Assembly: GCF_000383615.1 (NCBI RefSeq)
Contig: NZ_KB911592.1
Span: forward strand, 124,001 to 188,000
DNA from: Streptomyces canus 299MFChir4.1
GTDB taxonomy: Bacteria > Actinomycetota > Actinomycetes > Streptomycetales > Streptomycetaceae
Length of the DNA stretch: 64,000 nucleotides
Direction: 5' to 3'
Shown here: positions 1-64,000 of the stretch, piece after piece
How positions within the stretch are numbered: position 1 is the first letter of the stretch
Layout: each line of letters begins with the position of its first letter
The notes under the pieces: model-generated
Told to the model about the DNA's origin: nothing
What the model saw: only the letters and a program-made list of their open reading frames with translations
Database searches by the model: none
Program-made: the position numbers and the translations under genes

Positions 1-220
1 CGGCGCGATGACCGGCGCACTGGAGAAACTCAGCCGCAACCAGATGAACGAACTGATCGAACGCGCCGGCGGCCGCTCCTCCTCCAGCGTCTCCAAGAAG
101 ACCACCCTGGTCGTGGCCGGGGAGGGCGCGGGATCCAAGCGGGCCAAGGCCGAAGACCTCGGCATCCGCCTGGCCACCCCGGAGGAATTCGCCGCCCTGG
201 TCGCCGACTTCACGAACTGA
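1..220 (+). CDS. BRCT-domain protein, C-terminal fragment
   Basis: Open from the left edge and ending at a TGA at 218-220, so only the last ~73 codons are present. The visible part matches the C-terminal half of a BRCT domain: [14 protein letters not shown] helix, [10 protein letters not shown] strand, then [12 protein letters not shown] and ATPEEF. That arrangement ends NAD-dependent DNA ligases (LigA) and also exonucleases with a BRCT tail, and the fragment cannot decide between them. It lies upstream of, and convergent with, the catabolic island and has no AT-rich operator nearby, so it probably marks the chromosomal boundary of the regulon. Confidence 0.75.
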
Positions 221-426
221 CCAGTACGACGGGTGTGCCGCAGCTCACCGCGACGAAGACAGTGAGCGGGAACACCGCACCACGGTGGACCGTTCATGTG
301 TATGTGGCTGGTGGAGGGGACAGTGTCCCCGGGCCTCACCTTCCGCCCATGGGGACGATCGTTCGGCTGAAGCCCCATGGAGCACCCCGCCGAGAGGCGA
401 CCGCCCTCCGCACGCCACCGCCCTAC

Positions 427-460
427 GGCCCCGGCTGGTCTCCCCCGTCCAGCCGGGGCC
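427..460. terminator. GC-rich hairpin, probable terminator
   Basis: Arms 427-438 (GGCCCCGGCTGG) and 449-460 pair perfectly over 12 bp around a 10-nt loop. There is no T-run, which is common for streptomycete terminators. It sits between two convergent genes. The 579-bp stretch 221-799 shows no believable coding sequence; apart from this hairpin, the next one and a small palindrome at 316-330, I see nothing in it. Confidence 0.6.
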
Positions 461-467
461 TTCACGC

Positions 468-493
468 GCCGGCCGCCGGCGTGGGCGGCCGGC
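468..493. terminator. Second GC-rich hairpin in the convergent gap
   Basis: Arms 468-477 (GCCGGCCGCC) and 484-493 pair perfectly over 10 bp around a 6-nt loop, 8 bp after the preceding hairpin. Two stacked stems in a convergent gap suggest a bidirectional terminator for the BRCT gene and the LuxC-like operon. Confidence 0.5.
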
Positions 494-799
494 TGTCATC
501 CCTGGTGCTGCGAGACCGACTTGACGGGACGGCGGCCGCAGGGTGCGACGGGCGGCAGTGGCCGATTCACAGACCCGGGGCACGACTCGCGCTGCGCCCG
601 CACCTCGGGACGGCCCCGACGAAGCTTCTTCTCACCGAGTCCAGCGCCTTTCGCTACCCAGCATCGAGACGGCGCGCTGGGGCTCCTGGGTCAGGAGACG
701 ATGCCCTCCCGGTCCGCGCCGGTGTCCGCGGTCCTCCGGGTGGCCGGTCACTCCGTCCGGGCGCAACACGGGGAGACGAGCCCGCCGCAGGCGGAGCCG

Positions 800-2188
800 T
801 CACTCGTCGTTCACCCACCGCATGAGCCGTTGCAGCGGGTAGAAGCCGTCGTGGGAGAGGCCCGGTGGCATGCCGCCCGCCCTGCCGAGGGAGACCACGC
901 GTTGTACGCCGGCGCAGGCGAGGACGTCGCGCAGTTCCGCCGTGCGGGTGTCGGGGTACACGCCGACCGTCTGGGTGGCGACCCCGGCATGGGTGACGGC
1001 GTCGGACAGGGCGGCGACCGGGACGACGTCCACGATCTTCCCGTCGGGGTGGAAGTCCACGGGTTCCGGTGAGCGGATGACCAGGCCCTGGCCGTCGTAG
1101 CCGCCCCACACCCGGTACTCGGGTTCCATGGACCGCAGGACGTCGATCTCCTCGCGCAGTTCCGCGACGACCCGTGGGCCGCCGGCCGAGCTGAACTCCC
1201 GCGCCACGCCCAGGCGTTCGCACAGCAGGGCGGCATAGCGGTCGGCGTCGTCCCAGGAGCCCTCGACGAACTGGAAGCGGCTGGCCACGCAGGCCTGCTG
1301 GTTGAAGAAGGTGGCGTCGGCGGCGCCCGCGTCCGCCGCCCGGGCAAGGCTCTCCTCGGACGCGAAGGCCTCGCGGCCGATCATCGAGATGGAGGTCTTG
1401 GGGTCGAAGGAGACGAGCTCGAAGCCCGGGCCGACGTACTTCAGCGCGCTGCGGATGGTGGACTCGCCGCCCCAGGCGACCAGCTTGTCGAAGAACTGCG
1501 GGCGGAACAGCACGCTCTCCACCGCCTCGTCGCCGCCGCGCCAGTACACCGCGGAGAACGACCGCACCACCGGGTGCCCGGGGGCGACCGCGGCCATGGT
1601 GCGCAGGATCGCGGTCGCGGTGAACAGGTCGTTCGAGGGCAGTTTCAGGAGGTTGACGCCCTTGGTGAGCGCGCCGCGCACGACGGACATCGCCGCGACT
1701 CCGGGTGCGTTGCCCGCGATGATGTGCACCAGGCGGGGCGGGAACGCGCGGGTGGCCGCGATCCGGTCGTCGGGCAGGCGTACCTCGCGCCAGCCGTCGA
1801 GGACGTCCGCACCGCCGAGTTCGTGGTCGATCTGGGCGTACAGGCCGGGGCGTTGGAAGCTGCGCCACAGCACGGCGTAGGCGCGCTCCAGCACCTCCGC
1901 GGGCAGTGGGCTGACCGGGACCATCCGCTCCAGGGCCTCGGCGAGCAGGCCTGCGCGGTCCGCCTTGAGCGCCTCGCCGGTCTCCACCAGCAGGTCGACG
2001 ATCTCCGCCACGGGCACGTCGAAAGCGGGGCCGGGTTCGGTGCGCGGCCACACGAGGCGGTCCAGGTCGAGGGCCGGCGCGGTGAACCGGACGAGGTCGA
2101 CGGGGGTGCTCCGGTCGGCCTCGCCCCGGACCAGGTGGACGACGGTCACGGGGGCGGCCGCGGTGCCGTCGAGTGTCGTACCGCTCAT
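800..2188 (-). CDS. LuxC-like acyl-CoA/acyl-protein reductase
   Basis: 462 aa, aldehyde-dehydrogenase-fold acyl reductase of the LuxC type, which reduces an activated fatty acyl group to an aldehyde with NADPH. Visible family features are HIIAGNAPGV, the KLPSNDLFTA nucleotide-binding stretch, DPKTSISMIG, and FFNQQACVAS around residue 300, whose Cys would carry the acyl thioester. The ATG overlaps the stop of the upstream LuxE-like gene (TGATG), so the two are translationally coupled, as in bacterial luciferase operons; no luciferase subunits are present. It is last in the operon SBP-livF-luxE-luxC. Function is family-based; the acyl substrate is unknown. Confidence 0.8.
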   Translation of the reverse strand: MSGTTLDGTAAAPVTVVHLVRGEADRSTPVDLVRFTAPALDLDRLVWPRTEPGPAFDVPVAEIVDLLVETGEALKADRAGLLAEALERMVPVSPLPAEVLERAYAVLWRSFQRPGLYAQIDHELGGADVLDGWREVRLPDDRIAATRAFPPRLVHIIAGNAPGVAAMSVVRGALTKGVNLLKLPSNDLFTATAILRTMAAVAPGHPVVRSFSAVYWRGGDEAVESVLFRPQFFDKLVAWGGESTIRSALKYVGPGFELVSFDPKTSISMIGREAFASEESLARAADAGAADATFFNQQACVASRFQFVEGSWDDADRYAALLCERLGVAREFSSAGGPRVVAELREEIDVLRSMEPEYRVWGGYDGQGLVIRSPEPVDFHPDGKIVDVVPVAALSDAVTHAGVATQTVGVYPDTRTAELRDVLACAGVQRVVSLGRAGGMPPGLSHDGFYPLQRLMRWVNDE

Positions 2189-3537
2189 CAGTGGATCATC
2201 CCCCGCACATAGGAGTCGAGTGTCGCGGCGCAGGTGATCTTGTCGTCGCCGCCGAGGTCGCCGTAGCGCCGGATGTCGGGCAGGACCGCCGGTCCCGGGC
2301 GGCCGCAGGCGCACGGCGAGAAGTCCACGAAGACCCGGTCGCCGCTGATCAGTCCGCCCCAGCGGCCTTCGAGGGAGATGTCGAGGAAGGCGAACCGTCC
2401 CTCGACTACGCCGTGTTCGGGATTGAGCAGCTTTTCGCCGGGCTCGTCGAGCACCAAGGGGGTCACCCAGGGCGGCACGTGGTAGTTGCCCTGCTCACAG
2501 GCGAGGCAGGAGCCCTGGAGCTCGGTCATGCCGTAGCTGCGGACGCGGCGGACACCGTCGTAGAAGGCGGTGAGTTGCTGCTGGTAGTCGTCGGGCAGGG
2601 CGCGGCCCTTGTTGCCGCCGCCGCTGAGCACCAGCGTGTCCGGGTGCAGGCTGCCGTCGGGCACGCCGCGGGCGCGCAGGGCCTGGATGAGGGTGAACTG
2701 CTGGTTGTTCATGCCGGCGATCAGCAGGGGTTCGTCGCGGTGGGCGGCGATGTCGTCGACGATCTGGGCCATGGCCGCGCCGAGTTCCCCCTCGCGGGAC
2801 TCGGAGACGGTCTCGAAGGAGCTGATCTCCTGTGGAGTGGCGGCACCCTCGGCGATCCGGCGGCGCAGCAGGGCGCTGCTCATCAGTTCGGACACCCGCA
2901 TCGGGTCCTCGGTGAGCAGCCGGGTCTCACCGGGCTGCGCGAAGACCTCGGCGTGCCAGCGGAAGCCGTCGATGGAGCGCATCGGGCCGCTCGCCGGTGC
3001 GAGCAGATAGCCGCGGCGGGTGGGTTTGGCCGGCAGGGGGTCGGGCCAGCAGGTGAGGTGCTCCAGGATGTCGTGCAGGAAACTCAGGTCACTGGCGTCG
3101 CAGTTGAGGAAGGAGACCTTCCCGGAGGTGCCGCTGGTGATGTACGGGCGGTGGCCGACGGCGGTGATGCGGTCGGTCCACTCGTCGATGTCACGGACGC
3201 CGTCCATGTCGACGTCGCCGGGTTCGACCGCGGACACGGTGGTGTACCAGCGCAGGAGCCGGTCCCAGCGGCCCGCGGTGATGAGGGAGACGGGGTAGGA
3301 CTTGTAGCTGGTGTGCGAGAAGAGCAGCGGCACCAGGTCGTCGAGGCCGGTGACCTCGTCGACGCCGGTCTCCGCCGCCCGGGTGCGTAGCAGTGGAACC
3401 CGCTCGCGGTGGGCGGTGAAGGTCTCCCGGGCGGCCTCCAGCTGCAACTCCCTCAGTTCGTCGGCCGGTTGGTCGAAGGTGTCGCCGGAAAGGACGCGGG
3501 ATCGGATCTGCTCGCGTGCGCCTGGCACAGCGTTCAC
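2188..3537 (-). CDS. LuxE/PaaK-like acyl-activating enzyme
   Basis: 449 aa member of the acyl-protein synthetase (LuxE)/phenylacetate-CoA ligase fold. It should adenylate a carboxylate and pass it to the adjacent LuxC-like reductase. Visible motifs are the P-loop-like YITSGTSGK near residue 135, the SYGMTELQG adenylation motif, and a Cys-rich CACGRPG near the C-terminus as in PaaK relatives. GTG start at 3537, one base beyond the livF stop, so the two are coupled. The location between ABC-transporter genes and a reductase suggests it handles the imported carboxylate. Whether the acceptor is CoA, the reductase Cys or a carrier cannot be told from sequence. Confidence 0.75.
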   Translation of the reverse strand: MNAVPGAREQIRSRVLSGDTFDQPADELRELQLEAARETFTAHRERVPLLRTRAAETGVDEVTGLDDLVPLLFSHTSYKSYPVSLITAGRWDRLLRWYTTVSAVEPGDVDMDGVRDIDEWTDRITAVGHRPYITSGTSGKVSFLNCDASDLSFLHDILEHLTCWPDPLPAKPTRRGYLLAPASGPMRSIDGFRWHAEVFAQPGETRLLTEDPMRVSELMSSALLRRRIAEGAATPQEISSFETVSESREGELGAAMAQIVDDIAAHRDEPLLIAGMNNQQFTLIQALRARGVPDGSLHPDTLVLSGGGNKGRALPDDYQQQLTAFYDGVRRVRSYGMTELQGSCLACEQGNYHVPPWVTPLVLDEPGEKLLNPEHGVVEGRFAFLDISLEGRWGGLISGDRVFVDFSPCACGRPGPAVLPDIRRYGDLGGDDKITCAATLDSYVRGMIH

Positions 3538-3538
3538 C

Positions 3539-4264
3539 TCAATCGGTTGCGTACGTGGTCTTTTCCGCTGTGGCTTGCGCGAGGTACGACGACTCGATCG
3601 CGTCGAGGTTGCCGCGCAGTTCTGCCGGGGTGCCGGTCATGGTGACGCGGCCGCGGTGCAGGACGTACACGCGGTCGGCGACGTCCAGGACCTTGCGCAC
3701 GTGCTGTTCGACCAGCAGTGCGCCGAGGCCGCGGTCGGCCGCCTCGCGCACCGCGCGCAGGAGGCGGTCGACCACCAACGGGGCGAGGCCGAGGGAGAGT
3801 TCGTCCGCGAGGAGCAGCTTGGGCGCGCGGCACAGGGCGCGGGCCAGCGACAGCATCTGCTGCTCGCCGCCGGACAGCATGCCCGCGCCGGTGCCGAGGC
3901 GCTTTTCGAGCTCCGGGAAGAGTTCCAGCGCCTGTTGGGACCTCACCCGGCCGACCCGCAGGTTGTCCGCGGTGTCGAGCCGGGTGAAGACTGCCCGCTC
4001 ACCGACGTACGCCAGGCCCTGGCGGGCGCGGCGGTGCGGCGGTGTCCGGCCGGGTTCGCCCAGCCAGCGCACCTCGCCGCCCATCGGAGCGAGGCTGCCG
4101 GAGAGCGCCCGGAGGATCGTGGTCTTGCCCGCGCCGTTGGGGCCGAGCAGGGCGACGACCTCGCCGGGCCCGACCTCCAGGTCGAGGTCGCGGACGACGG
4201 GCCGGCTGCCGTATCCGGCGGACAGGGAGCGTGCTTCGATCAAGGGTGCGTCGGTGTCCGGCAC
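3539..4264 (-). CDS. livF: Branched-chain-type ABC transporter ATPase LivF
   Basis: 241 aa cytoplasmic ATPase of the HAAT (Liv) family. It has Walker A GPNGAGKT, signature LSGGEQQM, Walker B LLLADELSLGL (Glu position intact) and the switch His in LLVEQHV. The start is taken as GTG 4264, just after the binding-protein gene; a longer reading upstream would run back into that gene. It energises import together with the LivG domain encoded in the divergent 5650-8346 fusion. Second gene of the leftward operon behind the solute-binding protein. Confidence 0.88.
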   Translation of the reverse strand: MPDTDAPLIEARSLSAGYGSRPVVRDLDLEVGPGEVVALLGPNGAGKTTILRALSGSLAPMGGEVRWLGEPGRTPPHRRARQGLAYVGERAVFTRLDTADNLRVGRVRSQQALELFPELEKRLGTGAGMLSGGEQQMLSLARALCRAPKLLLADELSLGLAPLVVDRLLRAVREAADRGLGALLVEQHVRKVLDVADRVYVLHRGRVTMTGTPAELRGNLDAIESSYLAQATAEKTTYATD

Positions 4265-4275
4265 GGGCCTGCTCC

Positions 4276-5520
4276 TCAGCTGGACGGCAGGGCCGTCAGG
4301 ACCTTGCGGACGTCGACGAAGGTCGATCCGGGCTTGGCCCACTCGATCTTCGCGTCGCGGATGGTCAGTTCGGTGGCGGTGGTGTTGTGGATGCGGTCGA
4401 GGCCCTTGATCGGCAGGGCCGTGGACGCCTTCCAGCTGAGCGGCGGGGTCAGTCCGCCGGTGTCGATGCCCGGGCTGGTGTCGAGCTCCTGCACGAGGGC
4501 CTTCGCGGTGATCGTCGGGAGCTTCTTGGCGGCCTCGGTGAAGACCTTGAAGGCCACCCAGGTCGTCTCGTTGGCGCCGTTGCTGGTGTCGATGTCCTTG
4601 TCGCCCTTGGTGGCCGCGAGGAAGTCCTTCCAGGCTGCGTCGGAGGTCGGCGGGAAGTAGCCGGTGATCGCGGCGCCCTCCAGCGGGCCGCCGGCTCCGC
4701 CGGTGCTCTCGGCGAGCTGCGGGGTCAGGTTGCCGACGACGCTGCCGAGCTTCGTCTTTGCGCCCGACTGCACGTAGGACTTCACGAACAGGCCCGAGGC
4801 TGTGCCCATGATGACGCTCACGCAGTCGCTTCCCTTGGTCGCGGCGGCGACCTGCGGGGCGAGGTCGGTGGCGGTGAGCGGCACCTTGATGTCCTTGGGC
4901 GCCGCGCCTCCGGCGGAGAGCGCTCCGACGGTGAGGAACTGCGAGACGACGGCGGCGGCGGCCACGTCGTAGCGCACGCCGGAGATCTTCTTGCAGCCGT
5001 TCTGCACCAGTTGCCGGCCGTGGGCCGCGAAGACCACCGGGGTGCCGCCGTTGACCGGGAACGACAGCGGGTTGGAGAACTCGGCCGCCGAGACTCCGGT
5101 GCCGCCGAGGTACGGGATGCCGGCCTTCTGCAGGATGGGCATGTAGCGATCACCGGCGAGGCTGTAGGAGCCCACCACCGCGACCACCTTCTCGGCGACC
5201 GCCTGCTGGGCGCACTTCTCGGCCTCGTCGGGGTTGTTCTTCTCGTTGCAGGTGAGCACCTTCAGCGGGGCGCCCTTGATCCCGCCGTTGGCGTTGATCC
5301 ACTTCTCGTAGGCCTGGGCGGTGAGCCGGACTCCGGGCTGGGCGCTGCCCTGGGTTTCCTCCGGCGTCCAGACCATCACCTTGACCGGTGTGCCCTTCAG
5401 GGCGGAGGTCTCCTCCTTGGAACTGCCGGCCGCCTCTCCCCCGCAGCCGGCGGCGAGCAGGGCTCCGGTCACCGCGAGGGCGCTCGCTGCGGCGGTTCTG
5501 CGTCGGCGTGAGTGGTACAT
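4276..5520 (-). CDS. Liv-type solute-binding lipoprotein
   Basis: 414 aa periplasmic-binding-protein fold (type I, branched-chain amino acid class). The N-terminus is a lipoprotein signal: RRRR, a hydrophobic stretch, then lipobox LLAAGC with Cys26, so it should be tethered to the outer face of the membrane. It presents substrate to the LivH/LivM channel encoded divergently. In catabolic clusters such proteins often bind aromatic or alicyclic acids rather than leucine, and the acyl-CoA context favours that reading (inference). First gene of the leftward operon; the AT-rich element at 5601-5615 lies in the shared divergent promoter. Confidence 0.88.
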   Translation of the reverse strand: MYHSRRRRTAAASALAVTGALLAAGCGGEAAGSSKEETSALKGTPVKVMVWTPEETQGSAQPGVRLTAQAYEKWINANGGIKGAPLKVLTCNEKNNPDEAEKCAQQAVAEKVVAVVGSYSLAGDRYMPILQKAGIPYLGGTGVSAAEFSNPLSFPVNGGTPVVFAAHGRQLVQNGCKKISGVRYDVAAAAVVSQFLTVGALSAGGAAPKDIKVPLTATDLAPQVAAATKGSDCVSVIMGTASGLFVKSYVQSGAKTKLGSVVGNLTPQLAESTGGAGGPLEGAAITGYFPPTSDAAWKDFLAATKGDKDIDTSNGANETTWVAFKVFTEAAKKLPTITAKALVQELDTSPGIDTGGLTPPLSWKASTALPIKGLDRIHNTTATELTIRDAKIEWAKPGSTFVDVRKVLTALPSS

Positions 5521-5600
5521 GGTTCCTCCGCTGTGCTCGTCGTCGAGATGCCGAACAGCATGGGGTGCGTTTTGTGGTTAGTGAAGTACTCTCGGCACAA

Positions 5601-5615
5601 TTATTTAAATGAATG
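5601..5615. promoter_or_regulatory. AT-rich operator-like element, importer divergent promoter
   Basis: TTATTTAAATGAATG, an isolated AT-only stretch in the 129-bp divergent gap between the binding-protein operon and the LivHMG fusion. It shares the TTTAAATGAAT character of sites at 19357-19379 and 26616-26640. It is the weakest match to the TAGNTAA half-site family. One such site could serve both directions. Confidence 0.45.
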
Positions 5616-5649
5616 TGCTGTCTCGCTCCTGCCCTCGGGAGGTTCCTCG

Positions 5650-8346
5650 ATGGACGACGTCCTGCGTTTCGCCCTGCTCGGCCTCGGTCTCGGCGCCCTC
5701 TACGCGCTCACCGCGCACGGCATCGTGCTGGTCTACCGGGGCTCCGGCGTCCTGAACTTCGCGCACGGCGCGATCGGAATGGCCGGGGCCTATGTCCAGT
5801 GGGAGCTCGCGACCCAGCATGGCGTGCCGTACTGGCCCGCCACCGCGTGCGGCGTGCTCACCTCGGCGGTCCTTGGCGTGCTCACCCACCTGCTGGTGCT
5901 CCGCCCGCTGCGCAAAGCGTCCTCGCTGGCCCGCCTGGTCGGCACCCTGGCGGTCTTCATCGTGGTCACCGCGATCGCCGTCAAGCGCTACGGCGACAGC
6001 CTGGAGCTGGTGCCGGGCAAGCTGCCCACCAAGCTGCTGACGATCGCCGGGGCGACGGTCTCCGAGGACCGCGTCTGGCTGATCGGCATCGCGGTCGCCG
6101 TGACCGTGCTCCTCCATCTCCTCTACAAGCGCACCCTGTTCGGCCTGGGCACCAGCGCGGTCGCGGAGAACGAGGGCGCGGCCGCCTCGCTCGGCTGGTC
6201 CCCGGACCTGATCGCCACCGGCAACTGGGCGCTGGGGTCGGCGCTCGCGGGGCTGACGGGCATCCTGATCGTCCCGGTCATCGGTCTGTCCGTGACCGGG
6301 CTGACCACCCTCCTGCTCAGCGCCCTGGCCGCCGCCCTGGTCGGCAGGTTCTCCTCGTTCCCCGTCACACTGGCCGGTGGCCTGGTCATCGGCGTCGTGC
6401 AGTCCGAACTGACCCGCTTCGGCTCCGACGTCACCGGGCTCGCCGCCTCGGTCCCCTTCCTCTTCATCGCGCTGGTGCTGGTCGCACGCGGCCGTGCGCT
6501 GCCACTGCGCGGCACGGTCCTGGACCGGCTGCCCGGTCTGGGCACCGGGAGGGTGCGCCCCCTGCCCTTGGCGCTCGCCGTCGTGGCCGGGCTGGCGCTG
6601 GTCAGCCTGGCGACACCGCTGTGGGCCGACGCGATCACCACCACTCTGGTGCTGTCGCTGATCATCCTGTCGATCGTCGTGGTCACCGGATACGCGGGAC
6701 AGGTCTCCCTCGCGGCCTACGCACTGGCCGGGACCGGCGCCTTCCTCGCCGGGCACGCGGCGGCCGACTGGGGTTGGCCGTTCGAACTCGCCCTGCTGGC
6801 CGGGGTGTTGGGTACCGTGCCGATCGGCTTGCTCTTCGCACTCCCGGCCGTCCGCACCCGCGGCGTCAATCTCGCGATCATCACCCTCGGCCTCGGCACC
6901 ACCCTGGAGGCGATGGTCTTCCAGAACACCGACCTGTCGACGACCCCGGGCAGCGACGGCATCGCGGTCGGCAAGCAGACACTCTTCGGGATCAGCATCT
7001 CCGGCGTCGACCATCCGCAGCGGTACGCCGCCGTGGTGCTCGTGCTGTTCGTCGCCGCCACGCTCGTGGTCGCCAACGTGCGGCGCGGCCGGACCGGCCG
7101 CCGGCTGATCGCCGTACGGGCGAACGAGCGGGCCGCCGCCGCCCTCGGCATCGACGTCCGCGCCGCCAAGCTCTACGCCTTCGGCCTGTCCGCGGCCATC
7201 GCCGCGCTCGCCGGAGTGCTCACCGGCTTCCGCTCGACCTCGGTCGTCCTGTCCGACTTCGCGAGCTTCGGCTCCATCACCGCGCTCGGCCTCGCGGTCA
7301 TCGGCGGGGTCGGCTTCCTCGCCGGTCCGCTGTTCGGCGCGACCTTCGCCGCGGGCACGGTGGGCGCCCGGTTCGGGGACCTCGTGCTGCCCGGGCTCAG
7401 CGCGTGGATGCCGCTGATCGGCGGGATCATCCTGGTGCTGACGCTGGTGGGCAACCAGGACGGCATCGGCAAGGGCCTCGGCACACGGGCGGCGGGGAGC
7501 CGACTCAAGCTGCCTTCGAAGCGCCCTGCGACCGTCCCCAAGGACGAGCCGCCGGCCTCCCCGACCGTGACCCGTGCCGCCCCGCTCCACCTCCAGGTAC
7601 GGGACCTCACCGTCCGCTACGGCGGTGTCGTCGCCGTCGACGGGCTCTCCCTGGACGTCGGACCGGGCCAGGTCGTGGGGCTCATCGGTCCCAACGGCGC
7701 CGGCAAGACCTCCGCCATCGACGCGGTCACCGGCTTCACCCGGGCCGCGTCGGGCAGTGTGCGCCTCGGCGACCGGGACGCGACCCGGCTGCCGGTCCAC
7801 CGGCGGGCCGCCGCCGGTCTGAGCCGGTCCTTCCAGTCCCTGGAACTGTTCGAGGACATGACCGTCCTGGACAACCTGTACGCGGCCTGCGACCGGCCCG
7901 GCCGCTGGGCGTACCTCACGGACCTGATCCGTCCCGGCAGCCGCCCGCTGCCCGCCCATGTGCTCGTCGCGGTACGGGAGTTCGGGCTCCAGGACAGTCT
8001 GGACCAGCCGGTGGACGACCTGTCGTACGGAGAGCGCCGACTGCTGGCCATCGCTCGCGCGGTGGCGGCCTCGCCGTCCGTACTGCTCCTCGACGAACCG
8101 GCGGCGGGCCTCTCGGACGACGAGACCAGGGAACTGGCCCACCTGGTACGGCGGCTCGCCGAGGACTGGGGCATGGGCGTGCTGCTCGTCGAGCACGACG
8201 TCGACATGGTGATGAGCGTCTGCGACCAGGTCGTGGTCCTGGACTTCGGCCGCCGGATCTGCGCGGGTACGCCGGAGGAGGTACGGCGCGATCCGGCGGT
8301 GCGGGCGGCCTACCTGGGCGACCTGGAGCCGGAGACGCTGGTCTGA
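5650..8346 (+). CDS. LivH-LivM-LivG fusion ABC transporter
   Basis: 898 aa. Three normally separate subunits are joined: LivH-like permease (about 1-290, opening with a GLGALYALTAHGIVLVYRGSG helix region), LivM-like permease (about 295-610, with VTGYAGQVSLAAYAL and the ANERAAAALGID cytoplasmic loop), a Pro/Lys-rich linker (about 613-645), and a LivG-like ATPase (Walker A GPNGAGKT near 680, signature LSYGERR, Walker B LLLDEPAAG near 812, switch His in LLVEHDVD). ATG at 5650 is chosen for the GGAGG 8 bases upstream; the longer reading from 5512 would overlap the divergent promoter. Together with the binding protein and LivF this is a complete importer. Confidence 0.88.
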   Translation: MDDVLRFALLGLGLGALYALTAHGIVLVYRGSGVLNFAHGAIGMAGAYVQWELATQHGVPYWPATACGVLTSAVLGVLTHLLVLRPLRKASSLARLVGTLAVFIVVTAIAVKRYGDSLELVPGKLPTKLLTIAGATVSEDRVWLIGIAVAVTVLLHLLYKRTLFGLGTSAVAENEGAAASLGWSPDLIATGNWALGSALAGLTGILIVPVIGLSVTGLTTLLLSALAAALVGRFSSFPVTLAGGLVIGVVQSELTRFGSDVTGLAASVPFLFIALVLVARGRALPLRGTVLDRLPGLGTGRVRPLPLALAVVAGLALVSLATPLWADAITTTLVLSLIILSIVVVTGYAGQVSLAAYALAGTGAFLAGHAAADWGWPFELALLAGVLGTVPIGLLFALPAVRTRGVNLAIITLGLGTTLEAMVFQNTDLSTTPGSDGIAVGKQTLFGISISGVDHPQRYAAVVLVLFVAATLVVANVRRGRTGRRLIAVRANERAAAALGIDVRAAKLYAFGLSAAIAALAGVLTGFRSTSVVLSDFASFGSITALGLAVIGGVGFLAGPLFGATFAAGTVGARFGDLVLPGLSAWMPLIGGIILVLTLVGNQDGIGKGLGTRAAGSRLKLPSKRPATVPKDEPPASPTVTRAAPLHLQVRDLTVRYGGVVAVDGLSLDVGPGQVVGLIGPNGAGKTSAIDAVTGFTRAASGSVRLGDRDATRLPVHRRAAAGLSRSFQSLELFEDMTVLDNLYAACDRPGRWAYLTDLIRPGSRPLPAHVLVAVREFGLQDSLDQPVDDLSYGERRLLAIARAVAASPSVLLLDEPAAGLSDDETRELAHLVRRLAEDWGMGVLLVEHDVDMVMSVCDQVVVLDFGRRICAGTPEEVRRDPAVRAAYLGDLEPETLV

Positions 8347-8373
8347 GCGCCCCGTCCCGGGCGACGCCGAGAA

Positions 8374-8401
8374 CCGGAGGCGCTGATCTCAGCGCCTCCG
8401 G
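8374..8401. terminator. Bidirectional terminator hairpin
   Basis: Perfect 13-bp stem, CCGGAGGCGCTGA at 8374-8386 against 8389-8401, with only a 2-nt gap. It lies between the convergent LivHMG fusion and SDR genes. Confidence 0.75.
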
Positions 8402-8421
8402 TGGCAGCAGCAGGGGCCGTG

Positions 8422-9216
8422 TCAGGCGTCGCGCAGATCCGCGACGTACGGCTGATGGGACAGCAGGCCGCCGTCCACGCGAAGAGTGTGCCCGGTGATG
8501 AAGACCGACTCGTCGGAGGCGAGGAAGACGACCGCCGACGCGACGTCCTCCGGGCGTCCCAGGCGCGGCGTGAGGTGATGGCGCAGCATCGCCTCGCGGA
8601 TCGCCCCGTGCGCCGAACCGGAGCTGGCCGGCGTGACGATGAAGCCGGGCGCGATGGCGTTGCAGCGCACGCCCTGCTTGCCGTACTGGGTGGCGACGTA
8701 CTGCGTGAGGTTGATGAGGGCGGCCTTGGAGGCGCCGTACGCCGGGTTGCGCAGGTCGCCCGAAAGCCCGGCCCCTGACGAGGTGTTGATGATGGAGCCG
8801 CCGCCGCGCGCGATCATGTGCGGGACGGCGGCCTGGACGGCGACCATGGTCCCGCGCAGGTTGATGCGCATCGTGTCGTCCCAGACCGCCGGGTCGGCCT
8901 CCGCGACGGCGAGGTCCTGACGTGCGGCCAGGTGGGTGGCCGCCGCGTTGTTGTGCAGGACGTCGAGACCGCCGTACGTCTCGACCGCGGCGGCCACCAT
9001 GGCCCGTGCGCTCTCGATGTCGCCGAGATCGACCGGGACGGCCGTCGCGGAGCCGCCGGCGGCGCGGATCTCCTCCGTCACCGCCTTGGCGCCGTCGAGG
9101 TTCAGGTCGGCGACCACCGTGTGCGCGCCCTCGGCAGCCAGGCGGCGAGCAGTGGCCGCGCCGATGCCGGACGCGGCCCCGGTGACTACGGCGATCTTGT
9201 CCTGGAGTCGCGTCAT
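8422..9216 (-). CDS. Short-chain dehydrogenase/reductase
   Basis: 264 aa classical SDR (Rossmann fold, NAD(P)H-dependent). TGAASGIG cofactor loop near residue 12, HNNAA in place of NNAG, and active-site YGASK near 157 with Ser in the preceding INTSSG. Asp in VVADLN after strand 2 suggests NAD(H) preference. Last gene of the leftward five-gene operon beginning at 13898. In this context it probably oxidises a hydroxyacyl-CoA or alicyclic alcohol intermediate, but the substrate is not readable from sequence. Confidence 0.85.
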   Translation of the reverse strand: MTRLQDKIAVVTGAASGIGAATARRLAAEGAHTVVADLNLDGAKAVTEEIRAAGGSATAVPVDLGDIESARAMVAAAVETYGGLDVLHNNAAATHLAARQDLAVAEADPAVWDDTMRINLRGTMVAVQAAVPHMIARGGGSIINTSSGAGLSGDLRNPAYGASKAALINLTQYVATQYGKQGVRCNAIAPGFIVTPASSGSAHGAIREAMLRHHLTPRLGRPEDVASAVVFLASDESVFITGHTLRVDGGLLSHQPYVADLRDA

Positions 9217-9231
9217 CGCGAACCGCCCGTT

Positions 9232-10440
9232 CTACTCGGTGAGTTGACTGCCGACGACCGACACGAACGAGACGCACTCGCCGGGTCCGCCGCCGAGGTT
9301 GTGGGTCAGGGCGAGCGAGCGCCCTTCGGCCACGGACTTCACCGTCCGCTCGGCCGGTGCCTCGCCGCGCAGCTGGAGCCAGGCCTCGAACATCATGCGC
9401 AGTCCTGAGGCGCCGATGGGGTGGCCGAAGGCCTTCAGGCCGCCGTCCGGGTTGACCGGCAGCGAGCCGTCCAGGTCGAACGCCCCGCTGGCCACGTCCT
9501 TCCACCCCTGACCGCGCGCGGAGAAGCCCAGGTCCTCCATCAGCACCAACTCCGTGGGCGTGAAGCAGTCGTGGACCTCGGCGAGCGCGAGCTCGGAGCG
9601 CGGGTCGGTGATGCCCGCCTGCCGGTAGGCCTCCTGTGCGGAGGCGACGACCTCGGGGAAGGTGGTGAAGTCGTACTCCGGGTCGAGGAGCCCGTCCGCC
9701 GGACCGGCGACGAAGGACAGCGCCTTCACGAAGATCGGCTTGTCGGTGTACTTGTAGGCGTCCTCGGCGCGCACCACGATCGCCGCCGCCGAACCGTCCG
9801 AGACGCCCGAGCAGTCGAACACGCCCAGCATGCCCGCGACGATCGGGGCCGACCGGATGCGCTCCAGCGGCACCTCCTTGCGGAACTGCGCGCGCGGGTT
9901 GCGGGCCCCGTTGACGTGGTTCTTCCAGGCGATGCGGGTGATGACGTCCTTCATCTCCTCCCCTGCCAGGCCGTACTTGGCGGCGTAGGCGGGGGCCAGG
10001 AGGGAGAAGTTGGCCGGGGCGGTGATCTCCCCGCGGCTGTCGTCGCCCGCGCCCGGGATGGCCGTACCGGACAGTCCGGACATGCCCGAGTCCTTGAGCT
10101 TCTCCACGCCGACGGCCATCGCCACGTCGTACGCCCCCGAAGCGACGGCGTAGCAGGCGTTGCGCAGGGCCTCGGAGCCGGTCGCGCACATGTTCTCGAC
10201 GCGGGTGACCGGCTTGTGGGGCAGGTGGAGCGCCCGGCTCAGGGTCAGCCCGGACACGCCGGACGCCTGGGTGCCGAACCAGTAGGCGTCGATGTCGTCG
10301 AGGGTGATACCGGCCGAGGTGACGGCCTCGCCGACGGCGTCGATCAGCAGGTCGTCCGCCGAGCGGGTCCAGTGCTCGCCGAAGGGCGTGCAGCCCATGC
10401 CGACGATCGCGACCCGGTCCCGTATTCCGTGCGAGCCCAT
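9232..10440 (-). CDS. SCP2/lipid-transfer-type thiolase
   Basis: 402 aa thiolase-fold protein of the SCP2/non-specific lipid-transfer class. It opens AIVGMGCTPFGE, carries the nucleophile-type Cys in VENMCATGSEALRN, VHDCFTPTE in the second half and the C-terminal GHPIGASG, so its catalytic set looks complete. Such proteins need a DUF35 OB-fold partner; here the immediately upstream gene ends in a DUF35 domain, with stop and start sharing one base at 10440. Likely cleaves a 3-ketoacyl-CoA, possibly with a bulky or branched chain. Confidence 0.82.
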   Translation of the reverse strand: MGSHGIRDRVAIVGMGCTPFGEHWTRSADDLLIDAVGEAVTSAGITLDDIDAYWFGTQASGVSGLTLSRALHLPHKPVTRVENMCATGSEALRNACYAVASGAYDVAMAVGVEKLKDSGMSGLSGTAIPGAGDDSRGEITAPANFSLLAPAYAAKYGLAGEEMKDVITRIAWKNHVNGARNPRAQFRKEVPLERIRSAPIVAGMLGVFDCSGVSDGSAAAIVVRAEDAYKYTDKPIFVKALSFVAGPADGLLDPEYDFTTFPEVVASAQEAYRQAGITDPRSELALAEVHDCFTPTELVLMEDLGFSARGQGWKDVASGAFDLDGSLPVNPDGGLKAFGHPIGASGLRMMFEAWLQLRGEAPAERTVKSVAEGRSLALTHNLGGGPGECVSFVSVVGSQLTE

Positions 10441-11876
10441 CAGTGTGTCCCCTCGGTCTCGCCCGTGCGCACCGGCCGGGCCTTCCAGAAGTAGTTGTGG
10501 ACGCCGGACGCCGTGACGGTGCGCCGGAACGTCATCTCGATCCTGGCCCCGATGGCGGCGTCGGCCTCGGTGGCGTCGGTCAGCTGGCAGCGGAACCGGC
10601 CGCCGCCGTCGTAGTCGACGACCACGACGAGCATCGGCGGACTCGGCGTGGCCGCCAGGCGGTCGACGGTGAACGTGGCGACCGTGCCGCGCACGTCCGC
10701 CATCGGCTCGTCGGTCATGGCGTCGACGCTCCGGCAGGAGGTGCACACCCGGTCCGGTGGCAGATGCCGGGTGGCGCACTTCTCGCAACGGGACGCCACG
10801 AAGCCGTACTTCCAGCCGGTACGGCGGTGTGCGGGCGGCGCGTACGGCGGCTCGGGGTCCGGCCGGCGGGGCGGTTCGCGGTCGAGCAGGCCGCGCCAGG
10901 ACAGGTAGGTGGCGTACGGCATCGGTGCGCTGCCTGCGGCGATCTGGGCGGCGACCGGGCGGGCCGCGCGGTGGGCGGGGAGCGCGTCGGTGGTGCGCAG
11001 CAGGAGGACTCCGGCGCCGTCGCCGAGCACGGCGAGGGCGATGGTCTCGCCGGGCCGGGCCCGGTCCAGGACGTCGGCGAGGAGCAGTCCGGGCTGCGCG
11101 GTGCCGGCGTTGCCGATCGCCCCGGTGAGGTCCGGGGTCACCGCCTCGGGACGGACACCGGCTGTGCGCCGGACCGCCGCGCACGCACGCGCGTGCAGAC
11201 CGGCGACCACGAAGTGGTCGATCGCGCCGATGTCGAGCGCCGCGTGGTCGAGGGCCGCGGTGAGCGCCTTGTCCGCGAGGGACACGTAGATCTCCTCGGC
11301 GAAGCGCTCCTCCCAGACCCGGGAGACGGGCGCGCCGGGCAGCCGCCAGCGGTCGAGGAGTTCGTCGCTGACCGTGTCGTGGGCGAGCAACTCCGCGATG
11401 ACGGGGGCCCCGTTGCGGTGTCCGCCGAAGACGAACGCCGCCGCGCCGTCGCCGCCCGCGACCTCGTCGGTGCCGCCGGGCAAACCGGTACGCAGGTCCG
11501 ACAGGACCGTCACGGTCGGCACCGGGGACCGGGCGGCGGTGACCAGGGCGCCGAGGCCGGAGCGCACGGAGCCGGCCATGTCGGCGGCGAGCACGTGCGG
11601 GTCGAGGCCGAGTGCGGCGTGCACGGCGGCCGCGTTGGTCTTGTCGAGGTAGGCGGGCGCGGCGGTGGCGAGGAAGAGCTGGCTGACGCGGGCACGCAGG
11701 CCGTCACGGGCCAGGGCACCGCGGGCCGCTTCGACGGCCATGGACGTGGTGTCCTCGTCGTAGCCCGCGACCGCACGGGTTCCCTTGCCTCCCTTGCCGC
11801 CCAGGGCGGCTGCGACATCCGTCCTCGCGAGGCGGTGGTACGGCACGTAGGCGCCGTACGCGATCAGTCCGGCCAT
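10440..11876 (-). CDS. HMG-CoA-synthase-like/DUF35 fusion protein
   Basis: 478 aa in two parts. Residues 1 to about 320 resemble the 3-hydroxy-3-methylglutaryl-CoA/ketoacyl synthase fold (YGAYVPYHRL, YDEDTTSMAVEAA, GDGAAAFVF, GNAGTAQPGLLLADVL). The rest is a DUF35 rubredoxin-like zinc ribbon (CEKC and CTSC) plus OB fold. At the position of the synthase nucleophile the sequence reads AGSVRSG, without Cys, so the synthase half is probably not a condensing enzyme. It may act as scaffold for the adjacent SCP2-type thiolase. ATG 11876 is preferred because the GGAGG within the end of the preceding gene sits just upstream of it. Confidence 0.78.
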   Translation of the reverse strand: MAGLIAYGAYVPYHRLARTDVAAALGGKGGKGTRAVAGYDEDTTSMAVEAARGALARDGLRARVSQLFLATAAPAYLDKTNAAAVHAALGLDPHVLAADMAGSVRSGLGALVTAARSPVPTVTVLSDLRTGLPGGTDEVAGGDGAAAFVFGGHRNGAPVIAELLAHDTVSDELLDRWRLPGAPVSRVWEERFAEEIYVSLADKALTAALDHAALDIGAIDHFVVAGLHARACAAVRRTAGVRPEAVTPDLTGAIGNAGTAQPGLLLADVLDRARPGETIALAVLGDGAGVLLLRTTDALPAHRAARPVAAQIAAGSAPMPYATYLSWRGLLDREPPRRPDPEPPYAPPAHRRTGWKYGFVASRCEKCATRHLPPDRVCTSCRSVDAMTDEPMADVRGTVATFTVDRLAATPSPPMLVVVVDYDGGGRFRCQLTDATEADAAIGARIEMTFRRTVTASGVHNYFWKARPVRTGETEGTH

Positions 11877-11877
11877 G

Positions 11878-13128
11878 TCAGCGTCCTCCATGAGCGTGGG
11901 TTGCGTGGGTCGGCCGTTCGAAGACCGCGGCCAGGCCCTGGCCCCCGCCGAGGCACATGGTCTCCAGGCCGTAGCGGGCCTGGCGGCGGTCGAGTTCGCG
12001 CAGCAGGGTGGCGAGGATGCGGCCGCCGGTGGCGCCGACGGGGTGGCCCAGCGAGATGCCGGAGCCGTTGACGTTGAACCGCTCGAAGTCGGTCTCGGTC
12101 AGGCCCCATTCACGCGTGCAGGCCAGTACCTGGGCGGCGAAGGCCTCGTTGAGTTCGATCAGGTCGATGTCGGCGAGCTTCAGTCCGGCTCGCTCCAGGG
12201 CCCGCGCGGTGGCGGGTACCGGGCCGATGCCCATCGTCTCGGGTGGCACGCCGACGACGGCCCAGGAGACCAGACGGCCGAGCGGGCGCAGTCCGAGTTC
12301 GGCGGCGCGCTCGGGGTGGGTCACGACGCACAGCGCGGCGCCATCGTTCTGGCCGCTGGCGTTGCCCGCGGTGACGGTGGCCTCCGGGTCCTGGCGGCCG
12401 AGCACGGGACGCAGCGTCGCGAGCTTCTCCAACGAGGAGTCGGGGCGCGGGTGTTCGTCGGTGTCGACGACCGTCACACCCTTCCGGGACCGTACGGCGA
12501 CGGGCACGATCTCGTCGGCGAACCGGCCCTCCCGCTGGGCCGCGACGGCCTTCTCGTGGGAGCGCAGGGCCAGTTGGTCCTGTTCCTCGCGAGGGATGGC
12601 GTACTCGCGGCGAAGGTTCTCGGCGGTCTCCAACATGCCCCCGGGGACGGGGTGGTTGACCCCTCCTGACGTGACGCGCCCACGCGCCAGCCGGTCGTGC
12701 AGGGTGGTGCCGGCCCCGCGCACACCCCAGCGCACACCGGTCGTGTAGAACTCGGCCTGGCTCATGGACTCGACGCCCCCGGCCAGCACGAGGTCGCTCG
12801 CACCGGTCTGCACCTGCATCGCCGCGGTGATGATCGCCTGCAGTCCGGAGCCGCAGCGGCGGTCGATCTGCAGTCCCGGCACCTCCACGGGCAGACCGGC
12901 GTCCAGGGCGGCCACGCGGCCGATGGCCGGGGCCTCGCCGTTGGGGTAGCACTGCCCGAGCAGGACGTCGTCCACGGCCGCGGGCCGTATGGCGGTGCGT
13001 TCCAGTACGGCGCGTACGACCGTGGCGGCGAGCTCGGCCGCCGTCACGTCGCGGAGAGCGCCGCCGTAGCCGCCGACGGGGGTACGCACGGGTTCGCAGA
13101 TCACCGCGTCACGCAGGAGGGCGGGCAT
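11878..13128 (-). CDS. Acetyl-CoA acyltransferase (thiolase)
   Basis: 416 aa canonical thiolase, which cleaves a 3-ketoacyl-CoA with CoA to acetyl-CoA plus a shortened acyl-CoA. Nucleophile Cys in DRRCGSGLQA, NEAFAAQ, His in NVNGSGISLGHPVGATG, and C-terminal Cys in CLGGGQG are all present. ATG 13128 is used; a GTG at 13155 overlapping the upstream SDR stop is an alternative that adds nine residues. Third gene of the leftward operon, with SDR, DUF35 fusion and SCP2 thiolase, so the operon carries both a classical and an SCP2-type cleavage enzyme. Confidence 0.9.
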   Translation of the reverse strand: MPALLRDAVICEPVRTPVGGYGGALRDVTAAELAATVVRAVLERTAIRPAAVDDVLLGQCYPNGEAPAIGRVAALDAGLPVEVPGLQIDRRCGSGLQAIITAAMQVQTGASDLVLAGGVESMSQAEFYTTGVRWGVRGAGTTLHDRLARGRVTSGGVNHPVPGGMLETAENLRREYAIPREEQDQLALRSHEKAVAAQREGRFADEIVPVAVRSRKGVTVVDTDEHPRPDSSLEKLATLRPVLGRQDPEATVTAGNASGQNDGAALCVVTHPERAAELGLRPLGRLVSWAVVGVPPETMGIGPVPATARALERAGLKLADIDLIELNEAFAAQVLACTREWGLTETDFERFNVNGSGISLGHPVGATGGRILATLLRELDRRQARYGLETMCLGGGQGLAAVFERPTHATHAHGGR

Positions 13129-13151
13129 CAGCTCTTGCCTTTCATGAGGGG

Positions 13152-13898
13152 TCACATGTACCGGCCGCCGGTGACCTCGACCACGGCTCCGGTGACGTAG
13201 CTCGCCAGGTCGGAGGCGAGGAACAGGACGACCTGGGCCACCTCGGCGGGCTCTCCGGCACGTCCCATGGGGATCTCGGCGAGCTTCGCGTCCCAGGCGG
13301 CCTCGGGCATCGCCTCGGTCATGGCGGTACGGATCAGGCCCGGCTGGACGGCGTTGACGCGGATGCCCGCTTTCGCGAGTTCCTTGGCGGAGGCCTTGGT
13401 GAGGCCGACGAGTCCCGCCTTGGCCGCGCTGTAGTTGGTCTGGCCGAAGTTGCCGACCTTGCCGGCAATGGAGGAGATGTTGACGATGCTGCCGCCCCGG
13501 CCGTGCGCGCGCATCGCCTCCGCGGCGTACCGGGTGCCGTTCCAGGCACCGGTCAGATGCACGTCGACCACGGCGCGGAAGTCGGCGAGAGCCATCTTGC
13601 GCAGGGTCGCGTCCCGGGTGATCCCGGCGTTGTTGACCATCACGCCGACCGGTCCGAAACTGTCGGCGCAGTGGGCGACGAGGGCGGCGACCTCGTCCTC
13701 GTCGGTGACGTCACAGCGCAGCGAGGTGGCTGCCACACCGTTCTTGGCCAGGCGTTCGGCGGCCTCCGCCGCCGCGTCCTCGTTGATGTCCCCCAGGACG
13801 ACGGACGCCCCCTCTGCACCGAGGACCCCGGCGATCTCGAACCCGATGCCCTGTGCGCCGCCGGTGATCACCGCGTTCCGGCCGTCCAGCAGTCCCAT
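13152..13898 (-). CDS. FabG-like 3-oxoacyl reductase / hydroxyacyl-CoA dehydrogenase
   Basis: 248 aa SDR close to Fab[28 protein letters not shown]-type Ser strand and YSAAKAG active site, ending in VTGGRYM. FabG-family members here can run as 3-hydroxyacyl-CoA dehydrogenases in catabolism. First gene of the leftward operon. Promoter and AT-rich operator lie at 13931-13948, about 35 bp upstream of its ATG, which is shared with the divergent acyl-CoA dehydrogenase. Confidence 0.88.
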
Positions 13899-13930
13899 GT
13901 CAGCCCGCCCTGGCTCGACGCTATTCCTCT

Positions 13931-13948
13931 TAAATAGATAACCTATTA
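13931..13948. promoter_or_regulatory. AT-rich operator, TAAATAG..CTATTA
   Basis: TAAATAGATAACCTATTA in the divergent FabG / acyl-CoA dehydrogenase promoter. It differs from the perfect inverted repeat at 49805-49829 (TAAATAG-CTAAC-CTATTTA) at few positions, so both are taken as the same operator class. Confidence 0.65.
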
Positions 13949-14019
13949 TGCTGAAACAATCAATACAGCGACGGAGCGACGGAGCTGTGCGCCCGGGACC
14001 GGACGAGGAGAGTACGCAG

Positions 14020-15246
14020 GTGGACATCAGCTATCCCCCCGAGACCGAGGCGTTCCGCACCGAGGTCAGGGCGTTCCTCGCCGAGACTCTGCCGCCGGGC
14101 TGGAACGGGATCGGCGCCCTCGACGAGGAGGCGGCCTGGGCCTTCGCCCGGGACTGGCGCCGGCTGCTCGCGGAGCGCCGCTACCTCTCGCTGACCTGGC
14201 CCGAACAGTGCGACGGCCGGGGCCTGACCAAGCTCCACCAGGTGGTGCTGATGGAGGAACTCGCGCTGGCCGGTGTGCCGTTCGGGCTGCCGCAGGACAC
14301 CTTCGGCGTGAAGATGCTGGCCAACACGCTGCTGCGCTGGGGCACGGACGAGCAGAAGGCCCACTTCCTCCCTCGCATCCTCAGCGGCGAGGACACCTGG
14401 TGCCAGGGGTACTCGGAGCCGGACGCGGGCTCGGACCTCGCCTCCCTGCGGACACGCGCGGTGCGCGACGGCGAGGAACGGGTGATCGACGGCCAGAAGG
14501 TGTGGACCTCCGGCGCCCATCACAGCGACTGGATCTTCGTCCTGGCCCGCACGAACCCGGACGCCCCCAAGCACCGCGGCATCTCCTTCCTCCTCGTCCC
14601 GCTCGACCAGCCCGGCGTGGAGGTGCGGCCGTTCCGCATGATGAGCGGGCAGCTGCACTTCAACGAGGTCTTCTTCCAGGGCGCCCGCACGCGCGCGGAT
14701 CTGATCGTCGGCGGCGTCGACAACGGCTGGACGGTCGCCCAGAGCCTGCTCGGCGTGGAGCGCGGCGAGGAGGCCGCGACCAACCCGATCCTCTTCAAGG
14801 CGGAGGTGGAACGCCTCGTCGAGCTGGCCCGGCTGTACGGCAAGGACCAGGACCCGGTGATCCGGCAGCGCATCGCCTGGTGCTGGTCCAAGGTCGAGAT
14901 CATGCGCTACCTCGGCTACCGGATCCTCACCGGTTGGCTCAAGGGCGCCGAGCCGGGCCCCGAGTCGTCGATCGCCAAGCTGTACTGGAGCGAGTACCAC
15001 ACCAAGGTCACCGATCTCGCGATGGACATCATGGGCCTGCACGGCCAGGTGCCGGTCGGCCGCCCGCCCCTGCGCACCTACCGCACCGACGACCCCGGCG
15101 CCGCGAACTCCTCGGCGTCCTGGTCGACGACCTACCTCATCGCCCGCTCGGGCACCCTCTACGCGGGGACCTCCCAGGTGCAGCGGAACATCCTGGCGGA
15201 GAAGGTGCTGGGACTACCGCGGGAGCCGAGGGCGGCGGCGGGTTAG
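14020..15246 (+). CDS. Acyl-CoA dehydrogenase
   Basis: 408 aa flavoprotein of the acyl-CoA dehydrogenase family, larger FadE type seen in steroid-like pathways. Visible features: [18 protein letters not shown] substrate/FAD loop, [15 protein letters not shown], and the C-terminal [22 protein letters not shown]. The Glu usual before GTSQ is Ala. The start is the GTG at 14020 with GAGGAG about 8 bases upstream; the upstream ATG inside the operator at 13948 has no ribosome site. Single-gene unit divergent from the FabG operon. Electrons would go to ETF, whose gene begins at 63708. Confidence 0.87.
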
Positions 15247-15289
15247 CACGCGGTCGGGGGCTGTGCCGGTTGCTGCGGCGGACCGCGTC

Positions 15290-16150
15290 GGGGGCGGGGC
15301 AGGCGGGGTCTGATGGGGCGCGTCGCAGGCGGGCAAGCGGCGCCCGGTGGGCACGCCGCAGCCGGGACGAGCGGGGCCTGATGGGGCGCGTCACGGGCGC
15401 GGCAAGCGGCGCCCGGTGCGCCACCGCGGCCGGGACGAGCGGGGCCTGATGGGTCACGCCACGGGCGCGGCAAACGGCACCCAGTGAGCCACGCCGCAGC
15501 CGGGACCACCGGAGCCCGATGGGCCACGCGCGACAGGCGCGGCAAACGGCACCCAGCGGGCCACACCGCAGACGAGGCAACGACGCCCGCTGGGGCACAC
15601 CGCAAGCGTGACGACGACACCCTGTGGACCACGCCGCAGCCGGGACCAGCGGGGCCTGATGGGGCGCGCCGCGGGCGCGGCAAGCGGCGCCTGGTGGGCC
15701 ACATCGCGGGCCGGGACGAACGGGGTCTGATGGGCCACGCCACGGGCACGGCAAACGGCAGGTGAGCCACACCGCAGACGGGACCACCGGAGCCCGATGG
15801 GGCGCGCCGCGGGCATGGCAAACGGCGCCCAGTGAGCCACACCGCAGACGGGACGAGCGGAACCTGATGGGCCACGCCACGGGCGCAGCAAACGGCGCCC
15901 AGTGGGCTACGCCGCAGCGGGGGCAACAACGCACACTGGGGCACATCGCAAGCGCGCGACGACCCCTGGTGGACCACGCCGCGGGCGGGACCACCAACAC
16001 CCGGTCGGCCACATCGCAGACCGGACAACCGACACCCGCAGCGCCACCTCACAGACGCGCCAACCAACACCCGCACGGCCACCTCACAGACGCGCCAACC
16101 AACACCCCCAGGGCCGCATCGCAGCCGGGACAAGCGGAGTCCGGCGGGTC
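15290..16150. repeat. Degenerate ~35-bp tandem repeat array
   Basis: About two dozen imperfect units of roughly 35 bp, approximately GGCCACNCCGCAGNCGGGAC followed by NANCGGNGCCNGATG, often paired into ~70-bp higher-order units. The most regular copies at the right end share CAGACGCGCCAACCAACACC. Unit length drifts and no constant spacers occur. Every frame is partly open because of composition, giving repetitive Ala/Arg/Pro translations that are not credible proteins. The 986-bp gap 15247-16232 holds nothing else I can support apart from the promoter that must precede the NfeD-like gene. Confidence 0.8.
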
Positions 16151-16232
16151 GGATCGTCATGCCCGTTGGGCCCCCGGCCGCAGTGGGTCTATCGTCGGGA
16201 TCCTGGGGCCAGGCGATGAAGGGCGGCCGGGA

Positions 16233-16481
16233 ATGCCGCAGGACGAGGCCGTGATCGGCTGCACGGGGAAACTCCTCATCGGAACCCGCGGATCCGCGGG
16301 CCCCGGCGAGATCCTCGTGCGCGTCAGGGGCGGCTCGGAGACCTTTCTCGCCTGGTCCGAGGATCCCCTGCCCACCGGAGCGACCGTGCTCGTGATCGAG
16401 TCGCGTGGATGCCGCGCGGTCGGCGTCATCGAGTGGGCGGATCCATTGGACGCGCTCGGCGATCCCGCCGGCGCCGGCTGA
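16233..16481 (+). CDS. NfeD-like OB-fold protein
   Basis: 82 aa, short. The pattern GCTGKLLIGTR, GEILVRVRGGSETFLAW, LPTGATVLVIESRG, AVGVIEW matches the soluble C-terminal OB domain of NfeD proteins, which partner SPFH/stomatin-flotillin proteins at membranes. It ends 9 bp before the flotillin gene, the classical NfeD-SPFH pairing. It lacks the transmembrane part of full NfeD. Start choice is uncertain; ATG 16233 has only a weak purine-rich leader. No AT-rich operator precedes it, so it is probably outside the catabolic regulon. Confidence 0.7.
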   Translation: MPQDEAVIGCTGKLLIGTRGSAGPGEILVRVRGGSETFLAWSEDPLPTGATVLVIESRGCRAVGVIEWADPLDALGDPAGAG

Positions 16482-16490
16482 GGAGTAACG

Positions 16491-17678
16491 ATGTTCGGAT
16501 ACCGCGTTCCCGCTCCCGACGAGGCGATGTTGATCTCGGGCGGACGGCGGGGACTGGGGGGCGCGCCGTTCCGAGTGGTGACGGGGCACGGCAAGTTCGT
16601 GCTCCCGATCTTCCGCAAGACCCGGTTCCTCACCCTGTCGATGTGCGAGTCCGAGGTCACCGAGACCTGTGTGACCCGGCAGGGCATCGCGCTGCACGTC
16701 CGCGCGGTCATCGCCTTCAAGGTCGGCAACGACCACGAGAGCATCATCAACGCCGGCCAGCGGTTCCTCTCCGACCAGGACCAGATGTCGGTGCTCACCG
16801 GCCGGATCTTCGCCGGTCACCTGCGGGCCATCATCGGCTCGATGACCGTCGAGGAGATCGTCACCGAGCGGCAGAAGCTCGCCGCGGAGGTCCTGGACAC
16901 CTCGAAGACCGAGATGGCGAAGATCGGCCTGATCGTGGACTCGCTGCAGATCCAGTCGATCGACGACGGCGACACCGGCTACATCGACGCGATGTCCGCA
17001 CCGCACAAGGCGGCCATCCAGCGGCAGGCGCAGATCGCCCAGGCCCAGGCCACCCAGGCCTCGGTCGAGGCGGAGCAGGTGGCGGCCCGCAACCAGGCCG
17101 AGTACGCCCGTCAGACCGCCGTGGTCAAGGCGGAGTACTCGGCCGAGGTGGACCGTGCCCAGGCGCGGGCCGCGCAGGCCGGCCCGCTGGCGCAGGCCCA
17201 CGCCCAGCAGGAGGTTCTCGACGCGCAGACCGAACTGGCCCTGCGGCAGGCGAAACTGCGCCAGCAGCAGCTGGTGGCCGAGATCGTGAAGCCCGCCGAG
17301 GCCGAGGCCGAACGGATCAGGGTGCTCGCCGCCGCCGAGGCGCAGCGCATGAAGATCCAGGCGGAGGCGGCGGCCTCCTACGACCGGGTCGCGCTCGACC
17401 GGATGCTCATCGACCAGCTCCCGCAGATCGTGAAGGAAGCGGCGGGCGGCCTCGCAGGCGCCAACGTCAACGTCCTCAACGGCGCCGACGGGCTCGGTGA
17501 GATCGCCGCCGGTCTGGTGTCGCAGGGCCTGACGATCCTCGACTCGGTCCGGCAGAACCTGGGCGGCCCGGACTCCTCCGACGACCGCCGTCGACCGGAG
17601 GGCAGCGACAACGGTCTGCTCCAGCTGCACTCACGCAAGGACGACAAGGCGGACGACGGCCCGGTCAACGTCGACTGA
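16491..17678 (+). CDS. Flotillin-like SPFH/Band 7 protein
   Basis: 395 aa. N-terminal SPFH/Band-7 domain (about 1-170: FGYRVPAPDEAMLISGG, FKVGNDHESI, MTVEEIVTERQKLAAEV), then a long Ala/Gln/Glu-rich heptad region (about 175-300) typical of flotillin coiled coils, and a C-terminal tail with low-complexity charged end. No clear transmembrane helix is visible, so membrane association is probably by the N-terminal region, as for FloT. Flotillins organise ordered membrane domains. Follows the NfeD-like gene in one operon and ends before a strong terminator. Function in the catabolic locus is not evident. Confidence 0.85.
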   Translation: MFGYRVPAPDEAMLISGGRRGLGGAPFRVVTGHGKFVLPIFRKTRFLTLSMCESEVTETCVTRQGIALHVRAVIAFKVGNDHESIINAGQRFLSDQDQMSVLTGRIFAGHLRAIIGSMTVEEIVTERQKLAAEVLDTSKTEMAKIGLIVDSLQIQSIDDGDTGYIDAMSAPHKAAIQRQAQIAQAQATQASVEAEQVAARNQAEYARQTAVVKAEYSAEVDRAQARAAQAGPLAQAHAQQEVLDAQTELALRQAKLRQQQLVAEIVKPAEAEAERIRVLAAAEAQRMKIQAEAAASYDRVALDRMLIDQLPQIVKEAAGGLAGANVNVLNGADGLGEIAAGLVSQGLTILDSVRQNLGGPDSSDDRRRPEGSDNGLLQLHSRKDDKADDGPVNVD

Positions 17679-17698
17679 CGGTTCCCTGTCGGGGGCAC

Positions 17699-17744
17699 GG
17701 CGATGAGGCGGGGCGTATCGACCAATGCGCCCCGCCTCATCGCC
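17699..17744. terminator. Strong bidirectional terminator hairpin
   Basis: Arms 17699-17715 and 17728-17744 (GGCGATGAGGCGGGGCG and complement) form a perfect 17-bp stem around a 12-nt loop, followed by a C/T run. It separates the rightward flotillin gene from the convergent DUF2889 gene. Confidence 0.85.
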
Positions 17745-17776
17745 CCCCCCTCGCTCGGCCCCCGGGCCTCTCCGAG

Positions 17777-18367
17777 TCAGCCGCCGGACACCCCCGGTCC
17801 CCGTTGCTCGAAAGTCCTGAGCGGCGGCACCGGACGCGGCCCGGTCCCCGGGACCCAGCCCATGTCCAGTTTGCGCAGTCCCACGCCGTCCGGCGCCCAG
17901 ATGTGGCAGCTGTTCAGCACCCCCGCCGTGGAGCGCGGGCCCTGGGACCGCTCACCGGCGTACCGCAGGCCCGCGTTCGCCGAGATGGCCGCCTGCACCA
18001 CCGCGGGGCCCAGGGCGCGGGCCAGCTCGTGCAGGTGCGAGCAGCCGGACACCCCGCGGAACCGCTCCTGGATGGCCCGGTTGTATCCGGCGGCGACACT
18101 GAGCCCGATCAGCGCGTCGAACACCGGGGTGATCAAGGGGCACTCGGCGTGCGGGAAGGTCCGCATGTCCGCGTCGGCGTGCACGACGACCATGTCGGCC
18201 AGGCGTACCCGCACGGCGAGCGCCATCCGGTGGACGACGCCGGCCGACGGCTCCGCCCAGGGGCGCACGTCGCTCAGTTCCGCCTCGACCGAGATCTCGT
18301 CGCCGCCTTCCGCGTACGCGGTGACGGTGATCGTGCGGCGGTGCAGCGGGAGTTCGGACCGGGTCAC
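17777..18367 (-). CDS. DUF2889 family protein
   Basis: 196 aa. The layout (RSELPLHRRTITVTAY at the start, ELSDVRPW, a central HADADMRTFPHAECP, then GVLNSCHIWAPDGVGLRKLD) fits DUF2889. This family has no assigned reaction that I know of and tends to turn up in acyl-CoA or aromatic catabolic neighbourhoods. No transmembrane or signal segments. Several conserved His/Asp/Cys residues (HADAD, FPHAECP, CSHLHEL) would suit metal binding, but that is inference. Overlaps the upstream crotonase gene by 4 bp (coupled). Confidence 0.6.
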   Translation of the reverse strand: MTRSELPLHRRTITVTAYAEGGDEISVEAELSDVRPWAEPSAGVVHRMALAVRVRLADMVVVHADADMRTFPHAECPLITPVFDALIGLSVAAGYNRAIQERFRGVSGCSHLHELARALGPAVVQAAISANAGLRYAGERSQGPRSTAGVLNSCHIWAPDGVGLRKLDMGWVPGTGPRPVPPLRTFEQRGPGVSGG

Positions 18368-19203
18368 GACGACGCCTCCTGCGCGATCGCCGGGGCCACG
18401 GCCGGGGTCTCCCCCAGCCCCGCGAACTCCGGCGGCCGGCGCTCGATGAAGCTGCGTACGCCCTCTCGGTAGTCCGGGGCGCGTTTCGCCGTGGCGAGCA
18501 GGGCGGCAGCGTGGTCGCGGCTCTCCGTGAAGGTCCTCGCCTGGTCGTCGGCGAGCTGGCGCTTGATGAGGGACATCGCGTACGGGCTGGCCGAGCGGGC
18601 CAGTTCACTCGCGTAGGCGAGTGCCGCCGGGAGCAGGCCCTGCGGCTCGACCAGGCGGTTGACGAGGCCCATGGCCAGGGCTTCCGTCCCGTTGATCCGG
18701 CGCGAGGACAGCAGCAGGTCGGCGGCGTTGCCGTAGCCGACCAGCCGGGGCAGGATCCAGGACACGCCGTCCTCGGCCACCAGCCCGCGGGCGCTGAAGG
18801 CGGCCGCGAACTTGGCGTGCGGCACGGCGAACCGGACGTCGCACATCAGCGCCTGGTTGAACCCGATGCCGGCGCAGGCGCCGTTGACGGCCGCCACCAC
18901 GGGCTTCGGGAAGGACATGGGCCGGGTGCGCGGGGGCAGCTGACCCGTCGGCCAGGGGCGGGCGCCCGAGGAGGCGGCGTCGAGGACGCTCATGTCCATG
19001 CCCGGGCAGAAGCTGCGCCCGGCGCCGGTGAGCACCACGGCCCGCACCCGTGGATCGTGCTCCGCCCGGTCGAACAGTTCGTTGTAGAGCAGCTCCATCT
19101 CCAGCGTCCAGGCGTTGTGCCGCTCGGGCCGGTTCAGGGTCAGCAGCATGACCCCGTCGTCGGTGAGATCGGTGAGGATCTCCGGGGCCGGGTTCTCGGT
19201 CAT
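18364..19203 (-). CDS. Crotonase-fold enoyl-CoA hydratase/isomerase
   Basis: 279 aa. CoA-binding and oxyanion loops are present (GAGRSFCPGMDM, NGACAGIGFNQAL). The first hydratase glutamate is replaced (AGIGFNQ where hydratases have GGGxE); the later helix reads ARGLVAEDGVSW with one Glu, a pattern shared with the enzymes at 25222 and 36291. This favours isomerase-like or other crotonase chemistry over plain hydration. ATG 19203 is chosen for GGGAG 8 bases upstream; a GTG at 19212 is possible. First gene of the unit with DUF2889, divergent from the GntR gene, with an operator at 19254-19278. Confidence 0.82.
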   Translation of the reverse strand: MTENPAPEILTDLTDDGVMLLTLNRPERHNAWTLEMELLYNELFDRAEHDPRVRAVVLTGAGRSFCPGMDMSVLDAASSGARPWPTGQLPPRTRPMSFPKPVVAAVNGACAGIGFNQALMCDVRFAVPHAKFAAAFSARGLVAEDGVSWILPRLVGYGNAADLLLSSRRINGTEALAMGLVNRLVEPQGLLPAALAYASELARSASPYAMSLIKRQLADDQARTFTESRDHAAALLATAKRAPDYREGVRSFIERRPPEFAGLGETPAVAPAIAQEASS

Positions 19204-19253
19204 CGAGGTCACTCCCGCGGTATCCGTCGGCTGGACCGGCTTGGATCTGGCTT

Positions 19254-19278
19254 TATAGCTAGATGAATCATCTATATA
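19254..19278. promoter_or_regulatory. AT-rich operator upstream of crotonase/DUF2889
   Basis: TATAGCTAGATGAATCATC followed by TATATA. It contains the 13-bp palindrome AGATGA-A-TCATCT (19261-19273) and begins with the TAGCTA half-site. About 50 bp upstream of the crotonase start. Near-identical in its first 15 bases to the site at 19357-19379 read on the other strand. Confidence 0.7.
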
Positions 19279-19356
19279 CCCAAGGACGTCCAGGGCGCCA
19301 GATCAGATCGTGCACGGAGAAGATCACCGGGGGCTTGACCTGGTACCCTCGATGCA

Positions 19357-19379
19357 CTAAGACGATTCATTTAGCTATA
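19357..19379. promoter_or_regulatory. AT-rich operator upstream of the first GntR gene
   Basis: Read on the minus strand it is TATAGCTAAATGAATCGTC then TTAG, matching 19254-19278 over TATAGCTARATGAATCRTCT. It lies immediately before the GAGGAG ribosome site of the GntR gene, so repression of this regulator by its own product is likely (inference). Confidence 0.7.
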
Positions 19380-19392
19380 CGAGGAGCCCACC

Positions 19393-20196
19393 GTGGCCGA
19401 GGCAGCCCGCACCGCAGAATCGGCGACCGTCCCGGTCCCCGCCCGCAGTCGCGTCGGACGTCAGGTGCGGGTGCCGAAGACCGCCGAGCTGGTCGCCGCC
19501 CACCTGCGTCGCCAGATCGTACGGGGCGAGCTGAAGCCCGGCGACGCGCTGCCCCCGGAGTCGGGCCTGATGGAGCAGTTCGGCATCTCGCGGCCCACGC
19601 TGCGCGAGGCGTTCCGGGTGCTGGAGTCGGAGTCCCTGATCACGGTGCGCCGCGGCGCCCACGGCGGTGCCCGGGTGAGCGCTCCGGACTCGGACGTCGC
19701 CGCTCGCTTCGCCGGCCTGATCCTCGAGTACCGCGGCGCCACCCTCGGCGACATCTACCGCGCCGCGGCCCTCATCGAGCCGCCCTGCGCCCGCCAGCTC
19801 GCCACCAAGCACACGGACGACGACATCAAGCGGCTGCGTGACGCGGTGGCGGCCGAGAAGGCCGTCCTGGACGATCCGCTCGCCCTGGTCGACGCGCAGG
19901 ACGCCTTCCACGCCCTGCTGGTCGAACTCACCGGCAACCAGACCCTGATCCTGCTGTGCGGCATGCTGCGCAACATCATCGACCGGGCCAACGCCTCGTA
20001 CACGGCGGGCGCGGCCGACGCCGAAGCCCAGAAGACGCAGGCCCTCAAGGGACACCGGGCCCATGTGCGGATGGTCGGCCTGATCGAGTCCGGCAAGGCG
20101 GACGAGGCCGAAAAGCTGTGGCAGCGGCACATCTCCAGCGCGGACGACATCGTGAACTCCGCGGGACCCAAGACGGTGCTCGAACTCCTCGACTGA
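19393..20196 (+). CDS. GntR-family (FadR/FCD) transcriptional regulator
   Basis: 267 aa. Winged helix-turn-helix at about 28-100 (LRRQIVRGELKPGDALPPES, SRPTLREAFRVLESESLI, RRGAHGGARV), then an all-helical FCD effector domain to the C-terminus (DAFHALLVELTGN, GHRAHVRMVGLIESG). FCD domains typically bind acyl-CoA or organic acids, often with a metal held by Asp/His. GTG 19393 follows GAGGAG at 19381-19386. Its recognition-helix residues are identical to those of the regulator at 40260-41051, suggesting the same operators. Flanked on both sides by AT-rich sites. Confidence 0.9.
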   Translation: MAEAARTAESATVPVPARSRVGRQVRVPKTAELVAAHLRRQIVRGELKPGDALPPESGLMEQFGISRPTLREAFRVLESESLITVRRGAHGGARVSAPDSDVAARFAGLILEYRGATLGDIYRAAALIEPPCARQLATKHTDDDIKRLRDAVAAEKAVLDDPLALVDAQDAFHALLVELTGNQTLILLCGMLRNIIDRANASYTAGAADAEAQKTQALKGHRAHVRMVGLIESGKADEAEKLWQRHISSADDIVNSAGPKTVLELLD

Positions 20197-20246
20197 CCGG
20201 CCCCACCCCCGCGGCGGACCCGCCTCCGTTCCCCCCTTGCGCTCTC

Positions 20247-20283
20247 TAATCAGTTAGATAATTATAGAAGGCGTACTGAATAG
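20247..20283 (+). promoter_or_regulatory. AT-rich operator/promoter of amidohydrolase
   Basis: TAATCAGTTAGATAATTATAG at 20247-20267 and ACTGAATAG at 20275-20283. The two blocks recur with the same 24-bp offset upstream of the crotonase at 31674 (31626-31659). TATAAT-like stretches inside suggest the operator overlaps the -10 region. Ends about 25 bp before the gene. Confidence 0.7.
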
Positions 20284-20307
20284 TTCCTGGGGCCCGGAGG
20301 CGACGCC

Positions 20308-21489
20308 ATGGCCGAACAGCGCAAGCCCATCTTCGACTGCGACCAGCACATGTACGAGGAGCGGGACTCCTTCACCCGCTACCTTCCCAAGGAGTTCCTC
20401 GGTGCGGCCGTCGCCCCGGTGACCCTGCCGGACGGGCGGGAGGTGATCCTCGCCGGGGACCGCATCGTCGTATGCCTGGAACCGGAGTTCGGGCAGGTCT
20501 ACCGTCCCGGTTCGCTCAAGGAGATGCTCAAGGCGATGGCCTCGGGCAACCCCGAGGAGACGTACCAGTTCGAGCCGATGCACGAGTCGTACCAGAACCG
20601 CGAGGCCCGGCTGCGGGTCATGGACGAGCAGGGTCTGGACCAGACGATCATCTACCCGGGCGGCTGGGCGCTGGTCGCCGAGGAATACGTGAAGGGCGTG
20701 GAGCCGCTCTATGCCAACTACCACTCCTTCAACCGGTACATGAACGAGGTCTGGGGCTTCAACCACCAGGGCCGCATCTACGCCCCCGCGCTGCTGTCAC
20801 TGCGCGATCTGCCCAGCGCCGTCAAGGAGTTGGAGTACGTCCTCAACCAGGGCGCCCGCTTCATCCTGCTGCCCACCGGCCCCGTGTACGGCCGCTCGCC
20901 GGGCGACCCGTACTTCGACCCGTTCTGGAAGCTGGTCAACGAGGCCAAGGCGAGCGTCTGCTACCACATCAGCGAGTTCTACTACAACTCGCAGGTGGCA
21001 CCCTCCTGGGGCTACGACCCGAACCCCATCCACTTCCAGATGTCGGCCTGGCAGTGGCAGAACACCTACGGCCAGCGGCCCGTCGAGGAGACGCTGTCCG
21101 CGCTGATCTTCGACAACCTCTTCGGCCGGTTCCCCGACATCAACGTCCTGGTGTCCGAGTTCGGCTCCGAGTGGGTGCCGCACTTCGTGCGCCACATGGA
21201 CAAGAGCCGTGGCATGGGCCGCAACGGCCCCTGGATCGGCGGGCAGTTGGACGAGCGCCCCAGCCAGGTCTTCCGCAAGCACGTCCGCGTGGTGCCCTAT
21301 CCGGAGGACGACATCGTGAACGTCGTCAAGCGCCTCGGCTACCACGAGTCCATCGTCATGGGCTCCGACTTCCCGCACGCGGAGGGCCTGGCCAATCCGG
21401 CGGACTTCCGCAAGCTCATCGCGGAACTCGACGAGTCGGCGCAGGACGACATCATGTTCAACAACGCCCAGCAGCTGATCAGCCGCTGA
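20308..21489 (+). CDS. Amidohydrolase-2 family metal-dependent hydrolase
   Basis: 393 aa TIM-barrel amidohydrolase of the amidohydrolase-2/ACMSD-like group. N-terminal metal motif region reads FDCDQHMYE; a later His pair candidate is CYHISEFYY, and the terminal Asp is in MGSDFPHAEG. Members decarboxylate or hydrolyse ring and acid substrates, often in aromatic catabolism. The length is usual. ATG at 20308 with GGAGG-like GCCCGGAGG upstream. It is a single-gene unit under its own AT-rich element and ends at a hairpin terminator. The actual reaction is not readable. Confidence 0.82.
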   Translation: MAEQRKPIFDCDQHMYEERDSFTRYLPKEFLGAAVAPVTLPDGREVILAGDRIVVCLEPEFGQVYRPGSLKEMLKAMASGNPEETYQFEPMHESYQNREARLRVMDEQGLDQTIIYPGGWALVAEEYVKGVEPLYANYHSFNRYMNEVWGFNHQGRIYAPALLSLRDLPSAVKELEYVLNQGARFILLPTGPVYGRSPGDPYFDPFWKLVNEAKASVCYHISEFYYNSQVAPSWGYDPNPIHFQMSAWQWQNTYGQRPVEETLSALIFDNLFGRFPDINVLVSEFGSEWVPHFVRHMDKSRGMGRNGPWIGGQLDERPSQVFRKHVRVVPYPEDDIVNVVKRLGYHESIVMGSDFPHAEGLANPADFRKLIAELDESAQDDIMFNNAQQLISR

Positions 21490-21507
21490 GCGACATGGTC
21501 GAGCGGG

Positions 21508-21538
21508 GAGCCCGGTACCGGAGTTGGGTACCGGGCTC
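21508..21538. terminator. Terminator hairpin after amidohydrolase
   Basis: Arms 21508-21519 (GAGCCCGGTACC) and 21527-21538 form a perfect 12-bp stem with a 7-nt loop, 18 bp after the amidohydrolase stop. Confidence 0.8.
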
Positions 21539-21579
21539 AAGCCTGTCCGGGGTAGCGGCGCACCGCCTTTCCAGGCGTC

Positions 21580-21647
21580 GGCCGAGCCACATCGCACCCG
21601 CCCCTCCACGGACCGCCGCGGTCGGGCGATGTGTTACGCGCTCGGCC
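21580..21647 (-). terminator. Extended inverted repeat, possible terminator of the leftward operon
   Basis: GGCCGAG (21580-21586) and CTCGGCC (21641-21647) enclose a second pair CACATCGC (21588-21595)/GCGATGTG (21626-21633), which encloses a small GACCG/CGGTC stem. It lies downstream of the serine-hydrolase gene that ends the leftward operon. Branched structure predicted by eye only. Confidence 0.4.
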
Positions 21648-21708
21648 TTCTCGACGGCATCGCGTTCATCCCGGTGGTGGGGCCGCGACCATGGCACGCA
21701 CCCCCGCC

Positions 21709-22839
21709 TTACGGGTCCGTGAGATCCGCCGCGAGATTCGCGATGTTGGTGAGCAGTGCCGTGCCGCGCCGGGAGTGGTCGTAGCCGGCGAGGGGGTAGC
21801 CGTTGCTCAGGCAGGCGAAGGACAGACCGGTCTCCGGGTCCATGAAGCCGAGTTGGTAGGCGGCTCCGGCGCTGCCGAAGAGGGCGGCCGAACCGGTGGA
21901 CGGCAGGTTGCTGCCCGCGTCCGGTCCGGCCACGGTGACGAACAGGCCCATACTGGTACGGCGGTTGGAGCCGCCCCCGTAGATCTGCTCCCCGTGCGGG
22001 CGGTCCGTCAGCCGGATCCGGGTGCCCTCCGCCACGGCCTCCGGCTTCCACAGTCCCGAGTGTTCCAGCGCCTGGAAGTACAGGGCGACGTCGGCGGCCG
22101 TGGCGACCAGCGCGTGGCTGGGCTCCCCGCCCGCCAGCACCCGCGGGTCGGACAGGTACCACGGACCCCAGGGGTCGGGCTCCTGCTCGTCGCTCGTACG
22201 GTCAGTGACGGTCATCGGGGCTACGGTGGCGGGCTGCCGATCCACCGGTACGCCGAGTTCGAGCGAGGACAGGCCGAGCGGTACGGCGATCCGGTCGCGC
22301 AGGTAGTCGGCGAAGGCCAGTCCCGTACGCCGTTCCACGATCTCGGCGATCAGCCAGGCCGCCGAGGTGAGGTGGAACTGGAAGCGGCTGCCCGGCGGAC
22401 AGTCGAGCCGCCAGCGGCCGAAGGCGGCGAGACGCTGCTCGCGGTCGAGCATCTTCGGGTAGCCGAGCGGTGCGAAGGGGAAGCCGGCGGTGTGGGTGAG
22501 CACCTGCTCGACCGTCACCTCCTCCTTCCCGTTCGTCGCGAACTCCGGGATGATCGCGGCGACTTGCTCGGCCACGTCCAGCTGGCCGTCGCCGATCAGC
22601 TTCCAGACCGCGCCCGCGACGATCGACCGCCCGACGGACTGCAGGACGTATCGCGTGGACGGTTCGGCCTCTCCCCAGGTCTCGAAGGCGACCAGCCTTC
22701 CGCCCCGCGCCACGGCGACCTGGGCGGACGGCAACCGTCCGTGCTCGACCTCCAGGCGGATCCGGCGCAGGAGCAGGTCCAGCCGGTGCGGGTCGACGCC
22801 GACGGCTTCCGGGACGACGACCGAGTGGTCAAGCGTCAC
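21709..22839 (-). CDS. Class-C beta-lactamase/esterase-fold protein with altered catalytic motifs
   Basis: 376 aa serine-hydrolase fold of the class C beta-lactamase/EstB type. The nucleophile region reads QSVGRS (Ser68, then Arg71 where the family has the SxxK lysine); the second motif reads FQFHLTS, with Phe155 where relatives have the Tyr of the YxN/YHxTS motif; the late His-x-Gly region reads FGSAGAAY. HTAGF between them is normal. By my alignment all three catalytic-motif residues other than Ser are substituted, so ordinary hydrolase activity is doubtful. GTG 22839 overlaps the end of the CoA-ligase gene; AGGAG lies upstream. No signal peptide, so cytoplasmic. Confidence 0.8.
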   Translation of the reverse strand: MTLDHSVVVPEAVGVDPHRLDLLLRRIRLEVEHGRLPSAQVAVARGGRLVAFETWGEAEPSTRYVLQSVGRSIVAGAVWKLIGDGQLDVAEQVAAIIPEFATNGKEEVTVEQVLTHTAGFPFAPLGYPKMLDREQRLAAFGRWRLDCPPGSRFQFHLTSAAWLIAEIVERRTGLAFADYLRDRIAVPLGLSSLELGVPVDRQPATVAPMTVTDRTSDEQEPDPWGPWYLSDPRVLAGGEPSHALVATAADVALYFQALEHSGLWKPEAVAEGTRIRLTDRPHGEQIYGGGSNRRTSMGLFVTVAGPDAGSNLPSTGSAALFGSAGAAYQLGFMDPETGLSFACLSNGYPLAGYDHSRRGTALLTNIANLAADLTDP

Positions 22840-24322
22840 GTGGTTCTCCTTCGAGCGGGGTGAATTCCCCTTCGAGCGCGGTGGGTTCCCGAAGGCTTCG
22901 GCGTATGACCTTGCCGTTCGCGTTGCGCGGCAGGTCGTCCACGAACCACCAGCGGACGGGGACCTTGAACCCGGACAGCCGGGCGCGGGTGTGACGGGTG
23001 AGTGCCGCGGGCTGCGGTGGGGCGTCGGGATCGGCGGGGACGACGAAGGCGACGACGGTCTGACCGAGCCGCTCGTCCGGAACGCCGGTGACCGCGACGT
23101 CCGCCACCCCGGGGTGCGCGGACAGCACCGTCTCCACCTCCAGCGGGTGGACGTTCTCGCCACCACGGATGATCATGTCGGTGCGTCGGCCGAGCAGGTA
23201 GAGATACCCGTCCTCCGCCACGCGGCCCAGGTCGCCGCTGTGCAGCCAGCCCTCGGCGTCGATCCTGAAGAGGTGGTCGGCGCGGGCGTGGATCTCTCCG
23301 ACGCCTTCCGGCCCGGGGTCGTGGACCCTGATCTCGACACCGGGTGCGGGCCGCCCCACCGATCGCAGCAGCTCGGTGCGCCCGGCCACCGCCTCCCGGT
23401 GGTCCTCCGGGGTGAGCACACTGATCGGGGAGCCCTCGGTCTGGCCGAACATGTTGAGCATGCGGACGCCGGGCATCGCCTGGTACGTCCGCCGCAGCGT
23501 GCCGGGGCGGACGGGCGCACCGCCGTACTGGAGGGTCCGCAGCCTTTCGTGGCGGGCCTGTCCGGCCGCAAGCAGGGTCTCCAGCATCGCGGGGACCATG
23601 CTGGTGTGGGTGGTGCCGAGGTCCCGCAGCAGGGTCCAGCCCTCGACGGTGAAGCGGGGCAGACCGGTGATCAGGGCGCCGGCGGCGAGGGCGACGGCGA
23701 TGTTGCCGAGGCCCGCGATGTGGTGGAAGGGCGCGCTGCCGCCGTAGAAGCTGTCGGGGTCGAGCCCGCACAGCCGCCCGTTCACGCGGGCCCGGGCGGC
23801 CAGGCGCCGTTGGCTCATGGGGACGGGCTTGGGCAGGCCCGTCGTTCCGGAGGTGTGCAGGACGGCGGCGAGGTCGTCGGGTCCGGCAGTCAACCGCCGT
23901 GCGCCGGGCGGCAGTTCGGGCACGATGGCGATCCGCCGGCCGGACAGTTCGGCGGCCTGCCTGCCGAGGTCGGCGAACTCGGGCTGGGCCAGCAGGACGT
24001 GAGCCCGCGTTTCCTTGACCACGGCGGCGATCTCGTAGGCCGTCATGCGGACGCCGAGCGGTGCGAGCGGGTGGCCGGATCCGGCGCCGCCGATCACCAG
24101 CGCGAGGGCGTCGGCGGAGGTGGCGACCAGTGCGGGCACCGGTTCGCCGGGTTCCAGGCCGAGGGTGTCGAGCAAGTCGGCCGCGCCGGCCGCTCGGTCG
24201 AGGAGTTCGCGTCCGGTCCAGGTCAGGTCGCCGAACCGGACGGCGGGGCGGGCGTGGTCGTAAGCGCGGCTCACCAGGGCGGTCCAGGTGGCCGCCTGCA
24301 TCCCTTCCTGCGCGGCGGCCAT
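22829..24322 (-). CDS. AMP-forming acyl-CoA ligase (FadD/MenE-like)
   Basis: 497 aa ANL-superfamily ligase: activates a carboxylate with ATP to acyl-AMP, then to the CoA thioester. LHTSGTTGLPKPVPMS (P-loop, near 155), GQTEGS (A5), HSGDLG, GRRTDMIIRGGENV hinge, and catalytic Lys in RNANGKVIRR near the C-terminus are all intact. Fifth gene of the six-gene leftward operon from 26578, following the MaoC pair by 4 bp, so it may generate or recycle the substrate of that hydratase. Substrate unassigned. Confidence 0.88.
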   Translation of the reverse strand: MAAAQEGMQAATWTALVSRAYDHARPAVRFGDLTWTGRELLDRAAGAADLLDTLGLEPGEPVPALVATSADALALVIGGAGSGHPLAPLGVRMTAYEIAAVVKETRAHVLLAQPEFADLGRQAAELSGRRIAIVPELPPGARRLTAGPDDLAAVLHTSGTTGLPKPVPMSQRRLAARARVNGRLCGLDPDSFYGGSAPFHHIAGLGNIAVALAAGALITGLPRFTVEGWTLLRDLGTTHTSMVPAMLETLLAAGQARHERLRTLQYGGAPVRPGTLRRTYQAMPGVRMLNMFGQTEGSPISVLTPEDHREAVAGRTELLRSVGRPAPGVEIRVHDPGPEGVGEIHARADHLFRIDAEGWLHSGDLGRVAEDGYLYLLGRRTDMIIRGGENVHPLEVETVLSAHPGVADVAVTGVPDERLGQTVVAFVVPADPDAPPQPAALTRHTRARLSGFKVPVRWWFVDDLPRNANGKVIRRSLREPTALEGEFTPLEGEPRDA

Positions 24323-24326
24323 CGGG

Positions 24327-24749
24327 TCAGGGCTCCAGGCGGGCCGCCGCGGTGCCGGTGACCACCTCGGCGCCGTCCTGGTTGACGGTGCGCAGGGTGA
24401 AGTGGACGACCGGGCCGCTCGGCGTGTCCTCGATCGACTCGACGGTGACCGTGGCGGTGAGGGTGTCGCCGGGCCAGACCTGGGCCTTGAAGCGCACGCC
24501 GTAGCGCAGCAGTGCCTCGGTGCCCACCCAGTCCGTCAGGACCCGGCCGGTCATGCCCATCGTCAGCATGCCGTGGGCGAACACGCGGGGATAGCCCGCG
24601 GCCTCGACGGCGAACCGCTCGTCGGTGTGCAGGGGGTTGAAGTCGCCGGAGGCACCCGCGTACTGCACGATCCGGGTGCGCTTGAGGTCGTCGACGAGGA
24701 TGCTCTCGCGGGTCTCGCCGACCTTGATGTCGTCCGGGCTCAGGCTCAT
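24327..24749 (-). CDS. MaoC-like (R)-enoyl-CoA hydratase, catalytic subunit
   Basis: 140 aa single hot-dog domain. The hydratase-2 motif GDFNPLH supplies Asp36 and His41, the catalytic pair that adds water to trans-2-enoyl-CoA giving the (3R)-hydroxy product. Starts 4 bp inside the preceding gene, which encodes a second hot-dog domain without the His. Two-gene MaoC heteromers of this kind occur in actinobacterial steroid catabolism (ChsH1/ChsH2-type). The (3R) product would suit the MFE-2-like SDRs at 53861 and 60597 (inference). Confidence 0.85.
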   Translation of the reverse strand: MSLSPDDIKVGETRESILVDDLKRTRIVQYAGASGDFNPLHTDERFAVEAAGYPRVFAHGMLTMGMTGRVLTDWVGTEALLRYGVRFKAQVWPGDTLTATVTVESIEDTPSGPVVHFTLRTVNQDGAEVVTGTAAARLEP

Positions 24750-25198
24750 CGGGCGTCCTTCGGGGTCGCCGGGCCCTCGGGGACGACGGCCACGGTCACG
24801 GCGCTGACGACCGGTTCGCCGTCGGCGTCCCGGTACTCGGTGATGCGCTCGCTGAAGAGCAGGCGGCCGGTGCGGCCCTGCTTCTCCCAGCTGCGGCCGG
24901 TGCTGTTGTGCGCGTAGAGGGTCTCGCCGGCGCGCACCGGGCGGTGGTACTCGAAGTGCTGCTCGGCGTGGAGCCCGCCACCGCCCTCGGCCATGACGCC
25001 GGCGTCACGCCCCGACCCGAACCACTCCTCGTCCGGCTTGGGACGCAGGTGGTAGCCGGGGTCGTAGTGGGCGCTCGCCATGGTGAAGGTGGGCGGTGCG
25101 AGCGCCGACTCGCCCGTGTAGGCCGGGTTCTCGTCACCGATGGCACGGGCGAACATCATGATGTGCCCGGCCTCGACGGGGAAGGGTTGCCCTGTCAT
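24746..25198 (-). CDS. MaoC-like hot-dog protein, non-catalytic partner (FAS1-like dehydratase N-domain)
   Basis: 150 aa hot-dog domain of the N-terminal MaoC/FAS1-like type. The hydratase motif position reads GDENPAYTG: Asp and Asn-Pro are kept but His is Tyr, as in the substrate-binding half of double-hot-dog hydratases. It probably forms the acyl-binding half of a heteromer with the 24327-24749 product. Translationally coupled to it by ATGA overlap. Follows the crotonase gene by 23 bp in the same leftward operon. Confidence 0.8.
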   Translation of the reverse strand: MTGQPFPVEAGHIMMFARAIGDENPAYTGESALAPPTFTMASAHYDPGYHLRPKPDEEWFGSGRDAGVMAEGGGGLHAEQHFEYHRPVRAGETLYAHNSTGRSWEKQGRTGRLLFSERITEYRDADGEPVVSAVTVAVVPEGPATPKDAR

Positions 25199-25221
25199 CT
25201 GCGTGTGCTCCTCGCATCGGT

Positions 25222-26082
25222 TCAGTACGGCAGAAACGCGTCGCGCGTGGCCTCGTCCGGGTCGAAGTCCGGGGGCAGCCCATCGAACTTGGGCTCCCGC
25301 TTCTCCATGAAGCTCGACACGCCCTCGCGGAAGTCGGGCGAGCCCGCGAAGTACTCCATGGCGGAGTAGGAGCGGGCGAGGGCGTCGGTGAAGGTGCGGT
25401 CCAGGTCGCCGTACACCTGGTGCCGCAGGACGGCCATGGCCCGCGGTGAGCAGTTGCGGGCGATGTCCCGGGCGTAGGCGCGGGCCGCGTCGAGCAGATC
25501 CGCGGGTTCCACGACGCGGCTGACCAGGCCGAGGCTCTTCGCCTCGTCGGCGTCGAAGACGCGGCCGGACAGCAGCAGGTCGAGGGCGTTCTCCAGGCCG
25601 ATGACGCGCGGCAGCACGTAGGGCAGGTTGTACTCGCCGGCCAGGCCGCGGCGGGTGAACGCGGTGGTGAAGCGGGCCCCTCGAGCGGCGAAGCGGACGT
25701 CGCAGATGAGCGCCTGGACCAGGCCGATGCCCGCGCAGGCGCCGTTGACGGCGGCGATCAGCGGCTTCGGCATGTTCCGCCTGCTGTACATGGGGACGCG
25801 GGCCTGGAGGTTGAGGGACTCCCCCGGTTGCGAGTTCTGCTCCAGGCGCTGCATGTCCATCCCCGGGCAGAAGGCCCTGCCCGCACCGGTGATGATCACG
25901 ACTCTGACGGTGGGGTCCTGCGCGGCCTGGTCGAGGAGCGCGAAGAAGCGGCGCTCCATCGGCAGACTCCACGCGTTCTTGCGCTCCGGCCGGTTGAGGG
26001 TGACGGTGGCGACGCCGTCCTCGTCCACCTCGTACAGGACCAGGTCCAGGTCCTCGGGGGCCACCACGGTTTCCTCGGGCAT
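25222..26082 (-). CDS. Crotonase-fold enoyl-CoA hydratase/isomerase
   Basis: 286 aa crotonase. GAGRAFCPGMDM and NGACAGIGLVQAL form the CoA/oxyanion pocket. Like the enzymes at 18364 and 36291, the first hydratase Glu is missing and the second helix reads RRGLAGEYNLPYVLPR with a single Glu. The three look like one paralogous subfamily. Hydration in this operon is already covered by the MaoC pair, so isomerisation or another crotonase reaction is more likely (inference). ATG 26082 has GAGGAG upstream; GTG 26085 is adjacent. Confidence 0.82.
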   Translation of the reverse strand: MPEETVVAPEDLDLVLYEVDEDGVATVTLNRPERKNAWSLPMERRFFALLDQAAQDPTVRVVIITGAGRAFCPGMDMQRLEQNSQPGESLNLQARVPMYSRRNMPKPLIAAVNGACAGIGLVQALICDVRFAARGARFTTAFTRRGLAGEYNLPYVLPRVIGLENALDLLLSGRVFDADEAKSLGLVSRVVEPADLLDAARAYARDIARNCSPRAMAVLRHQVYGDLDRTFTDALARSYSAMEYFAGSPDFREGVSSFMEKREPKFDGLPPDFDPDEATRDAFLPY

Positions 26083-26086
26083 CACG

Positions 26087-26578
26087 TCACTCCTCGTCCA
26101 GCGGTTCGATCGGGTCGCCGACGCCGGGCCGTTCCCCGGAGATGGTCACCACCACCTGTCCGCGGGCGCAGAGGCGTCCGTCGGCCCTGACGTCGACGTC
26201 GGCGAAGTGCACCCGGCCGCCCCGCCGCACACAGCGCGCGTACGCGACCGCCTCACGGCCGCGGGCCGGTGCGAGGTACTGCACGGACATCGACACGGTG
26301 CTGAGCCGGCTGCCCTTGGTGAAGTCGTGCCCGGCGATCACGGCTCCGGCGCCGGCGGTGTCGATGAGCGCGGAGATGACGCCGCCGTGGAAGACGTCCT
26401 CGTGGGCCGAGAGGGACTCGGCGTAGGGGAGCACGATCTCGACCCCGTCCGCGTCCCAGCGCGTGACCCGGATGCGGCAGCGCCGGTTGAAGGCGACCCC
26501 GCGCTCCCAGCGGACCCGGAACCAGGCCCGGCGTTCGCGCTGTTCCTGATCGGTGAGGGTCCTCGCCGCGACGGTCAT
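26087..26578 (-). CDS. PaaI-type hot-dog thioesterase
   Basis: 163 aa hot-dog fold thioesterase of the PaaI/acyl-CoA thioesterase class: FHGGVISALIDTAGAGA carries the conserved HGG and the Asp that lines the active site, followed by VSMSVQYLAPA. Probably hydrolyses stalled acyl-CoA intermediates to free CoA. First gene of the six-gene leftward operon; promoter region 26579-26723 is shared with the divergent CoA-transferase and contains two AT-rich elements. Confidence 0.82.
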   Translation of the reverse strand: MTVAARTLTDQEQRERRAWFRVRWERGVAFNRRCRIRVTRWDADGVEIVLPYAESLSAHEDVFHGGVISALIDTAGAGAVIAGHDFTKGSRLSTVSMSVQYLAPARGREAVAYARCVRRGGRVHFADVDVRADGRLCARGQVVVTISGERPGVGDPIEPLDEE

Positions 26579-26615
26579 CAGCCCGCCCTCCGGTCCCGGC
26601 CTGACGGCCGATCCA

Positions 26616-26640
26616 TATAGTTACATGAATTGAATAGATG
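26616..26640. promoter_or_regulatory. AT-rich operator, leftward (thioesterase) side
   Basis: TATAGTTACATGAAT then TGAATAGATG, 38 bp upstream of the thioesterase start. It aligns with the GntR-flanking sites at 19254 and 19357 over TATAGNTANATGAAT. Confidence 0.68.
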
Positions 26641-26668
26641 AGGCAATCGCCCGAGCCGCAGCCGGACG

Positions 26669-26695
26669 CTAGATGTATTATTTATATAACTGATT
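26669..26695. promoter_or_regulatory. AT-rich operator, rightward (CoA-transferase) side
   Basis: Read on the minus strand: AATCAGTTATATAAATAATA then CATCTAG, close to the AATCAGTTAGATAATTATAG element at 20247-20267. Ends about 28 bp before the CoA-transferase ATG. Confidence 0.65.
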
Positions 26696-26723
26696 CGTCG
26701 TCTGTGAACAGAGGGAGGCCCAG

Positions 26724-27935
26724 ATGCCGTCGACCGCACTGGCCGGGATCCGCGTGCTCGATCTGTCCCGCATCCTCGCCGCGCCGCTGGCGACCCAGAT
26801 GCTCGCCGATCTGGGCGCCGAGGTGATCAAGGTCGAGCGGCCCGGATCGGGGGACGACTCCCGGACGTACGGTCCTCCCTTCGCCCCCGGGCCCGCGGGC
26901 GACCGGACCGACACCGCCGCCTTCTACCTCTCCTGCAACCGCAACAAGCGGTCGGTCACCGTCAACCACGCCTCCCCCGAGGGACAGGAACTGATCCGCG
27001 CCCTCGCCGCGCGGTCGGACGTGCTGGTCGAGAACTTCCGGACGGGCACGCTGGCGAAGTACGGCCTGGACCACGAGAGCCTGCGCGCACTCAACCCGCG
27101 CCTCGTCTACCTCTCGGTCACCGGCTTCGGCCAGACCGGCCCGTACGCCGACCGACCCGGCTACGACGGCATCTTCCAGGCCATGTCCGGGATGATGAGC
27201 GTCTCCGGGCACCCCGAGGAGCCGATGAAGGTCGGCGTCAGCATGATCGACATCCTCACGGGGCTCTACGCCTCCACGGCCGTCCTCGCGGCACTGCGCC
27301 ACCGGGACCTCACCGGCGAGGGCCAGTTCATCGACCTGTCCCTACTGGACTGCGGCCTGGCCTCGCTGTCCCACTTCGCGATGAACTACCTGGTCTCCGG
27401 CGAGGTTCCGCGGCGGCGCGGCAACGGCGGCTACGGCGGAATCCCCTCGCAGGCCTTCCCCTGCAAGGACCGGCCGATCTTCCTGGTCGCGGGCAACGAC
27501 AAGCAGTTCGCCGCGTTCTGCGCGGCGGCCGACCGCACCGACCTCCTCCAGGACGAACGGTTCGCCACGACCCCCGCCCGGATCGCCCACCGCGAGGAGA
27601 TCCTGCCGGTGCTGGCGGCGATCCTGCGCACCCGCACCCAGGACGAGTGGCTGACCGTACTCGACGCACACGACGTCCCCGCTGGCCCGTACAACGAGAT
27701 GCCCGAGGTCTTCGCCGACCCGCAGATACAGCACCGGGGGATGCTGATCGAGGTCGAGGACCCGGCCTCCGGGCCCCTGCCGATGCTCGCCAACCCCATC
27801 CGGTTCGCGGCAACCCCTGTCGAGGGGTACGCCCCGCCTCCGGCGCTGGGTGAGCACACCGACGAAGTACTCACCGCTCTCGCGGGGGTGACGGAGAGTC
27901 AACTGGCAGCGCTGCGGGGCCGGGGTGTCGTGTAG
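26724..27935 (+). CDS. CaiB/BaiF class III CoA-transferase
   Basis: 403 aa class III CoA-transferase, moves CoA between acyl groups through an aspartyl-CoA thioester. GIRVLDLSRILAAPLATQMLADLGAEVIKVE is the family opening (shown here in pieces: LDLSR, LADLGAEVIKVE); the catalytic Asp is expected in VSMIDILTGLYA. A second, shorter paralogue is at 52683. Single-gene unit divergent from the thioesterase operon and ending 5 bp before the convergent SDR stop, with no room for a terminator. Probably activates the imported or partly degraded acid without ATP. Confidence 0.88.
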   Translation: MPSTALAGIRVLDLSRILAAPLATQMLADLGAEVIKVERPGSGDDSRTYGPPFAPGPAGDRTDTAAFYLSCNRNKRSVTVNHASPEGQELIRALAARSDVLVENFRTGTLAKYGLDHESLRALNPRLVYLSVTGFGQTGPYADRPGYDGIFQAMSGMMSVSGHPEEPMKVGVSMIDILTGLYASTAVLAALRHRDLTGEGQFIDLSLLDCGLASLSHFAMNYLVSGEVPRRRGNGGYGGIPSQAFPCKDRPIFLVAGNDKQFAAFCAAADRTDLLQDERFATTPARIAHREEILPVLAAILRTRTQDEWLTVLDAHDVPAGPYNEMPEVFADPQIQHRGMLIEVEDPASGPLPMLANPIRFAATPVEGYAPPPALGEHTDEVLTALAGVTESQLAALRGRGVV

Positions 27936-27940
27936 CGGCG

Positions 27941-28696
27941 TCACCCGATCAGGGTCCGGCCGCCCTCCAGCATCAGCGTCGCGCCGGTCAGATATGCCAT
28001 GTCGTCGCTGACGAGCGCGGCCACCGCCCTGCCGATGTCGGCCTCCGGGTCCCCCAGCCGGCCCAGCGGGATCTGCCGGGCCAGTTCCTCCGCCTTGTGC
28101 GGGTGCGCGGCCAGGTAGTCCTCCGCCGCCGGGCTGAGCGCGGCCGGACAGATGACGTTCACGCGGATCCCGTACGCGCCCCACTCCCGCGCGGCGACCC
28201 GGCTCAGGCCGCGGATCGCCTCCTTGGCCATCGTGTACGCCGCGAAGGTCGCCTCGCCCTGCACGGCGGCCGACGAACCGAGGTTCACGACACTGCCGCG
28301 GCTCTCCTTGAGGTGGGGCAGGGCGGCCCGCATCGCGTGAAAGGCGGCCAACGGCCCGCTGTGATAGGCGAGTTCGACATCCTCGTACGACGTCTCCGCC
28401 AGCCGGCGCTGCACCGAGGACTGCGCGTTGTTGACGAGCACGTCGAGACCGCCGAACTCCCGTACCGTCTCGGCCACCATGCGGTCGACGTCCTCCCGCT
28501 CCCCCACGTCCCCGACCACTGTGTACGCCCGTCCCCCGCGCTCGGCGATCTCCCCGGCCGTGTGCTTCAGCTTGGCTTCGGTGCGGCCGGTGATCACCAC
28601 GGCCGCCCCTTCGACGGCCAGCGCGAGCGCGATGCCGCGGCCCACGCCCTGCCCGCCGCCGGTGACCAGCGCCGTCTTCCCCGAAAGCCGTGCCAT
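27941..28696 (-). CDS. Short-chain dehydrogenase/reductase
   Basis: 251 aa SDR. TGGGQGVG cofactor loop, NNAQ in place of NNAG, LGSS strand Ser, and YTMAKEA active site. ITGRTE after strand 2 (Arg rather than Asp) suggests NADP(H). Last of four genes in the leftward operon from 31564 (two acyl-CoA dehydrogenases, SnoaL-like protein, SDR); start and upstream stop overlap as TGATG. Confidence 0.85.
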   Translation of the reverse strand: MARLSGKTALVTGGGQGVGRGIALALAVEGAAVVITGRTEAKLKHTAGEIAERGGRAYTVVGDVGEREDVDRMVAETVREFGGLDVLVNNAQSSVQRRLAETSYEDVELAYHSGPLAAFHAMRAALPHLKESRGSVVNLGSSAAVQGEATFAAYTMAKEAIRGLSRVAAREWGAYGIRVNVICPAALSPAAEDYLAAHPHKAEELARQIPLGRLGDPEADIGRAVAALVSDDMAYLTGATLMLEGGRTLIG

Positions 28697-29205
28697 CACG
28701 TCTCCTTCCAGAAGGCCGGCCAGGCGGGGAAGGCCTCGGGCAGCGTCGGCTCCCCGGCTCCCTCCCAGCCCTTGAAACCCACGGCCTGGGGGCGCTCGGT
28801 CACGTCCGCCGCGTACCAGTGCCGCTCGCGGCGGCGGGAGAAGTACCACTCGCCGTCCACGCGCGCGTAGTCGTCCCAGTAGCAGATCGCCATCACGATC
28901 CACCGCTCCCCCACCTCGTGCTCGGCCCGGCAGTACACCGCGCCGGTCGCCGTGTCGCGGCCGGTGAACTCGACGCGGTGGCCGCAGATCTGGTGGACCG
29001 ACCGGTGGAAGCCGCGCACCTGGGGTTCGATGTGCTGCCGCAGGACAGCCCGCCCGCGGCCGTGGCGCCCCATGTCCACGTCGGGCCGGAAGCAGCCGAC
29101 CCAGGCGTCCAGGTCGCGGCCGTCCACGGCGAGCGCGTAGCGGATGGGCAGCTGCTGGATGGCGAGCTGCGACTCGACGCGGTCGAGACGGTCCTCGACC
29201 GGCAT
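28696..29205 (-). CDS. SnoaL-like/NTF2-fold protein
   Basis: 169 aa alpha+beta barrel of the SnoaL-like (NTF2) superfamily: early helix IRYALAVDGRDLDAWVGCFRPDVDM and HQICGHRVEF, CRAEHEVG, ICYWDDYARVDGEWYFSRRR strands. Members act as small isomerases, hydratases or dehydratases on ring and ketone substrates, including steroid ketoisomerase-like ones; the pocket Asp residues (near 29 and 34) fit that pattern but do not prove activity. Coupled to both neighbours by overlapping stop/start codons. Confidence 0.72.
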   Translation of the reverse strand: MPVEDRLDRVESQLAIQQLPIRYALAVDGRDLDAWVGCFRPDVDMGRHGRGRAVLRQHIEPQVRGFHRSVHQICGHRVEFTGRDTATGAVYCRAEHEVGERWIVMAICYWDDYARVDGEWYFSRRRERHWYAADVTERPQAVGFKGWEGAGEPTLPEAFPAWPAFWKET

Positions 29206-30419
29206 CACGGGCGCGGCTCCTTAGGCAGACCCAGGACCTGCTCACCGATGATGTTGCGCTGGATCTCGCTCGACCCGCCGTAGATCGTCTCGGCGAGGGA
29301 GAGCAGGAAGGAGCGCTGGCGGCGGTCCAGGGCGTAGTCCTCGCCGACGATCTGTCCGGCCGGGCCCGCCAACTCCGTGGCCAGCTGGCCGAGTTGCTGG
29401 TGGCGGGTGGAGGCGTACAGCTTCGCGGTGGTGGCCTGTGCTCCCGGCGTGCGGCCGGCGGTCAGTTCGGCGATGGTGCGCAGGTTGGTGGTGCGCATGA
29501 TGCGTACGGAGATCCAGGCGTCGACGATACGGCGGCGCAGCATCGGATCGTCGAGCGCGCCCCGCTCCCGGGCCAGGTCGATCAGTGCCTCGGCCTCCCG
29601 CTCGAAGGTGAGCTGCTGGGGAAGGAGCGTGGTGCCGCGTTCGATGCCGAGCGTGGCCATCGCGGTGCGCCAGCCCTGACCGACCTCGCCGACGACCATG
29701 TCGGCGCTCGTGCGGGCGTCGGAGAGGAAGACCTCGGCGAACTCGTCCTGCCCGGCGAGGTTGCGGATGGGGCGGATCTCCACGCCGGGCTGGTCGGTGG
29801 GCACCAGCAGCAGGCTCAGGCCCTTGTGCCGCACGGACCGCGGGTCGGTGCGGGTGAGGACGTAGAGCCAGTCGGCGTGCACTCCGAACGAGGTCCACAC
29901 CTTCTGTCCGCTGACCACCCATTCTCCCCCACTCTCGGCTCCGCTCGAGCGGGAGGTGCCCCCATCGTCCCGCTCCGCCCGGGTGCGCACGGACGCCAGG
30001 TCGGAGCCGGCGCCCGGCTCGCTGAAGCCCTGGCCCCACAGCTCCTCGACGCCGAGGATCGGCGGCAGGAAACGCTTCTTCTGCGCCTCGCTGCCCATCT
30101 TGAGGAGCATCGGGCCGAGCAGATCGAGGGCGTTGACGGTGGCCCGGTACGGGGCGTTCACGCGGGCGTATTCGTACTCGAAGACGATCTCCTCAAGCAG
30201 CCCGAGCCCGCGTCCGCCGTACTCCCGGGGCCAGCCGACGCCCAGCCAGCCCCCGGCGGACAGTTCACGGTCCCAGGCGAGGCGGACCTCCCAGGCCGCT
30301 CCGTCGGTGGGGCCGCCCATGCCCCGGTGCTCGGCGAACTCCCCCACCAGGTGGTCCGCCAGCCAGTCCCGTACCTCGTCGCGGAAGTCGCGTACGTCGG
30401 GCCCGAAGTCCAGCTCCAT
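29205..30419 (-). CDS. Acyl-CoA dehydrogenase with in-frame repeat insertion
   Basis: 404 aa, larger FadE-type subunit. GQGFSEPGAGSDLASVRTRAE, SGQKVWTS, and the C-terminal YGGSSEIQRNIIGEQVLGLPKEP match the enzymes at 14020 and 57648. Between RTRAE and WVVSG it has about 14 extra residues (DGGTSRSSGAESGG) encoded by a palindromic repeat at 29921-29966 that homologues in this window lack. The site is the loop before the Gln-Lys-Val-Trp-Thr-Ser strand and may tolerate the addition. Paired with the smaller acyl-CoA dehydrogenase at 30440, as in heterotetrameric steroid FadEs. ATG 30419 is 20 bp after that gene. Confidence 0.87.
   Translation of the reverse strand: MELDFGPDVRDFRDEVRDWLADHLVGEFAEHRGMGGPTDGAAWEVRLAWDRELSAGGWLGVGWPREYGGRGLGLLEEIVFEYEYARVNAPYRATVNALDLLGPMLLKMGSEAQKKRFLPPILGVEELWGQGFSEPGAGSDLASVRTRAERDDGGTSRSSGAESGGEWVVSGQKVWTSFGVHADWLYVLTRTDPRSVRHKGLSLLLVPTDQPGVEIRPIRNLAGQDEFAEVFLSDARTSADMVVGEVGQGWRTAMATLGIERGTTLLPQQLTFEREAEALIDLARERGALDDPMLRRRIVDAWISVRIMRTTNLRTIAELTAGRTPGAQATTAKLYASTRHQQLGQLATELAGPAGQIVGEDYALDRRQRSFLLSLAETIYGGSSEIQRNIIGEQVLGLPKEPRP
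29921..29966. repeat. Palindromic REP-like element inside an acyl-CoA dehydrogenase gene
   Basis: CCCCCACTCTCGGCTCCGCTC then GAGCGGGAGGTGCCCCCAT-type sequence, with the perfect 12-bp palindrome CCGCTCGAGCGG at 29941-29952. From memory this strongly resembles a short dispersed element common in Streptomyces intergenic regions. Here it is in frame within coding sequence and adds about 14 residues. No second copy was seen in this window. Confidence 0.65.
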
Positions 30420-30439
30420 GTCAACTTCTCCCTGAGGTC

Positions 30440-31564
30440 TCAGATGCCGAGCCGGGTGGCGAGCAGTTCCCGGTGGTACGACGGTGTGCCGAGCAGTGCC
30501 TCGGAGCTCTTGGCGCGCTTGAAGTACAGGTGTGCGGGGTGCTCCCAGGTGAAGCCGATGCCGCCGTGGACCTGGATGTTGTCGGCGGCGACCTTGGTGA
30601 ACGCCTCCGAGCAGTAGGCCTGGGCGAGGGCGGCGGCGATCGCGATCTCCGTCCTGTCGCCCGTGTCCAGCGCCCACAGTCCGCCGTACGCGGCCGAGCG
30701 GGCGGACTCGATCTCCATGAGCATGTCGGCGCACTTGTGCTTGATCCCCTGGAAGGAGCCGATGGGCCGGCCGTACTGCTCGCGGATCTTGGCGTATTCG
30801 ACGGCGGCGTCCAGGGCGGCCGCGGCTCCTCCGACCTGTTCGGCGGACAGGAGTACGGCGGCGGTGGCGAGGGTGCGCTCCAGGGCGGGCCATGCCGTGC
30901 CCTCGGGGCCCAGGAGGCGGGCGGGGGTGTCCGTGAACTCGATCCGGGCCTGTTTGCGGGTCTGGTCGAGGGTGGGGAGGGGGGTGCGGGCGAGGCCGGG
31001 TGCGTCGGTGGTCTCGACGGCCAGGAGGCTGATGCCCGAGGGGGTGCGGGCGGCGACCAGGAGCAGGTCGGCGAGGTGTCCGTCGGGGACGTACGTCTTC
31101 ACGCCGGTCAGTCGCCAGCCGCCCCTTTCGTCGTGGGCGGCGGTGAGCCCGATGCCCTGCTCGTCCCAGCGGCCAATGTCCTCCGTGAGCGCCAGAGTGG
31201 CCACCGTCTCGCCGGAGGCGACGCCCGGCAGGAAGTCGTGCCGGGCCTGCTCGTCGGCGCAGCGCCGCAGCGCCTCGGCGGCAAGGGCCACGGTGGCGAA
31301 GTACGGCCCGCCGAGCAGCGCGCGGCCCGCCTCCTCGAAGACGATGCCGAGGTCGACGTAGCCGAAGCCCGAGCCGCCGTACTCCTCCGGGACGGCGAGC
31401 CCCTGGAGGCCGAGTTCACCGGCCATCCGCCCCCAGACGACGGGGTCGTGACCCTGAGGGTCGGCGGCCAGGCGGCGCACGGTCGCCTCGTCGGAGTGTT
31501 TGGCGAGGAACGAGCGGACGACCTTGCGCAGTTCGTCCTGTTCCTCGCTGAAGGTGAGATCCAT
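30440..31564 (-). CDS. Acyl-CoA dehydrogenase, smaller partner-type subunit
   Basis: 374 aa. N-terminus DLTFSEEQDELRKVVRSFL, GLAVPEEYGGSGFG, LTEDIGRWDEQG in place of the usual SEPxAGSD loop, and C-terminal NIQVHGGIGFTWEHPAHLYFKRAK. This class lacks parts of the FAD/substrate loop and in studied actinobacterial systems pairs with a larger FadE as alpha2beta2. Similar subunits occur at 38091 and 56536. First gene of the leftward operon; the divergent promoter at 31626-31659 is shared with the crotonase at 31674. Confidence 0.87.
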   Translation of the reverse strand: MDLTFSEEQDELRKVVRSFLAKHSDEATVRRLAADPQGHDPVVWGRMAGELGLQGLAVPEEYGGSGFGYVDLGIVFEEAGRALLGGPYFATVALAAEALRRCADEQARHDFLPGVASGETVATLALTEDIGRWDEQGIGLTAAHDERGGWRLTGVKTYVPDGHLADLLLVAARTPSGISLLAVETTDAPGLARTPLPTLDQTRKQARIEFTDTPARLLGPEGTAWPALERTLATAAVLLSAEQVGGAAAALDAAVEYAKIREQYGRPIGSFQGIKHKCADMLMEIESARSAAYGGLWALDTGDRTEIAIAAALAQAYCSEAFTKVAADNIQVHGGIGFTWEHPAHLYFKRAKSSEALLGTPSYHRELLATRLGI

Positions 31565-31625
31565 ACCGACCTTCCCGTCCTCCGTGCAACGTCACGTGCG
31601 GCCTGCTTGCCGCCCACCCCTCGAT

Positions 31626-31659
31626 ACAGTTAGATAATTATAGTATCCACACTGAATAC
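31626..31659 (+). promoter_or_regulatory. AT-rich operator/promoter, divergent acyl-CoA dehydrogenase/crotonase
   Basis: ACAGTTAGATAATTATAG at 31626-31643 and ACTGAATAC at 31651-31659. It is nearly identical in both blocks and in their 24-bp offset to 20247-20283. The AGGAG ribosome site of the crotonase follows directly. Confidence 0.72.
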
Positions 31660-31673
31660 ACCAGGAGCGCGAC

Positions 31674-32495
31674 GTGACCGATCCCTACGCCCCGTTCACG
31701 AGCCTGACCTTCGAGCGGCCCGCGCCCGGCGTGCTGCGGATCGTGCTCGACGCCCCGAACCTCAACGCCGTGGATCCGCGGATGCACGGTGAACTCGCCG
31801 ACGTCTGGTCCGTCGTGGACCGGGACGAGGAGACCCGCGCGGTGCTCGTCCAGGGGGCGGGCCGGGCGTTCTCGGCGGGTGGGACCTTCGACTCCATCGA
31901 GGCCATGACCGAGGACTACGCGGTGCGCGCCCGGGTGATGCGGGAGGCGCGGGACATGGTCTACGGCGTGCTCAACTGCTCCAGGCCGGTGGTCTCCGCG
32001 ATCCACGGCCCGGCGGTCGGGGCGGGTCTGGTCATCGGCATGCTGGCGGACATCTCCGTCGTCGCCCGCACGGCGAAGATCGTCGACGGGCACACGCGGC
32101 TCGGTGTCGCGGCCGGTGACCATGCCGCCATCTGCTGGCCGTTGCTGTGCGGCATGGCCAAGGCCAAGTACTACCTGCTGACCTGCGAGACGCTCACCGG
32201 CGAGGAGGCCGAGCGGATCGGGCTGGTGTCGAAGTGCGTGGACGACGCCGACGTACACACCGAGGCCCTGCGGGTGGCGACCGCCCTGGCCGCCGGACCG
32301 GCCAGCGCCATCAGCTGGACCAAGCGGTCCCTCAACCACTGGTACCGCACCGCCCAGCCGATCTTCGAGGCCTCGCTGGGGCTGGAGTTCTTCGGGTTCG
32401 GCGGCCACGAGGTCGTCGAGGGACTCGCCGCGCACCGCGAGAAGCGGGCCGCGGACTTCGAGGGCGTCGGCGGCAAGCACCCGCTCGACCTGTGA
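31674..32495 (+). CDS. Crotonase-fold protein, non-canonical active site
   Basis: 273 aa crotonase. [14 protein letters not shown] and [14 protein letters not shown] give the CoA/oxyanion pocket. Neither hydratase Glu is present: the first position falls in VGAGLVI and the second in [14 protein letters not shown], where an Asp is offered instead. The enzyme at 37273 has the same GVxAGDxxA arrangement, so the two form a second crotonase subfamily, perhaps with Asp-based chemistry. GTG 31674 with AGGAG 7 bases upstream. First of two genes with the MaoC-like protein. Confidence 0.82.
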
Positions 32496-32522
32496 CCACC
32501 GTACGAGAGGAACCGATCGATC

Positions 32523-33023
32523 ATGGCACCGCAGCGGACCAGCACCGAAGTCCCCCTTCTGGTGAAGGGTCTGACCTTCGAGGAGATGCCGGTCGGGCAG
32601 GTCTTCCGGACCGCCCGCCGCACCATCACGGAGACCGACCTGGTCAACTTCGTCACCTGGGGCGGCTTCACCGAGCCCCTCTTCTGGGATGCCTCGCACG
32701 CCGCGGACGGCGGCTACACGGGGCGACTCGTCCCGGGAGGACTGACCTACTGCATCGCCGAAGGCCTCGTGCTCCAGACGAACGTGCTGCACGGCACCGG
32801 CCTCGCCTTCCTGCACATGGAGCTCGACGTACTGGGTCCCGTGTATGTGGGCGACACCGTGTACGCCGTCGTGGAAACCACCGGCTCCCGGCCCTCCAGC
32901 AAGCCCGGCCGGGGCGTGGTGACGAGTCGGATCACGGTGCGCAACCAGCGGGACGAGGACGTCCTCGTCTACACGCCGGTGCGGCTGATCCGCGGCAGGG
33001 ACTACGAGGCTCCGGCTTCCTGA
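32523..33023 (+). CDS. MaoC-like hot-dog protein lacking the hydratase dyad
   Basis: 166 aa hot-dog fold, MaoC-type by FEEMPVGQVFRTARRTITETDLVNF and RLVPGGLTYCIAEGL. The hydratase motif position reads FTEPLFWD, so the Asp and His of DxNPxH are both absent. It could bind acyl-CoA non-catalytically, act as a thioesterase, or use other residues. It follows the crotonase by 27 bp and probably shares its transcript. The last codons lie in a 42-bp repeat that continues into the intergenic region. Confidence 0.72.
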   Translation: MAPQRTSTEVPLLVKGLTFEEMPVGQVFRTARRTITETDLVNFVTWGGFTEPLFWDASHAADGGYTGRLVPGGLTYCIAEGLVLQTNVLHGTGLAFLHMELDVLGPVYVGDTVYAVVETTGSRPSSKPGRGVVTSRITVRNQRDEDVLVYTPVRLIRGRDYEAPAS

Positions 33024-33170
33024 CCCGGAGGCACGGAGCGGCTACGGGGCCTCCGGCAATCCTGAGCCGGAGGCACTTACCGGCTACGCGGCCTTCGGCA
33101 CGCCTGAGCCGCGGGCCACGGACCGGCTACGCGGCCTACGACGAATCTGAGCCCGGGGCCGGCTACGAGG
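33000..33170. repeat. ~42-bp tandem repeat spanning two convergent gene ends
   Basis: About four imperfect copies of a unit resembling CGGCTACGNGGCCTNCGGCA plus NNNCCTGAGCCGGAGGCAC. The clearest boundaries are 33061-33102 and 33103-33145. The first copy overlaps the end of the MaoC-like gene and the last overlaps the stop of the GH1-like gene. Confidence 0.7.
33049..33074. terminator. Hairpin within the 42-bp repeat
   Basis: GCCTCCGGC (33049-33057) pairs perfectly with 33066-33074 around an 8-nt loop. Placed between convergent genes, so a bidirectional terminator is likely. Confidence 0.6.
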
Positions 33171-34578
33171 TCGCGCCGTCCTTGGCCCGGGGCGGAGCCG
33201 GCACCAGACTCAGACCGGTGTGCCGCCCCGCTTCCGGTACGGCGGCGTCGGCGAAGGCGCCGTGGTGCAGCCAGTCGGAGGGGATCGAGGGACGCGGCGG
33301 GGCCTCGTGGTCCGGGACCGCCATCGCGTACAGCCGGGTGTAGCGGAACTTGGCCTCCAGGTTGTCCAGGACCGACCAGTACTCGTAGCCGCACACCCGC
33401 ACACCGGCCGCGGTGAGTCCGGCCAGCCAGGAGAGCCGGGCGCGCAGCAGGGCCCGGCGCCGGTCGTCGTCGCTGTGGCCCGTGGCGTCGACGAGGTCCA
33501 GGTCGCCCATGCCGTTGTCGATGACGGACAGCGGCGGCAGCGCGTCGCCGTAGAGCTCGTAGAGGCCGGCGACGGCGTCGGCGAGCCCTTCGGGGATGAT
33601 CGGCCAGCCGTAGGCGGTGGTCTCCACGTCGTCGAACGGGACGATCGCGAAGCCCAGGCCCACGAGTAGGCGGTTCACCTCGTTGAGGGCGCTCTGGCAG
33701 GTTCTCGTCGGCAGCACGCGGGGCAGGTTCTCCGGCGCGGTGACGCGGAACGGAGTGTGCCAGGACAGGCCCAGCAGGTCCTGCTCGGCGGTGATGGTCT
33801 CCAGGTCGCCGGGGCGTACGCAGCCGGTGTCCTCGACCGGTGAGTCGCCGTCCTCGGTCACCATGTGCTCGCCGAGCAGCAGGGGGTCGAGGAAGAGTCG
33901 GTTGGTCCAGCTCTCCAGGCGTTCCAGGGCGAGACGGTCGTAGGGGTCGTCGGTGGCCGGGTAGCCGCCCACGAGGGTGACCGTGGTGCCGATCCGGCCT
34001 CGCGCGCCGGTGGCACTCAGGGCCTGGGTGGCGAGCCCGTTGGCCAGCAGGATGTGGTGGACCGCGGGCAGTCCGGCCCGGCCCGCGCCCCGGCTCGGGG
34101 GGTACATTCCGGCCACGTGGTCGGCGAGCGTGGGGCCTGCGAGGTCGGTGGAGGTGATCCAGCGTTCCACGCGGTCGCCGAAACGGCGGCCCAGCTCGGC
34201 CGCGTAGGCGGCGAAGTGCTCGGCGGTGTCGCGGGCGAGCCAGCCGCCTGCCACGTCCAGCCACGGCGGCAGTGAGCGGTCGAGCAGCGTGAGAGCGGGC
34301 CGGGTCCCCTGCGCGAGCAGTGCGTCGAGCGCGCGGTCACAGCGGTCCAGGGCGTCCCGGTCCCAGTTGCCGGGGCCGTCGGGCTGGAGCTGCGGCCATC
34401 CGGCGACCATGCGGTGGGTGTCCGCGACGACACCGGTCAGCTGCTTGAGGTCGTCGGTCCACTGCCGGAAGTGCCCGCCGCGTTCCGGCAGGGGCGGCAA
34501 GGGTGCCGCGATGGTGTCCGCCGTGGCGACCCCCCAGTCGACACGGCGAAGGGATTCATGCAGGAAACCATCGCTCAT
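33163..34578 (-). CDS. GH1 beta-glucosidase-fold protein with substituted catalytic residues
   Basis: 471 aa, full-length glycoside hydrolase family 1 barrel: WGVATA near the start, GGWLARDTAEHFAAYAA, WITSTD, YPATDDPYDR, LGLSWHTP, GWPIIPEGL, VIDNGMGD and YWSVLDNLE all fall in GH1 order. The acid/base motif TxNEP reads WITSTD (Asp145 for Glu) and the nucleophile motif ITENG reads VIDNG (Asp354 for Glu); the conserved His of YHWDLP is also lost (LDRSLP). A retaining beta-glucosidase mechanism is therefore unlikely; it may bind a glycoside or another ligand. Own AT-rich site upstream at 34603-34623. Stop is TAG at 33163-33165. Confidence 0.82.
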   Translation of the reverse strand: MSDGFLHESLRRVDWGVATADTIAAPLPPLPERGGHFRQWTDDLKQLTGVVADTHRMVAGWPQLQPDGPGNWDRDALDRCDRALDALLAQGTRPALTLLDRSLPPWLDVAGGWLARDTAEHFAAYAAELGRRFGDRVERWITSTDLAGPTLADHVAGMYPPSRGAGRAGLPAVHHILLANGLATQALSATGARGRIGTTVTLVGGYPATDDPYDRLALERLESWTNRLFLDPLLLGEHMVTEDGDSPVEDTGCVRPGDLETITAEQDLLGLSWHTPFRVTAPENLPRVLPTRTCQSALNEVNRLLVGLGFAIVPFDDVETTAYGWPIIPEGLADAVAGLYELYGDALPPLSVIDNGMGDLDLVDATGHSDDDRRRALLRARLSWLAGLTAAGVRVCGYEYWSVLDNLEAKFRYTRLYAMAVPDHEAPPRPSIPSDWLHHGAFADAAVPEAGRHTGLSLVPAPPRAKDGATS

Positions 34579-34602
34579 GGTTACCGTCCAGGCGGTGAAT
34601 GG

Positions 34603-34623
34603 TTTAGCGCATTCAACTGAATG
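34603..34623. promoter_or_regulatory. AT-rich operator upstream of the GH1-like gene
   Basis: TTTAGCGCATTCAACTGAATG with perfect 6-bp arms CATTCA/TGAATG around AC. Shares the TAGNNCATTCAAC core with 37225-37247. It lies about 25 bp upstream of the ATG. Confidence 0.6.
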
Positions 34624-34692
34624 TCCGCCGACCGGACGTTAACAGGTCAAACAAACTACGACAATGTTTCGGCCAGATCTCCCGATACGGGA

Positions 34693-36294
34693 TCAGACCG
34701 CACTCAGGATGAGGTCGGCCGCCCGCCAGGCCATGGCCATGATCGGTGCGTTCAGATTGCCGGACACCATGGTCGGCATGACCGAGCAGTCGACGACCCG
34801 CAGACCCTCGATGCCGCGTACCCGCAGCCGGCCGTCGACGACGTCGTCCTCGGCCGGGCCCATGGCGCAGGTGCCGATGGCGTGGTAGCCGCAGCGTCCC
34901 TGGTCGAGACCGGCGTCGATGATGTCCTGGTCGTCGCGGACGCCGGGGCCCGGCAGCGTCTCGGCCGTGATCCGGCCGGCGATCGGCTCGGTCTCGAAGA
35001 GTTCCCGCATGCGCCGGAAGAGGGCGGTACCCACCGTGCGGTCATGGTCGGAGCCGTAGTAGTTCGGCGTGATGGTGAGTGGGGCGTCGGGGTCGGCGGA
35101 CACGATGTGCAGGCCGCCCTCGGCGGTGGGGCGCAGGACGTAGCCGAGGCCCATCACTCCGGGCTCGCGTTCCACGCCGGTCTCCTTGCCGGGGACGTCG
35201 GGCAGCAGGGACACCGGCGCGATCAGCAACTGGGCGTCCGGTCGGGCGAGTTCGGGCCGGGACTTGAAGAAGGCGATGACGTCGAAGGCGGGCGCGGCCA
35301 ACGGTCCACGGCGGGTGGCCAGGTATCTCGCCCCCGACAGGGCCTGTCGCAGCGGGGTGCTCAGCGACTTGTTGTAGCCGAGGTCGTCCTTCAGCCGGTA
35401 CTGGACCACGAAACACCGGTGCTCGCGCATCCGGCCGCCCACGTGCGGGCTGTCGACGAGGACGTCGACGCCTGCCGATTTCAGCGTCTCGGCCGGGCCG
35501 ATGCCGGACAGTTGGAGGATCTTGGGCGTAGCGATGCTGCCGGCGGAGAGGATCACCTCGCGCCGGGCCCGGACGTCGGCCTCCAGGCCCCTGCTGCGGG
35601 TGTGCACGCCGACGGCTCTGCGGTGCTCGGCGAGGACGCGTGTCACGACGGTGTCCACCGAGACGGTCAGGTTCCGGCGGTCCCCGACGGGGTGCAGGAA
35701 GGCGCGGGCGGCGCTGAAGCGTTGCCCGTTCTTGATGGTGGCCATGGCGTAGCCGATGCGTTCGTCGTCGCTCGCGTTCAGGTCGTCGGTGCGGCGCCAG
35801 CCGAGTCCGGTCCCGGCGGCGATCGCCTCCTCGCAGAGCGGCTCCGGCCGCGGTGCGGTGGAGACATGCAGCGGGCCGCCCGCTCCCCGGGCCGGGGAGG
35901 CGCCGAGTGCGTTGTCCTCGATCCGCCGGAAGACCGGCAGCATGGTGTCCCAGCCCCAGCCGGGGTTGCCGAGCCGCTCCAGCTCGTCGTAGTCGGCGCG
36001 GTCACCGCGGTTGTAGACCATGCCGTTGACCGAGCTGGATCCGCCGAGCGTCCGGCCGCGGACCCAGTGCTCGACGCGGCGGCTCGGGCCCACCGGCTCG
36101 ACCGGGTAGTGCCAGGCGAACCGGGGATCACCCAGCAGCTTGCCGAATCCCTTGGGCATCCTGATCAGCGGGGTGGCGTCCCGGCCGCCCGCCTCGATCA
36201 GCAGTACGGACGTCTTCGGGTCTCCGGAGAGACGGTTCGCGAGCACGCAGCCCGCGGACCCCGCACCCACCACGATGTAGTCGAACGTCGTCAT
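34693..36294 (-). CDS. GMC-family FAD oxidoreductase (alcohol dehydrogenase type)
   Basis: 533 aa GMC flavoprotein: dinucleotide motif VVGAGSAGCVLANRLS at about 8-23, EAGGRD, GMC signature GRTLGGSSSVNGMVYNRG, second signature SAGSIATPKILQLSGIGP, catalytic His in GYHAIGTCAMG and C-terminal NLNAPIMAMAWRAADLIL. It should oxidise a primary or secondary alcohol to aldehyde or ketone, like choline or PEG dehydrogenases. ATG 36294 overlaps the upstream crotonase stop (ATGA). A possible source of the aldehyde taken up by the dehydrogenase at 48275 (inference). Confidence 0.88.
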   Translation of the reverse strand: MTTFDYIVVGAGSAGCVLANRLSGDPKTSVLLIEAGGRDATPLIRMPKGFGKLLGDPRFAWHYPVEPVGPSRRVEHWVRGRTLGGSSSVNGMVYNRGDRADYDELERLGNPGWGWDTMLPVFRRIEDNALGASPARGAGGPLHVSTAPRPEPLCEEAIAAGTGLGWRRTDDLNASDDERIGYAMATIKNGQRFSAARAFLHPVGDRRNLTVSVDTVVTRVLAEHRRAVGVHTRSRGLEADVRARREVILSAGSIATPKILQLSGIGPAETLKSAGVDVLVDSPHVGGRMREHRCFVVQYRLKDDLGYNKSLSTPLRQALSGARYLATRRGPLAAPAFDVIAFFKSRPELARPDAQLLIAPVSLLPDVPGKETGVEREPGVMGLGYVLRPTAEGGLHIVSADPDAPLTITPNYYGSDHDRTVGTALFRRMRELFETEPIAGRITAETLPGPGVRDDQDIIDAGLDQGRCGYHAIGTCAMGPAEDDVVDGRLRVRGIEGLRVVDCSVMPTMVSGNLNAPIMAMAWRAADLILSAV

Positions 36295-37184
36295 CCCTGA
36301 CCCTCCGACGCCGGCGCCCGCTCCTCCAGGGGGCGGAACTCCTCCTCCTGCCACCAGGGATAGAGGGGTGGCATGTCCTTGCTGACCCGGCCCGGGAAAG
36401 CGGGCGGCCGTTTGGCGAGGAACGACTGGACGCCCTCCACCGGGTCCGGGCCGCCGCCGATCTGGCTCATGATCCGGGAGTCGAGCCGGTGGGCGGCCAT
36501 CGGGTGGGGTTCGCCCAGCATCCGCCACATCATCTGGCGGGACAGGGCGACGGAGATCGCGGAGGTGTTGTCGGCGATCTCCCGGGCGAGTGCGTACGCC
36601 GCCGGCAGCAGCTCCTCCGGCGGGTGCACGGAGCGGACCAGCCCGGCCGCGAGTGCCTCGTCAGGGCCGAAGACGCGGCCCGTGGTCACCCATTCCATGG
36701 CCTTCTGCATGCCGACGGCCCGGGGCAGGAACCAGCTCGCCGCCGATTCCGGCACGATGCCGCGGCGGGCGAAGACGAAGCCGAACTTCGCCGAGGTCGA
36801 CGCCAGGCGGATGTCCATGGGCAGGGTCATGCTGGCCCCGACGCCCGCGGCCGGGCCGTTGACCGCCGCGATCACCGGCTTGGTGCTGGAGAAGAGCCGC
36901 AGCGCGACCCGGCCGCCGGTGTCCCGGTGCCATGCGCCCGCCTTGCGGTGGTCGAAGGAAGAGCCGCCGGAGCTGACGTCGGCGCCGGCACAGAAGCCGC
37001 GCCCGGCGCCGGTCACCACGATCACGCGTACGTCGTCGTCGGCATCGGCCGCGTCCAGGGCGTCGAGCAGGTCGGCCATCATCCGCGGGTTGAAGGCGTT
37101 GAGCTTCTCGGGCCGGTCGAGGGTGACGGTGAGGATCCGGTCCGCCACCTCGGCCCGCACGGTCTCGTACTCCTGCTCCGGCAT
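36291..37184 (-). CDS. Crotonase-fold enoyl-CoA hydratase/isomerase
   Basis: 297 aa crotonase of the same subfamily as 18364 and 25222: GAGRGFCAGADVSSGG, NGPAAGVGASMTL without the first hydratase Glu, and ARRGIVPESAASWFLPR with one Glu. A C-terminal extension (PPLYPWWQEEEFRPLEE) is a little longer than usual. First gene of the unit with the GMC oxidoreductase, divergent from the crotonase at 37273. Confidence 0.83.
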   Translation of the reverse strand: MPEQEYETVRAEVADRILTVTLDRPEKLNAFNPRMMADLLDALDAADADDDVRVIVVTGAGRGFCAGADVSSGGSSFDHRKAGAWHRDTGGRVALRLFSSTKPVIAAVNGPAAGVGASMTLPMDIRLASTSAKFGFVFARRGIVPESAASWFLPRAVGMQKAMEWVTTGRVFGPDEALAAGLVRSVHPPEELLPAAYALAREIADNTSAISVALSRQMMWRMLGEPHPMAAHRLDSRIMSQIGGGPDPVEGVQSFLAKRPPAFPGRVSKDMPPLYPWWQEEEFRPLEERAPASEGQG

Positions 37185-37224
37185 ACGCGTCCTCCGTCAC
37201 TCCAGCGAGCCGTTTCCAGAAAGC

Positions 37225-37247
37225 TTAATTAGTTATAGCATTCAACT
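37225..37247. promoter_or_regulatory. AT-rich operator, divergent crotonase promoter
   Basis: TTAATTAGTTATAGCATTCA then ACT, containing a TAGTTA half-site and the CATTCAAC block seen at 34603-34623 and 63661-63693. It is in the 88-bp divergent gap 37185-37272. Confidence 0.65.
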
Positions 37248-37272
37248 CTACTGACTCGTTCGTTCATGACTG

Positions 37273-38070
37273 ATGGCGGTGGAGATGACGGACCTCTTGG
37301 TGACGGCCGTCGGGCCGGTCCGGCTCGTCGAGCTGAACCGACCGGACCAGCTCAACGCGATGAGCGAGGAGCTGCACGCGGGTCTCGCGTCGCTGTGGGA
37401 CTCGCTCGCCGAGGACCCGGAGGCCCAGGTGGTCGTCCTCACCGGGCGCGGCCGGGCGTTCAGCGCCGGGGGCAACTTCGACATCATGACCCGGGTCCAG
37501 CGCGACCGCGCCTTCCGGGAGCGGAACGTCGACGAGGCCCGGCGGATCATCACCGGGATGGTGCGCTGTCCGCTGCCGGTGATCGCGGCGGTCAACGGGC
37601 CCGCGGTGGGCCTGGGATGCAGCCTGGCCCTGCTGAGCGACCTCGTCCTCATCGCCGACGACGCCTATGTCGCGGACCCGCATGTACAGGTCGGACTGGT
37701 GGCGGGCGACGGCGGTGCACTCGTCCTCCCTCTGCTCGTCGGACTGACCCGCGCGAAGGAACTGCTGTTCCTCGGCGACCGGGTGAGCGCCGAGGAGGCG
37801 GTCCGCCTGGGCATCGCCAACCGGGCCGTACCCAAGGACAAGCTCCTGGACGAGGCCATGGACCTCGCCGGACGGCTGGCCGCCCTGCCCGCGCAGGCGC
37901 TGCGCGAGACCAAGCGCGCGGTGAACCTGCACCTGGAGCAGGCGCTCGCCACCGTGCTCGAACCCGCCCTGCTCGCCGAGCAGGAAACCATGCGCTCGCC
38001 GGACCACATCGCCGTCGTCGAGAAGATCATCGCGTCCCGCGCCCGTCGCCGGACCGCCGGAGAGGGCTGA
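37273..38070 (+). CDS. Crotonase-fold protein, non-canonical active site
   Basis: 265 aa crotonase close to 31674: [30 protein letters not shown], and HVQVGLVAGDGGALV, lacking both hydratase glutamates but retaining an Asp in AGDGG. ATG 37273 is used; an in-frame ATG at 37285 has GGTGGAG too close to serve as its ribosome site, and 37273 itself has no clear one, so the message may have a very short leader. First of three rightward genes (crotonase, acyl-CoA dehydrogenase, LLM protein). Confidence 0.8.
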   Translation: MAVEMTDLLVTAVGPVRLVELNRPDQLNAMSEELHAGLASLWDSLAEDPEAQVVVLTGRGRAFSAGGNFDIMTRVQRDRAFRERNVDEARRIITGMVRCPLPVIAAVNGPAVGLGCSLALLSDLVLIADDAYVADPHVQVGLVAGDGGALVLPLLVGLTRAKELLFLGDRVSAEEAVRLGIANRAVPKDKLLDEAMDLAGRLAALPAQALRETKRAVNLHLEQALATVLEPALLAEQETMRSPDHIAVVEKIIASRARRRTAGEG

Positions 38071-38090
38071 GACCCGGAGAGGGCTGAGAC

Positions 38091-39233
38091 ATGGACTTCG
38101 CGTTCAGCGAGGAGCAGGAGGAACTGGGGCGCACCGTAAGGGCGTTCCTGGCCGACACCTCGCCCGAGACCGAGACGCGTCGCCTGATGGAGACACCCGA
38201 GGGCTTCGACCGGGCGCTGTGGCTCCGGATGGGGACGGAGCTAGGGCTGCAGGGCCTCGCGGTCCCCGAGGAGTACGGCGGTGCCGGGTGCGGGCCGGTC
38301 GAAGTGGGCGTGGTGATGGAGGAGATGGGCCGCGCGTTGGTGTGCGCGCCGTTCCTGTCCTCGGCCGTGCTGGCGACGACCACGCTGCTGCGCTGCGCCG
38401 ACGAGGACGCCCGCAAGCGCCTGTTGCCGGGCCTTGCCTCCGGTGAACTCGTCGGGACACTCGCCCTGACCGAGGACTCCGCCCGCTGGGACGCGGCCGG
38501 GGTCCGGCTCACCGCCCGTGAGAGCCAAGGGAGTTGGCTGCTCACCGGGCACAAGATGTTCGTCCTTGACGGTGCCACCGCCGATGTCGTCCTCACCGTC
38601 GCCCGCACCGCCGACGGCATCGGGGTGTTCTGCGTGGAGGGCGACGCGGCCGGCCTGACCCGTGCGCCGCTGCCCACGATGGACCCGACCCGCCGCCAGG
38701 CCCGCCTCGACTACCAGGACGTACCGGCGACCCGGCTGCGTACGCACGGCGACGGCTGGGACCTGGTCTCGGAGGTGCTCGACCGGGCCGCGGTGTCGCT
38801 GGCCGCCGAGCAGGTCGGGGTGGCCTCCCGCGCGCTCGACATGGCGGTGGAGTACGCCAAGCTGCGCCACCAGTTCGGACGGCCCATCGGTTCCTTCCAG
38901 GCCGTGAAGCACCTGCTGGCCGACGTCCTCCTGGAGGTGGAGTCGGCGCGCGCCGCCGCCAACTACGCCCTGCTCGCCTCGGAGAACGAGGACCCGGAGC
39001 TGCCCGCCGTGGCGAGTCTGGCCAAGGCGTTCTGTTCCGACGCGTGCGTACAGGCGACGCAGGAGAACATCCAGGTGCACGGCGGCATCGGCTTCACCTG
39101 GGAGCACCCGGCCCACCTCTATCTGAAGCGGGCCAAGACGTCACAGCTGCTGTTCGGTGATCCGGCGTACCACCGGGAGCTGCTCGCACGGCGCATCGGC
39201 ATGGAAATGCAAAAGGACAAGGGAGCGGCATGA
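38091..39233 (+). CDS. Acyl-CoA dehydrogenase, smaller partner-type subunit
   Basis: 380 aa, same class as 30440 and 56536: DFAFSEEQEELGRTVRAFL, GLAVPEEYGGAGCG, LTEDSARWDAAG, and NIQVHGGIGFTWEHPAHLYLKRAK. No larger partner lies beside it; the free candidate in the window is the one at 14020. Overlaps the following LLM gene by 4 bp. FAD-dependent alpha,beta-desaturation of an acyl-CoA is the family reaction. Confidence 0.86.
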   Translation: MDFAFSEEQEELGRTVRAFLADTSPETETRRLMETPEGFDRALWLRMGTELGLQGLAVPEEYGGAGCGPVEVGVVMEEMGRALVCAPFLSSAVLATTTLLRCADEDARKRLLPGLASGELVGTLALTEDSARWDAAGVRLTARESQGSWLLTGHKMFVLDGATADVVLTVARTADGIGVFCVEGDAAGLTRAPLPTMDPTRRQARLDYQDVPATRLRTHGDGWDLVSEVLDRAAVSLAAEQVGVASRALDMAVEYAKLRHQFGRPIGSFQAVKHLLADVLLEVESARAAANYALLASENEDPELPAVASLAKAFCSDACVQATQENIQVHGGIGFTWEHPAHLYLKRAKTSQLLFGDPAYHRELLARRIGMEMQKDKGAA

Positions 39234-40252
39234 AGGTCGACGGCAAGCTCAACGTGTGGGGCACCACGGAGGTCGTGGAGGAGGCCCGGCACCACGAGAA
39301 GGCCGGCTACGACGGTCTGTGGGCGTCGGAGTCCAAGCACGATCCCTTCCTGCCGCTGGTGCTGGCGGCCGAGCACACCGACCGCCTTGAGGTCGGCACG
39401 GCCATCGCGGTCGCCTTCGCCCGCTCCCCCATGCAGCTCGCGTACACCGCGCACGACCTGCAGACCTACGCCGGCGGACGGTTCTCGCTCGGTCTCGGCA
39501 GCCAGATCAAGCCGCACATCGAGCGGCGCTTCGACATGCCGTGGAGCCGGCCCGCGGCCCGGATGCGGGAGTACGTGAGCGCGCTGCACGCGATCTGGGC
39601 CGCCTGGAACGAGGGCGAGAAGCTGAACTTCCGCGGCGACTTCTACTCGCACACCCTGATGTCGCCCTTCTTCTCTCCCCCGCCCGCTCCCGGCGGCGCG
39701 CCCAAGGTGTTCGTGGCCGCGGTCGGCCAGGCGATGACCAAAGTGGCGGGCGAGGTCGCCGACGGGCTCCTCGCGCACGGCTTCACCACCGAGCGGTACC
39801 TGCGGGAGGTGACCCTGCCGACCGTGGAGGCGGGTCTGGCCGCGTCCGGCCGTACGCGTGCCGACTTCGCCGTCTCCCATCTGCTGCTGACCGCGACCGG
39901 CCGCACGGAGGAGGAGATGACCCGCGCGATCGACGGCACCCGCGCGCAGATCGCCTTCTACGGCAGCACACCCGCCTACCGCGGGGTGCTGGAGCTGCAC
40001 GGCTGGGGTGAACTCGGCGACGAGCTGCACGCGTTGTCGACGTCCCGGCGCGAGGACAAGTGGGAGGCGATGAGCGGTCTCGTCGACGACGAGGTGCTGC
40101 ACACCTTCGCGGTCGTGGCGGAACCGGAGCGGGTCGCGGGCGAGATCCGGCGCCGGTACGGGGCGCTGGTCGACCGGGTGTCCTTCTACACGGCGTACGA
40201 GATCGACGCCGAGGTGTGGGAGCCCATCGTCGAGGAACTCCACGGCACGTGA
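39230..40252 (+). CDS. F420-dependent LLM-class oxidoreductase
   Basis: 340 aa luciferase-like monooxygenase fold of the kind usually F420-dependent in actinomycetes (TIGR03617-like by overall look): GYDGLWASESKHDPFLPLVLAAEHT, GTAIAVAFARSPMQLAYTAHDLQTYAGGRFSLGLGSQ in short pieces, and KVFVAAVGQAMTKVAGEVADGLLAHGF. No flavin-reductase partner is near, which favours F420 over FMNH2. May reduce an enone or oxidise an alcohol in the pathway. Coupled to the acyl-CoA dehydrogenase by ATGA; ends 7 bp before the convergent GntR gene. Confidence 0.8.
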   Translation: MKVDGKLNVWGTTEVVEEARHHEKAGYDGLWASESKHDPFLPLVLAAEHTDRLEVGTAIAVAFARSPMQLAYTAHDLQTYAGGRFSLGLGSQIKPHIERRFDMPWSRPAARMREYVSALHAIWAAWNEGEKLNFRGDFYSHTLMSPFFSPPPAPGGAPKVFVAAVGQAMTKVAGEVADGLLAHGFTTERYLREVTLPTVEAGLAASGRTRADFAVSHLLLTATGRTEEEMTRAIDGTRAQIAFYGSTPAYRGVLELHGWGELGDELHALSTSRREDKWEAMSGLVDDEVLHTFAVVAEPERVAGEIRRRYGALVDRVSFYTAYEIDAEVWEPIVEELHGT

Positions 40253-40259
40253 CGTCGCG

Positions 40260-41051
40260 TCAGCCGAGCAGGTCCAGGACGGTGGTCATGGACCTGTTCT
40301 GCAGCAGGTAGTCCTCGGCCTCCTGGAGATGCAGGCGCCACAGCTCCTCGGCGGCCTCGGCCCGGCGCTGGGCGACCAGTTCGACGAGCGCGCCGTGGGC
40401 GCGGAAGCCCCGGCGGTTGGCCCGTACGTTCTCGGGGCTGCCGGCGTCCAGGTCGACGTGGGACCAGTTCGCCTGGTCGATGATGTGCCGGACCATGCCG
40501 TTGAGGACGCTCAGCGTCTCGTTGCCCGCCAGTTCGACGACCAGGGCGTGGAACTCCATGTGGGCACGGATGAAGGCCGACGGGTCGTCCATCAGCGCCT
40601 CGGCCTCGGCGACGGCTGCCCGCAGCCGCTCCAGGTCCTCGTCCGTGCGCCCCTCGGCCAGCAGCCCGGCGCACGGTGCCTCGATCACCGTACGGGCGTC
40701 GTAGACGTCCTTGAGGGTCGTGCCGCGGTATTCGAGGACCACCCCGGCGTACCGGGCCGCGACCGTGCCTTCCGGAATCTGCACCCGTGCCCCGCCCCGG
40801 GCGCCCCGGCGCACGCTGATCAGCGACTCCGACTCCAGCACCCGGAACGCCTCGCGCAGCGTGGGCCGGGACACGGCGAACTCCGCCATCAGCGCCGACT
40901 CGGCCGGCAGCGCCTCGCCCTCGGCCAGCTCCCCGCGCACGATCTTGCGGCGCAGCTGTGCCGCCACGAGCTCGGCCATCTTGGGGACGCGGACCTTGAC
41001 ACCGTTCACGCCCCCACCGCCACCGCCCTGCCGTCCCGACACACTCGTCAC
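40260..41051 (-). CDS. GntR-family (FadR/FCD) transcriptional regulator
   Basis: 263 aa paralogue of 19393-20196. Gly-rich N-terminus, wHTH at about 20-92 (LRRKIVRGELAEGEALPAES, SRPTLREAFRVLESESLI, RRGARGGARV), then an FCD domain (MEFHALVVELAGNET, GFRAHGALVELVAQRR). The second and third HTH helices are identical to the paralogue through 18 residues, while the FCD domain diverges, as expected for two sensors of different ligands on one operator set. GTG 41051; an internal GTG near residue 15 is an alternative. An AT-rich operator at 41122-41147 sits in its own promoter. Confidence 0.9.
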   Translation of the reverse strand: MTSVSGRQGGGGGGVNGVKVRVPKMAELVAAQLRRKIVRGELAEGEALPAESALMAEFAVSRPTLREAFRVLESESLISVRRGARGGARVQIPEGTVAARYAGVVLEYRGTTLKDVYDARTVIEAPCAGLLAEGRTDEDLERLRAAVAEAEALMDDPSAFIRAHMEFHALVVELAGNETLSVLNGMVRHIIDQANWSHVDLDAGSPENVRANRRGFRAHGALVELVAQRRAEAAEELWRLHLQEAEDYLLQNRSMTTVLDLLG

Positions 41052-41121
41052 CGGGGCCCACCTCCGTCCGACCCACAGGTGCGGGACAGGGCCCGAGCAC
41101 CGGGTAGACGGTTCACTCTAC

Positions 41122-41147
41122 TAGATAACTGATTAAACTAGGTTATC
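41122..41147. promoter_or_regulatory. AT-rich operator upstream of the second GntR gene
   Basis: TAGATAACTGATTAAACTAG then GTTATC. It combines a TAGATAA half-site with an inverted GATAACCTAG-like half on the other strand. Lies 70 bp upstream of the GntR start and overlaps the last codon of the GTPase gene. Confidence 0.65.
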
Positions 41148-41733
41148 GAGTTCCGGCAATGAGATGTTCCGCCAGCGCGAGGAGCAGGTCGCGGCCGACC
41201 GACCGCTGCCGCATGTCCCCCATCACCAGGGGGACTTCCGGGTCGAGGTCGAGCGCTTCGCGGATCTCCCGCTCGCCGCGTTCCTGGCGGCCGTGGAAGC
41301 AGTTGACGCCGATCACGAAGGGGATGCCGCGGCTCTCGAAGAAGTCGATGGACGCGAAGCTGGACTCCAGCCGCCGGGTGTCGGCGATGACCACCGCACC
41401 GAGCGCGCCGTGCACGAGGTCGTTCCACATGAACCAGAAGCGCTCCTGGCCGGGTGTCCCGAAGAGGTAGACCACCAGCCGGGGGTTGACCATGATGCGG
41501 CCGAAGTCCATGGCCACCGTCGAGGTGGCCTTCCGCTCGACTCCCTCGACGTCGTCGACGCCCACGCTCGTGACGGTCAGGTACTCCTCGGTGCGCAGCG
41601 GTGCCACCTCGCTCACCGCCCCGACCAGGGTCGTCTTGCCCACACCGAAGCCACCGGCCACAAGGATCTTGACCGCCGCGGATGCCGAGCCGCCGTAGAC
41701 CCGGCCCGCGGGGTCAGAGTCTGCGAAGGCCAT
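41143..41733 (-). CDS. cvnD: Conservon small GTPase CvnD
   Basis: 196 aa Ras-like GTPase of the streptomycete conservon (MglA-related) family. G1 GGFGVGKTT, switch/G3 FGTPGQERF, and VNCF at the G4 position, typical for this group. Fourth gene of the conservon; its start lies inside the 3' end of cvnC, the usual overlap in these operons. It appears intact even though cvnA and cvnC upstream are frameshifted, so expression by translational coupling may be impaired. Confidence 0.9.
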   Translation of the reverse strand: MAFADSDPAGRVYGGSASAAVKILVAGGFGVGKTTLVGAVSEVAPLRTEEYLTVTSVGVDDVEGVERKATSTVAMDFGRIMVNPRLVVYLFGTPGQERFWFMWNDLVHGALGAVVIADTRRLESSFASIDFFESRGIPFVIGVNCFHGRQERGEREIREALDLDPEVPLVMGDMRQRSVGRDLLLALAEHLIAGTR

Positions 41734-42065
41734 CCCTCACCGCCCGAAGAAGCGTCATGTCCATTGAGTTCCCTGCTGCTACAGCGATCGGCGGGCGGGT
41801 TGTCGCCCTGCCCAGTGCGACCAGGTCGTCGATGAGGATCTTCGTCACCGCCACGGGCAGGTCCAGTTCCCTGGAGGATCAAGCGGTGCTCGGGTTCCAG
41901 GCCTCGCAGACCGGCCCGGCCCGGTGCCGGTTCGACGGTCGTCACGAGGGTGATCAGAGTGAGGTCGTCACGCGTGGGGTCCGTCCGCCCGTGGGTGATC
42001 GTGTAAGGCCTGACCGACAGCTCTTGAGCGTCCCCGTCCTCCAGGCCGTCCATCCAGTGGCTCAC
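41714..42065 (-). pseudogene. cvnC: Conservon DUF742 protein CvnC, frameshifted with internal deletion
   Basis: Begins normally (GLEDGDAQELSVRPYTITHGRT, TLVTT, LEPEHRLIL). At about 41868-41878 the frame is lost. The correct C-terminus continues in another frame as ELDLPVAVTKILIDDLVALG, then MTLLRAVRDGLRRL and a TGA at 41714-41716 inside cvnD. Relative to the DUF742 winged-helix pattern about a dozen residues (the first helix, usually near LCRxPxSVAEIA) are missing at the junction. The span is 352 nt, not a multiple of three. Read as is, translation runs out of family after RLILQ. DUF742 proteins assist the conservon signalling complex at the membrane. Confidence 0.8.
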
Positions 42066-42496
42066 TCACGTACACCGCGCTCGTCGGCAGGCGCCCCGAA
42101 GCGCGTCTCGGTGCTCATGCGCCGTCCCACCTGCTGCATCAGGGTGTGCATGGCCACGGTCATCAACTCGGCGTCCACTTCCTGGGATGCCACGACGGCC
42201 AGATGCGTGCCGCGGCCCGCGGCGGAGATGAACAGCCACAGGTCGGTCAGCTCGACGATGACCTGGTGCACCGAGCCACCACCGAACAGCTGCCCCACCC
42301 CGCGGGCCAGACTCTGCTGGCCGGTGGCGATGGCGGCGAGGCGCTCGGCGTCGCCGCGGGCGATGGTGCGGGACTGGCTGACCACCAGCCCGTCGTCGGA
42401 CAGCACGGTGGCGTGGTGCGTGCCGGGAACCTGTTCGACCAGGCCGTCCAGCAACCAGTCGAGGTCCGGATGGGTGGCGGTCGTTCGCATTGTCAT
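42062..42496 (-). CDS. cvnB: Conservon roadblock/LC7 protein CvnB
   Basis: 144 aa roadblock/LC7 domain (about 10-105): DWLLDGLVEQVPGTHHATVLSDDGLVV, then ERLAAIATGQQSLARGVGQLFGGG and HLAVVASQEVDAELMTVAMHTL in pieces. It should act as partner or regulator of CvnD GTPase. Looks intact. Overlaps cvnC by 4 bp and begins 2 bp before the cvnA stop, standard conservon spacing. Confidence 0.9.
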   Translation of the reverse strand: MTMRTTATHPDLDWLLDGLVEQVPGTHHATVLSDDGLVVSQSRTIARGDAERLAAIATGQQSLARGVGQLFGGGSVHQVIVELTDLWLFISAAGRGTHLAVVASQEVDAELMTVAMHTLMQQVGRRMSTETRFGAPADERGVRE

Positions 42497-42498
42497 GG

Positions 42499-45011
42499 TC
42501 AGTCTTCCGTCGGGATCCGTCTACGCTGCGGCAGCACGTCGAGGGGTTCGTGGTCGGTCGGGGGAACGTCGCGCCGGACCATCCGGGACTGGCGTTGGAA
42601 GGCACCGATCGTCGCGCCGGAGCGGGCGGGTGCAGGCCGCCGGACCGACGTCTGCTCGTCGGTCGGCTGGGCACCCGGACCGGCGCTCGGGTCCCGCAGT
42701 TCGTCGGCGAGACTGGCCAGGCGTACCCGTTTGGGCAGCGGTTGCACGTCCGGCGCGGCGTCCACGCGCAGTGTGCCGTTCCCCCGGGGTGCGCCGGCCG
42801 TCTGCGCCACCGGGTGGGGACGTGGCGGCCGGGTCCACACATCACTCATGGGGGCCGCGGCTTCGGGCGGGCCGATGCGGCCGGTCACCAGGGTGTCCAC
42901 GTCCGGGGATGAACCGTGCTCCACACCGGGCACGTCCGCGACGGCCGCCTCGGGAGGCGGCGGCCAGGCGGCGGCTGCTTCGGGTGTCGGCCCGGTCCGC
43001 CCGGGCGCCTCGACGACGAGTTCGTCGGGGATGAGGACGACCACCCGGGTGCCGCCGAACGAAGAGGGCCGCAGTTCCACCTGGATGTCGAGGGCACGCG
43101 CCAGCCGGGCCACCACATAGAGGCCGAGCCTGACGTCGTCCGCCCGCGACATGACGTCCATGCGGGGCGGCTCGGTCATCAGCCGGTTGGCCGCGTCGTA
43201 CTGCCCGGGGTCCATGCCCACGCCGCGGTCCTCGATCTCCACCGCGAGACCGCGTCCCACCCGGGCGGCGTACACCTCCACAGGCGTCGGTGGCCTGGAG
43301 AAGCCCACCGCGTTCTCCATGAGTTCGGCCAGCACGTGGATCACCAGGCCGACGGCGCGCTCGGCCAGCCACACCCGGTCCTCGACGTCGATCTGGATCC
43401 GCCGGTAGTCCTGCACCTCGCTCTGCGCGGAACGCAGCACGTCCAGCAGCAGGACGGGCTTGCGCCAGCGTCGCTGCGGCTGGCCGCCTCCGAGGATCAC
43501 CAGGTTCTCCTCGTAGCGCCGCAGCCTGGCGGTCAGATGGTCGAGGTCGAACAGGCCCTCCAGGACCTCGGGATCCTCGTGCCGACGCTCCAGCTCACTG
43601 AGCTTCTTCATCTGCAGACCGATCAGCAGCTGGGTACGCCGGGCGATGCGCTGGAGCAGCTTCTCGAAGCCGCGGAACTGCGAGACCTGAGCCATCGTCG
43701 TGTCCAGCGCACTGTGGCGCGCCAGGTTCAACGCCTGGCCCAGTTGGCCGAGTTCGTCGTCGCCGTGCTGGATCGCGGGGAGTTCGGCGTCCAGGTCGAC
43801 GACGTCTCCGCTGCGCAGGCGTTCGACCACGGCAGGCATGCGGGTCTGCAGGTCCAGGGCGGCGACGCGCAGCGCGGAGATCCGGCGGCGCAGCGTCCGG
43901 GTCAGGAGCGCGCTGATCAGGACGACCACGAGCACCGCCACCGCGCCCATCACGCTGGTGACGATCAACCGCCGCACCATCGCGTTCAGTTCCGTCTCGG
44001 TCGCCGCCGTCAGTGTTACGGAGTAGGCGGTGTTGAGCTGCTGGAGCTGGGCGGCGACCGGTCCGACGCTTTCGCTCCACGTCGTGCCGGGGTTCTTGGA
44101 GAACCTGTCCGCGTCGGCCCCGGAGCCGGGTGCGGACAGGACCTTCTGCTCGGCCGTGGCCTTGTGCTTCCACGCACCGCCCGCCATCAACTTCCGGTAG
44201 AGCGCGGCCTGGTCGTCCGGGACGAGCGGCACGACCTTGTTGTCGTAGAGGAAGTGCTGGGAGCCGATCCAACCGGCGAGCTGCCCGCGTTCGGTGCCGG
44301 AGAGCCGCCCGGTCACCGAGCCGCGGGCGAAGAGCGCGTTCTCCCGCGAGATCATCTCCATGCCCCAGACCGAGTCGATGGCCGGCCGGGCGAGGTAGTC
44401 GATGTTGGGCAGACCCACATGGCTCAGAGTGGGAACAGGTTCAACTGGCCGGAGATGAGGCTCGTGTAGCGGTCGAAGGTCTGCTGCTGCGAGGCGGTCC
44501 GCTGGTCCACCCCCGACCGGTAGTCGGCCAGTTTCCGCAGGTTCCTGCCCACCTGGACGACGTTGGCGCGGATGTCGTCCGGGGCGCGCCAGCCGCTGTC
44601 GGGCAGTCCCTGGACGTTCGTGACGTCGGCGTCGGTGCGGACGCGCTGTGCGCGCAACGCCTTCCGGTAGCCCTCGGGATCGGCCAACTCCGCGCCACTG
44701 AGCCGCCGTTCCTCCTGGAGGTCGAAGAAGGCGGCCATGATCGGACGTGCCGCCGCGTTGGAGGCGGCGTTGCGGTCCTTCTGCGTCTGCCAGTCCGTGT
44801 AGAGCTGCGCGGAACTCGCCAGCCACAGGGCCACCAGGGTCACACTGGGCACCAGAGCCAGGATGAGCAGGAACGTCCGGAGTGACGGCTGGCGCCGGGC
44901 TCCGGCGCCTCCGCTGTCCCTTGGTCCTTGTCTCTTCGACGCACGCGCGTGCACTGCCACTGAGGTCCCCAGCGATGCTCCAAGTGACAGGCCGCTCCGA
45001 TGGGCCCGCAC
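42499..45011 (-). pseudogene. cvnA: Conservon sensor kinase-like CvnA, single-base frameshift
   Basis: Two reading frames join to one protein of about 837 aa. The 5' frame from GTG 45011 gives a transmembrane helix (TFLLILALVPSVTLVALWLA) and the first half of a nitrate/nitrite-sensing-type extracellular domain, stopping at TGA 44424-44426. The rest continues in another frame: second half of the sensor, second transmembrane helix (VMGAVAVLVVVLISALL), HAMP, HATPase with N box ELMENAVGFS and G1 EDRGVGMDP, then a Pro-rich tail. One missing base in the GGG run at 44431-44433 (plus strand) explains the break: restoring it gives NLFPTLSHVGL. Sequencing error, pseudogene or recoding are possible. Confidence 0.85.
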
Positions 45012-45042
45012 GATGACGCGCCGATGCTATCCCTGGATACCG

Positions 45043-45074
45043 CTATCTAAATACACTTAGCGCACTAAACTATC
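45043..45074. promoter_or_regulatory. AT-rich operator upstream of the conservon
   Basis: CTATCTAAATACACTTAG then CGCACTAAACTATC. Contains TATTTAGATAG on the minus strand and a second TTAGCGCA block like 34603. It lies just upstream of cvnA, suggesting that the conservon belongs to the same regulon. Confidence 0.55.
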
Positions 45075-45100
45075 ACCATCATCTGTTTCAACTGATGCGG

Positions 45101-45496
45101 TCAGGGCTCCGGTTCGAAACAGGGCAGCGTGATCTCGTCCGTGAGGCGCCGGAAGTCGACGCGCACGCGCATGCCGATGGCGACAGTCTCCGGATCGCCG
45201 GCGTCCACGTGGGAGAGCAGGGTGCCGCCGTCGTCGAGGTCGATCACGGCGAGCGCGAAGGGCGTGTCGAAGCCGGGGCCGGGTGCGCGGTGCACCACGG
45301 TCACCGAGTAGACGGTCCCCCGGCCGGCACTCGGCGCGTAGCGCCAGTCCGGGCCCAGGCACCCGGGGCAGGCGGGCTCGGGCACGAAGAAGCGCAGGTC
45401 GCAGCTCGGGCAGTAGGGGACGACCAGGTCGCCGCGGCGGGCCGCTTCCCAGAAGGGTTCGGACAGTTCGGTGGGGACGGGTACGGGCCGGCTCAT
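45101..45496 (-). CDS. DUF35 OB-fold/zinc-ribbon protein
   Basis: 131 aa stand-alone DUF35: N-terminal helix SEPFWEAARRG, zinc ribbon CPSC and CPGC (about 29-46), then OB fold GTVYSVTVVHRAPGPGF and PFALAVIDLDDGGTLLSHV. DUF35 proteins dock on thiolase-like proteins, and the immediately upstream gene (45493) is such a protein with 4-bp overlap. Last gene of the leftward operon from 49765. Confidence 0.85.
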   Translation of the reverse strand: MSRPVPVPTELSEPFWEAARRGDLVVPYCPSCDLRFFVPEPACPGCLGPDWRYAPSAGRGTVYSVTVVHRAPGPGFDTPFALAVIDLDDGGTLLSHVDAGDPETVAIGMRVRVDFRRLTDEITLPCFEPEP

Positions 45497-46644
45497 CGCG
45501 CTCTCCCCAGCAGGCTCATCTCGTAGTGCTGCGCGCCGGACCCGGCGTTCCCGACGGCGGCGAGCTCGGCGCCCTCGACCTGGTGCACGGCGGTGCCGCG
45601 CAACTGCCGTACCGCCTCGACGACTTTGAGCGTCATCTGCTGCGTCCCGTTCCAGGCGTACGACAGACAGCCCCCGTCGGGATTGACGGGATGCTTGCCA
45701 CCCACAGCGATGGCACCGCTGGCCGCCAGCGGTCCGCCCTCGCCCTCCCCGCACAGGCCAAGTGCCTCCAACTGCCGGATGATCTCGAAGGAGTTGGGGT
45801 CGTACAGGGAGAAGACGTCCACGTCGTGCGGGCCGACGCCGGCCATGGCGTAGGCGCGGGTCGCCGCGTCCCGGCCGAGCTGGCCGACTTCCCGGTACAG
45901 CGCCGGGTTGGCGTACGCGGCCTGGTGGTACTCCATGCCGCCGCCGAGGACGGCCATGGCCGGGTGCGGCAGATCGCGGGCCCGTTCGGCGGTGGTGACC
46001 ACGAGTGCGGCGCCCCCCTCGCCGACGATGCAGCAGTCCAGCAGGTGGAAGGGCGTGGCCACCATCCGGGAGGCGAGCACGTCGTCGGCGGTGTAGGGCC
46101 CGCGGCCGTACATCATCGCCTCCGGGTTGGTGCTGCCGTTGTTGCGGATCGTGGCGGCGACCTCGGCGAGCTGGCGGGAGGTCGTGCCGTACTCGTGCAT
46201 GTGCCGTGCCGCCACCAGCGCGAACTGGGCGACGACATAGCTGCCCCACACATCGGCGAACTCCAGGGGCACCCCGGCCCCCACAGGGCCGGCTCCGCGC
46301 GAGACCAGCTTGCAGCCGCCGACGACGACGGTGTCCGCGTATCCGGCGCTGATGGCGGCGGCCGCCTTCAGCAGGCCCCGTGAGCCGGCGTTGTCGAGCA
46401 TCGAGTCGCTGGTCCAGCGCAGGTCCCGGCCGAGCATCCGCGCCCAGGAGCTGCCCTCGCCGGGCACGCCGCCGGGACCGGGCCAGTCGACCTGGGCCCC
46501 GTCGACGTCGGCCGGGGTCAGTCCGGCGTCCGCGATCGCACCGCGTACCGCTTCGAGGGCGAGGTCCATCGCGTCGCGGTCGGGCAGCGTCAGCGCCTGT
46601 TCGGTGGCGTGGACGCCGACGACCACGGGTTGGCGGCCGTTCAC
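45493..46644 (-). CDS. Thiolase-like protein lacking the nucleophile (Ltp2-like)
   Basis: 383 aa thiolase fold of the SCP2/lipid-transfer class. The N-terminal Cys region reads MLDNAGSRGLLKAA with no Cys, and the second-half motifs read SLYDPNSFE and GKHPVNPDGG without the classical HDCF/GHPxG. In Ltp2-type retro-aldolases the Cys is likewise dispensable and a DUF35 partner is required; both conditions hold here. I infer aldol-type C-C cleavage of a beta-hydroxyacyl-CoA, or a non-catalytic role. Follows the ligase gene by 4 bp. Confidence 0.75.
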   Translation of the reverse strand: MNGRQPVVVGVHATEQALTLPDRDAMDLALEAVRGAIADAGLTPADVDGAQVDWPGPGGVPGEGSSWARMLGRDLRWTSDSMLDNAGSRGLLKAAAAISAGYADTVVVGGCKLVSRGAGPVGAGVPLEFADVWGSYVVAQFALVAARHMHEYGTTSRQLAEVAATIRNNGSTNPEAMMYGRGPYTADDVLASRMVATPFHLLDCCIVGEGGAALVVTTAERARDLPHPAMAVLGGGMEYHQAAYANPALYREVGQLGRDAATRAYAMAGVGPHDVDVFSLYDPNSFEIIRQLEALGLCGEGEGGPLAASGAIAVGGKHPVNPDGGCLSYAWNGTQQMTLKVVEAVRQLRGTAVHQVEGAELAAVGNAGSGAQHYEMSLLGRAR

Positions 46645-46648
46645 GAGG

Positions 46649-48268
46649 TCACCGTCCCGCGCCGAGTGTGTCGCCGCCGGGATAGCCGCCCCCGCCGAAG
46701 CGCTCGTCGAGCACCTCGTAGTCCTTGGCGTAGTCCTTGGTGCGCGGCAGGGCGTCGACGAACTCGACCGTCTTCGGCTTCTTGTACGAGGCGATCCGCG
46801 CCCGGCAGTGCTCGATGACGTCCGCCGCGGTGACCGGCTCGGCGCCCGGCAGGAGCACCACGACGGCCTTGACGTCCTGCGCCCAGCGCTCGTTGGGCAC
46901 GCCGATCACGGCCGCCTCCCTGACCGCGGGGTGGGACTCGATGCAGTTCTCCACCTCGGCCGGGAAGATGTTCTCCGCGGCCGACTTGAGCATGCGGGTC
47001 GTCGTCCCGAGGAAGCTGATCGTGCCGTCGGGCTCGCGCCGGCCGAGGTCGGTGGTGTGCCACCAGCCGAACCGGAAGCGTTCCTCGTTGATCTCGGGCC
47101 GGTTCCAGTAGCCGAGGTGCACGAGGTCGCCGCGGACACAGATCTCGCCGGCCTCGCCGACCGCGCACTCCCGGCCGGTGTCGTCCAGGAGGCGTACGGC
47201 GGTGAAGGGGCCGGGGCGTCCCGCGTTGCCGGTGCCCGCGTCGCCGTAGGCACCGGTCACCGCGAAGCCGGTCACCTCGGTCTGCCCGTAACCGCGGCCC
47301 ATGCCGCCGCCGTTGCGGGTGAAGCGGCTCTGATCGGTGGGGACGGTGCCCTCCCAGAGCTGCGCGGCGACACTCGCGCGCAGGTGGGAGAGGTCGTGGC
47401 CGGCCTCGCGGTTCAGCGCGACGAGCTGCGCGATGGTCGGGGGCATGAGGTAGGCGTGGGTGCACTTCTCGCCCGCCAGCAGCGGGAGCAGTTCCTCGGC
47501 GACCACGCGGCGCACGACCACGTTCTTGCCGCCGTGGACGAAGGCCGGGACGCCCCAGAACTGGTAGTTGCCGATGTGGAACATCGGACCGGCGCCGAGG
47601 AAGGACGTCTCCGTGCCGATGTCCCCCATCCAGGCGGCGCTCGCGCCCATGGCGAGCAGGTTGCGGTGCGAGAGCATCGAGCCGGACTGCCTACCGGAGA
47701 TCGCCGCGGTGTAGATGACCAGCAGGGCGGCGTCGGGGTCGACGTCGGCGACGGGGTCCTCCGGCGATCCGGAGGCAAGGAAGGACTCGTAGGAGTCGGC
47801 GCCCTCGGAGTCGTGGCGCAGCCACAACGCCCGGTGGTCGCTGCCGAGTTCGGCCCGGGCCTTGGCGACCGTGTCACCGATCTCCTCGTCCTGCCAGACG
47901 ACGACCTTGGGGTCGAAGTCCTCGACGGCGAAGGCCATCTCGGGGGCTGCCCAGCGCCAGTAGCCGGGGCAGACCATGGCGCCGATCTTCGCGGCGGCGC
48001 CGAGCAGCTCCCAGATCCGGAAGGAGTTCTGGCCCAGCCACAGGATGCGGTCGCCGGAGCCGACGCCCGCGTCCGTGAGGGCGCCTGCGAGTCGGTTGGT
48101 GCGCTCGTCCAACTGGGGCCAGGTCAGCCGGACGTCGCCGTCGACGAGGGCGACTCCGTCGGGGAAGGACCGTCGGTGCTCACGGATGATGTCGCCGAAC
48201 GTCAGGCGGCGGGCGCGGGGGTCTGGGGGTTGTCCCCCGGAATAACTCAGCACGTGGTTGCTCCCCAT
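46649..48268 (-). CDS. AMP-dependent acyl-CoA ligase with divergent P-loop
   Basis: 539 aa ANL-superfamily protein. RLTWPQLDERTNRLAGAL, YGQTEVTGF, and HTTDLGRREPDGTISFLGTT are recognisable, and a Lys is present in the region of the catalytic Lys (RTKDYAKDY). The phosphate-binding loop reads YTAAISGRQSGSM instead of YTSGTTGxPKG, losing the Thr-Ser-Gly-Thr-Thr core and the Lys. Activity may be altered or specialised. Second gene of the leftward operon, 6 bp after the aldehyde dehydrogenase gene. Confidence 0.8.
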   Translation of the reverse strand: MGSNHVLSYSGGQPPDPRARRLTFGDIIREHRRSFPDGVALVDGDVRLTWPQLDERTNRLAGALTDAGVGSGDRILWLGQNSFRIWELLGAAAKIGAMVCPGYWRWAAPEMAFAVEDFDPKVVVWQDEEIGDTVAKARAELGSDHRALWLRHDSEGADSYESFLASGSPEDPVADVDPDAALLVIYTAAISGRQSGSMLSHRNLLAMGASAAWMGDIGTETSFLGAGPMFHIGNYQFWGVPAFVHGGKNVVVRRVVAEELLPLLAGEKCTHAYLMPPTIAQLVALNREAGHDLSHLRASVAAQLWEGTVPTDQSRFTRNGGGMGRGYGQTEVTGFAVTGAYGDAGTGNAGRPGPFTAVRLLDDTGRECAVGEAGEICVRGDLVHLGYWNRPEINEERFRFGWWHTTDLGRREPDGTISFLGTTTRMLKSAAENIFPAEVENCIESHPAVREAAVIGVPNERWAQDVKAVVVLLPGAEPVTAADVIEHCRARIASYKKPKTVEFVDALPRTKDYAKDYEVLDERFGGGGYPGGDTLGAGR

Positions 48269-48274
48269 GGTTGG

Positions 48275-49765
48275 TCAGACGCGGCCGATGCCGACGCCCT
48301 TCACGTTGATGAACTCGTCCAGACCGGCCTTGCCGCCTTCCCGCCCGAACCCGCTCATGCCAACGCCGCCGAAGGGCGTGGCGGGCGAAGTGATCGGGTT
48401 CGGCCCGGGGTTGACGTACACCGTCCCGGCCTTCAGGCGCGGCACCAGGCGGTTGACGCGCGCGATGTCGCGGGACTGGATGTAGGCGGACAGGCCGTAC
48501 TCGCTGTCGTTGGCCAGGGCGACGGCCTGGTCCTCGGTGTCGAACGGGGTGATGACCAGGACCGGTCCGAAGACCTCCTGCTGGGCGAGGTCGCTGCGGT
48601 TGTCGACGTCCGCGAAGACGGTCGGGGTCACGAACCAGCCGTCGGAGTCGATGTGTTCGCCGCCGTACACGAGCCGGCCGGCACCGTCCTCGACCGCCTT
48701 GTCGACCATGCCCTGGACGCGGTCGCGGGCGGCTTCGTTGATGAGGGGTCCGATGTACGTCGTGGGGTCGAGCGGGTCGCCCACGGGCAGGTGGGCGATC
48801 ACTCCGGTGACCCGGGCGATGACCTCGTCGTAGATCGGGCGCTCCACAAAGAGCCGAGTGGGCAGTGCGCAACCCTGTCCGGTGTTGCTCATGGCGAAGG
48901 CGGCGCAGTACGGGACGACGGTGTCCAGGTCGGTGTCGGCGAAGAGCAGGTTGGCGGACTTGCCGCCGAGCTCGAAGACGACCGGCTTGAGGCTGAGGGC
49001 CGCGTCGGCCATGATGCGGCGCGCGGTGGCGGGGCCGCCGGTGAAGGAGATCTTGTCGACGCCGGGGTGGGTGACCAGGGCCGATCCGGCGTCGCCGAGC
49101 CCGGTGACGACGTTGACGACGCCCTCGGGGATGCCCGCCTCGCGGGCCAGGTCGGCGAAGAGCAGCGCGGAGAACGGTGTGGACTCGGCCGGTTTGATGA
49201 CCACGGTGTTGCCGGCGGCGAGCGACGGCGGGACCTTCATCGCCAGCGACAGGGCGGGCGAGTTCCAGGTGATGATGTGGCCGATGACGCCGTACGGCTC
49301 GGCGATGGTGTACTCGACGTTCTCGTGCGGGCTGTAGGCCGCGCCGACCATGCCCTCGATCTTGTCGGCCCAGCCGGCGTAGTACTCGGTCCACTCGGCG
49401 ACGTGCGGTCCGACGTTCTCCGCCCAGCCGCCGATGCACACGCCGTTCTCCAGCGGGCAGATCGCCGCGAAGTCGGGGATGTGGTCGCGCAGCAGCGCGG
49501 CGAAGCGGGTGAGCAGCCGGCGGCGCTCGGCGGGGCGCATGGTGCCCCACACCTCGAAGGCCTGGCGGGCGGCCGCGACCGCCTGGTCCACCTCGGTGGG
49601 CCCGGCCAGCGGGATGTATGCCTGGATGAGGCCGGTGGCCGGGTTGCGGTGCTCGTAGAGGCCACCGCTGGTGTCGGTGACGTCCTTGCCGCCGATGACC
49701 AGACGCGGCTGCGGCAGGTCGCGCTCCGCTCTCTCCTGGTGCAGCTCCACATCGACCGTGACCAC
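48275..49765 (-). CDS. NAD(P)-dependent aldehyde dehydrogenase
   Basis: 496 aa ALDH superfamily. ITWNSPALSLAMKVPPSLAAGNTVVIKPAE (short pieces visible), FTGGPATARRI nucleotide turn, Glu in FELGGKSAN, nucleophile Cys in NTGQGCALPTR, and EVFGPVL near the C-terminus are all present. Oxidises an aldehyde to an acid, which the following ligase could activate. First gene of a four-gene leftward operon (ALDH, ligase, thiolase-like, DUF35) under the perfect inverted-repeat operator at 49805-49829. Confidence 0.9.
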   Translation of the reverse strand: MVTVDVELHQERAERDLPQPRLVIGGKDVTDTSGGLYEHRNPATGLIQAYIPLAGPTEVDQAVAAARQAFEVWGTMRPAERRRLLTRFAALLRDHIPDFAAICPLENGVCIGGWAENVGPHVAEWTEYYAGWADKIEGMVGAAYSPHENVEYTIAEPYGVIGHIITWNSPALSLAMKVPPSLAAGNTVVIKPAESTPFSALLFADLAREAGIPEGVVNVVTGLGDAGSALVTHPGVDKISFTGGPATARRIMADAALSLKPVVFELGGKSANLLFADTDLDTVVPYCAAFAMSNTGQGCALPTRLFVERPIYDEVIARVTGVIAHLPVGDPLDPTTYIGPLINEAARDRVQGMVDKAVEDGAGRLVYGGEHIDSDGWFVTPTVFADVDNRSDLAQQEVFGPVLVITPFDTEDQAVALANDSEYGLSAYIQSRDIARVNRLVPRLKAGTVYVNPGPNPITSPATPFGGVGMSGFGREGGKAGLDEFINVKGVGIGRV

Positions 49766-49804
49766 GGGTACCCCCTAGAGACCGCGCAACACTGCGCACA
49801 TCCA

Positions 49805-49829
49805 GGCTAAATAGCTAACCTATTTAGCC
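49805..49829. promoter_or_regulatory. Perfect inverted-repeat operator GGCTAAATAG-N5-CTATTTAGCC
   Basis: Arms 49805-49814 and 49820-49829 match perfectly over 10 bp around CTAAC. It is the most symmetrical member of the AT-rich element family and lies 40-64 bp upstream of the aldehyde dehydrogenase start. It also lies between this operon and the end of the upstream acyl-CoA dehydrogenase. Confidence 0.78.
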
Positions 49830-49866
49830 AAGCTAGTCAATAAGTTCAGGGCCTCCGGGTCGCGGC

Positions 49867-51009
49867 CTACAGACCCAGCGACCGCCCGATGATCTCCAGC
49901 ATGATTTCCGAGGTCCCGCCGAAGACCCGCTGGACCCGGGTGTCGCGCCAGATGCGCGCGATCTCGTACTCGTTGACATAGCCGTAGCCGCCGAACAGCT
50001 GCATGCAGCGGTCGATGACCGCCCAGCCGGTCTCGGAGGTCCAGTACTTGGCGGCGGCGGCCTCCTCGGCCGTCAGCTCGCCCTGGATCAGGGCCATGAT
50101 GCAGCCGTCCACATAGATCCGGGCGGCGTTCAACTTGGCCCTGATGTCGGCGAGCGCGAACCGGTTGGCCTGGAACTCCCCGATGGGCTGCCCGAAGGCG
50201 GTGCGGGTCTTGGCGTAGTCGAGCGCCAGTACGTAGGCCCGCTCCGCGGCCGCCAGCGAGGAGACGGCGATGGCGAGCCGTTCCGTGGGGAGGTTGCCCA
50301 TCATGTGGTAGAAACCGCGGCCCTCCTGACCGATGAGGTTGTCGGCCGGGACGCGGACCTCGTGGAAGAAGAGCTCGGCGGTGTCCTGGGCCTTCATGCC
50401 GACCTTGTCGAGCTTGCGTCCCCGCTCGAAGCCCTCGGTGCCGCGCTCGACGACGATCAGACTGATGCCCTTGTGGCCGGCCTCCGGGTCGGTCTTGCAG
50501 GCGACGATCACCAGGTCCGCCAGGATGCCGTTGGTGATGAAGGTCTTGGAGCCGTCGATCACCCACTCGTCGCCGTCCCGGCGGGCGGTGGTGCGGATGC
50601 CCTTGAGGTCGGACCCGGCGGACGGCTCCGACAGCGCGAGCGCGCAGATCGTCTCGCCGCTGGTGACGCCGGGCAGCCAGCGGGCCTTCTGCTCAGGCGT
50701 GGTGAGGTTCATAAGATAGGGCGGGAGGACGTCGTTCTGCAGCCCGAGTCCTACGCCGACCGAGCTGGTGGCCGCCATCTCCTCGGCCATGATCGCGTTG
50801 TAGCGGAAGTCCCGGATGCCCTGGCCGCCGTACTCCTCGGGGAACTGCCAGCCGATGAGTCCGGCCTTGCCCGCCGCCGCCCAGGCGGCCCGGCTCACCT
50901 GCCCTTCACGCTCCCACTGCTCGGCGTACGGGGCGCATTCGCGCAGGTAGAAGGTGCGGGCGGTCTCGCGGAACAGCTCATGTTCCTCGGTGAAGATCGT
51001 TCGGCGCAT
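49867..51009 (-). CDS. Acyl-CoA dehydrogenase
   Basis: 380 aa canonical acyl-CoA dehydrogenase, closer to the long-chain or isovaleryl type: FTEEHELFRETARTF, EEYGGQGI, LSEPSAGSDLKGIRTTA, DGSKTFITNGILADL, and C-terminal FGGTSEIMLEIIGRSLGL. The residue before GT is Gly, so the base is probably in the earlier helix as in isovaleryl-CoA dehydrogenase (inference). ATG 51009 is preferred for GGAG 6 bases upstream; a GTG at 51021 is possible. Single-gene unit, divergent from the SDR at 51095. Confidence 0.88.
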   Translation of the reverse strand: MRRTIFTEEHELFRETARTFYLRECAPYAEQWEREGQVSRAAWAAAGKAGLIGWQFPEEYGGQGIRDFRYNAIMAEEMAATSSVGVGLGLQNDVLPPYLMNLTTPEQKARWLPGVTSGETICALALSEPSAGSDLKGIRTTARRDGDEWVIDGSKTFITNGILADLVIVACKTDPEAGHKGISLIVVERGTEGFERGRKLDKVGMKAQDTAELFFHEVRVPADNLIGQEGRGFYHMMGNLPTERLAIAVSSLAAAERAYVLALDYAKTRTAFGQPIGEFQANRFALADIRAKLNAARIYVDGCIMALIQGELTAEEAAAAKYWTSETGWAVIDRCMQLFGGYGYVNEYEIARIWRDTRVQRVFGGTSEIMLEIIGRSLGL

Positions 51010-51033
51010 GCTCGACTCCACTCAGGCATCTCG

Positions 51034-51056
51034 CTTATTTAGCTGAAGTAGTTATA
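51034..51056. promoter_or_regulatory. AT-rich operator, divergent acyl-CoA dehydrogenase/SDR
   Basis: CTTATTTAGCTGAAGTAGTTATA: a TTTAGCT half like 49805-49829 plus a TAGTTATA half like 37225-37247, in the 85-bp divergent gap. Confidence 0.62.
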
Positions 51057-51094
51057 CGATAGCGCTGTATCGGGACCTGGGCGAGGGAGGGCGC

Positions 51095-51850
51095 GTGAGC
51101 GTACGGGACAAGGTGGCACTCGTCACCGGAGCGGGGCGCGGTATCGGCGAGGCGATCGCCGACCGGCTCGCCGCCCAGGGAGCCGCGGTCGCCGTCTGCG
51201 ACCTGGACGCGGAGGCCGCCGCCAAGGTCGCGGGCCGCCTCGTCGAGCGGTACGGAGTGCGGGCGACGGGAGTCGGCGTGGACATCTCCGACAGCGCTGC
51301 CGTGCACGCGGCCGTGGAGCGGGTCACCGTCGAGCTCGGTCCGGTGGACGTCCTGGTCAACAACGCTGCCGTCGACGTCATCGGCCGCTTCGTCGACAGC
51401 ACCGAGAACACCTGGAACCGCATCATCGACGTCAATCTGCGCGGCACCATCACCATGACCCGGGCCGTACTGGACTCCATGATCGAGAGCGGGCGCGGCC
51501 GGATCGTGCACATCGCCTCGGACGCCGGCCGCGTCGGCTCGTCCGGCGAGGTGGTGTACTCCGCGACGAAGGGCGGGGTCATCGCCTTCGGCAAGGCGCT
51601 GGCCCGCGAGGTCGCCCGGCACGGCATCACCGTCAACAGCGTCTGCCCGGGTCCCACCGACACCGCGCTGCTCGGACAGGTCGCCGACTACAGCCAGAAG
51701 ATGTACGACGCGACCGTGCGGGCCATCCCGCTGCGCCGCGTCGCCCGGCCCGACGAGATCGCCGGTGTGGTGGCCTTCCTCGCGTCCGACGACGCCGCCT
51801 ACATGACCGGGCAGACGCTCTCGGTCAGCGGCGGACTGACGATGGTCTGA
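51095..51850 (+). CDS. Short-chain dehydrogenase/reductase
   Basis: 251 aa SDR with TGAGRGIG cofactor loop, DLDAEAA after strand 2 (NAD preference), NNAAVD, HIASDAGRVG and YSATKGG active site. Looks like a cyclohexanol- or 2-hydroxycyclohexanecarboxyl-CoA-type dehydrogenase in overall character, but the assignment is not firm. GTG 51095 with GAGGGAGG directly upstream. First of six rightward genes; the following crotonase starts one base after its stop. Confidence 0.85.
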   Translation: MSVRDKVALVTGAGRGIGEAIADRLAAQGAAVAVCDLDAEAAAKVAGRLVERYGVRATGVGVDISDSAAVHAAVERVTVELGPVDVLVNNAAVDVIGRFVDSTENTWNRIIDVNLRGTITMTRAVLDSMIESGRGRIVHIASDAGRVGSSGEVVYSATKGGVIAFGKALAREVARHGITVNSVCPGPTDTALLGQVADYSQKMYDATVRAIPLRRVARPDEIAGVVAFLASDDAAYMTGQTLSVSGGLTMV

Positions 51851-51851
51851 G

Positions 51852-52631
51852 GTGAGCACTGTGCTGCGTGCCGAACTCCGCGACAGAATCGCCGTGTTGA
51901 CGCTCGACCGGCCGGGGCAGCTCAACGCCCTCGGTTCCAGGACCGCCGACCAGCTGAAACTGGCCCTCGCCGACGTCCGCGACAACGACGACGTGCGCGC
52001 CCTGGTCATCACCGGTGCGGGACGGGCCTTCTCGGCCGGTGCCGACCTCGGTGAGATCGAATCGTTCACGGCACCCGGGCAGTTCCGTGCCTTCGTGGGG
52101 CGACTCACCGAGACGTTCGCGCTCCTTGAGGACTTCCCCAAGCCGTCGGTCGCGGCCCTGCACGGGTTCGCCTTCGGCGGCGGCCTGGAGCTGGCCCTCG
52201 CCTGCGACCTGCGGGTGGCCGAGCGCGGCACCCGGCTGGGTCTGCCCGAGATGAAACTCGGCGTACTGCCGGGCGCGGGCGGCACCCAGCGGCTGCCCCG
52301 CCTCCTGCCGCCCGCGATCGCCAAGCAGATGATCCTCACCGGCGAGCCGATCGACGCGGAGCGGGCTCACGCGCTCGGGCTCGTCAACGAACTCGCCGAG
52401 CCCGGCGGTGCGCTCAAGACCGCCGAAGCGCTGGCCGCGAAGCTGGCCGCCGGGGCCCCGCTCGCGCTCGCGGCCGGAAAACGCCTGATCGACTACGGCC
52501 TCGGCATGGACCTGGAGGCGGCGATCGCGTACGAGCGCGAAACCGTCGCGGTGCTGTTCAGCACCGAGGACCGGACCGAGGGACTCAAGGCCTTTCGGGA
52601 ACGCCGACCGGGCGACTTCCGCGGCGTGTAG
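51852..52631 (+). CDS. Enoyl-CoA hydratase (canonical)
   Basis: 259 aa crotonase. The only one of six in the window with both hydratase glutamates: GGGLELALACD and LPEMKLGVLPGAGGTQRL. It therefore should hydrate a trans-2-enoyl-CoA to the (3S)-hydroxyacyl-CoA. GTG 51852 lies one base after the SDR stop; GTG 51861 is an alternative. Coupled to the SDR, which could oxidise its product. Confidence 0.88.
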   Translation: MSTVLRAELRDRIAVLTLDRPGQLNALGSRTADQLKLALADVRDNDDVRALVITGAGRAFSAGADLGEIESFTAPGQFRAFVGRLTETFALLEDFPKPSVAALHGFAFGGGLELALACDLRVAERGTRLGLPEMKLGVLPGAGGTQRLPRLLPPAIAKQMILTGEPIDAERAHALGLVNELAEPGGALKTAEALAAKLAAGAPLALAAGKRLIDYGLGMDLEAAIAYERETVAVLFSTEDRTEGLKAFRERRPGDFRGV

Positions 52632-52682
52632 CAGGCGTACGGCGGGGGTTTTCAGACGTCCCGACTGATCTGGAGGTGGGCC

Positions 52683-53837
52683 GTGCGGCCACTGGAGGGC
52701 ATTGCCGTGGTCGAGCTGGGCATGTGGGTGGCGGCACCGGCCGCGGCCACCATGCTCGCCGACTGGGGCGCGGACGTGGTGAAGGTGGAGGCGCCGACCG
52801 GCGACCCCAACCGCTACACGCTCAAGCACGTCGGGCAGGACATCGACAGCGCTCCCCCGTTCGAGACCGACAACCGCGGCAAGCGCGGGATCGTCCTCGA
52901 CCTGCGCTCGCAGGACGGCAAGGACATACTGGAGCGGCTGCTGGAACGCACCGACGTGTTCGTCACCAACCTCCGCCCGGGCGCCCTGGAACGGCTGGGC
53001 CTGTCCCCGGACCAGCTGCGCACCCGCCATCCCCGCCTGGTCGTCGGCACATTGACGGGCTACGGCTGGACGGGCGCCGAGCGCGACCGCGCCGGGTACG
53101 ACGTCTCCGCGTTCTGGGCCCGCCCCGGCATCGCCGCCATGCTCAACCCGGCCGGGGAGCCGCCGCCCGGCATCCGGCCCGGCCTCGGCGACCGTACGGC
53201 CGCGGCCAACCTGGTCGCCGGCGTGCTGGCCGCGCTCCTGCGACGCGAACGCACCGGTGAAGGCGGGGTGGTGGACGTGTCCCTGCTGCGGTCCGGTACC
53301 TACGCCAACGGAAACGACCTCGCCCTGCAGAACTTCTTCGGCAAGCGCGGCCGTACCCGCCACCGCACCGAGCACGAGTCACCCCTCTACAACTCCTACC
53401 GGGCCGCAGACGACCGCTGGTTCTGGCTGGTCGGCCTGGAGGGCAACCGGCACTGGCCCGGCGTCGTCAAGGCGCTCGGCCGTAAGGACCTGGAGACGGA
53501 CGAGCGGTTCGCGACCGGCAGGGCCCGGCGCGGCCACGTACGCGAGCTGATCGCCGTGTTCGACGAGGAGTTCGCCAAGCGGCCCCTTGACGAGTGGGCC
53601 GAGCGCTTCGACGCCGAGGGCGTGTGGTGGGCGCCCGTGCAGACCCTGGCGGAGGTGGCGGCCGATCCGCAGGCGGAGGCGGTCGGGGCGTTCGTCGAAC
53701 AGCCCGGCATGGGTGACGCGCCGCCGCTGCGGACGGTGGCGACTCCGGTCGCCTTCTGGGGCGTCGACGAGAAGCCGCGCGGCGGCGCACCGACCCTCGG
53801 CGAGCACACCGACGAAGTGCTCCGCGAACTCAACTGA
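52683..53837 (+). CDS. CaiB/BaiF class III CoA-transferase
   Basis: 384 aa second CoA-transferase: VVELGMWVAAPAAATMLADWGADVVKVE (seen as VAAPAAATMLADWGADVVKVE pieces), DNRGKRGIVLDL, and the C-terminal TLGEHTDEVLRELN tail shared with 26724. The catalytic Asp position appears as YDVSAFWARPG-type sequence followed by GDRTAAANL, so the Asp is likely that of LGDRTAA. GTG 52683 follows GGAGGTGGG. Third gene of the rightward operon. Confidence 0.85.
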   Translation: MRPLEGIAVVELGMWVAAPAAATMLADWGADVVKVEAPTGDPNRYTLKHVGQDIDSAPPFETDNRGKRGIVLDLRSQDGKDILERLLERTDVFVTNLRPGALERLGLSPDQLRTRHPRLVVGTLTGYGWTGAERDRAGYDVSAFWARPGIAAMLNPAGEPPPGIRPGLGDRTAAANLVAGVLAALLRRERTGEGGVVDVSLLRSGTYANGNDLALQNFFGKRGRTRHRTEHESPLYNSYRAADDRWFWLVGLEGNRHWPGVVKALGRKDLETDERFATGRARRGHVRELIAVFDEEFAKRPLDEWAERFDAEGVWWAPVQTLAEVAADPQAEAVGAFVEQPGMGDAPPLRTVATPVAFWGVDEKPRGGAPTLGEHTDEVLRELN

Positions 53838-53860
53838 ACTCATCTATCTGGAGGTACGGC

Positions 53861-54772
53861 GTGGGCATCCTCGACGACAAGGTCGCCATCGTCACCGGCG
53901 GCGGCAGAGGCCTTGGCCGGGCGCACTGTCTGGCGCTCGCCGAGGCCGGCGCGACCGTGGTGGTGAACGACCTCGGCTCGGGCATACACGGCGAGCAGAC
54001 CGGTGACTCCCCCGCCGACGAGGTCGTCGCCGAGATCACCAAGCTCGGCGGCCGGGCCATCGCCAACCACTCCTCGGTGACGGACTGGGCGGCGACCGAG
54101 ACCATGGTCGCGGACACCGTCGCCGAGTTCGGCCGCCTCGACATCGTCGTGAACAACGCGGGGATCGTGCGCGACCGCATGCTGTTCTCGATGACCGAGG
54201 CCGAGTTCGACACCGTCATCGCGGTGCATCTGAAGGGCACCTTCGCACTCACCCGACACGCGTGCGCGCACTGGCGCGAGGCGTCCAAGCGAGGCGAGCG
54301 CGTGACAGGCCGCGTGATCAACACGACCTCCGGGACCGGCCTGTTCGGCAACCAGGGCCAGTCCAACTACGGGGCGGCGAAGGCCGGGATCGCCGGGCTC
54401 ACCGTCCTCACCGCCCTGGAGATGCGCAAGTACGGCGTCACCGCGAACGCCATCTCGCCCATCGCGGCCACGCGGATGACGGACGGACTGGCCGTCGGCG
54501 AGTCCCTCCAGGCCGCCGAGGGCTTCGACCCGCGCGATCCCGCCAACGCCTCCGGAGTCGTCGTCTACCTGGCCTCCGACAGCGCGGCCTGGCTGACCGG
54601 CCAGGTCCTGCGCATCGAGGGCAACCGCCTCAACCGCCTGCAAGGCTGGACCGTCGCCGCCGTCCACCCCAGCCGGTCCGGCCAGGCCCTCGCCTACGAC
54701 GAACTCGTCGACGCCGTACCGCAGTTGTACGCAGCCATGCCCGCGGGTCGGGCGACGGGCGCCGGCCAGTGA
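53861..54772 (+). CDS. MFE-2/Hsd4A-like (3R)-hydroxyacyl-CoA dehydrogenase
   Basis: 303 aa SDR of the longer type found as the dehydrogenase half of peroxisomal multifunctional enzyme 2 and as Hsd4A/ChsB1 in steroid catabolism: TGGGRGLGRAHCLALAEAGA, VVNDLGSG, NNAGIVRDRMLFSM, IAVHLKGTF, INTTSGTGLFGNQGQSNYGAAKAG. It is a clear paralogue of 60597-61508. Expected to oxidise (3R)-hydroxyacyl-CoA, matching the MaoC hydratase stereochemistry. GTG 53861 with GGAGG upstream; stop overlaps the DoxX-like start (GTGA). Confidence 0.87.
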   Translation: MGILDDKVAIVTGGGRGLGRAHCLALAEAGATVVVNDLGSGIHGEQTGDSPADEVVAEITKLGGRAIANHSSVTDWAATETMVADTVAEFGRLDIVVNNAGIVRDRMLFSMTEAEFDTVIAVHLKGTFALTRHACAHWREASKRGERVTGRVINTTSGTGLFGNQGQSNYGAAKAGIAGLTVLTALEMRKYGVTANAISPIAATRMTDGLAVGESLQAAEGFDPRDPANASGVVVYLASDSAAWLTGQVLRIEGNRLNRLQGWTVAAVHPSRSGQALAYDELVDAVPQLYAAMPAGRATGAGQ

Positions 54773-55280
54773 AGGGCCACGACGCCGCCGCCCTCGTGCT
54801 GCGCGCGACCCTCGGCCCGATGCTCTTCGCGCACGGCTGGAACAAGGTCGCCGGACCGGGCGGGCTCAAGGGCACCACGGGCTGGTTCGAGGCGCTGGGC
54901 CTCCAGCCGGCCGAGGTGCACGCCCGCATGGCGGCCGGCACCGAGATGGCGGCGGGCGTCGGCATCACGCTCGGCGCCGCCAACCCGCTCCCCGCGGCGG
55001 CGGCCGTCGGCCTGATGACCAGGCCGCGCGCACCGACCACCGCGGCAAGGGCTTCTTCGTCTTCAAGGGCGGCTGGGAGTACGCCGGTGTCGTGGGCGGC
55101 GCGGCCGTCGCACTGGCCGCGCTGGGCAACGGTCGGTACTCGCTCGACGCCCTGCTGCGACGCCAACGCGCGGGCGCCGGGCACGCGTTGCTGGCAGCAG
55201 GGATCGGAACGGCGAGCGCGGCGGCGCTGCTGGCGCTGTCCTACCGGCCCGAAAAGAAACCTGACGAGACAGATCAGTGA
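54769..55280 (+). pseudogene. DoxX-like membrane protein, single-base frameshift
   Basis: The first frame from GTG 54769 gives HDAAALVLRATLGPMLFAHG, WFEALGLQ and GVGITLGAANPLPAAAAVGLM, a DoxX-like pattern with hydrophobic helices. At about 55017-55022 the frame is lost. The matching continuation is in the next frame: AARTDHRGKGFFVFKGGWEY, AGVVGGAAVALAALGNGRYS and LSYRPEKKPDETDQ, ending at TGA 55278-55280. The span is 512 nt, one base short of a whole number of codons. About 170 aa with four helices if repaired. DoxX-type proteins are small membrane subunits associated with quinone or sulfur oxidation. Confidence 0.78.
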
Positions 55281-55310
55281 GACCGATGAGGGCAACAAGG
55301 GAGAGTCGAC

Positions 55311-56468
55311 ATGGACGCGGCTGACTTCAGCGCGGTGCTGTCCGAGGTCCGGCGTTTCGTCCGGGACCGCGTCGTGCCGCTAGAGGCGGAGATCGATGAG
55401 ACGGACGAGATGCCCGCGGACATCCGCGAGGCGGCCAAGAAGATGGGCCTGTTCGGCTTCGCGCTGCCCGAGGAGTACGGCGGCCTGGGTCTGTCGATGC
55501 TCGAAGAGGCCCAGTTGATGTTCGAGTTGGGCTACACGACTCCGTCCCTGCGTTCGATGTTCGGCACGAACAACGGCATCGCCGGTCATGTCCTCATGGT
55601 CGGCGGCACGGAGGAACAGAAGGCTCACTGGCTGCCGAGGATCGCCTCGGGTGAGGTTCTGGCGTCGTTCGCGCTCACCGAGCCGGAGGCGGGCTCCGAT
55701 CCCTCGACGCTCACCACGAAGGCACACCTCGACGGCGACGAGTGGGTGATCAACGGCGCCAAGCGGTATATCACCAACGCGCCGCTAGCTGACGTCTTCA
55801 TGGTCTTCGCCCGCACCGACCCGGATGCGCCGCGCACCCGCGGCATCTCCACCTTCCTGGTCCCGGCCGGCACCCCGGGTCTCACCGTGGCTCCCAAGGA
55901 CCACAAGATGGGCCAGTTCGGCGCCTGGACCGCGGACGTGTTCTTCGACGACGTCCGGGTGCCTGCCTCCGCGCTCGTCGGCGGCGAGGACGGCCTGAAC
56001 CGGGGCTTCGGCACCGCGATGGGCTGTATCGCGCACGGACGGGTCCACATCTCCGCGCTGATGGTCGGCATGGCCGAGCGTCTGGTCGACGAGTCGGTCG
56101 CCTACGCGAGCACCCGCAAGCAGTCCGGGAAGCTCATCGGCTCCTTCCAGCTCGTCCAGGGTCTGATCGCCGACGCGCAGACCGACTACTACGCCGGACG
56201 CGCCACCGTCCTGGAGGCCGCCCGCGCCTTCGACGCCGGCACGGACACCAAGATCGGCCCGTCCTGCACGAAGTACTTCGCCAGCGAGATGGTGTGGCGG
56301 GTCGCCGACCGGGCGGTGCAGGTCCACGGCGGCGCGGGCTACATGCGCGGGGTCGCCGTCGAGCGCTTCTACCGGGACGCCCGGCTGTTCCGCATCTACG
56401 AGGGCACCAGCCAGATCCAGCAGGTCATCATCGCGAAGGCGCTGCTGGGTGAGGCGGCGCGCGGCTGA
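55311..56468 (+). CDS. Acyl-CoA dehydrogenase
   Basis: 385 aa canonical acyl-CoA dehydrogenase. ALPEEYGGLGLSMLEEAQLMFELGY, LTEPEAGSDPSTLTTKA, GAKRYITNAPLADVFMVFAR, and C-terminal RIYEGTSQIQQVIIAKALL, where Glu364 is the catalytic base of medium-chain-type enzymes. It is the only one of the eight with that Glu in place. Last gene of the rightward operon, followed by a terminator. Feeds electrons to ETF. Confidence 0.9.
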   Translation: MDAADFSAVLSEVRRFVRDRVVPLEAEIDETDEMPADIREAAKKMGLFGFALPEEYGGLGLSMLEEAQLMFELGYTTPSLRSMFGTNNGIAGHVLMVGGTEEQKAHWLPRIASGEVLASFALTEPEAGSDPSTLTTKAHLDGDEWVINGAKRYITNAPLADVFMVFARTDPDAPRTRGISTFLVPAGTPGLTVAPKDHKMGQFGAWTADVFFDDVRVPASALVGGEDGLNRGFGTAMGCIAHGRVHISALMVGMAERLVDESVAYASTRKQSGKLIGSFQLVQGLIADAQTDYYAGRATVLEAARAFDAGTDTKIGPSCTKYFASEMVWRVADRAVQVHGGAGYMRGVAVERFYRDARLFRIYEGTSQIQQVIIAKALLGEAARG

Positions 56469-56489
56469 GCGGTTGGCGCAGACAAGGCA

Positions 56490-56515
56490 GAGGCCCCGGG
56501 ATGACTCGGGGCCTC
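56490..56515. terminator. Terminator hairpin with T-rich tail
   Basis: GAGGCCCCG (56490-56498) pairs with 56507-56515 around an 8-nt loop and is followed by CTTCTTGTCTT. It lies between two convergent acyl-CoA dehydrogenase genes. Confidence 0.82.
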
Positions 56516-56535
56516 TTCTTGTCTTGCCGCTGCCC

Positions 56536-57651
56536 TCAGATCCCGAGCCGGTCCAGCAGCCGCTCGTGGTACACCGCCGGGCCGCCGAACAGCAGCTGCG
56601 AGGACTTGGCGCGCCGGAAGTACAGGTGGGCGGGATGCTCCCAGGTGAAGCCGATGCCGCCGTGGACCTGGATGTTCTCCATGGCGGCGAGCATGTACGC
56701 CCGTGAGCAGCAGGCGTGTGCCACGGCGGCGGCGACCGGGAAGTCCGGGGAGTCCTCGTCGGCCAGTCGGGCCGCCTCACGGGAGGCGGCTTCGGCGAGT
56801 TCCACCTGGACGAGCATGTCGGCGCACTTGTGCTTGACCGCCTGGAAGGAACCGATCGGCCGGCCGAACTGATGGCGGACGCGGGCGTAGTCCGCGCTCG
56901 TCTCCAGGCACCGCCGTGCCCCGCCCGCCTGCTCGGCGGCCAGCCCGACCGAGGCGATGTCGAGGACCCTGGCCATGATGCGGCCGCCCGCCCCCTGCGC
57001 CCCGACGAGCGTCGCGGGCACGGCGTCCAGGGTCAGCCGGGCCAAGGCCCGGGTGGCGTCCAGGGTTTCCATCGGCTCCGCCGTGAGTCCCGCGGCTTCC
57101 CGCTCCACCGCGAAGAGCGTGGGGCCTGCCACGGTACGGGCGACGACGAGGATCAGGTCGGCCGTCGTACCGTCGACGACGAAGCACTTGCGGCCGCGTA
57201 CCGTCCAGCCGCCGTCGCCGTCCGGCACGGCGCGCGCGGAGACCATGGCGGGGTCCCAGGAGCCGTGCTCTTCGGCGACGGCGAGGGTGGCCGTGGTGCG
57301 TCCGGAGGCGATGCCGGGGAGGAGGCGCGCACAGGCCGCTTTGTCCCCCGATGCCAGCAGGGCCTGGGCCGCCAGGAGGACGGTGGCGAAGAAGGGAGCG
57401 CAGAACAGCGCGCGGCCCATCTCCTCCAGGACGACGCCGAGTTCGACCAGGCCGAAGCCGTCACCGCCGTACTCCTCAGGGATCGCCAGGCCCGGCAGGC
57501 GCAGTTGGTCGGCCGCCTGGGACCACACCGCCGGGTCGAAACGCGGCTCGCTCTCCATGAGCTTGCGTACGGCCTCCTCAGGCGACTTGGCCTCCAGGAA
57601 CTCCCGTACGGATGACCGCAGTTCCCGCAGTTCGCTCTCGTCGGCGGTCAC
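56536..57651 (-). CDS. Acyl-CoA dehydrogenase, smaller partner-type subunit
   Basis: 371 aa, class of 30440 and 38091: ESELRELRSSVREFL, GLAIPEEYGGDGFG, VAEEHGSWDP in place of the SEPxAGSD loop, and NIQVHGGIGFTWEHPAHLYFRRAK. GTG 57651 overlaps the stop of the larger subunit gene (GTGA), a strong sign of stoichiometric co-translation. Last of seven genes in the leftward operon from 63564. Confidence 0.87.
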   Translation of the reverse strand: MTADESELRELRSSVREFLEAKSPEEAVRKLMESEPRFDPAVWSQAADQLRLPGLAIPEEYGGDGFGLVELGVVLEEMGRALFCAPFFATVLLAAQALLASGDKAACARLLPGIASGRTTATLAVAEEHGSWDPAMVSARAVPDGDGGWTVRGRKCFVVDGTTADLILVVARTVAGPTLFAVEREAAGLTAEPMETLDATRALARLTLDAVPATLVGAQGAGGRIMARVLDIASVGLAAEQAGGARRCLETSADYARVRHQFGRPIGSFQAVKHKCADMLVQVELAEAASREAARLADEDSPDFPVAAAVAHACCSRAYMLAAMENIQVHGGIGFTWEHPAHLYFRRAKSSQLLFGGPAVYHERLLDRLGI

Positions 57652-58895
57652 GGCCGCACCTCCTTGGCAGCGGCGGTCACCGGTTCCTTGGGCAGGCCCA
57701 GGACGCGTTCCGCGAGGATGTTCTTCATGATCTCCTCGGTGCCGCCGAGGATGCGCAACGCCGGGGTGGCGAGGAGGAGTTCGGTCCAGGCGTAGGTGCC
57801 CCACTGGCCGGTGTCGGCGATGATCCGGGGGCCGAGCACGTCGGACACGAAGTGCGCCGCCCGGGTCAGGTTCTGGCCGTACATCAGCTTCGACACGGAC
57901 ATCTCGGGGCCCGGCGCCACTCCGGCACGAAGCTTGCGCAGGGCGCGGGCGTTGAGGTGCTCGGTGGCCATGACGTCCACGAGCAGTTCGGCGAGGCGGG
58001 CGCGCAGGGCGCGGTCGTCCCACGTCCAGGTGGCCCGCATGAGCGCCGAGAGGTGGTCCGGTGACAGGGCGGCGGCCACCGGGCCCACCCCCTCGCTGCC
58101 GACGGTCGCGCGCTCGTTCATCAGGGTGGTCAGGGCGACCGTCCAGCCGCCGTCGACCTCGCCGAGCCGGTGGTCGTCGGGGATCCGGACGTCGGTGAGG
58201 AACACCTCGTTGAAGTCCGCGCCGCCGGTCATCTGCCGCAGCGGCCGGACCTCGACGCCCGGCGTGTCCATGGGGACCAGGAAGGCCGTGATACCGCGGT
58301 GCTTGGGCGCGTCCGGGTTCGTCCGGGTGAGGGCGAGGCCGATCTGGCTGTGCTGGGCGACCGAGGTCCACACCTTCTGCCCGTTCAGCACCCAGCTGTC
58401 GCCCTGGCGGACGGCCCGGGTCGCAACGCTCGCCAGGTCGGATCCGGCGCCGGGTTCGCTGAACAGCTGGCAGGCGATGGCGTCCCCGCGGTACATCGCG
58501 GGCAGCCAGCGGTCCTTGATGTGGGGCTGGGCGTGGGCCAGGATCGTCGGCCCGATCATGCCCAGGCCGATCACACTGAGCACACCGGTGTCGGCGACGT
58601 CGTACTCCGACTCGACGGCGTCGTAGAGCAGGTCGTGCACGGGGGTCAGGCCCCGGCCGCCGTACTCCACCGGTCCGGTGGTCCAGCCGAAGCCGTTCTC
58701 GTGGCGGATCCGCTGCCACTCCCGGGCCCGTTGCACGAACTCCCGCTCCTCGTCGGGCGGGAGGCTGCTGAAGTACGCCATCGAGTCGTCGCCCTCGCCC
58801 CAGGTGAAGGCGGTGCGGTCGGGGGCCTTCGCCGCGTGCGCGTCGAGGAAGCGGCGCGCCTCGGCGGCGAAGTCCTGCATGTCGTCGGATTCCAT
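57648..58895 (-). CDS. Acyl-CoA dehydrogenase, larger subunit
   Basis: 415 aa, larger FadE type: QLFSEPGAGSDLASVATRA, NGQKVWTSVAQHSQIGLAL, VRPLRQMTGGADFNEVFLT, and C-terminal GGTEEIMKNILAERVLGLPKEP. Partner of the coupled 56536 product, giving a probable alpha2beta2 enzyme like ChsE-type steroid dehydrogenases (inference from architecture). Starts 42 bp after the thiolase-like gene. Confidence 0.88.
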   Translation of the reverse strand: MESDDMQDFAAEARRFLDAHAAKAPDRTAFTWGEGDDSMAYFSSLPPDEEREFVQRAREWQRIRHENGFGWTTGPVEYGGRGLTPVHDLLYDAVESEYDVADTGVLSVIGLGMIGPTILAHAQPHIKDRWLPAMYRGDAIACQLFSEPGAGSDLASVATRAVRQGDSWVLNGQKVWTSVAQHSQIGLALTRTNPDAPKHRGITAFLVPMDTPGVEVRPLRQMTGGADFNEVFLTDVRIPDDHRLGEVDGGWTVALTTLMNERATVGSEGVGPVAAALSPDHLSALMRATWTWDDRALRARLAELLVDVMATEHLNARALRKLRAGVAPGPEMSVSKLMYGQNLTRAAHFVSDVLGPRIIADTGQWGTYAWTELLLATPALRILGGTEEIMKNILAERVLGLPKEPVTAAAKEVRP

Positions 58896-58937
58896 CGCGT
58901 TCGCTCCGCGGTCAGAAAGAGGTTCAGGTCGAGAGGA

Positions 58938-60086
58938 TCAGGTCGAGAGGATCGTCACCGCCGACGCACCGGGCGCGCCGTACAAGTGGGTGTAGCCGAC
59001 GCGCGGTGTGCCGGGGATCTGGCGGGTGCCCGCCGTACCGCGCAGTTGGAGGACGATCTCGTGGATCTGGCGCAGTCCGGACGCGCCGATCGGTTCGCCG
59101 TTGCCGAGCAGTCCGCCGTCGGTGTTGACCGGGAGCCGGCCGCCGATCTCGGTGGCGCCCTCGGCGATGAGGCGTTCCTGCTCGCCGTCCTTGCAGAGGC
59201 CGTTCTCCGCCATGTGGATGATCTCCGACCCGGCGTCGGTGTCCTGGAGCTGGGCGACGTCGACGTCCTCGGGGCCGATGCCCGCGCGTTCGTACGCGTC
59301 CCGGGAGGCGTCCACACTCGGGCTGTCCACGGGCTCCCCGACCGGGAACGACGGGCTCTGCACCTCGAACGCGCCGAGCCTGCGGCTGCGCAGGGCGGTG
59401 GAGCGGACCCGCACCGGCTTCCCTGTGTACTTGTGGGCCTGGTCGGCCCGGCACATCACGATCGCCGCCGCGCCCTCGTTCGGGCCGCAATACATGAACT
59501 GGCGCAGGGGGTAGTTGAGGACCGGGGAGGCGAGGACCTCCTCGGGCGTGAGGGGCGTGCGGCGCCAGGCCTTCTCGTTGCCGGCCGCGTTGCGGAAGTT
59601 CTTGGAGGCCACGCGGGCGAGCGTCCGGTGGGAGATGCCGTGCTCGTGCATATAGCGGTTGATCTTCATGCCGAAGAAGTGGGTGGTGAGGAAGAGCCCG
59701 GTCTGCCCGTACCAGGAGGGGATGCCGGCCACGGACGGGTCGGCGGCGAAGGCACCGCGCGGGTGCTTGTCCAGGCCGATGGCGATGGTCAGGTCGTGCT
59801 CGCCGGTCTCGATCGCGCGGGCGGCCAGCGCCACCGCCGTACCGGCCGTCGCGCAGCCGTTGAAGACACCGCGCAGGGGTACGCCGGTCAGGCCGAGCCG
59901 GCCGACGATCGCATCCGGGTTGGCGACCTCGTAGCTGCCGATGTAACCGCCCTGGATCTGCGGCCAGTTCACGCCCGCGTCGGCGAGGGCCAGCCGTACC
60001 GCGTCCGCGCCCATGTCCAGCGCGGGCTTGCCGGGGAAGCGGCCGAAGGGGTGCAGGCCCACCCCGATGATGACGGCCTCGGTCAT
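58938..60086 (-). CDS. Ltp2-like thiolase-fold retro-aldolase
   Basis: 382 aa SCP2-class thiolase fold. FNGCATAGTAVA keeps a Cys, but the later motifs read QLQDTDAGSE (not HDCF) and NGEPIGASGLRQI (Glu for the His of GHPxG), followed by VGYTHLYGAPGASAVTIL. These features resemble Ltp2, which with a DUF35 domain cleaves the C-C bond of steroid side-chain 3-hydroxyacyl-CoAs by retro-aldol reaction. The next upstream gene is a DUF35 protein with ATGA overlap. A 14-bp direct duplication (58924-58937 and 58938-58951) sits across its stop codon. Confidence 0.8.
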   Translation of the reverse strand: MTEAVIIGVGLHPFGRFPGKPALDMGADAVRLALADAGVNWPQIQGGYIGSYEVANPDAIVGRLGLTGVPLRGVFNGCATAGTAVALAARAIETGEHDLTIAIGLDKHPRGAFAADPSVAGIPSWYGQTGLFLTTHFFGMKINRYMHEHGISHRTLARVASKNFRNAAGNEKAWRRTPLTPEEVLASPVLNYPLRQFMYCGPNEGAAAIVMCRADQAHKYTGKPVRVRSTALRSRRLGAFEVQSPSFPVGEPVDSPSVDASRDAYERAGIGPEDVDVAQLQDTDAGSEIIHMAENGLCKDGEQERLIAEGATEIGGRLPVNTDGGLLGNGEPIGASGLRQIHEIVLQLRGTAGTRQIPGTPRVGYTHLYGAPGASAVTILST

Positions 60087-60595
60087 GACGCCTCCTCCTC
60101 GGTCTCCGTGGATTCCTCGGTCTCCGTGGATTCCTCGGTCTCCGTGGATTCCTCGATCTCCGTGGATTCCTCGACCGGGGCGAACGCGAACGTCATGACC
60201 TCCGTGCCGTCGTCCTGCACGGTGTAGGGCACCAGCGTCAGCCGCATGTCCTGCCCGATCCGCAGCTTCTCCGGGTCGGGTTCGGTCAGTCGCGCCTCGA
60301 CCAGCAGCTCGCCGGGGAGCTCGATGTATCCGACGGAGTACGGCTCGAAGGCTTCGGGGCCGTCGTACGGCGGGGACGGCGGGCGGAAGTCCTGGGTCGT
60401 GAACGTCCACAGCGTGCCGCGGTCCGCCAGGAGCCGTTCCTTCGACTCGTCGCCGGCGCACCGGACACAGGTCGCGGCGGCCGGGAAGCTCACCAGGCCG
60501 CACACCCTGCACTCGGAACCGATCAGCCGGAGGGGCATGGCGGCGGGCGGCCAGGTGAACAGGCCCTCGGCGACGGGGCGTTGTGCCGTCGTCAT
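60083..60595 (-). CDS. DUF35 OB-fold protein with acidic repeat tail
   Basis: 170 aa. Zinc ribbon CRVC and CVRC (about 29-44), then the OB fold GTLWTFTTQDFRPPSPPY, SVGYIELPGELLVEARL. The last 25 residues are repeats of EESTET ending EEEAS, encoded by four 18-bp units at 60101-60172. It should dock on the coupled Ltp2-like protein. The acidic tail is absent from the DUF35 at 45101. ATG 60595 is chosen as it directly follows the SDR stop (TGAGATG). Confidence 0.84.
   Translation of the reverse strand: MTTAQRPVAEGLFTWPPAAMPLRLIGSECRVCGLVSFPAAATCVRCAGDESKERLLADRGTLWTFTTQDFRPPSPPYDGPEAFEPYSVGYIELPGELLVEARLTEPDPEKLRIGQDMRLTLVPYTVQDDGTEVMTFAFAPVEESTEIEESTETEESTETEESTETEEEAS
60101..60172. repeat. 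Four 18-bp tandem repeats in the DUF35 gene
   Basis: Units GGTCTCCGTGGATTCCTC at 60101-60118, 60119-60136 and 60137-60154 are identical; 60155-60172 differs by one base (GATCTC). In frame, each encodes six residues, EESTET or EESTEI. Confidence 0.92.
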
Positions 60596-60596
60596 C

Positions 60597-61508
60597 TCAG
60601 GCTCCGTTCCGGTTGCCCAGGACATCGGCGTTCGGAGCCGCCTTGGCCACCAGGTTCGGGACGACGGAGGACAGCTCCTCCGGCGCCCAGCGGGCGTCGG
60701 CACTCGCGGTGGGGCCGTTGACCCAGCCCTCCAGGACCGTGATGCGGTTGCCGACGACGCCGAACACCCGGCCGGTGACCTCGCGCGAGGCGGCCGAGCC
60801 CAGCCACACCACCAGCGGCGAGATGGCCTCGGGGGTGAGGTCCTGGCTCTCGGCGGCCTGCTTCATCATCTCTATGTCGTCGGTCAGCCGGGTCAGCGCG
60901 GTGGGCGCGATGGCGTTCACCGTCACGCCGTAGCGGGCGAGTTCGGCGGCGGCGATGAGGGTGAGGCTGCCGATGCCGGCCTTCGCGGAGCCGTAGTTGG
61001 ACTGGCCGGGGTTGCCGAAGATGCCGGACGGGGAGGTCGTGTTGATCACCCGGGCGTCGTTGTCCTGACCGGACTTGGCGCGCTCGCGCCAGTACGCGGC
61101 CGCGTGGCGCAGGGTGGCGAAGCTGCCCTTGAGGTGGACGGCGATCACGCTGTCCCAGTCCCGCTCGGTCATCGACACGATCATCCGGTCGCGCAGGATG
61201 CCGGCGTTGTTGACCAGTACGTCGAGGCCGCCGTAGGTGTCGACGGCCTGCTGGACGAGCCGGCCGGCGCCCTCCCAGGTGGAGATGTCGTCCGTGTTGG
61301 CGACCGCCTCGCCGCCTGCCGCGACGATCTCGTCGACCACGCTCTGCGCGGGCCCGGCGGAGGCGCCGGCGCCGTCCCGTCCGCCGCCCAGGTCGTTGAC
61401 GACGACCTTCGCCCCGTGCGCGGCGAACGCCAGGGCGTGCGCCCGGCCGATCCCGTTGCCGGCACCGGTGACGACCGCGATCCGGCCTGCGACCACTCCT
61501 TCAGACAT
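60597..61508 (-). CDS. MFE-2/Hsd4A-like (3R)-hydroxyacyl-CoA dehydrogenase
   Basis: 303 aa paralogue of 53861: TGAGNGIGRAHALAFAAHGA, VVNDLGGG, NNAGILRDRMIVSM, IAVHLKGSF, INTTSPSGIFGNPGQSNYGSAKAG. ATG 61508 has GGAGG within the leader; an in-frame ATG at 61523 would put that ribosome site inside the gene. Third gene of the seven-gene leftward operon. Having one such enzyme in each of two operons suggests two successive oxidation rounds (inference). Confidence 0.87.
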   Translation of the reverse strand: MSEGVVAGRIAVVTGAGNGIGRAHALAFAAHGAKVVVNDLGGGRDGAGASAGPAQSVVDEIVAAGGEAVANTDDISTWEGAGRLVQQAVDTYGGLDVLVNNAGILRDRMIVSMTERDWDSVIAVHLKGSFATLRHAAAYWRERAKSGQDNDARVINTTSPSGIFGNPGQSNYGSAKAGIGSLTLIAAAELARYGVTVNAIAPTALTRLTDDIEMMKQAAESQDLTPEAISPLVVWLGSAASREVTGRVFGVVGNRITVLEGWVNGPTASADARWAPEELSSVVPNLVAKAAPNADVLGNRNGA

Positions 61509-61531
61509 GCTCAATTCCTCCATCGGAAAGG

Positions 61532-62242
61532 TCAGTTGGCCTCGGCGAGCAGGACGCGCGGGTTGTCGCTGCCGCAGCCGCACCGGCCCACGACGACGCG
61601 TCCGGTGATGCCGAGCGGTGTCTCGGGCAGGGACGCGGTGCGCTCGTCCCCCGCGGCCACGGTCAGTTGTCCGTCCCGCTCGCCGAACCGCCATTCGGCG
61701 GCGTTGACATGGGCGCCGCTGCGTTCGGGGCACTCCAGTGCGAGAGCCGGCCCCATCGCCGAGATCACGGAGGCGGTCACCCCCACGGCACGCAGGAGGG
61801 GTACGGCGGCGGGCCTGGCCAGCACCACGGGCGTGGACCGGAACATCTCGCCGATGTCGGCCGAGCCGGCGAGCCCCTCCAGGGTCTCCGCCGACAGGCC
61901 GATCACGGCGTGCGGTGTCAGTTCGCGGTGGAAGACGGCGGTGCGGCGGTGGTCCCAGCCCATCGCCTCGGCGATGCCGTACGGCACCTTCAGCGTGCGC
62001 AGGGCGCCGATCACCGCACGGCCCCAGAAGCCCTCGAAGCCGGAGGCGGTCAGCAGGGCCCGCTGCCCGGCCGCGAGACCGTGCTCGCGCAGCCGTGCGG
62101 TGACCCACTCGGTGTCGCGGGCGAGTTCCGCCCAGGTCAGCTCCAGGTCCCGCAGGCCGTCGGCGGTGGGGAAGCGCAGGAGGTAGGCGAGTTCGGGGCG
62201 GGGAAGCGTCCTGGCACGGGCCAGGGTGTCGGCGCGGGCCAT
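61532..62242 (-). CDS. Small PaaK/AMP-ligase-related protein lacking the P-loop
   Basis: 236 aa. Composition and strand pattern (TWAELARDTEWVTARLREHG, RALLTASGFEGFWGRAVIGALRTLKVPYG, ITGRVVVGRCGCGSDN) resemble parts of the phenylacetate-CoA ligase family, including the Cys-rich element near the end, but there is no SSGTTG-type loop. It directly follows the full PaaK-like gene, coupled by ATGA. Possibly a regulatory or acyl-binding partner; function unknown. Confidence 0.6.
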   Translation of the reverse strand: MARADTLARARTLPRPELAYLLRFPTADGLRDLELTWAELARDTEWVTARLREHGLAAGQRALLTASGFEGFWGRAVIGALRTLKVPYGIAEAMGWDHRRTAVFHRELTPHAVIGLSAETLEGLAGSADIGEMFRSTPVVLARPAAVPLLRAVGVTASVISAMGPALALECPERSGAHVNAAEWRFGERDGQLTVAAGDERTASLPETPLGITGRVVVGRCGCGSDNPRVLLAEAN

Positions 62243-63564
62243 CAGGTCTTCACCACCCGGGGGAACTTGGCGACGCTGGTCATGGTCTTCAACAGGTCCT
62301 CCTCGGTGCGCATGTCGAGCACCGGCTTGACTCCGGTCCGCTCGCGCACGGCCTCGCTCAGGCGCCCGGCCAGGGCGTCGACGTCGCCGGTGAGATGGGG
62401 GTCGTAGCCGACGCGCAGCCGCAGTTCGTCGACCTCGCGCCGGTCCCGGACGATCTGGAAGACCCCCGCGACGGTCTCCGGCTGGTCCTCGACCGCCTGC
62501 CACACGTCCCGCAGGACGACGGAGCGTCCCTGGACTACCGTCTCGTCGCCGCGCCGCCCGGCCACCCACATGCGGGCGTGGGTGCGGCCGCAGCCGCAGG
62601 TGTCGCGGGAGAGTCGGACAAGGTCTTCGCTGCGGTAACGGATCAGCGGCGCGGCCCGGTTGTCCAGGTCGGTGGCGACCAGTTCGCCGAGGTCGCTCTC
62701 GGGGACGTCGTGCCAGCCGTGCTCGTCGACCTCGACGCACTCGGCGAAGACGGTGTCCTCCCACAGGTGGAAGCCGTCGTGCTCGCGGCACTCCCAGGCG
62801 GTGCCGGTGTCGGCGGCGCTGGTGTACTCGTAGACGTCGATACCCCAGTCGTCGCGGATCCGCTCGCGCATCTTCCGGCTGAGGGGCTGGCCGGCGCAGG
62901 AGGCGCCCTTGAGGGAGGAGAAGGCCTCCCTCAGGTCGGTCTTCTCGGCCAGGTGCTCCAGCTCCACCATCTGCGGATACATCATCTGCAGGTAGGCGGG
63001 TCGGTAGGTGCGCAGGGCCTCGACGACCTCGGGCATGTTGCCCATCCAGGTGTCGACCTCGATGACCACCGCGCCCAGCGCCTGGAAGCCGGCGTCCATG
63101 AAGTTGCGGAAGGTGCCGGGCGGGCTCAGGACTCGGTCGCCGGGCCTCAGGCCCAGCTCCCACAGGTCCCGTACCTGTGCGGTCACCAGGGGCGGGGCGT
63201 CCTGCCAGATCTCGGCGAAGAACTCCGGGTCGCCGGTGGTTCCGGAACTGGAGGAGACCGAGGTCAGCTCCTCGACCGGGACGCAGAGCAGGCCGGCGAA
63301 GGCGTCCCCGGTGCGGCTCCGGTAGGCGCGGATCATGTCCTTGGTGATGAACGGGATGCGTGCCCGGAAGTCCTCCAGGGACCGGATGTCGCGCGGGTGG
63401 ACCCCGTGCTCGTCCCACAGCTCGCGGTAGAAGGCCGAGTTGGCGTAGGCGTACTCGACGAGCTCCAGGAGCTGTTTCTCCTGCCGCGCGCGCAGTTCCT
63501 GGCGCGGCATGGTCTCCACGTGGGGCTCGAAGTACCTGTCAGCGGTGTCCCTGTCACCGACCAT
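62242..63564 (-). CDS. Phenylacetate-CoA ligase-like enzyme (PaaK family)
   Basis: 440 aa PaaK-type ligase. YYAYANSAFYRELWDEHG-type N-terminus (seen as YANSAFYRELWDEHG), FITKDMIRAYRS, SSSSGTTGDPEFFAE (P-loop near 110), VYEYTSAADTG, RYRSEDLVRLSRDTCGCGRTHARMW with the typical Cys motif. Activates an aryl or alicyclic acid to its CoA ester. First gene of the seven-gene leftward operon; the divergent promoter with etfB carries an AT-rich element at 63661-63693. Confidence 0.85.
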   Translation of the reverse strand: MVGDRDTADRYFEPHVETMPRQELRARQEKQLLELVEYAYANSAFYRELWDEHGVHPRDIRSLEDFRARIPFITKDMIRAYRSRTGDAFAGLLCVPVEELTSVSSSSGTTGDPEFFAEIWQDAPPLVTAQVRDLWELGLRPGDRVLSPPGTFRNFMDAGFQALGAVVIEVDTWMGNMPEVVEALRTYRPAYLQMMYPQMVELEHLAEKTDLREAFSSLKGASCAGQPLSRKMRERIRDDWGIDVYEYTSAADTGTAWECREHDGFHLWEDTVFAECVEVDEHGWHDVPESDLGELVATDLDNRAAPLIRYRSEDLVRLSRDTCGCGRTHARMWVAGRRGDETVVQGRSVVLRDVWQAVEDQPETVAGVFQIVRDRREVDELRLRVGYDPHLTGDVDALAGRLSEAVRERTGVKPVLDMRTEEDLLKTMTSVAKFPRVVKT

Positions 63565-63660
63565 GGCGCCTCCTTGCGGCTCAGTGCCCAGATCTTCCAG
63601 CTATCAGCGCAATCAGTCAACCAATTCGACGGATTAGACGAGGGGCTCGCACTCTGTCGA

Positions 63661-63693
63661 TCTATATAGTTAACTATTAGAACTCATTCAACC
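63661..63693. promoter_or_regulatory. AT-rich operator, divergent PaaK-like/etfB
   Basis: TCTATATAGTTAACTATTAG then AACTCATTCAACC. The core ATAGTTAACTAT (63666-63677) is a perfect 12-bp palindrome, and CATTCAAC recurs at 34603 and 37225. It ends just before the AGGAGGG ribosome site of etfB. Confidence 0.7.
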
Positions 63694-63707
63694 ACAGGAG
63701 GGCTGCC

Positions 63708-64000
63708 GTGAAGATCGTTGTCTGCGTGAAGCACGTGCCCGACGCCACGGCGGACCGCACCTTCACCGAGGACGGCACCACCGACCGGGCGTCGGTGGAC
63801 TCACTGCTGTCCGAACTCGACGAGTACGCCGTCGAACAGGCCCTGCGCCTGGCCGAGTCGGACGCGGACGCCGAGATCAGCTATCTCACCGTCGGACCCG
63901 ACGACGCACGTGATGCCCTGCGCAAGGCCCTGGCCATGGGCGGCGACGCGTCGATCCATGTCAGCGACGAGGACATCGAGGGCAGCGACGCGTTCGGTAC
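63708..64000 (+). CDS. etfB: Electron-transfer flavoprotein beta subunit, partial
   Basis: First 97 codons, cut by the right edge. KIVVCVKHVPDATADRTF, LDEYAVEQALRLAE, YLTVGPDDARDALRKALAMGGD are the EtfB N-terminal signature. ETF accepts electrons from acyl-CoA dehydrogenases and passes them to the quinone pool. GTG 63708 with AGGAGGG 6 bases upstream. Placement at the end of an island with eight acyl-CoA dehydrogenases, behind the same type of AT-rich element, makes it probably a dedicated ETF. Confidence 0.92.
   Translation, partial: MKIVVCVKHVPDATADRTFTEDGTTDRASVDSLLSELDEYAVEQALRLAESDADAEISYLTVGPDDARDALRKALAMGGDASIHVSDEDIEGSDAFG

Follow-up and report, generated by a model that had tools for sequence, protein, structure and literature searches.

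Cyanobacterial small dispersed repeats are tiny mobile repeats, elements of the IS200/IS605 type insert beside a fixed target tetranucleotide that is kept at one end, and Rickettsia palindromic elements (RPEs) were reportedly described by Ogata et al. in 2000 and 2002. According to PMC10969869, RPEs are palindromic repeats of about 150 bp that lie in frame in unrelated protein genes, and prokaryotic MITEs are small, non-autonomous dispersed elements. PMC3733652 describes GTAG- and CGTC-tagged REPs as hairpins of 20-40 bp, mostly intergenic and some intragenic, with two recB genes hit by REPs at about the same site; the word Streptomyces has no occurrence in the main text of that paper. Among the matches listed in a search of open-access papers, outside which most subscription journals fall, there was no description of the Streptomyces element reported here.

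The window (the whole stretch of DNA analysed, 64,000 nucleotides) contains an acyl-CoA dehydrogenase (ACAD) gene that has very probably received a recent insertion of a non-autonomous REP/MITE-like hairpin of 40-41 bp, so far found in Streptomyces only. The copy, its host gene and the corresponding loops of two paralogues in the window are as follows.

29924..29964, minus strand: element copy, 41 bp, CCTCC length variant, TGGGGGCACCTCCCGCTCGAGCGGAGCCGAGAGTGGGGGAG (exact sequence match)
29205..30419, minus strand: host gene, acyl-CoA dehydrogenase (ACAD), 404 aa (open frame, protein match, Pfam PF02771, PF02770 and PF00441)
14413..14505, plus strand: the same loop in an ACAD paralogue, empty (homologue alignment)
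58368..58460, minus strand: the same loop in a second ACAD paralogue, empty (homologue alignment; the S. canus orthologue L256 is filled)

The earlier note had claimed a dispersed palindromic element at 29921-29966, and exact matching located it there, at 29924-29964 on the minus strand. The note was right that the loop has gained a segment and wrong about its size of some 14 residues, since the copy, translated in frame as GGTSRSSGAESGG, adds a net 36 bp over the empty site, that is 12 residues. As also claimed, the loop is short in both homologues in the window (at 14020 and 57648), where it reads as a stretch of 19 residues from 14413 and as ATRAVRQGDSWVLNGQKVW from 58460. Pfam analysis of the host protein revealed that the N, middle and C domains are all present. 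In its predicted structure (27-row alignment, mean pLDDT 78.3), the insert falls between two predicted strands, 147-151 and 166-175, and pLDDT drops below 50 for residues 155-163. The twelve added amino acids extend a surface loop of the ACAD, in the model by a Gly/Ser-rich stretch that is probably disordered, and the putative enzyme activity would be expected to be retained.

The 12-mer palindrome CCGCTCGAGCGG, to which the note had given weight, does not rise above control and is uninformative alone, having 2 exact places in the genome versus 14 for the reversed control and, at up to one mismatch, 2 in the window versus 1.97 expected. RNA folding of the window copy together with its flanking sequence scored no better than shuffled sequence (z 0.53), and Rfam covariance models hit nothing in the window when gathering scores were applied, nor the element at four other loci. 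Searching with the whole 41-bp element yielded nine genome places with E <2e-5, window copy included, and its core at up to two mismatches gave 10 genome matches, versus none in the reversed control. The further genome copies that the note had proposed to look for are thus clearly present, and together with core matches in other Streptomyces they bear out a dispersed palindromic element.

The element occurs in two length variants, GGGGGTCCCCCC (40 bp counted from T) and GGGGGCACCTCCC (41 bp). Its ends are direct repeats, TGGGGG, spaced 33 bp apart in the longer variant; the left end is mostly TGGGGG (76 copies), and the right end, TGGGGGAG, lies within the search core. In the stem, CCCCGCTC / GAGTGGGG, 5 double compensatory changes were counted across 46 distinct cores, where the null gives a mean of 0.55 and a maximum of 3; these cores represent 175 copies that were gathered at few mismatches or via flanks, so that the set leans to conserved copies. 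All six frames of the element are stop-free, as are ~29% of random 41-mers at 72% GC. In S. flaveus (G328), 17 of 60 copies sit inside a larger near-identical repeat, ccgcg-element-cgacc or close (L276, L288, L289, L291, L298, L311 and others), and the hairpin is therefore also a module of bigger repeats. Genome G271 has a second composite repeat, at seven loci (L204, L206, L210-L214), whose flanks resemble cgaaggggcgcagcccc and ggacgggtaggggcgg.

A survey with the 29-base core at up to one mismatch detected 914 copies in 133 of 295 Streptomyces genomes (reversed control 0), with a range of 1-49 and a median of 4 copies per positive genome; the reversed control of the 28-29 base core had no match in any genome survey. 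When a class-wide sample was searched at up to two mismatches, 19 of 394 genomes were positive, all of them Streptomyces, one genus of the 137 covered. The element is carried by 8 of 72,556 plasmid records, again all Streptomyces, and phage records gave no element match; blastn of the window gene region against plasmids matched 123 records. Three pairs (G201/G323, G287/G329 and G011/L121) are apparently the same genomes doubly named, and distinct copies were counted by flanks.

Presence and absence of the insert were compared at homologous ACAD loci, of which 45 were taken, 40 with a parsed loop and 5 unparsed by the loop pattern. The parsed loops were of the standard short form in 38 cases, the others being L129, with two extra residues, and L096 from S. 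phaeochromogenes, which is long. Flank comparison covered 38 loci, 34 taken from the search for orthologues plus 4 other ACAD loci. Of these, 37 fall short of the window gene by 36 bp, L096 again being the exception, and the aligned distant homologues are without the element, so that neither of the two outcomes named in the note as refuting its reading was obtained. In a tree of 22 genes, comprising selected homologous loci plus the window gene, the two inserts having been removed beforehand, the window gene falls into a clade of six together with LUP30, S. canus, S. pseudovenezuelae DSM 40212, NRRL S-981 and S. cellulosae, with clade support of 100/99 and weak internal branching order. All five partners are empty, and so are LUP47B and LBL, which are close to the window gene by identity and lie outside the 22-gene tree. 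Because the window gene falls among five orthologues that are empty, the event looks recent, and an insertion on the window gene's own branch would be the simplest reading of these sequences, in agreement with the note's proposal of recent in-frame transposition.

The insert of L096 aligns to the element with a score of 50 (shuffled maximum 33), and therefore the same ACAD site has also been filled in S. phaeochromogenes, apparently by an older event outside the window clade. The loop at L096:3451-3528 is 69 bp longer at this site and is made up of a decayed copy and some additional sequence, which may represent one element nested in another. In S. canus, the orthologue of the window ACAD gene is empty, while L256, 92.7% identical to window 57654-58937, carries the element; GGPSRSSEAESGG would be the linker stretch in a filled ACAD such as that of L256.

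The net length of the insertion was determined at 22 in-frame genic sites for which an empty relative was available; 21 of them gained exactly 36 bp and L011 33. These 22 include L009, L011, L013/L275 and L014, which were assigned by open frames and relatives and which the codon model described below called intergenic or edge, or which were absent from its set; a 33-bp net also occurs in a single relative each of L014 and of L008/L225 (the latter a scar). Among nine intergenic sites, six have a net of 36 bp (L168, L188, L217, L221, L268 and L290), two of 37 (L007 and L223) and one of 34 (L010), with L268 giving 35 and 34 in two of its four relatives and L010 giving 34 in 8 of 10 relatives and 33 and 36 once each. 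Left out of the intergenic nets were L199 (41-43 bp, altered left end), L173 (36, context 'edge') and, inside larger repeats, L289 (36) and L302 (35), and filled matches only, several of them self, were obtained for L072, L186, L194, L262, L320 and L335, which have no net length. Multiples of three are expected at genic sites because most of these were chosen by open frame; the preference for 36 over 33 or 39 extends to sites between genes and points to a property of the insertion event. The net length, equal to 12 codons, is thus largely intrinsic to the element.

The CCTCC variant has a net of 37 at both of its intergenic sites (L007 and L223) and of 36 at every compared genic site, the L242 scar aside, the pattern expected from a frame filter. 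A coding-adapted CCTCC subfamily was considered and dropped in view of the 37-bp net at these two intergenic sites, and a p of 0.019 for in-frame genic versus intergenic sites was withdrawn, most genic sites being frame-selected and L195 missing from the test. L011 was rejected as a frame-breaking insertion, since it is in frame with its net of 33 bp; its host gene, presumably FUSC-like from its motifs, is separately frameshifted upstream of the insertion when compared with three relatives, which may be a sequencing error or mark a pseudogene.

No target duplication was seen at the compared sites. The right end of the element replaces 4-5 bp of target, often GACG in genes, for example converting GGC GAC GAC to GGT-element-GGA GAC, and the target of L221, which already read GGGAG, received a clean 36-bp insertion. 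L013/L275, in a gene whose motifs we take to indicate a roadblock-type protein, carries diverged copies in several genomes, and element copies can therefore persist. At the BNR/sortilin site L242 (S. cellulosae, around 1501-1752), only TGGGGGAG is left, which makes the site 33 bp shorter than in its filled state and looks like the remains of a deletion between the terminal repeats; element loss would go by deletion between the two terminal TGGGGG repeats.

As for what moves the element, it would travel in trans as a single-stranded hairpin, perhaps via a Y1 (HUH) transposase, which is the weakest part of the proposed mechanism. A Y1_Tnp match is present in 22 of 26 genomes with at least 10 copies versus 77 of 269 others, and, among genomes of at least 9.4 Mb, in 17 of 19 with at least 10 copies versus 31 of 63, both comparisons uncorrected for relatedness. 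Four genomes (G128, G156, G168 and G258) hold 13-16 copies, yet lack a Y1_Tnp match, and among 24 Y1 loci only one shows a loose match to the element, a single one, within the 1.5-2.5 kb examined on most sides. Template switching or microhomology repair, in which a single strand ending GGGGGAG pairs with a G-rich target and is copied by fill-in, without any transposase, is possible if somewhat doubtful, and we give it and the Y1 route about equal weight. It agrees with the absence of target duplication and the 4-5 bp replaced at the right end, with the clean 36 bp gained by the GGGAG-holding target of L221 and with the 23 inspected Y1 loci that have no element nearby, whereas the near-constant net length at unrelated sites is too regular for usual repair accidents and copy number follows Y1_Tnp presence.

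As 36 bp equal 12 codons, most insertions of such length would keep the frame; selection would then retain in-frame copies located in permissive turns. To place copies relative to genes, we used a codon log-odds model trained on the window only, in which the genic class is by definition in frame (the same coding frame on both sides and no stop). It assigned 159 distinct copies, most of them taken from pattern-search places without regard to gene, to 49 genic, 84 intergenic, 24 edge and 2 two-signal cases, in agreement with the resemblance to a Streptomyces intergenic repeat suggested by the earlier note, copies being mostly between genes and some genic. The whole S. flaveus genome, searched at up to two mismatches, gave 11 genic, 39 intergenic, 9 edge and 1 two-signal case among its 60 copies. 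Of the two-signal copies, L339 has coding signal on opposite strands and L195 (G148) two frames on one strand; translation of the latter around 1584-1612 shows a gene, which we take from its motifs to encode a polyphosphate kinase of the PPK2 kind, broken at the element, and frame-breaking insertions therefore do occur.

The 49 genic copies are read in frame A (28), D (14), B (3), C (2) or E (2), to which a hand-found frame F copy at L011 is added, and frame A accounts for 20 of 20 copies of the CCTCC variant and 8 of 28 of the TCCCCCC variant. Hosts named by Pfam include pyruvate dehydrogenase E1, transaldolase, GlnE, the complex I 30-kDa subunit, FdhD, a PNKP ligase, a solute-binding protein, an MFS transporter and a BNR/sortilin protein, and L219 was the sole one among ten tested hosts with no Pfam match. 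Upstream of the element-bearing solute-binding protein gene, L183:876-994 has a sub-threshold TPP riboswitch match (46.9 bits, gathering 54.3). In-frame capture, which the note had treated as a rarity, proves to be no rare accident for the Streptomyces hairpin element.

Since the loop that it occupies is also filled in sister enzymes of relatives, the element has the look of selfish DNA tolerable to many proteins. That such DNA was itself selected to be harmless in genes, through the 36-bp net of the commoner variant, six open frames and a linker-like frame A peptide, is an unlikely further step, proposed because a nearly all-coding genome leaves few other landing places. Retention of the insert because it benefits the enzyme, for instance by serving as a linker for regulation or interaction, appears distinctly improbable: the genic bias to the hydrophilic frame A (28/49), complete in the CCTCC variant, could be taken in its favour, as could the decayed copy still at the same site in S. 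phaeochromogenes, but tolerance accounts equally well for the frame bias, 37 of the 38 related loci do without the insert, and the low predicted loop confidence is that of a disordered loop.

ACADs make up 9 of the 49 genic copies, all nine confirmed by Pfam, and all nine copies lie in the loop preceding the motif [NSD]-G-x-K-x-[WFY]. The nine filled ACADs form seven groups with at most 65% identity between groups, one of which (L191, L271 and L309; 85-89%) is filled in three genomes. With 42 ACAD middle-domain matches in the genome, 36 of them above cut-off, the chance of this excess is p ~6e-12 (9/49) or 2e-9 (7 of ~40 sites), values that rest on an assumed 9.2 Mb of coding sequence and an assumed site number. 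The ACAD beta-hairpin turn, with codons like GGC GAC GAC (Gly-Asp-Asp), would combine a matching target with a tolerant loop, and we infer that it is hit repeatedly because of this combination.

A filled loop spread by gene conversion among ACAD paralogues, after few insertions, would likewise place the element in the same loop of seven ACAD groups, but we consider it very improbable, because the filled genes share at most 65% identity between groups, align outside the element to their own empty relatives and carry different element variants (GGTSRSS and GGPSRSS), and because unrelated genes are hit likewise. A simple length change of a variable loop, by an ordinary indel or tandem slippage, for which one could cite the differences of a few residues in loop length among distant ACAD homologues, is refuted, its likelihood practically nil, by the match of the 41 bp to dispersed copies elsewhere in the genome.

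Insertion of a mobile hairpin, the reading preferred here, brings to a large free-living genus a shorter version of the in-frame palindromic protein insertions best known from Rickettsia. Its Streptomyces hosts include core metabolic enzymes, and filled, empty, decayed and apparently part-deleted states are found across relatives. Dozens of natural gene pairs with and without the linker offer a direct test of mobile DNA adding peptides, and the element also offers a route to the machinery moving such hairpins.

Compared with elements of the IS200/IS605 type, the genic targets of the Streptomyces element are often GACG yet are not kept, and its left flanks vary. Cyanobacterial small dispersed repeats are also tiny and mobile, and are set apart by their host and probably by their sequence. 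Like the MITEs of PMC10969869, the element is small, dispersed and non-autonomous; unlike them, it shows no target duplication at the sites compared, and its ends are direct (TGGGGG) rather than inverted repeats. With the REPs of PMC3733652 it shares a short hairpin with a covarying stem and up to 49 core copies per genome, but its consensus has no GTAG or CGTC tag at either end, and, unlike GTAG-class REPs with a RAYT, no Y1 gene flanked by copies was found among the 24 Y1_Tnp loci, the Y1 family being the one considered. It resembles RPEs, as described in PMC10969869, in lying in frame in unrelated protein genes (L195, where it breaks the frame, aside), and differs from them in being 40-41 bp long with a near-constant 36-bp net instead of ~150 bp, a comparison made by length, and in its free-living, GC-rich actinomycete hosts. 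The Streptomyces element acts like Rickettsia palindromic elements and intragenic REPs, without their defining tags.
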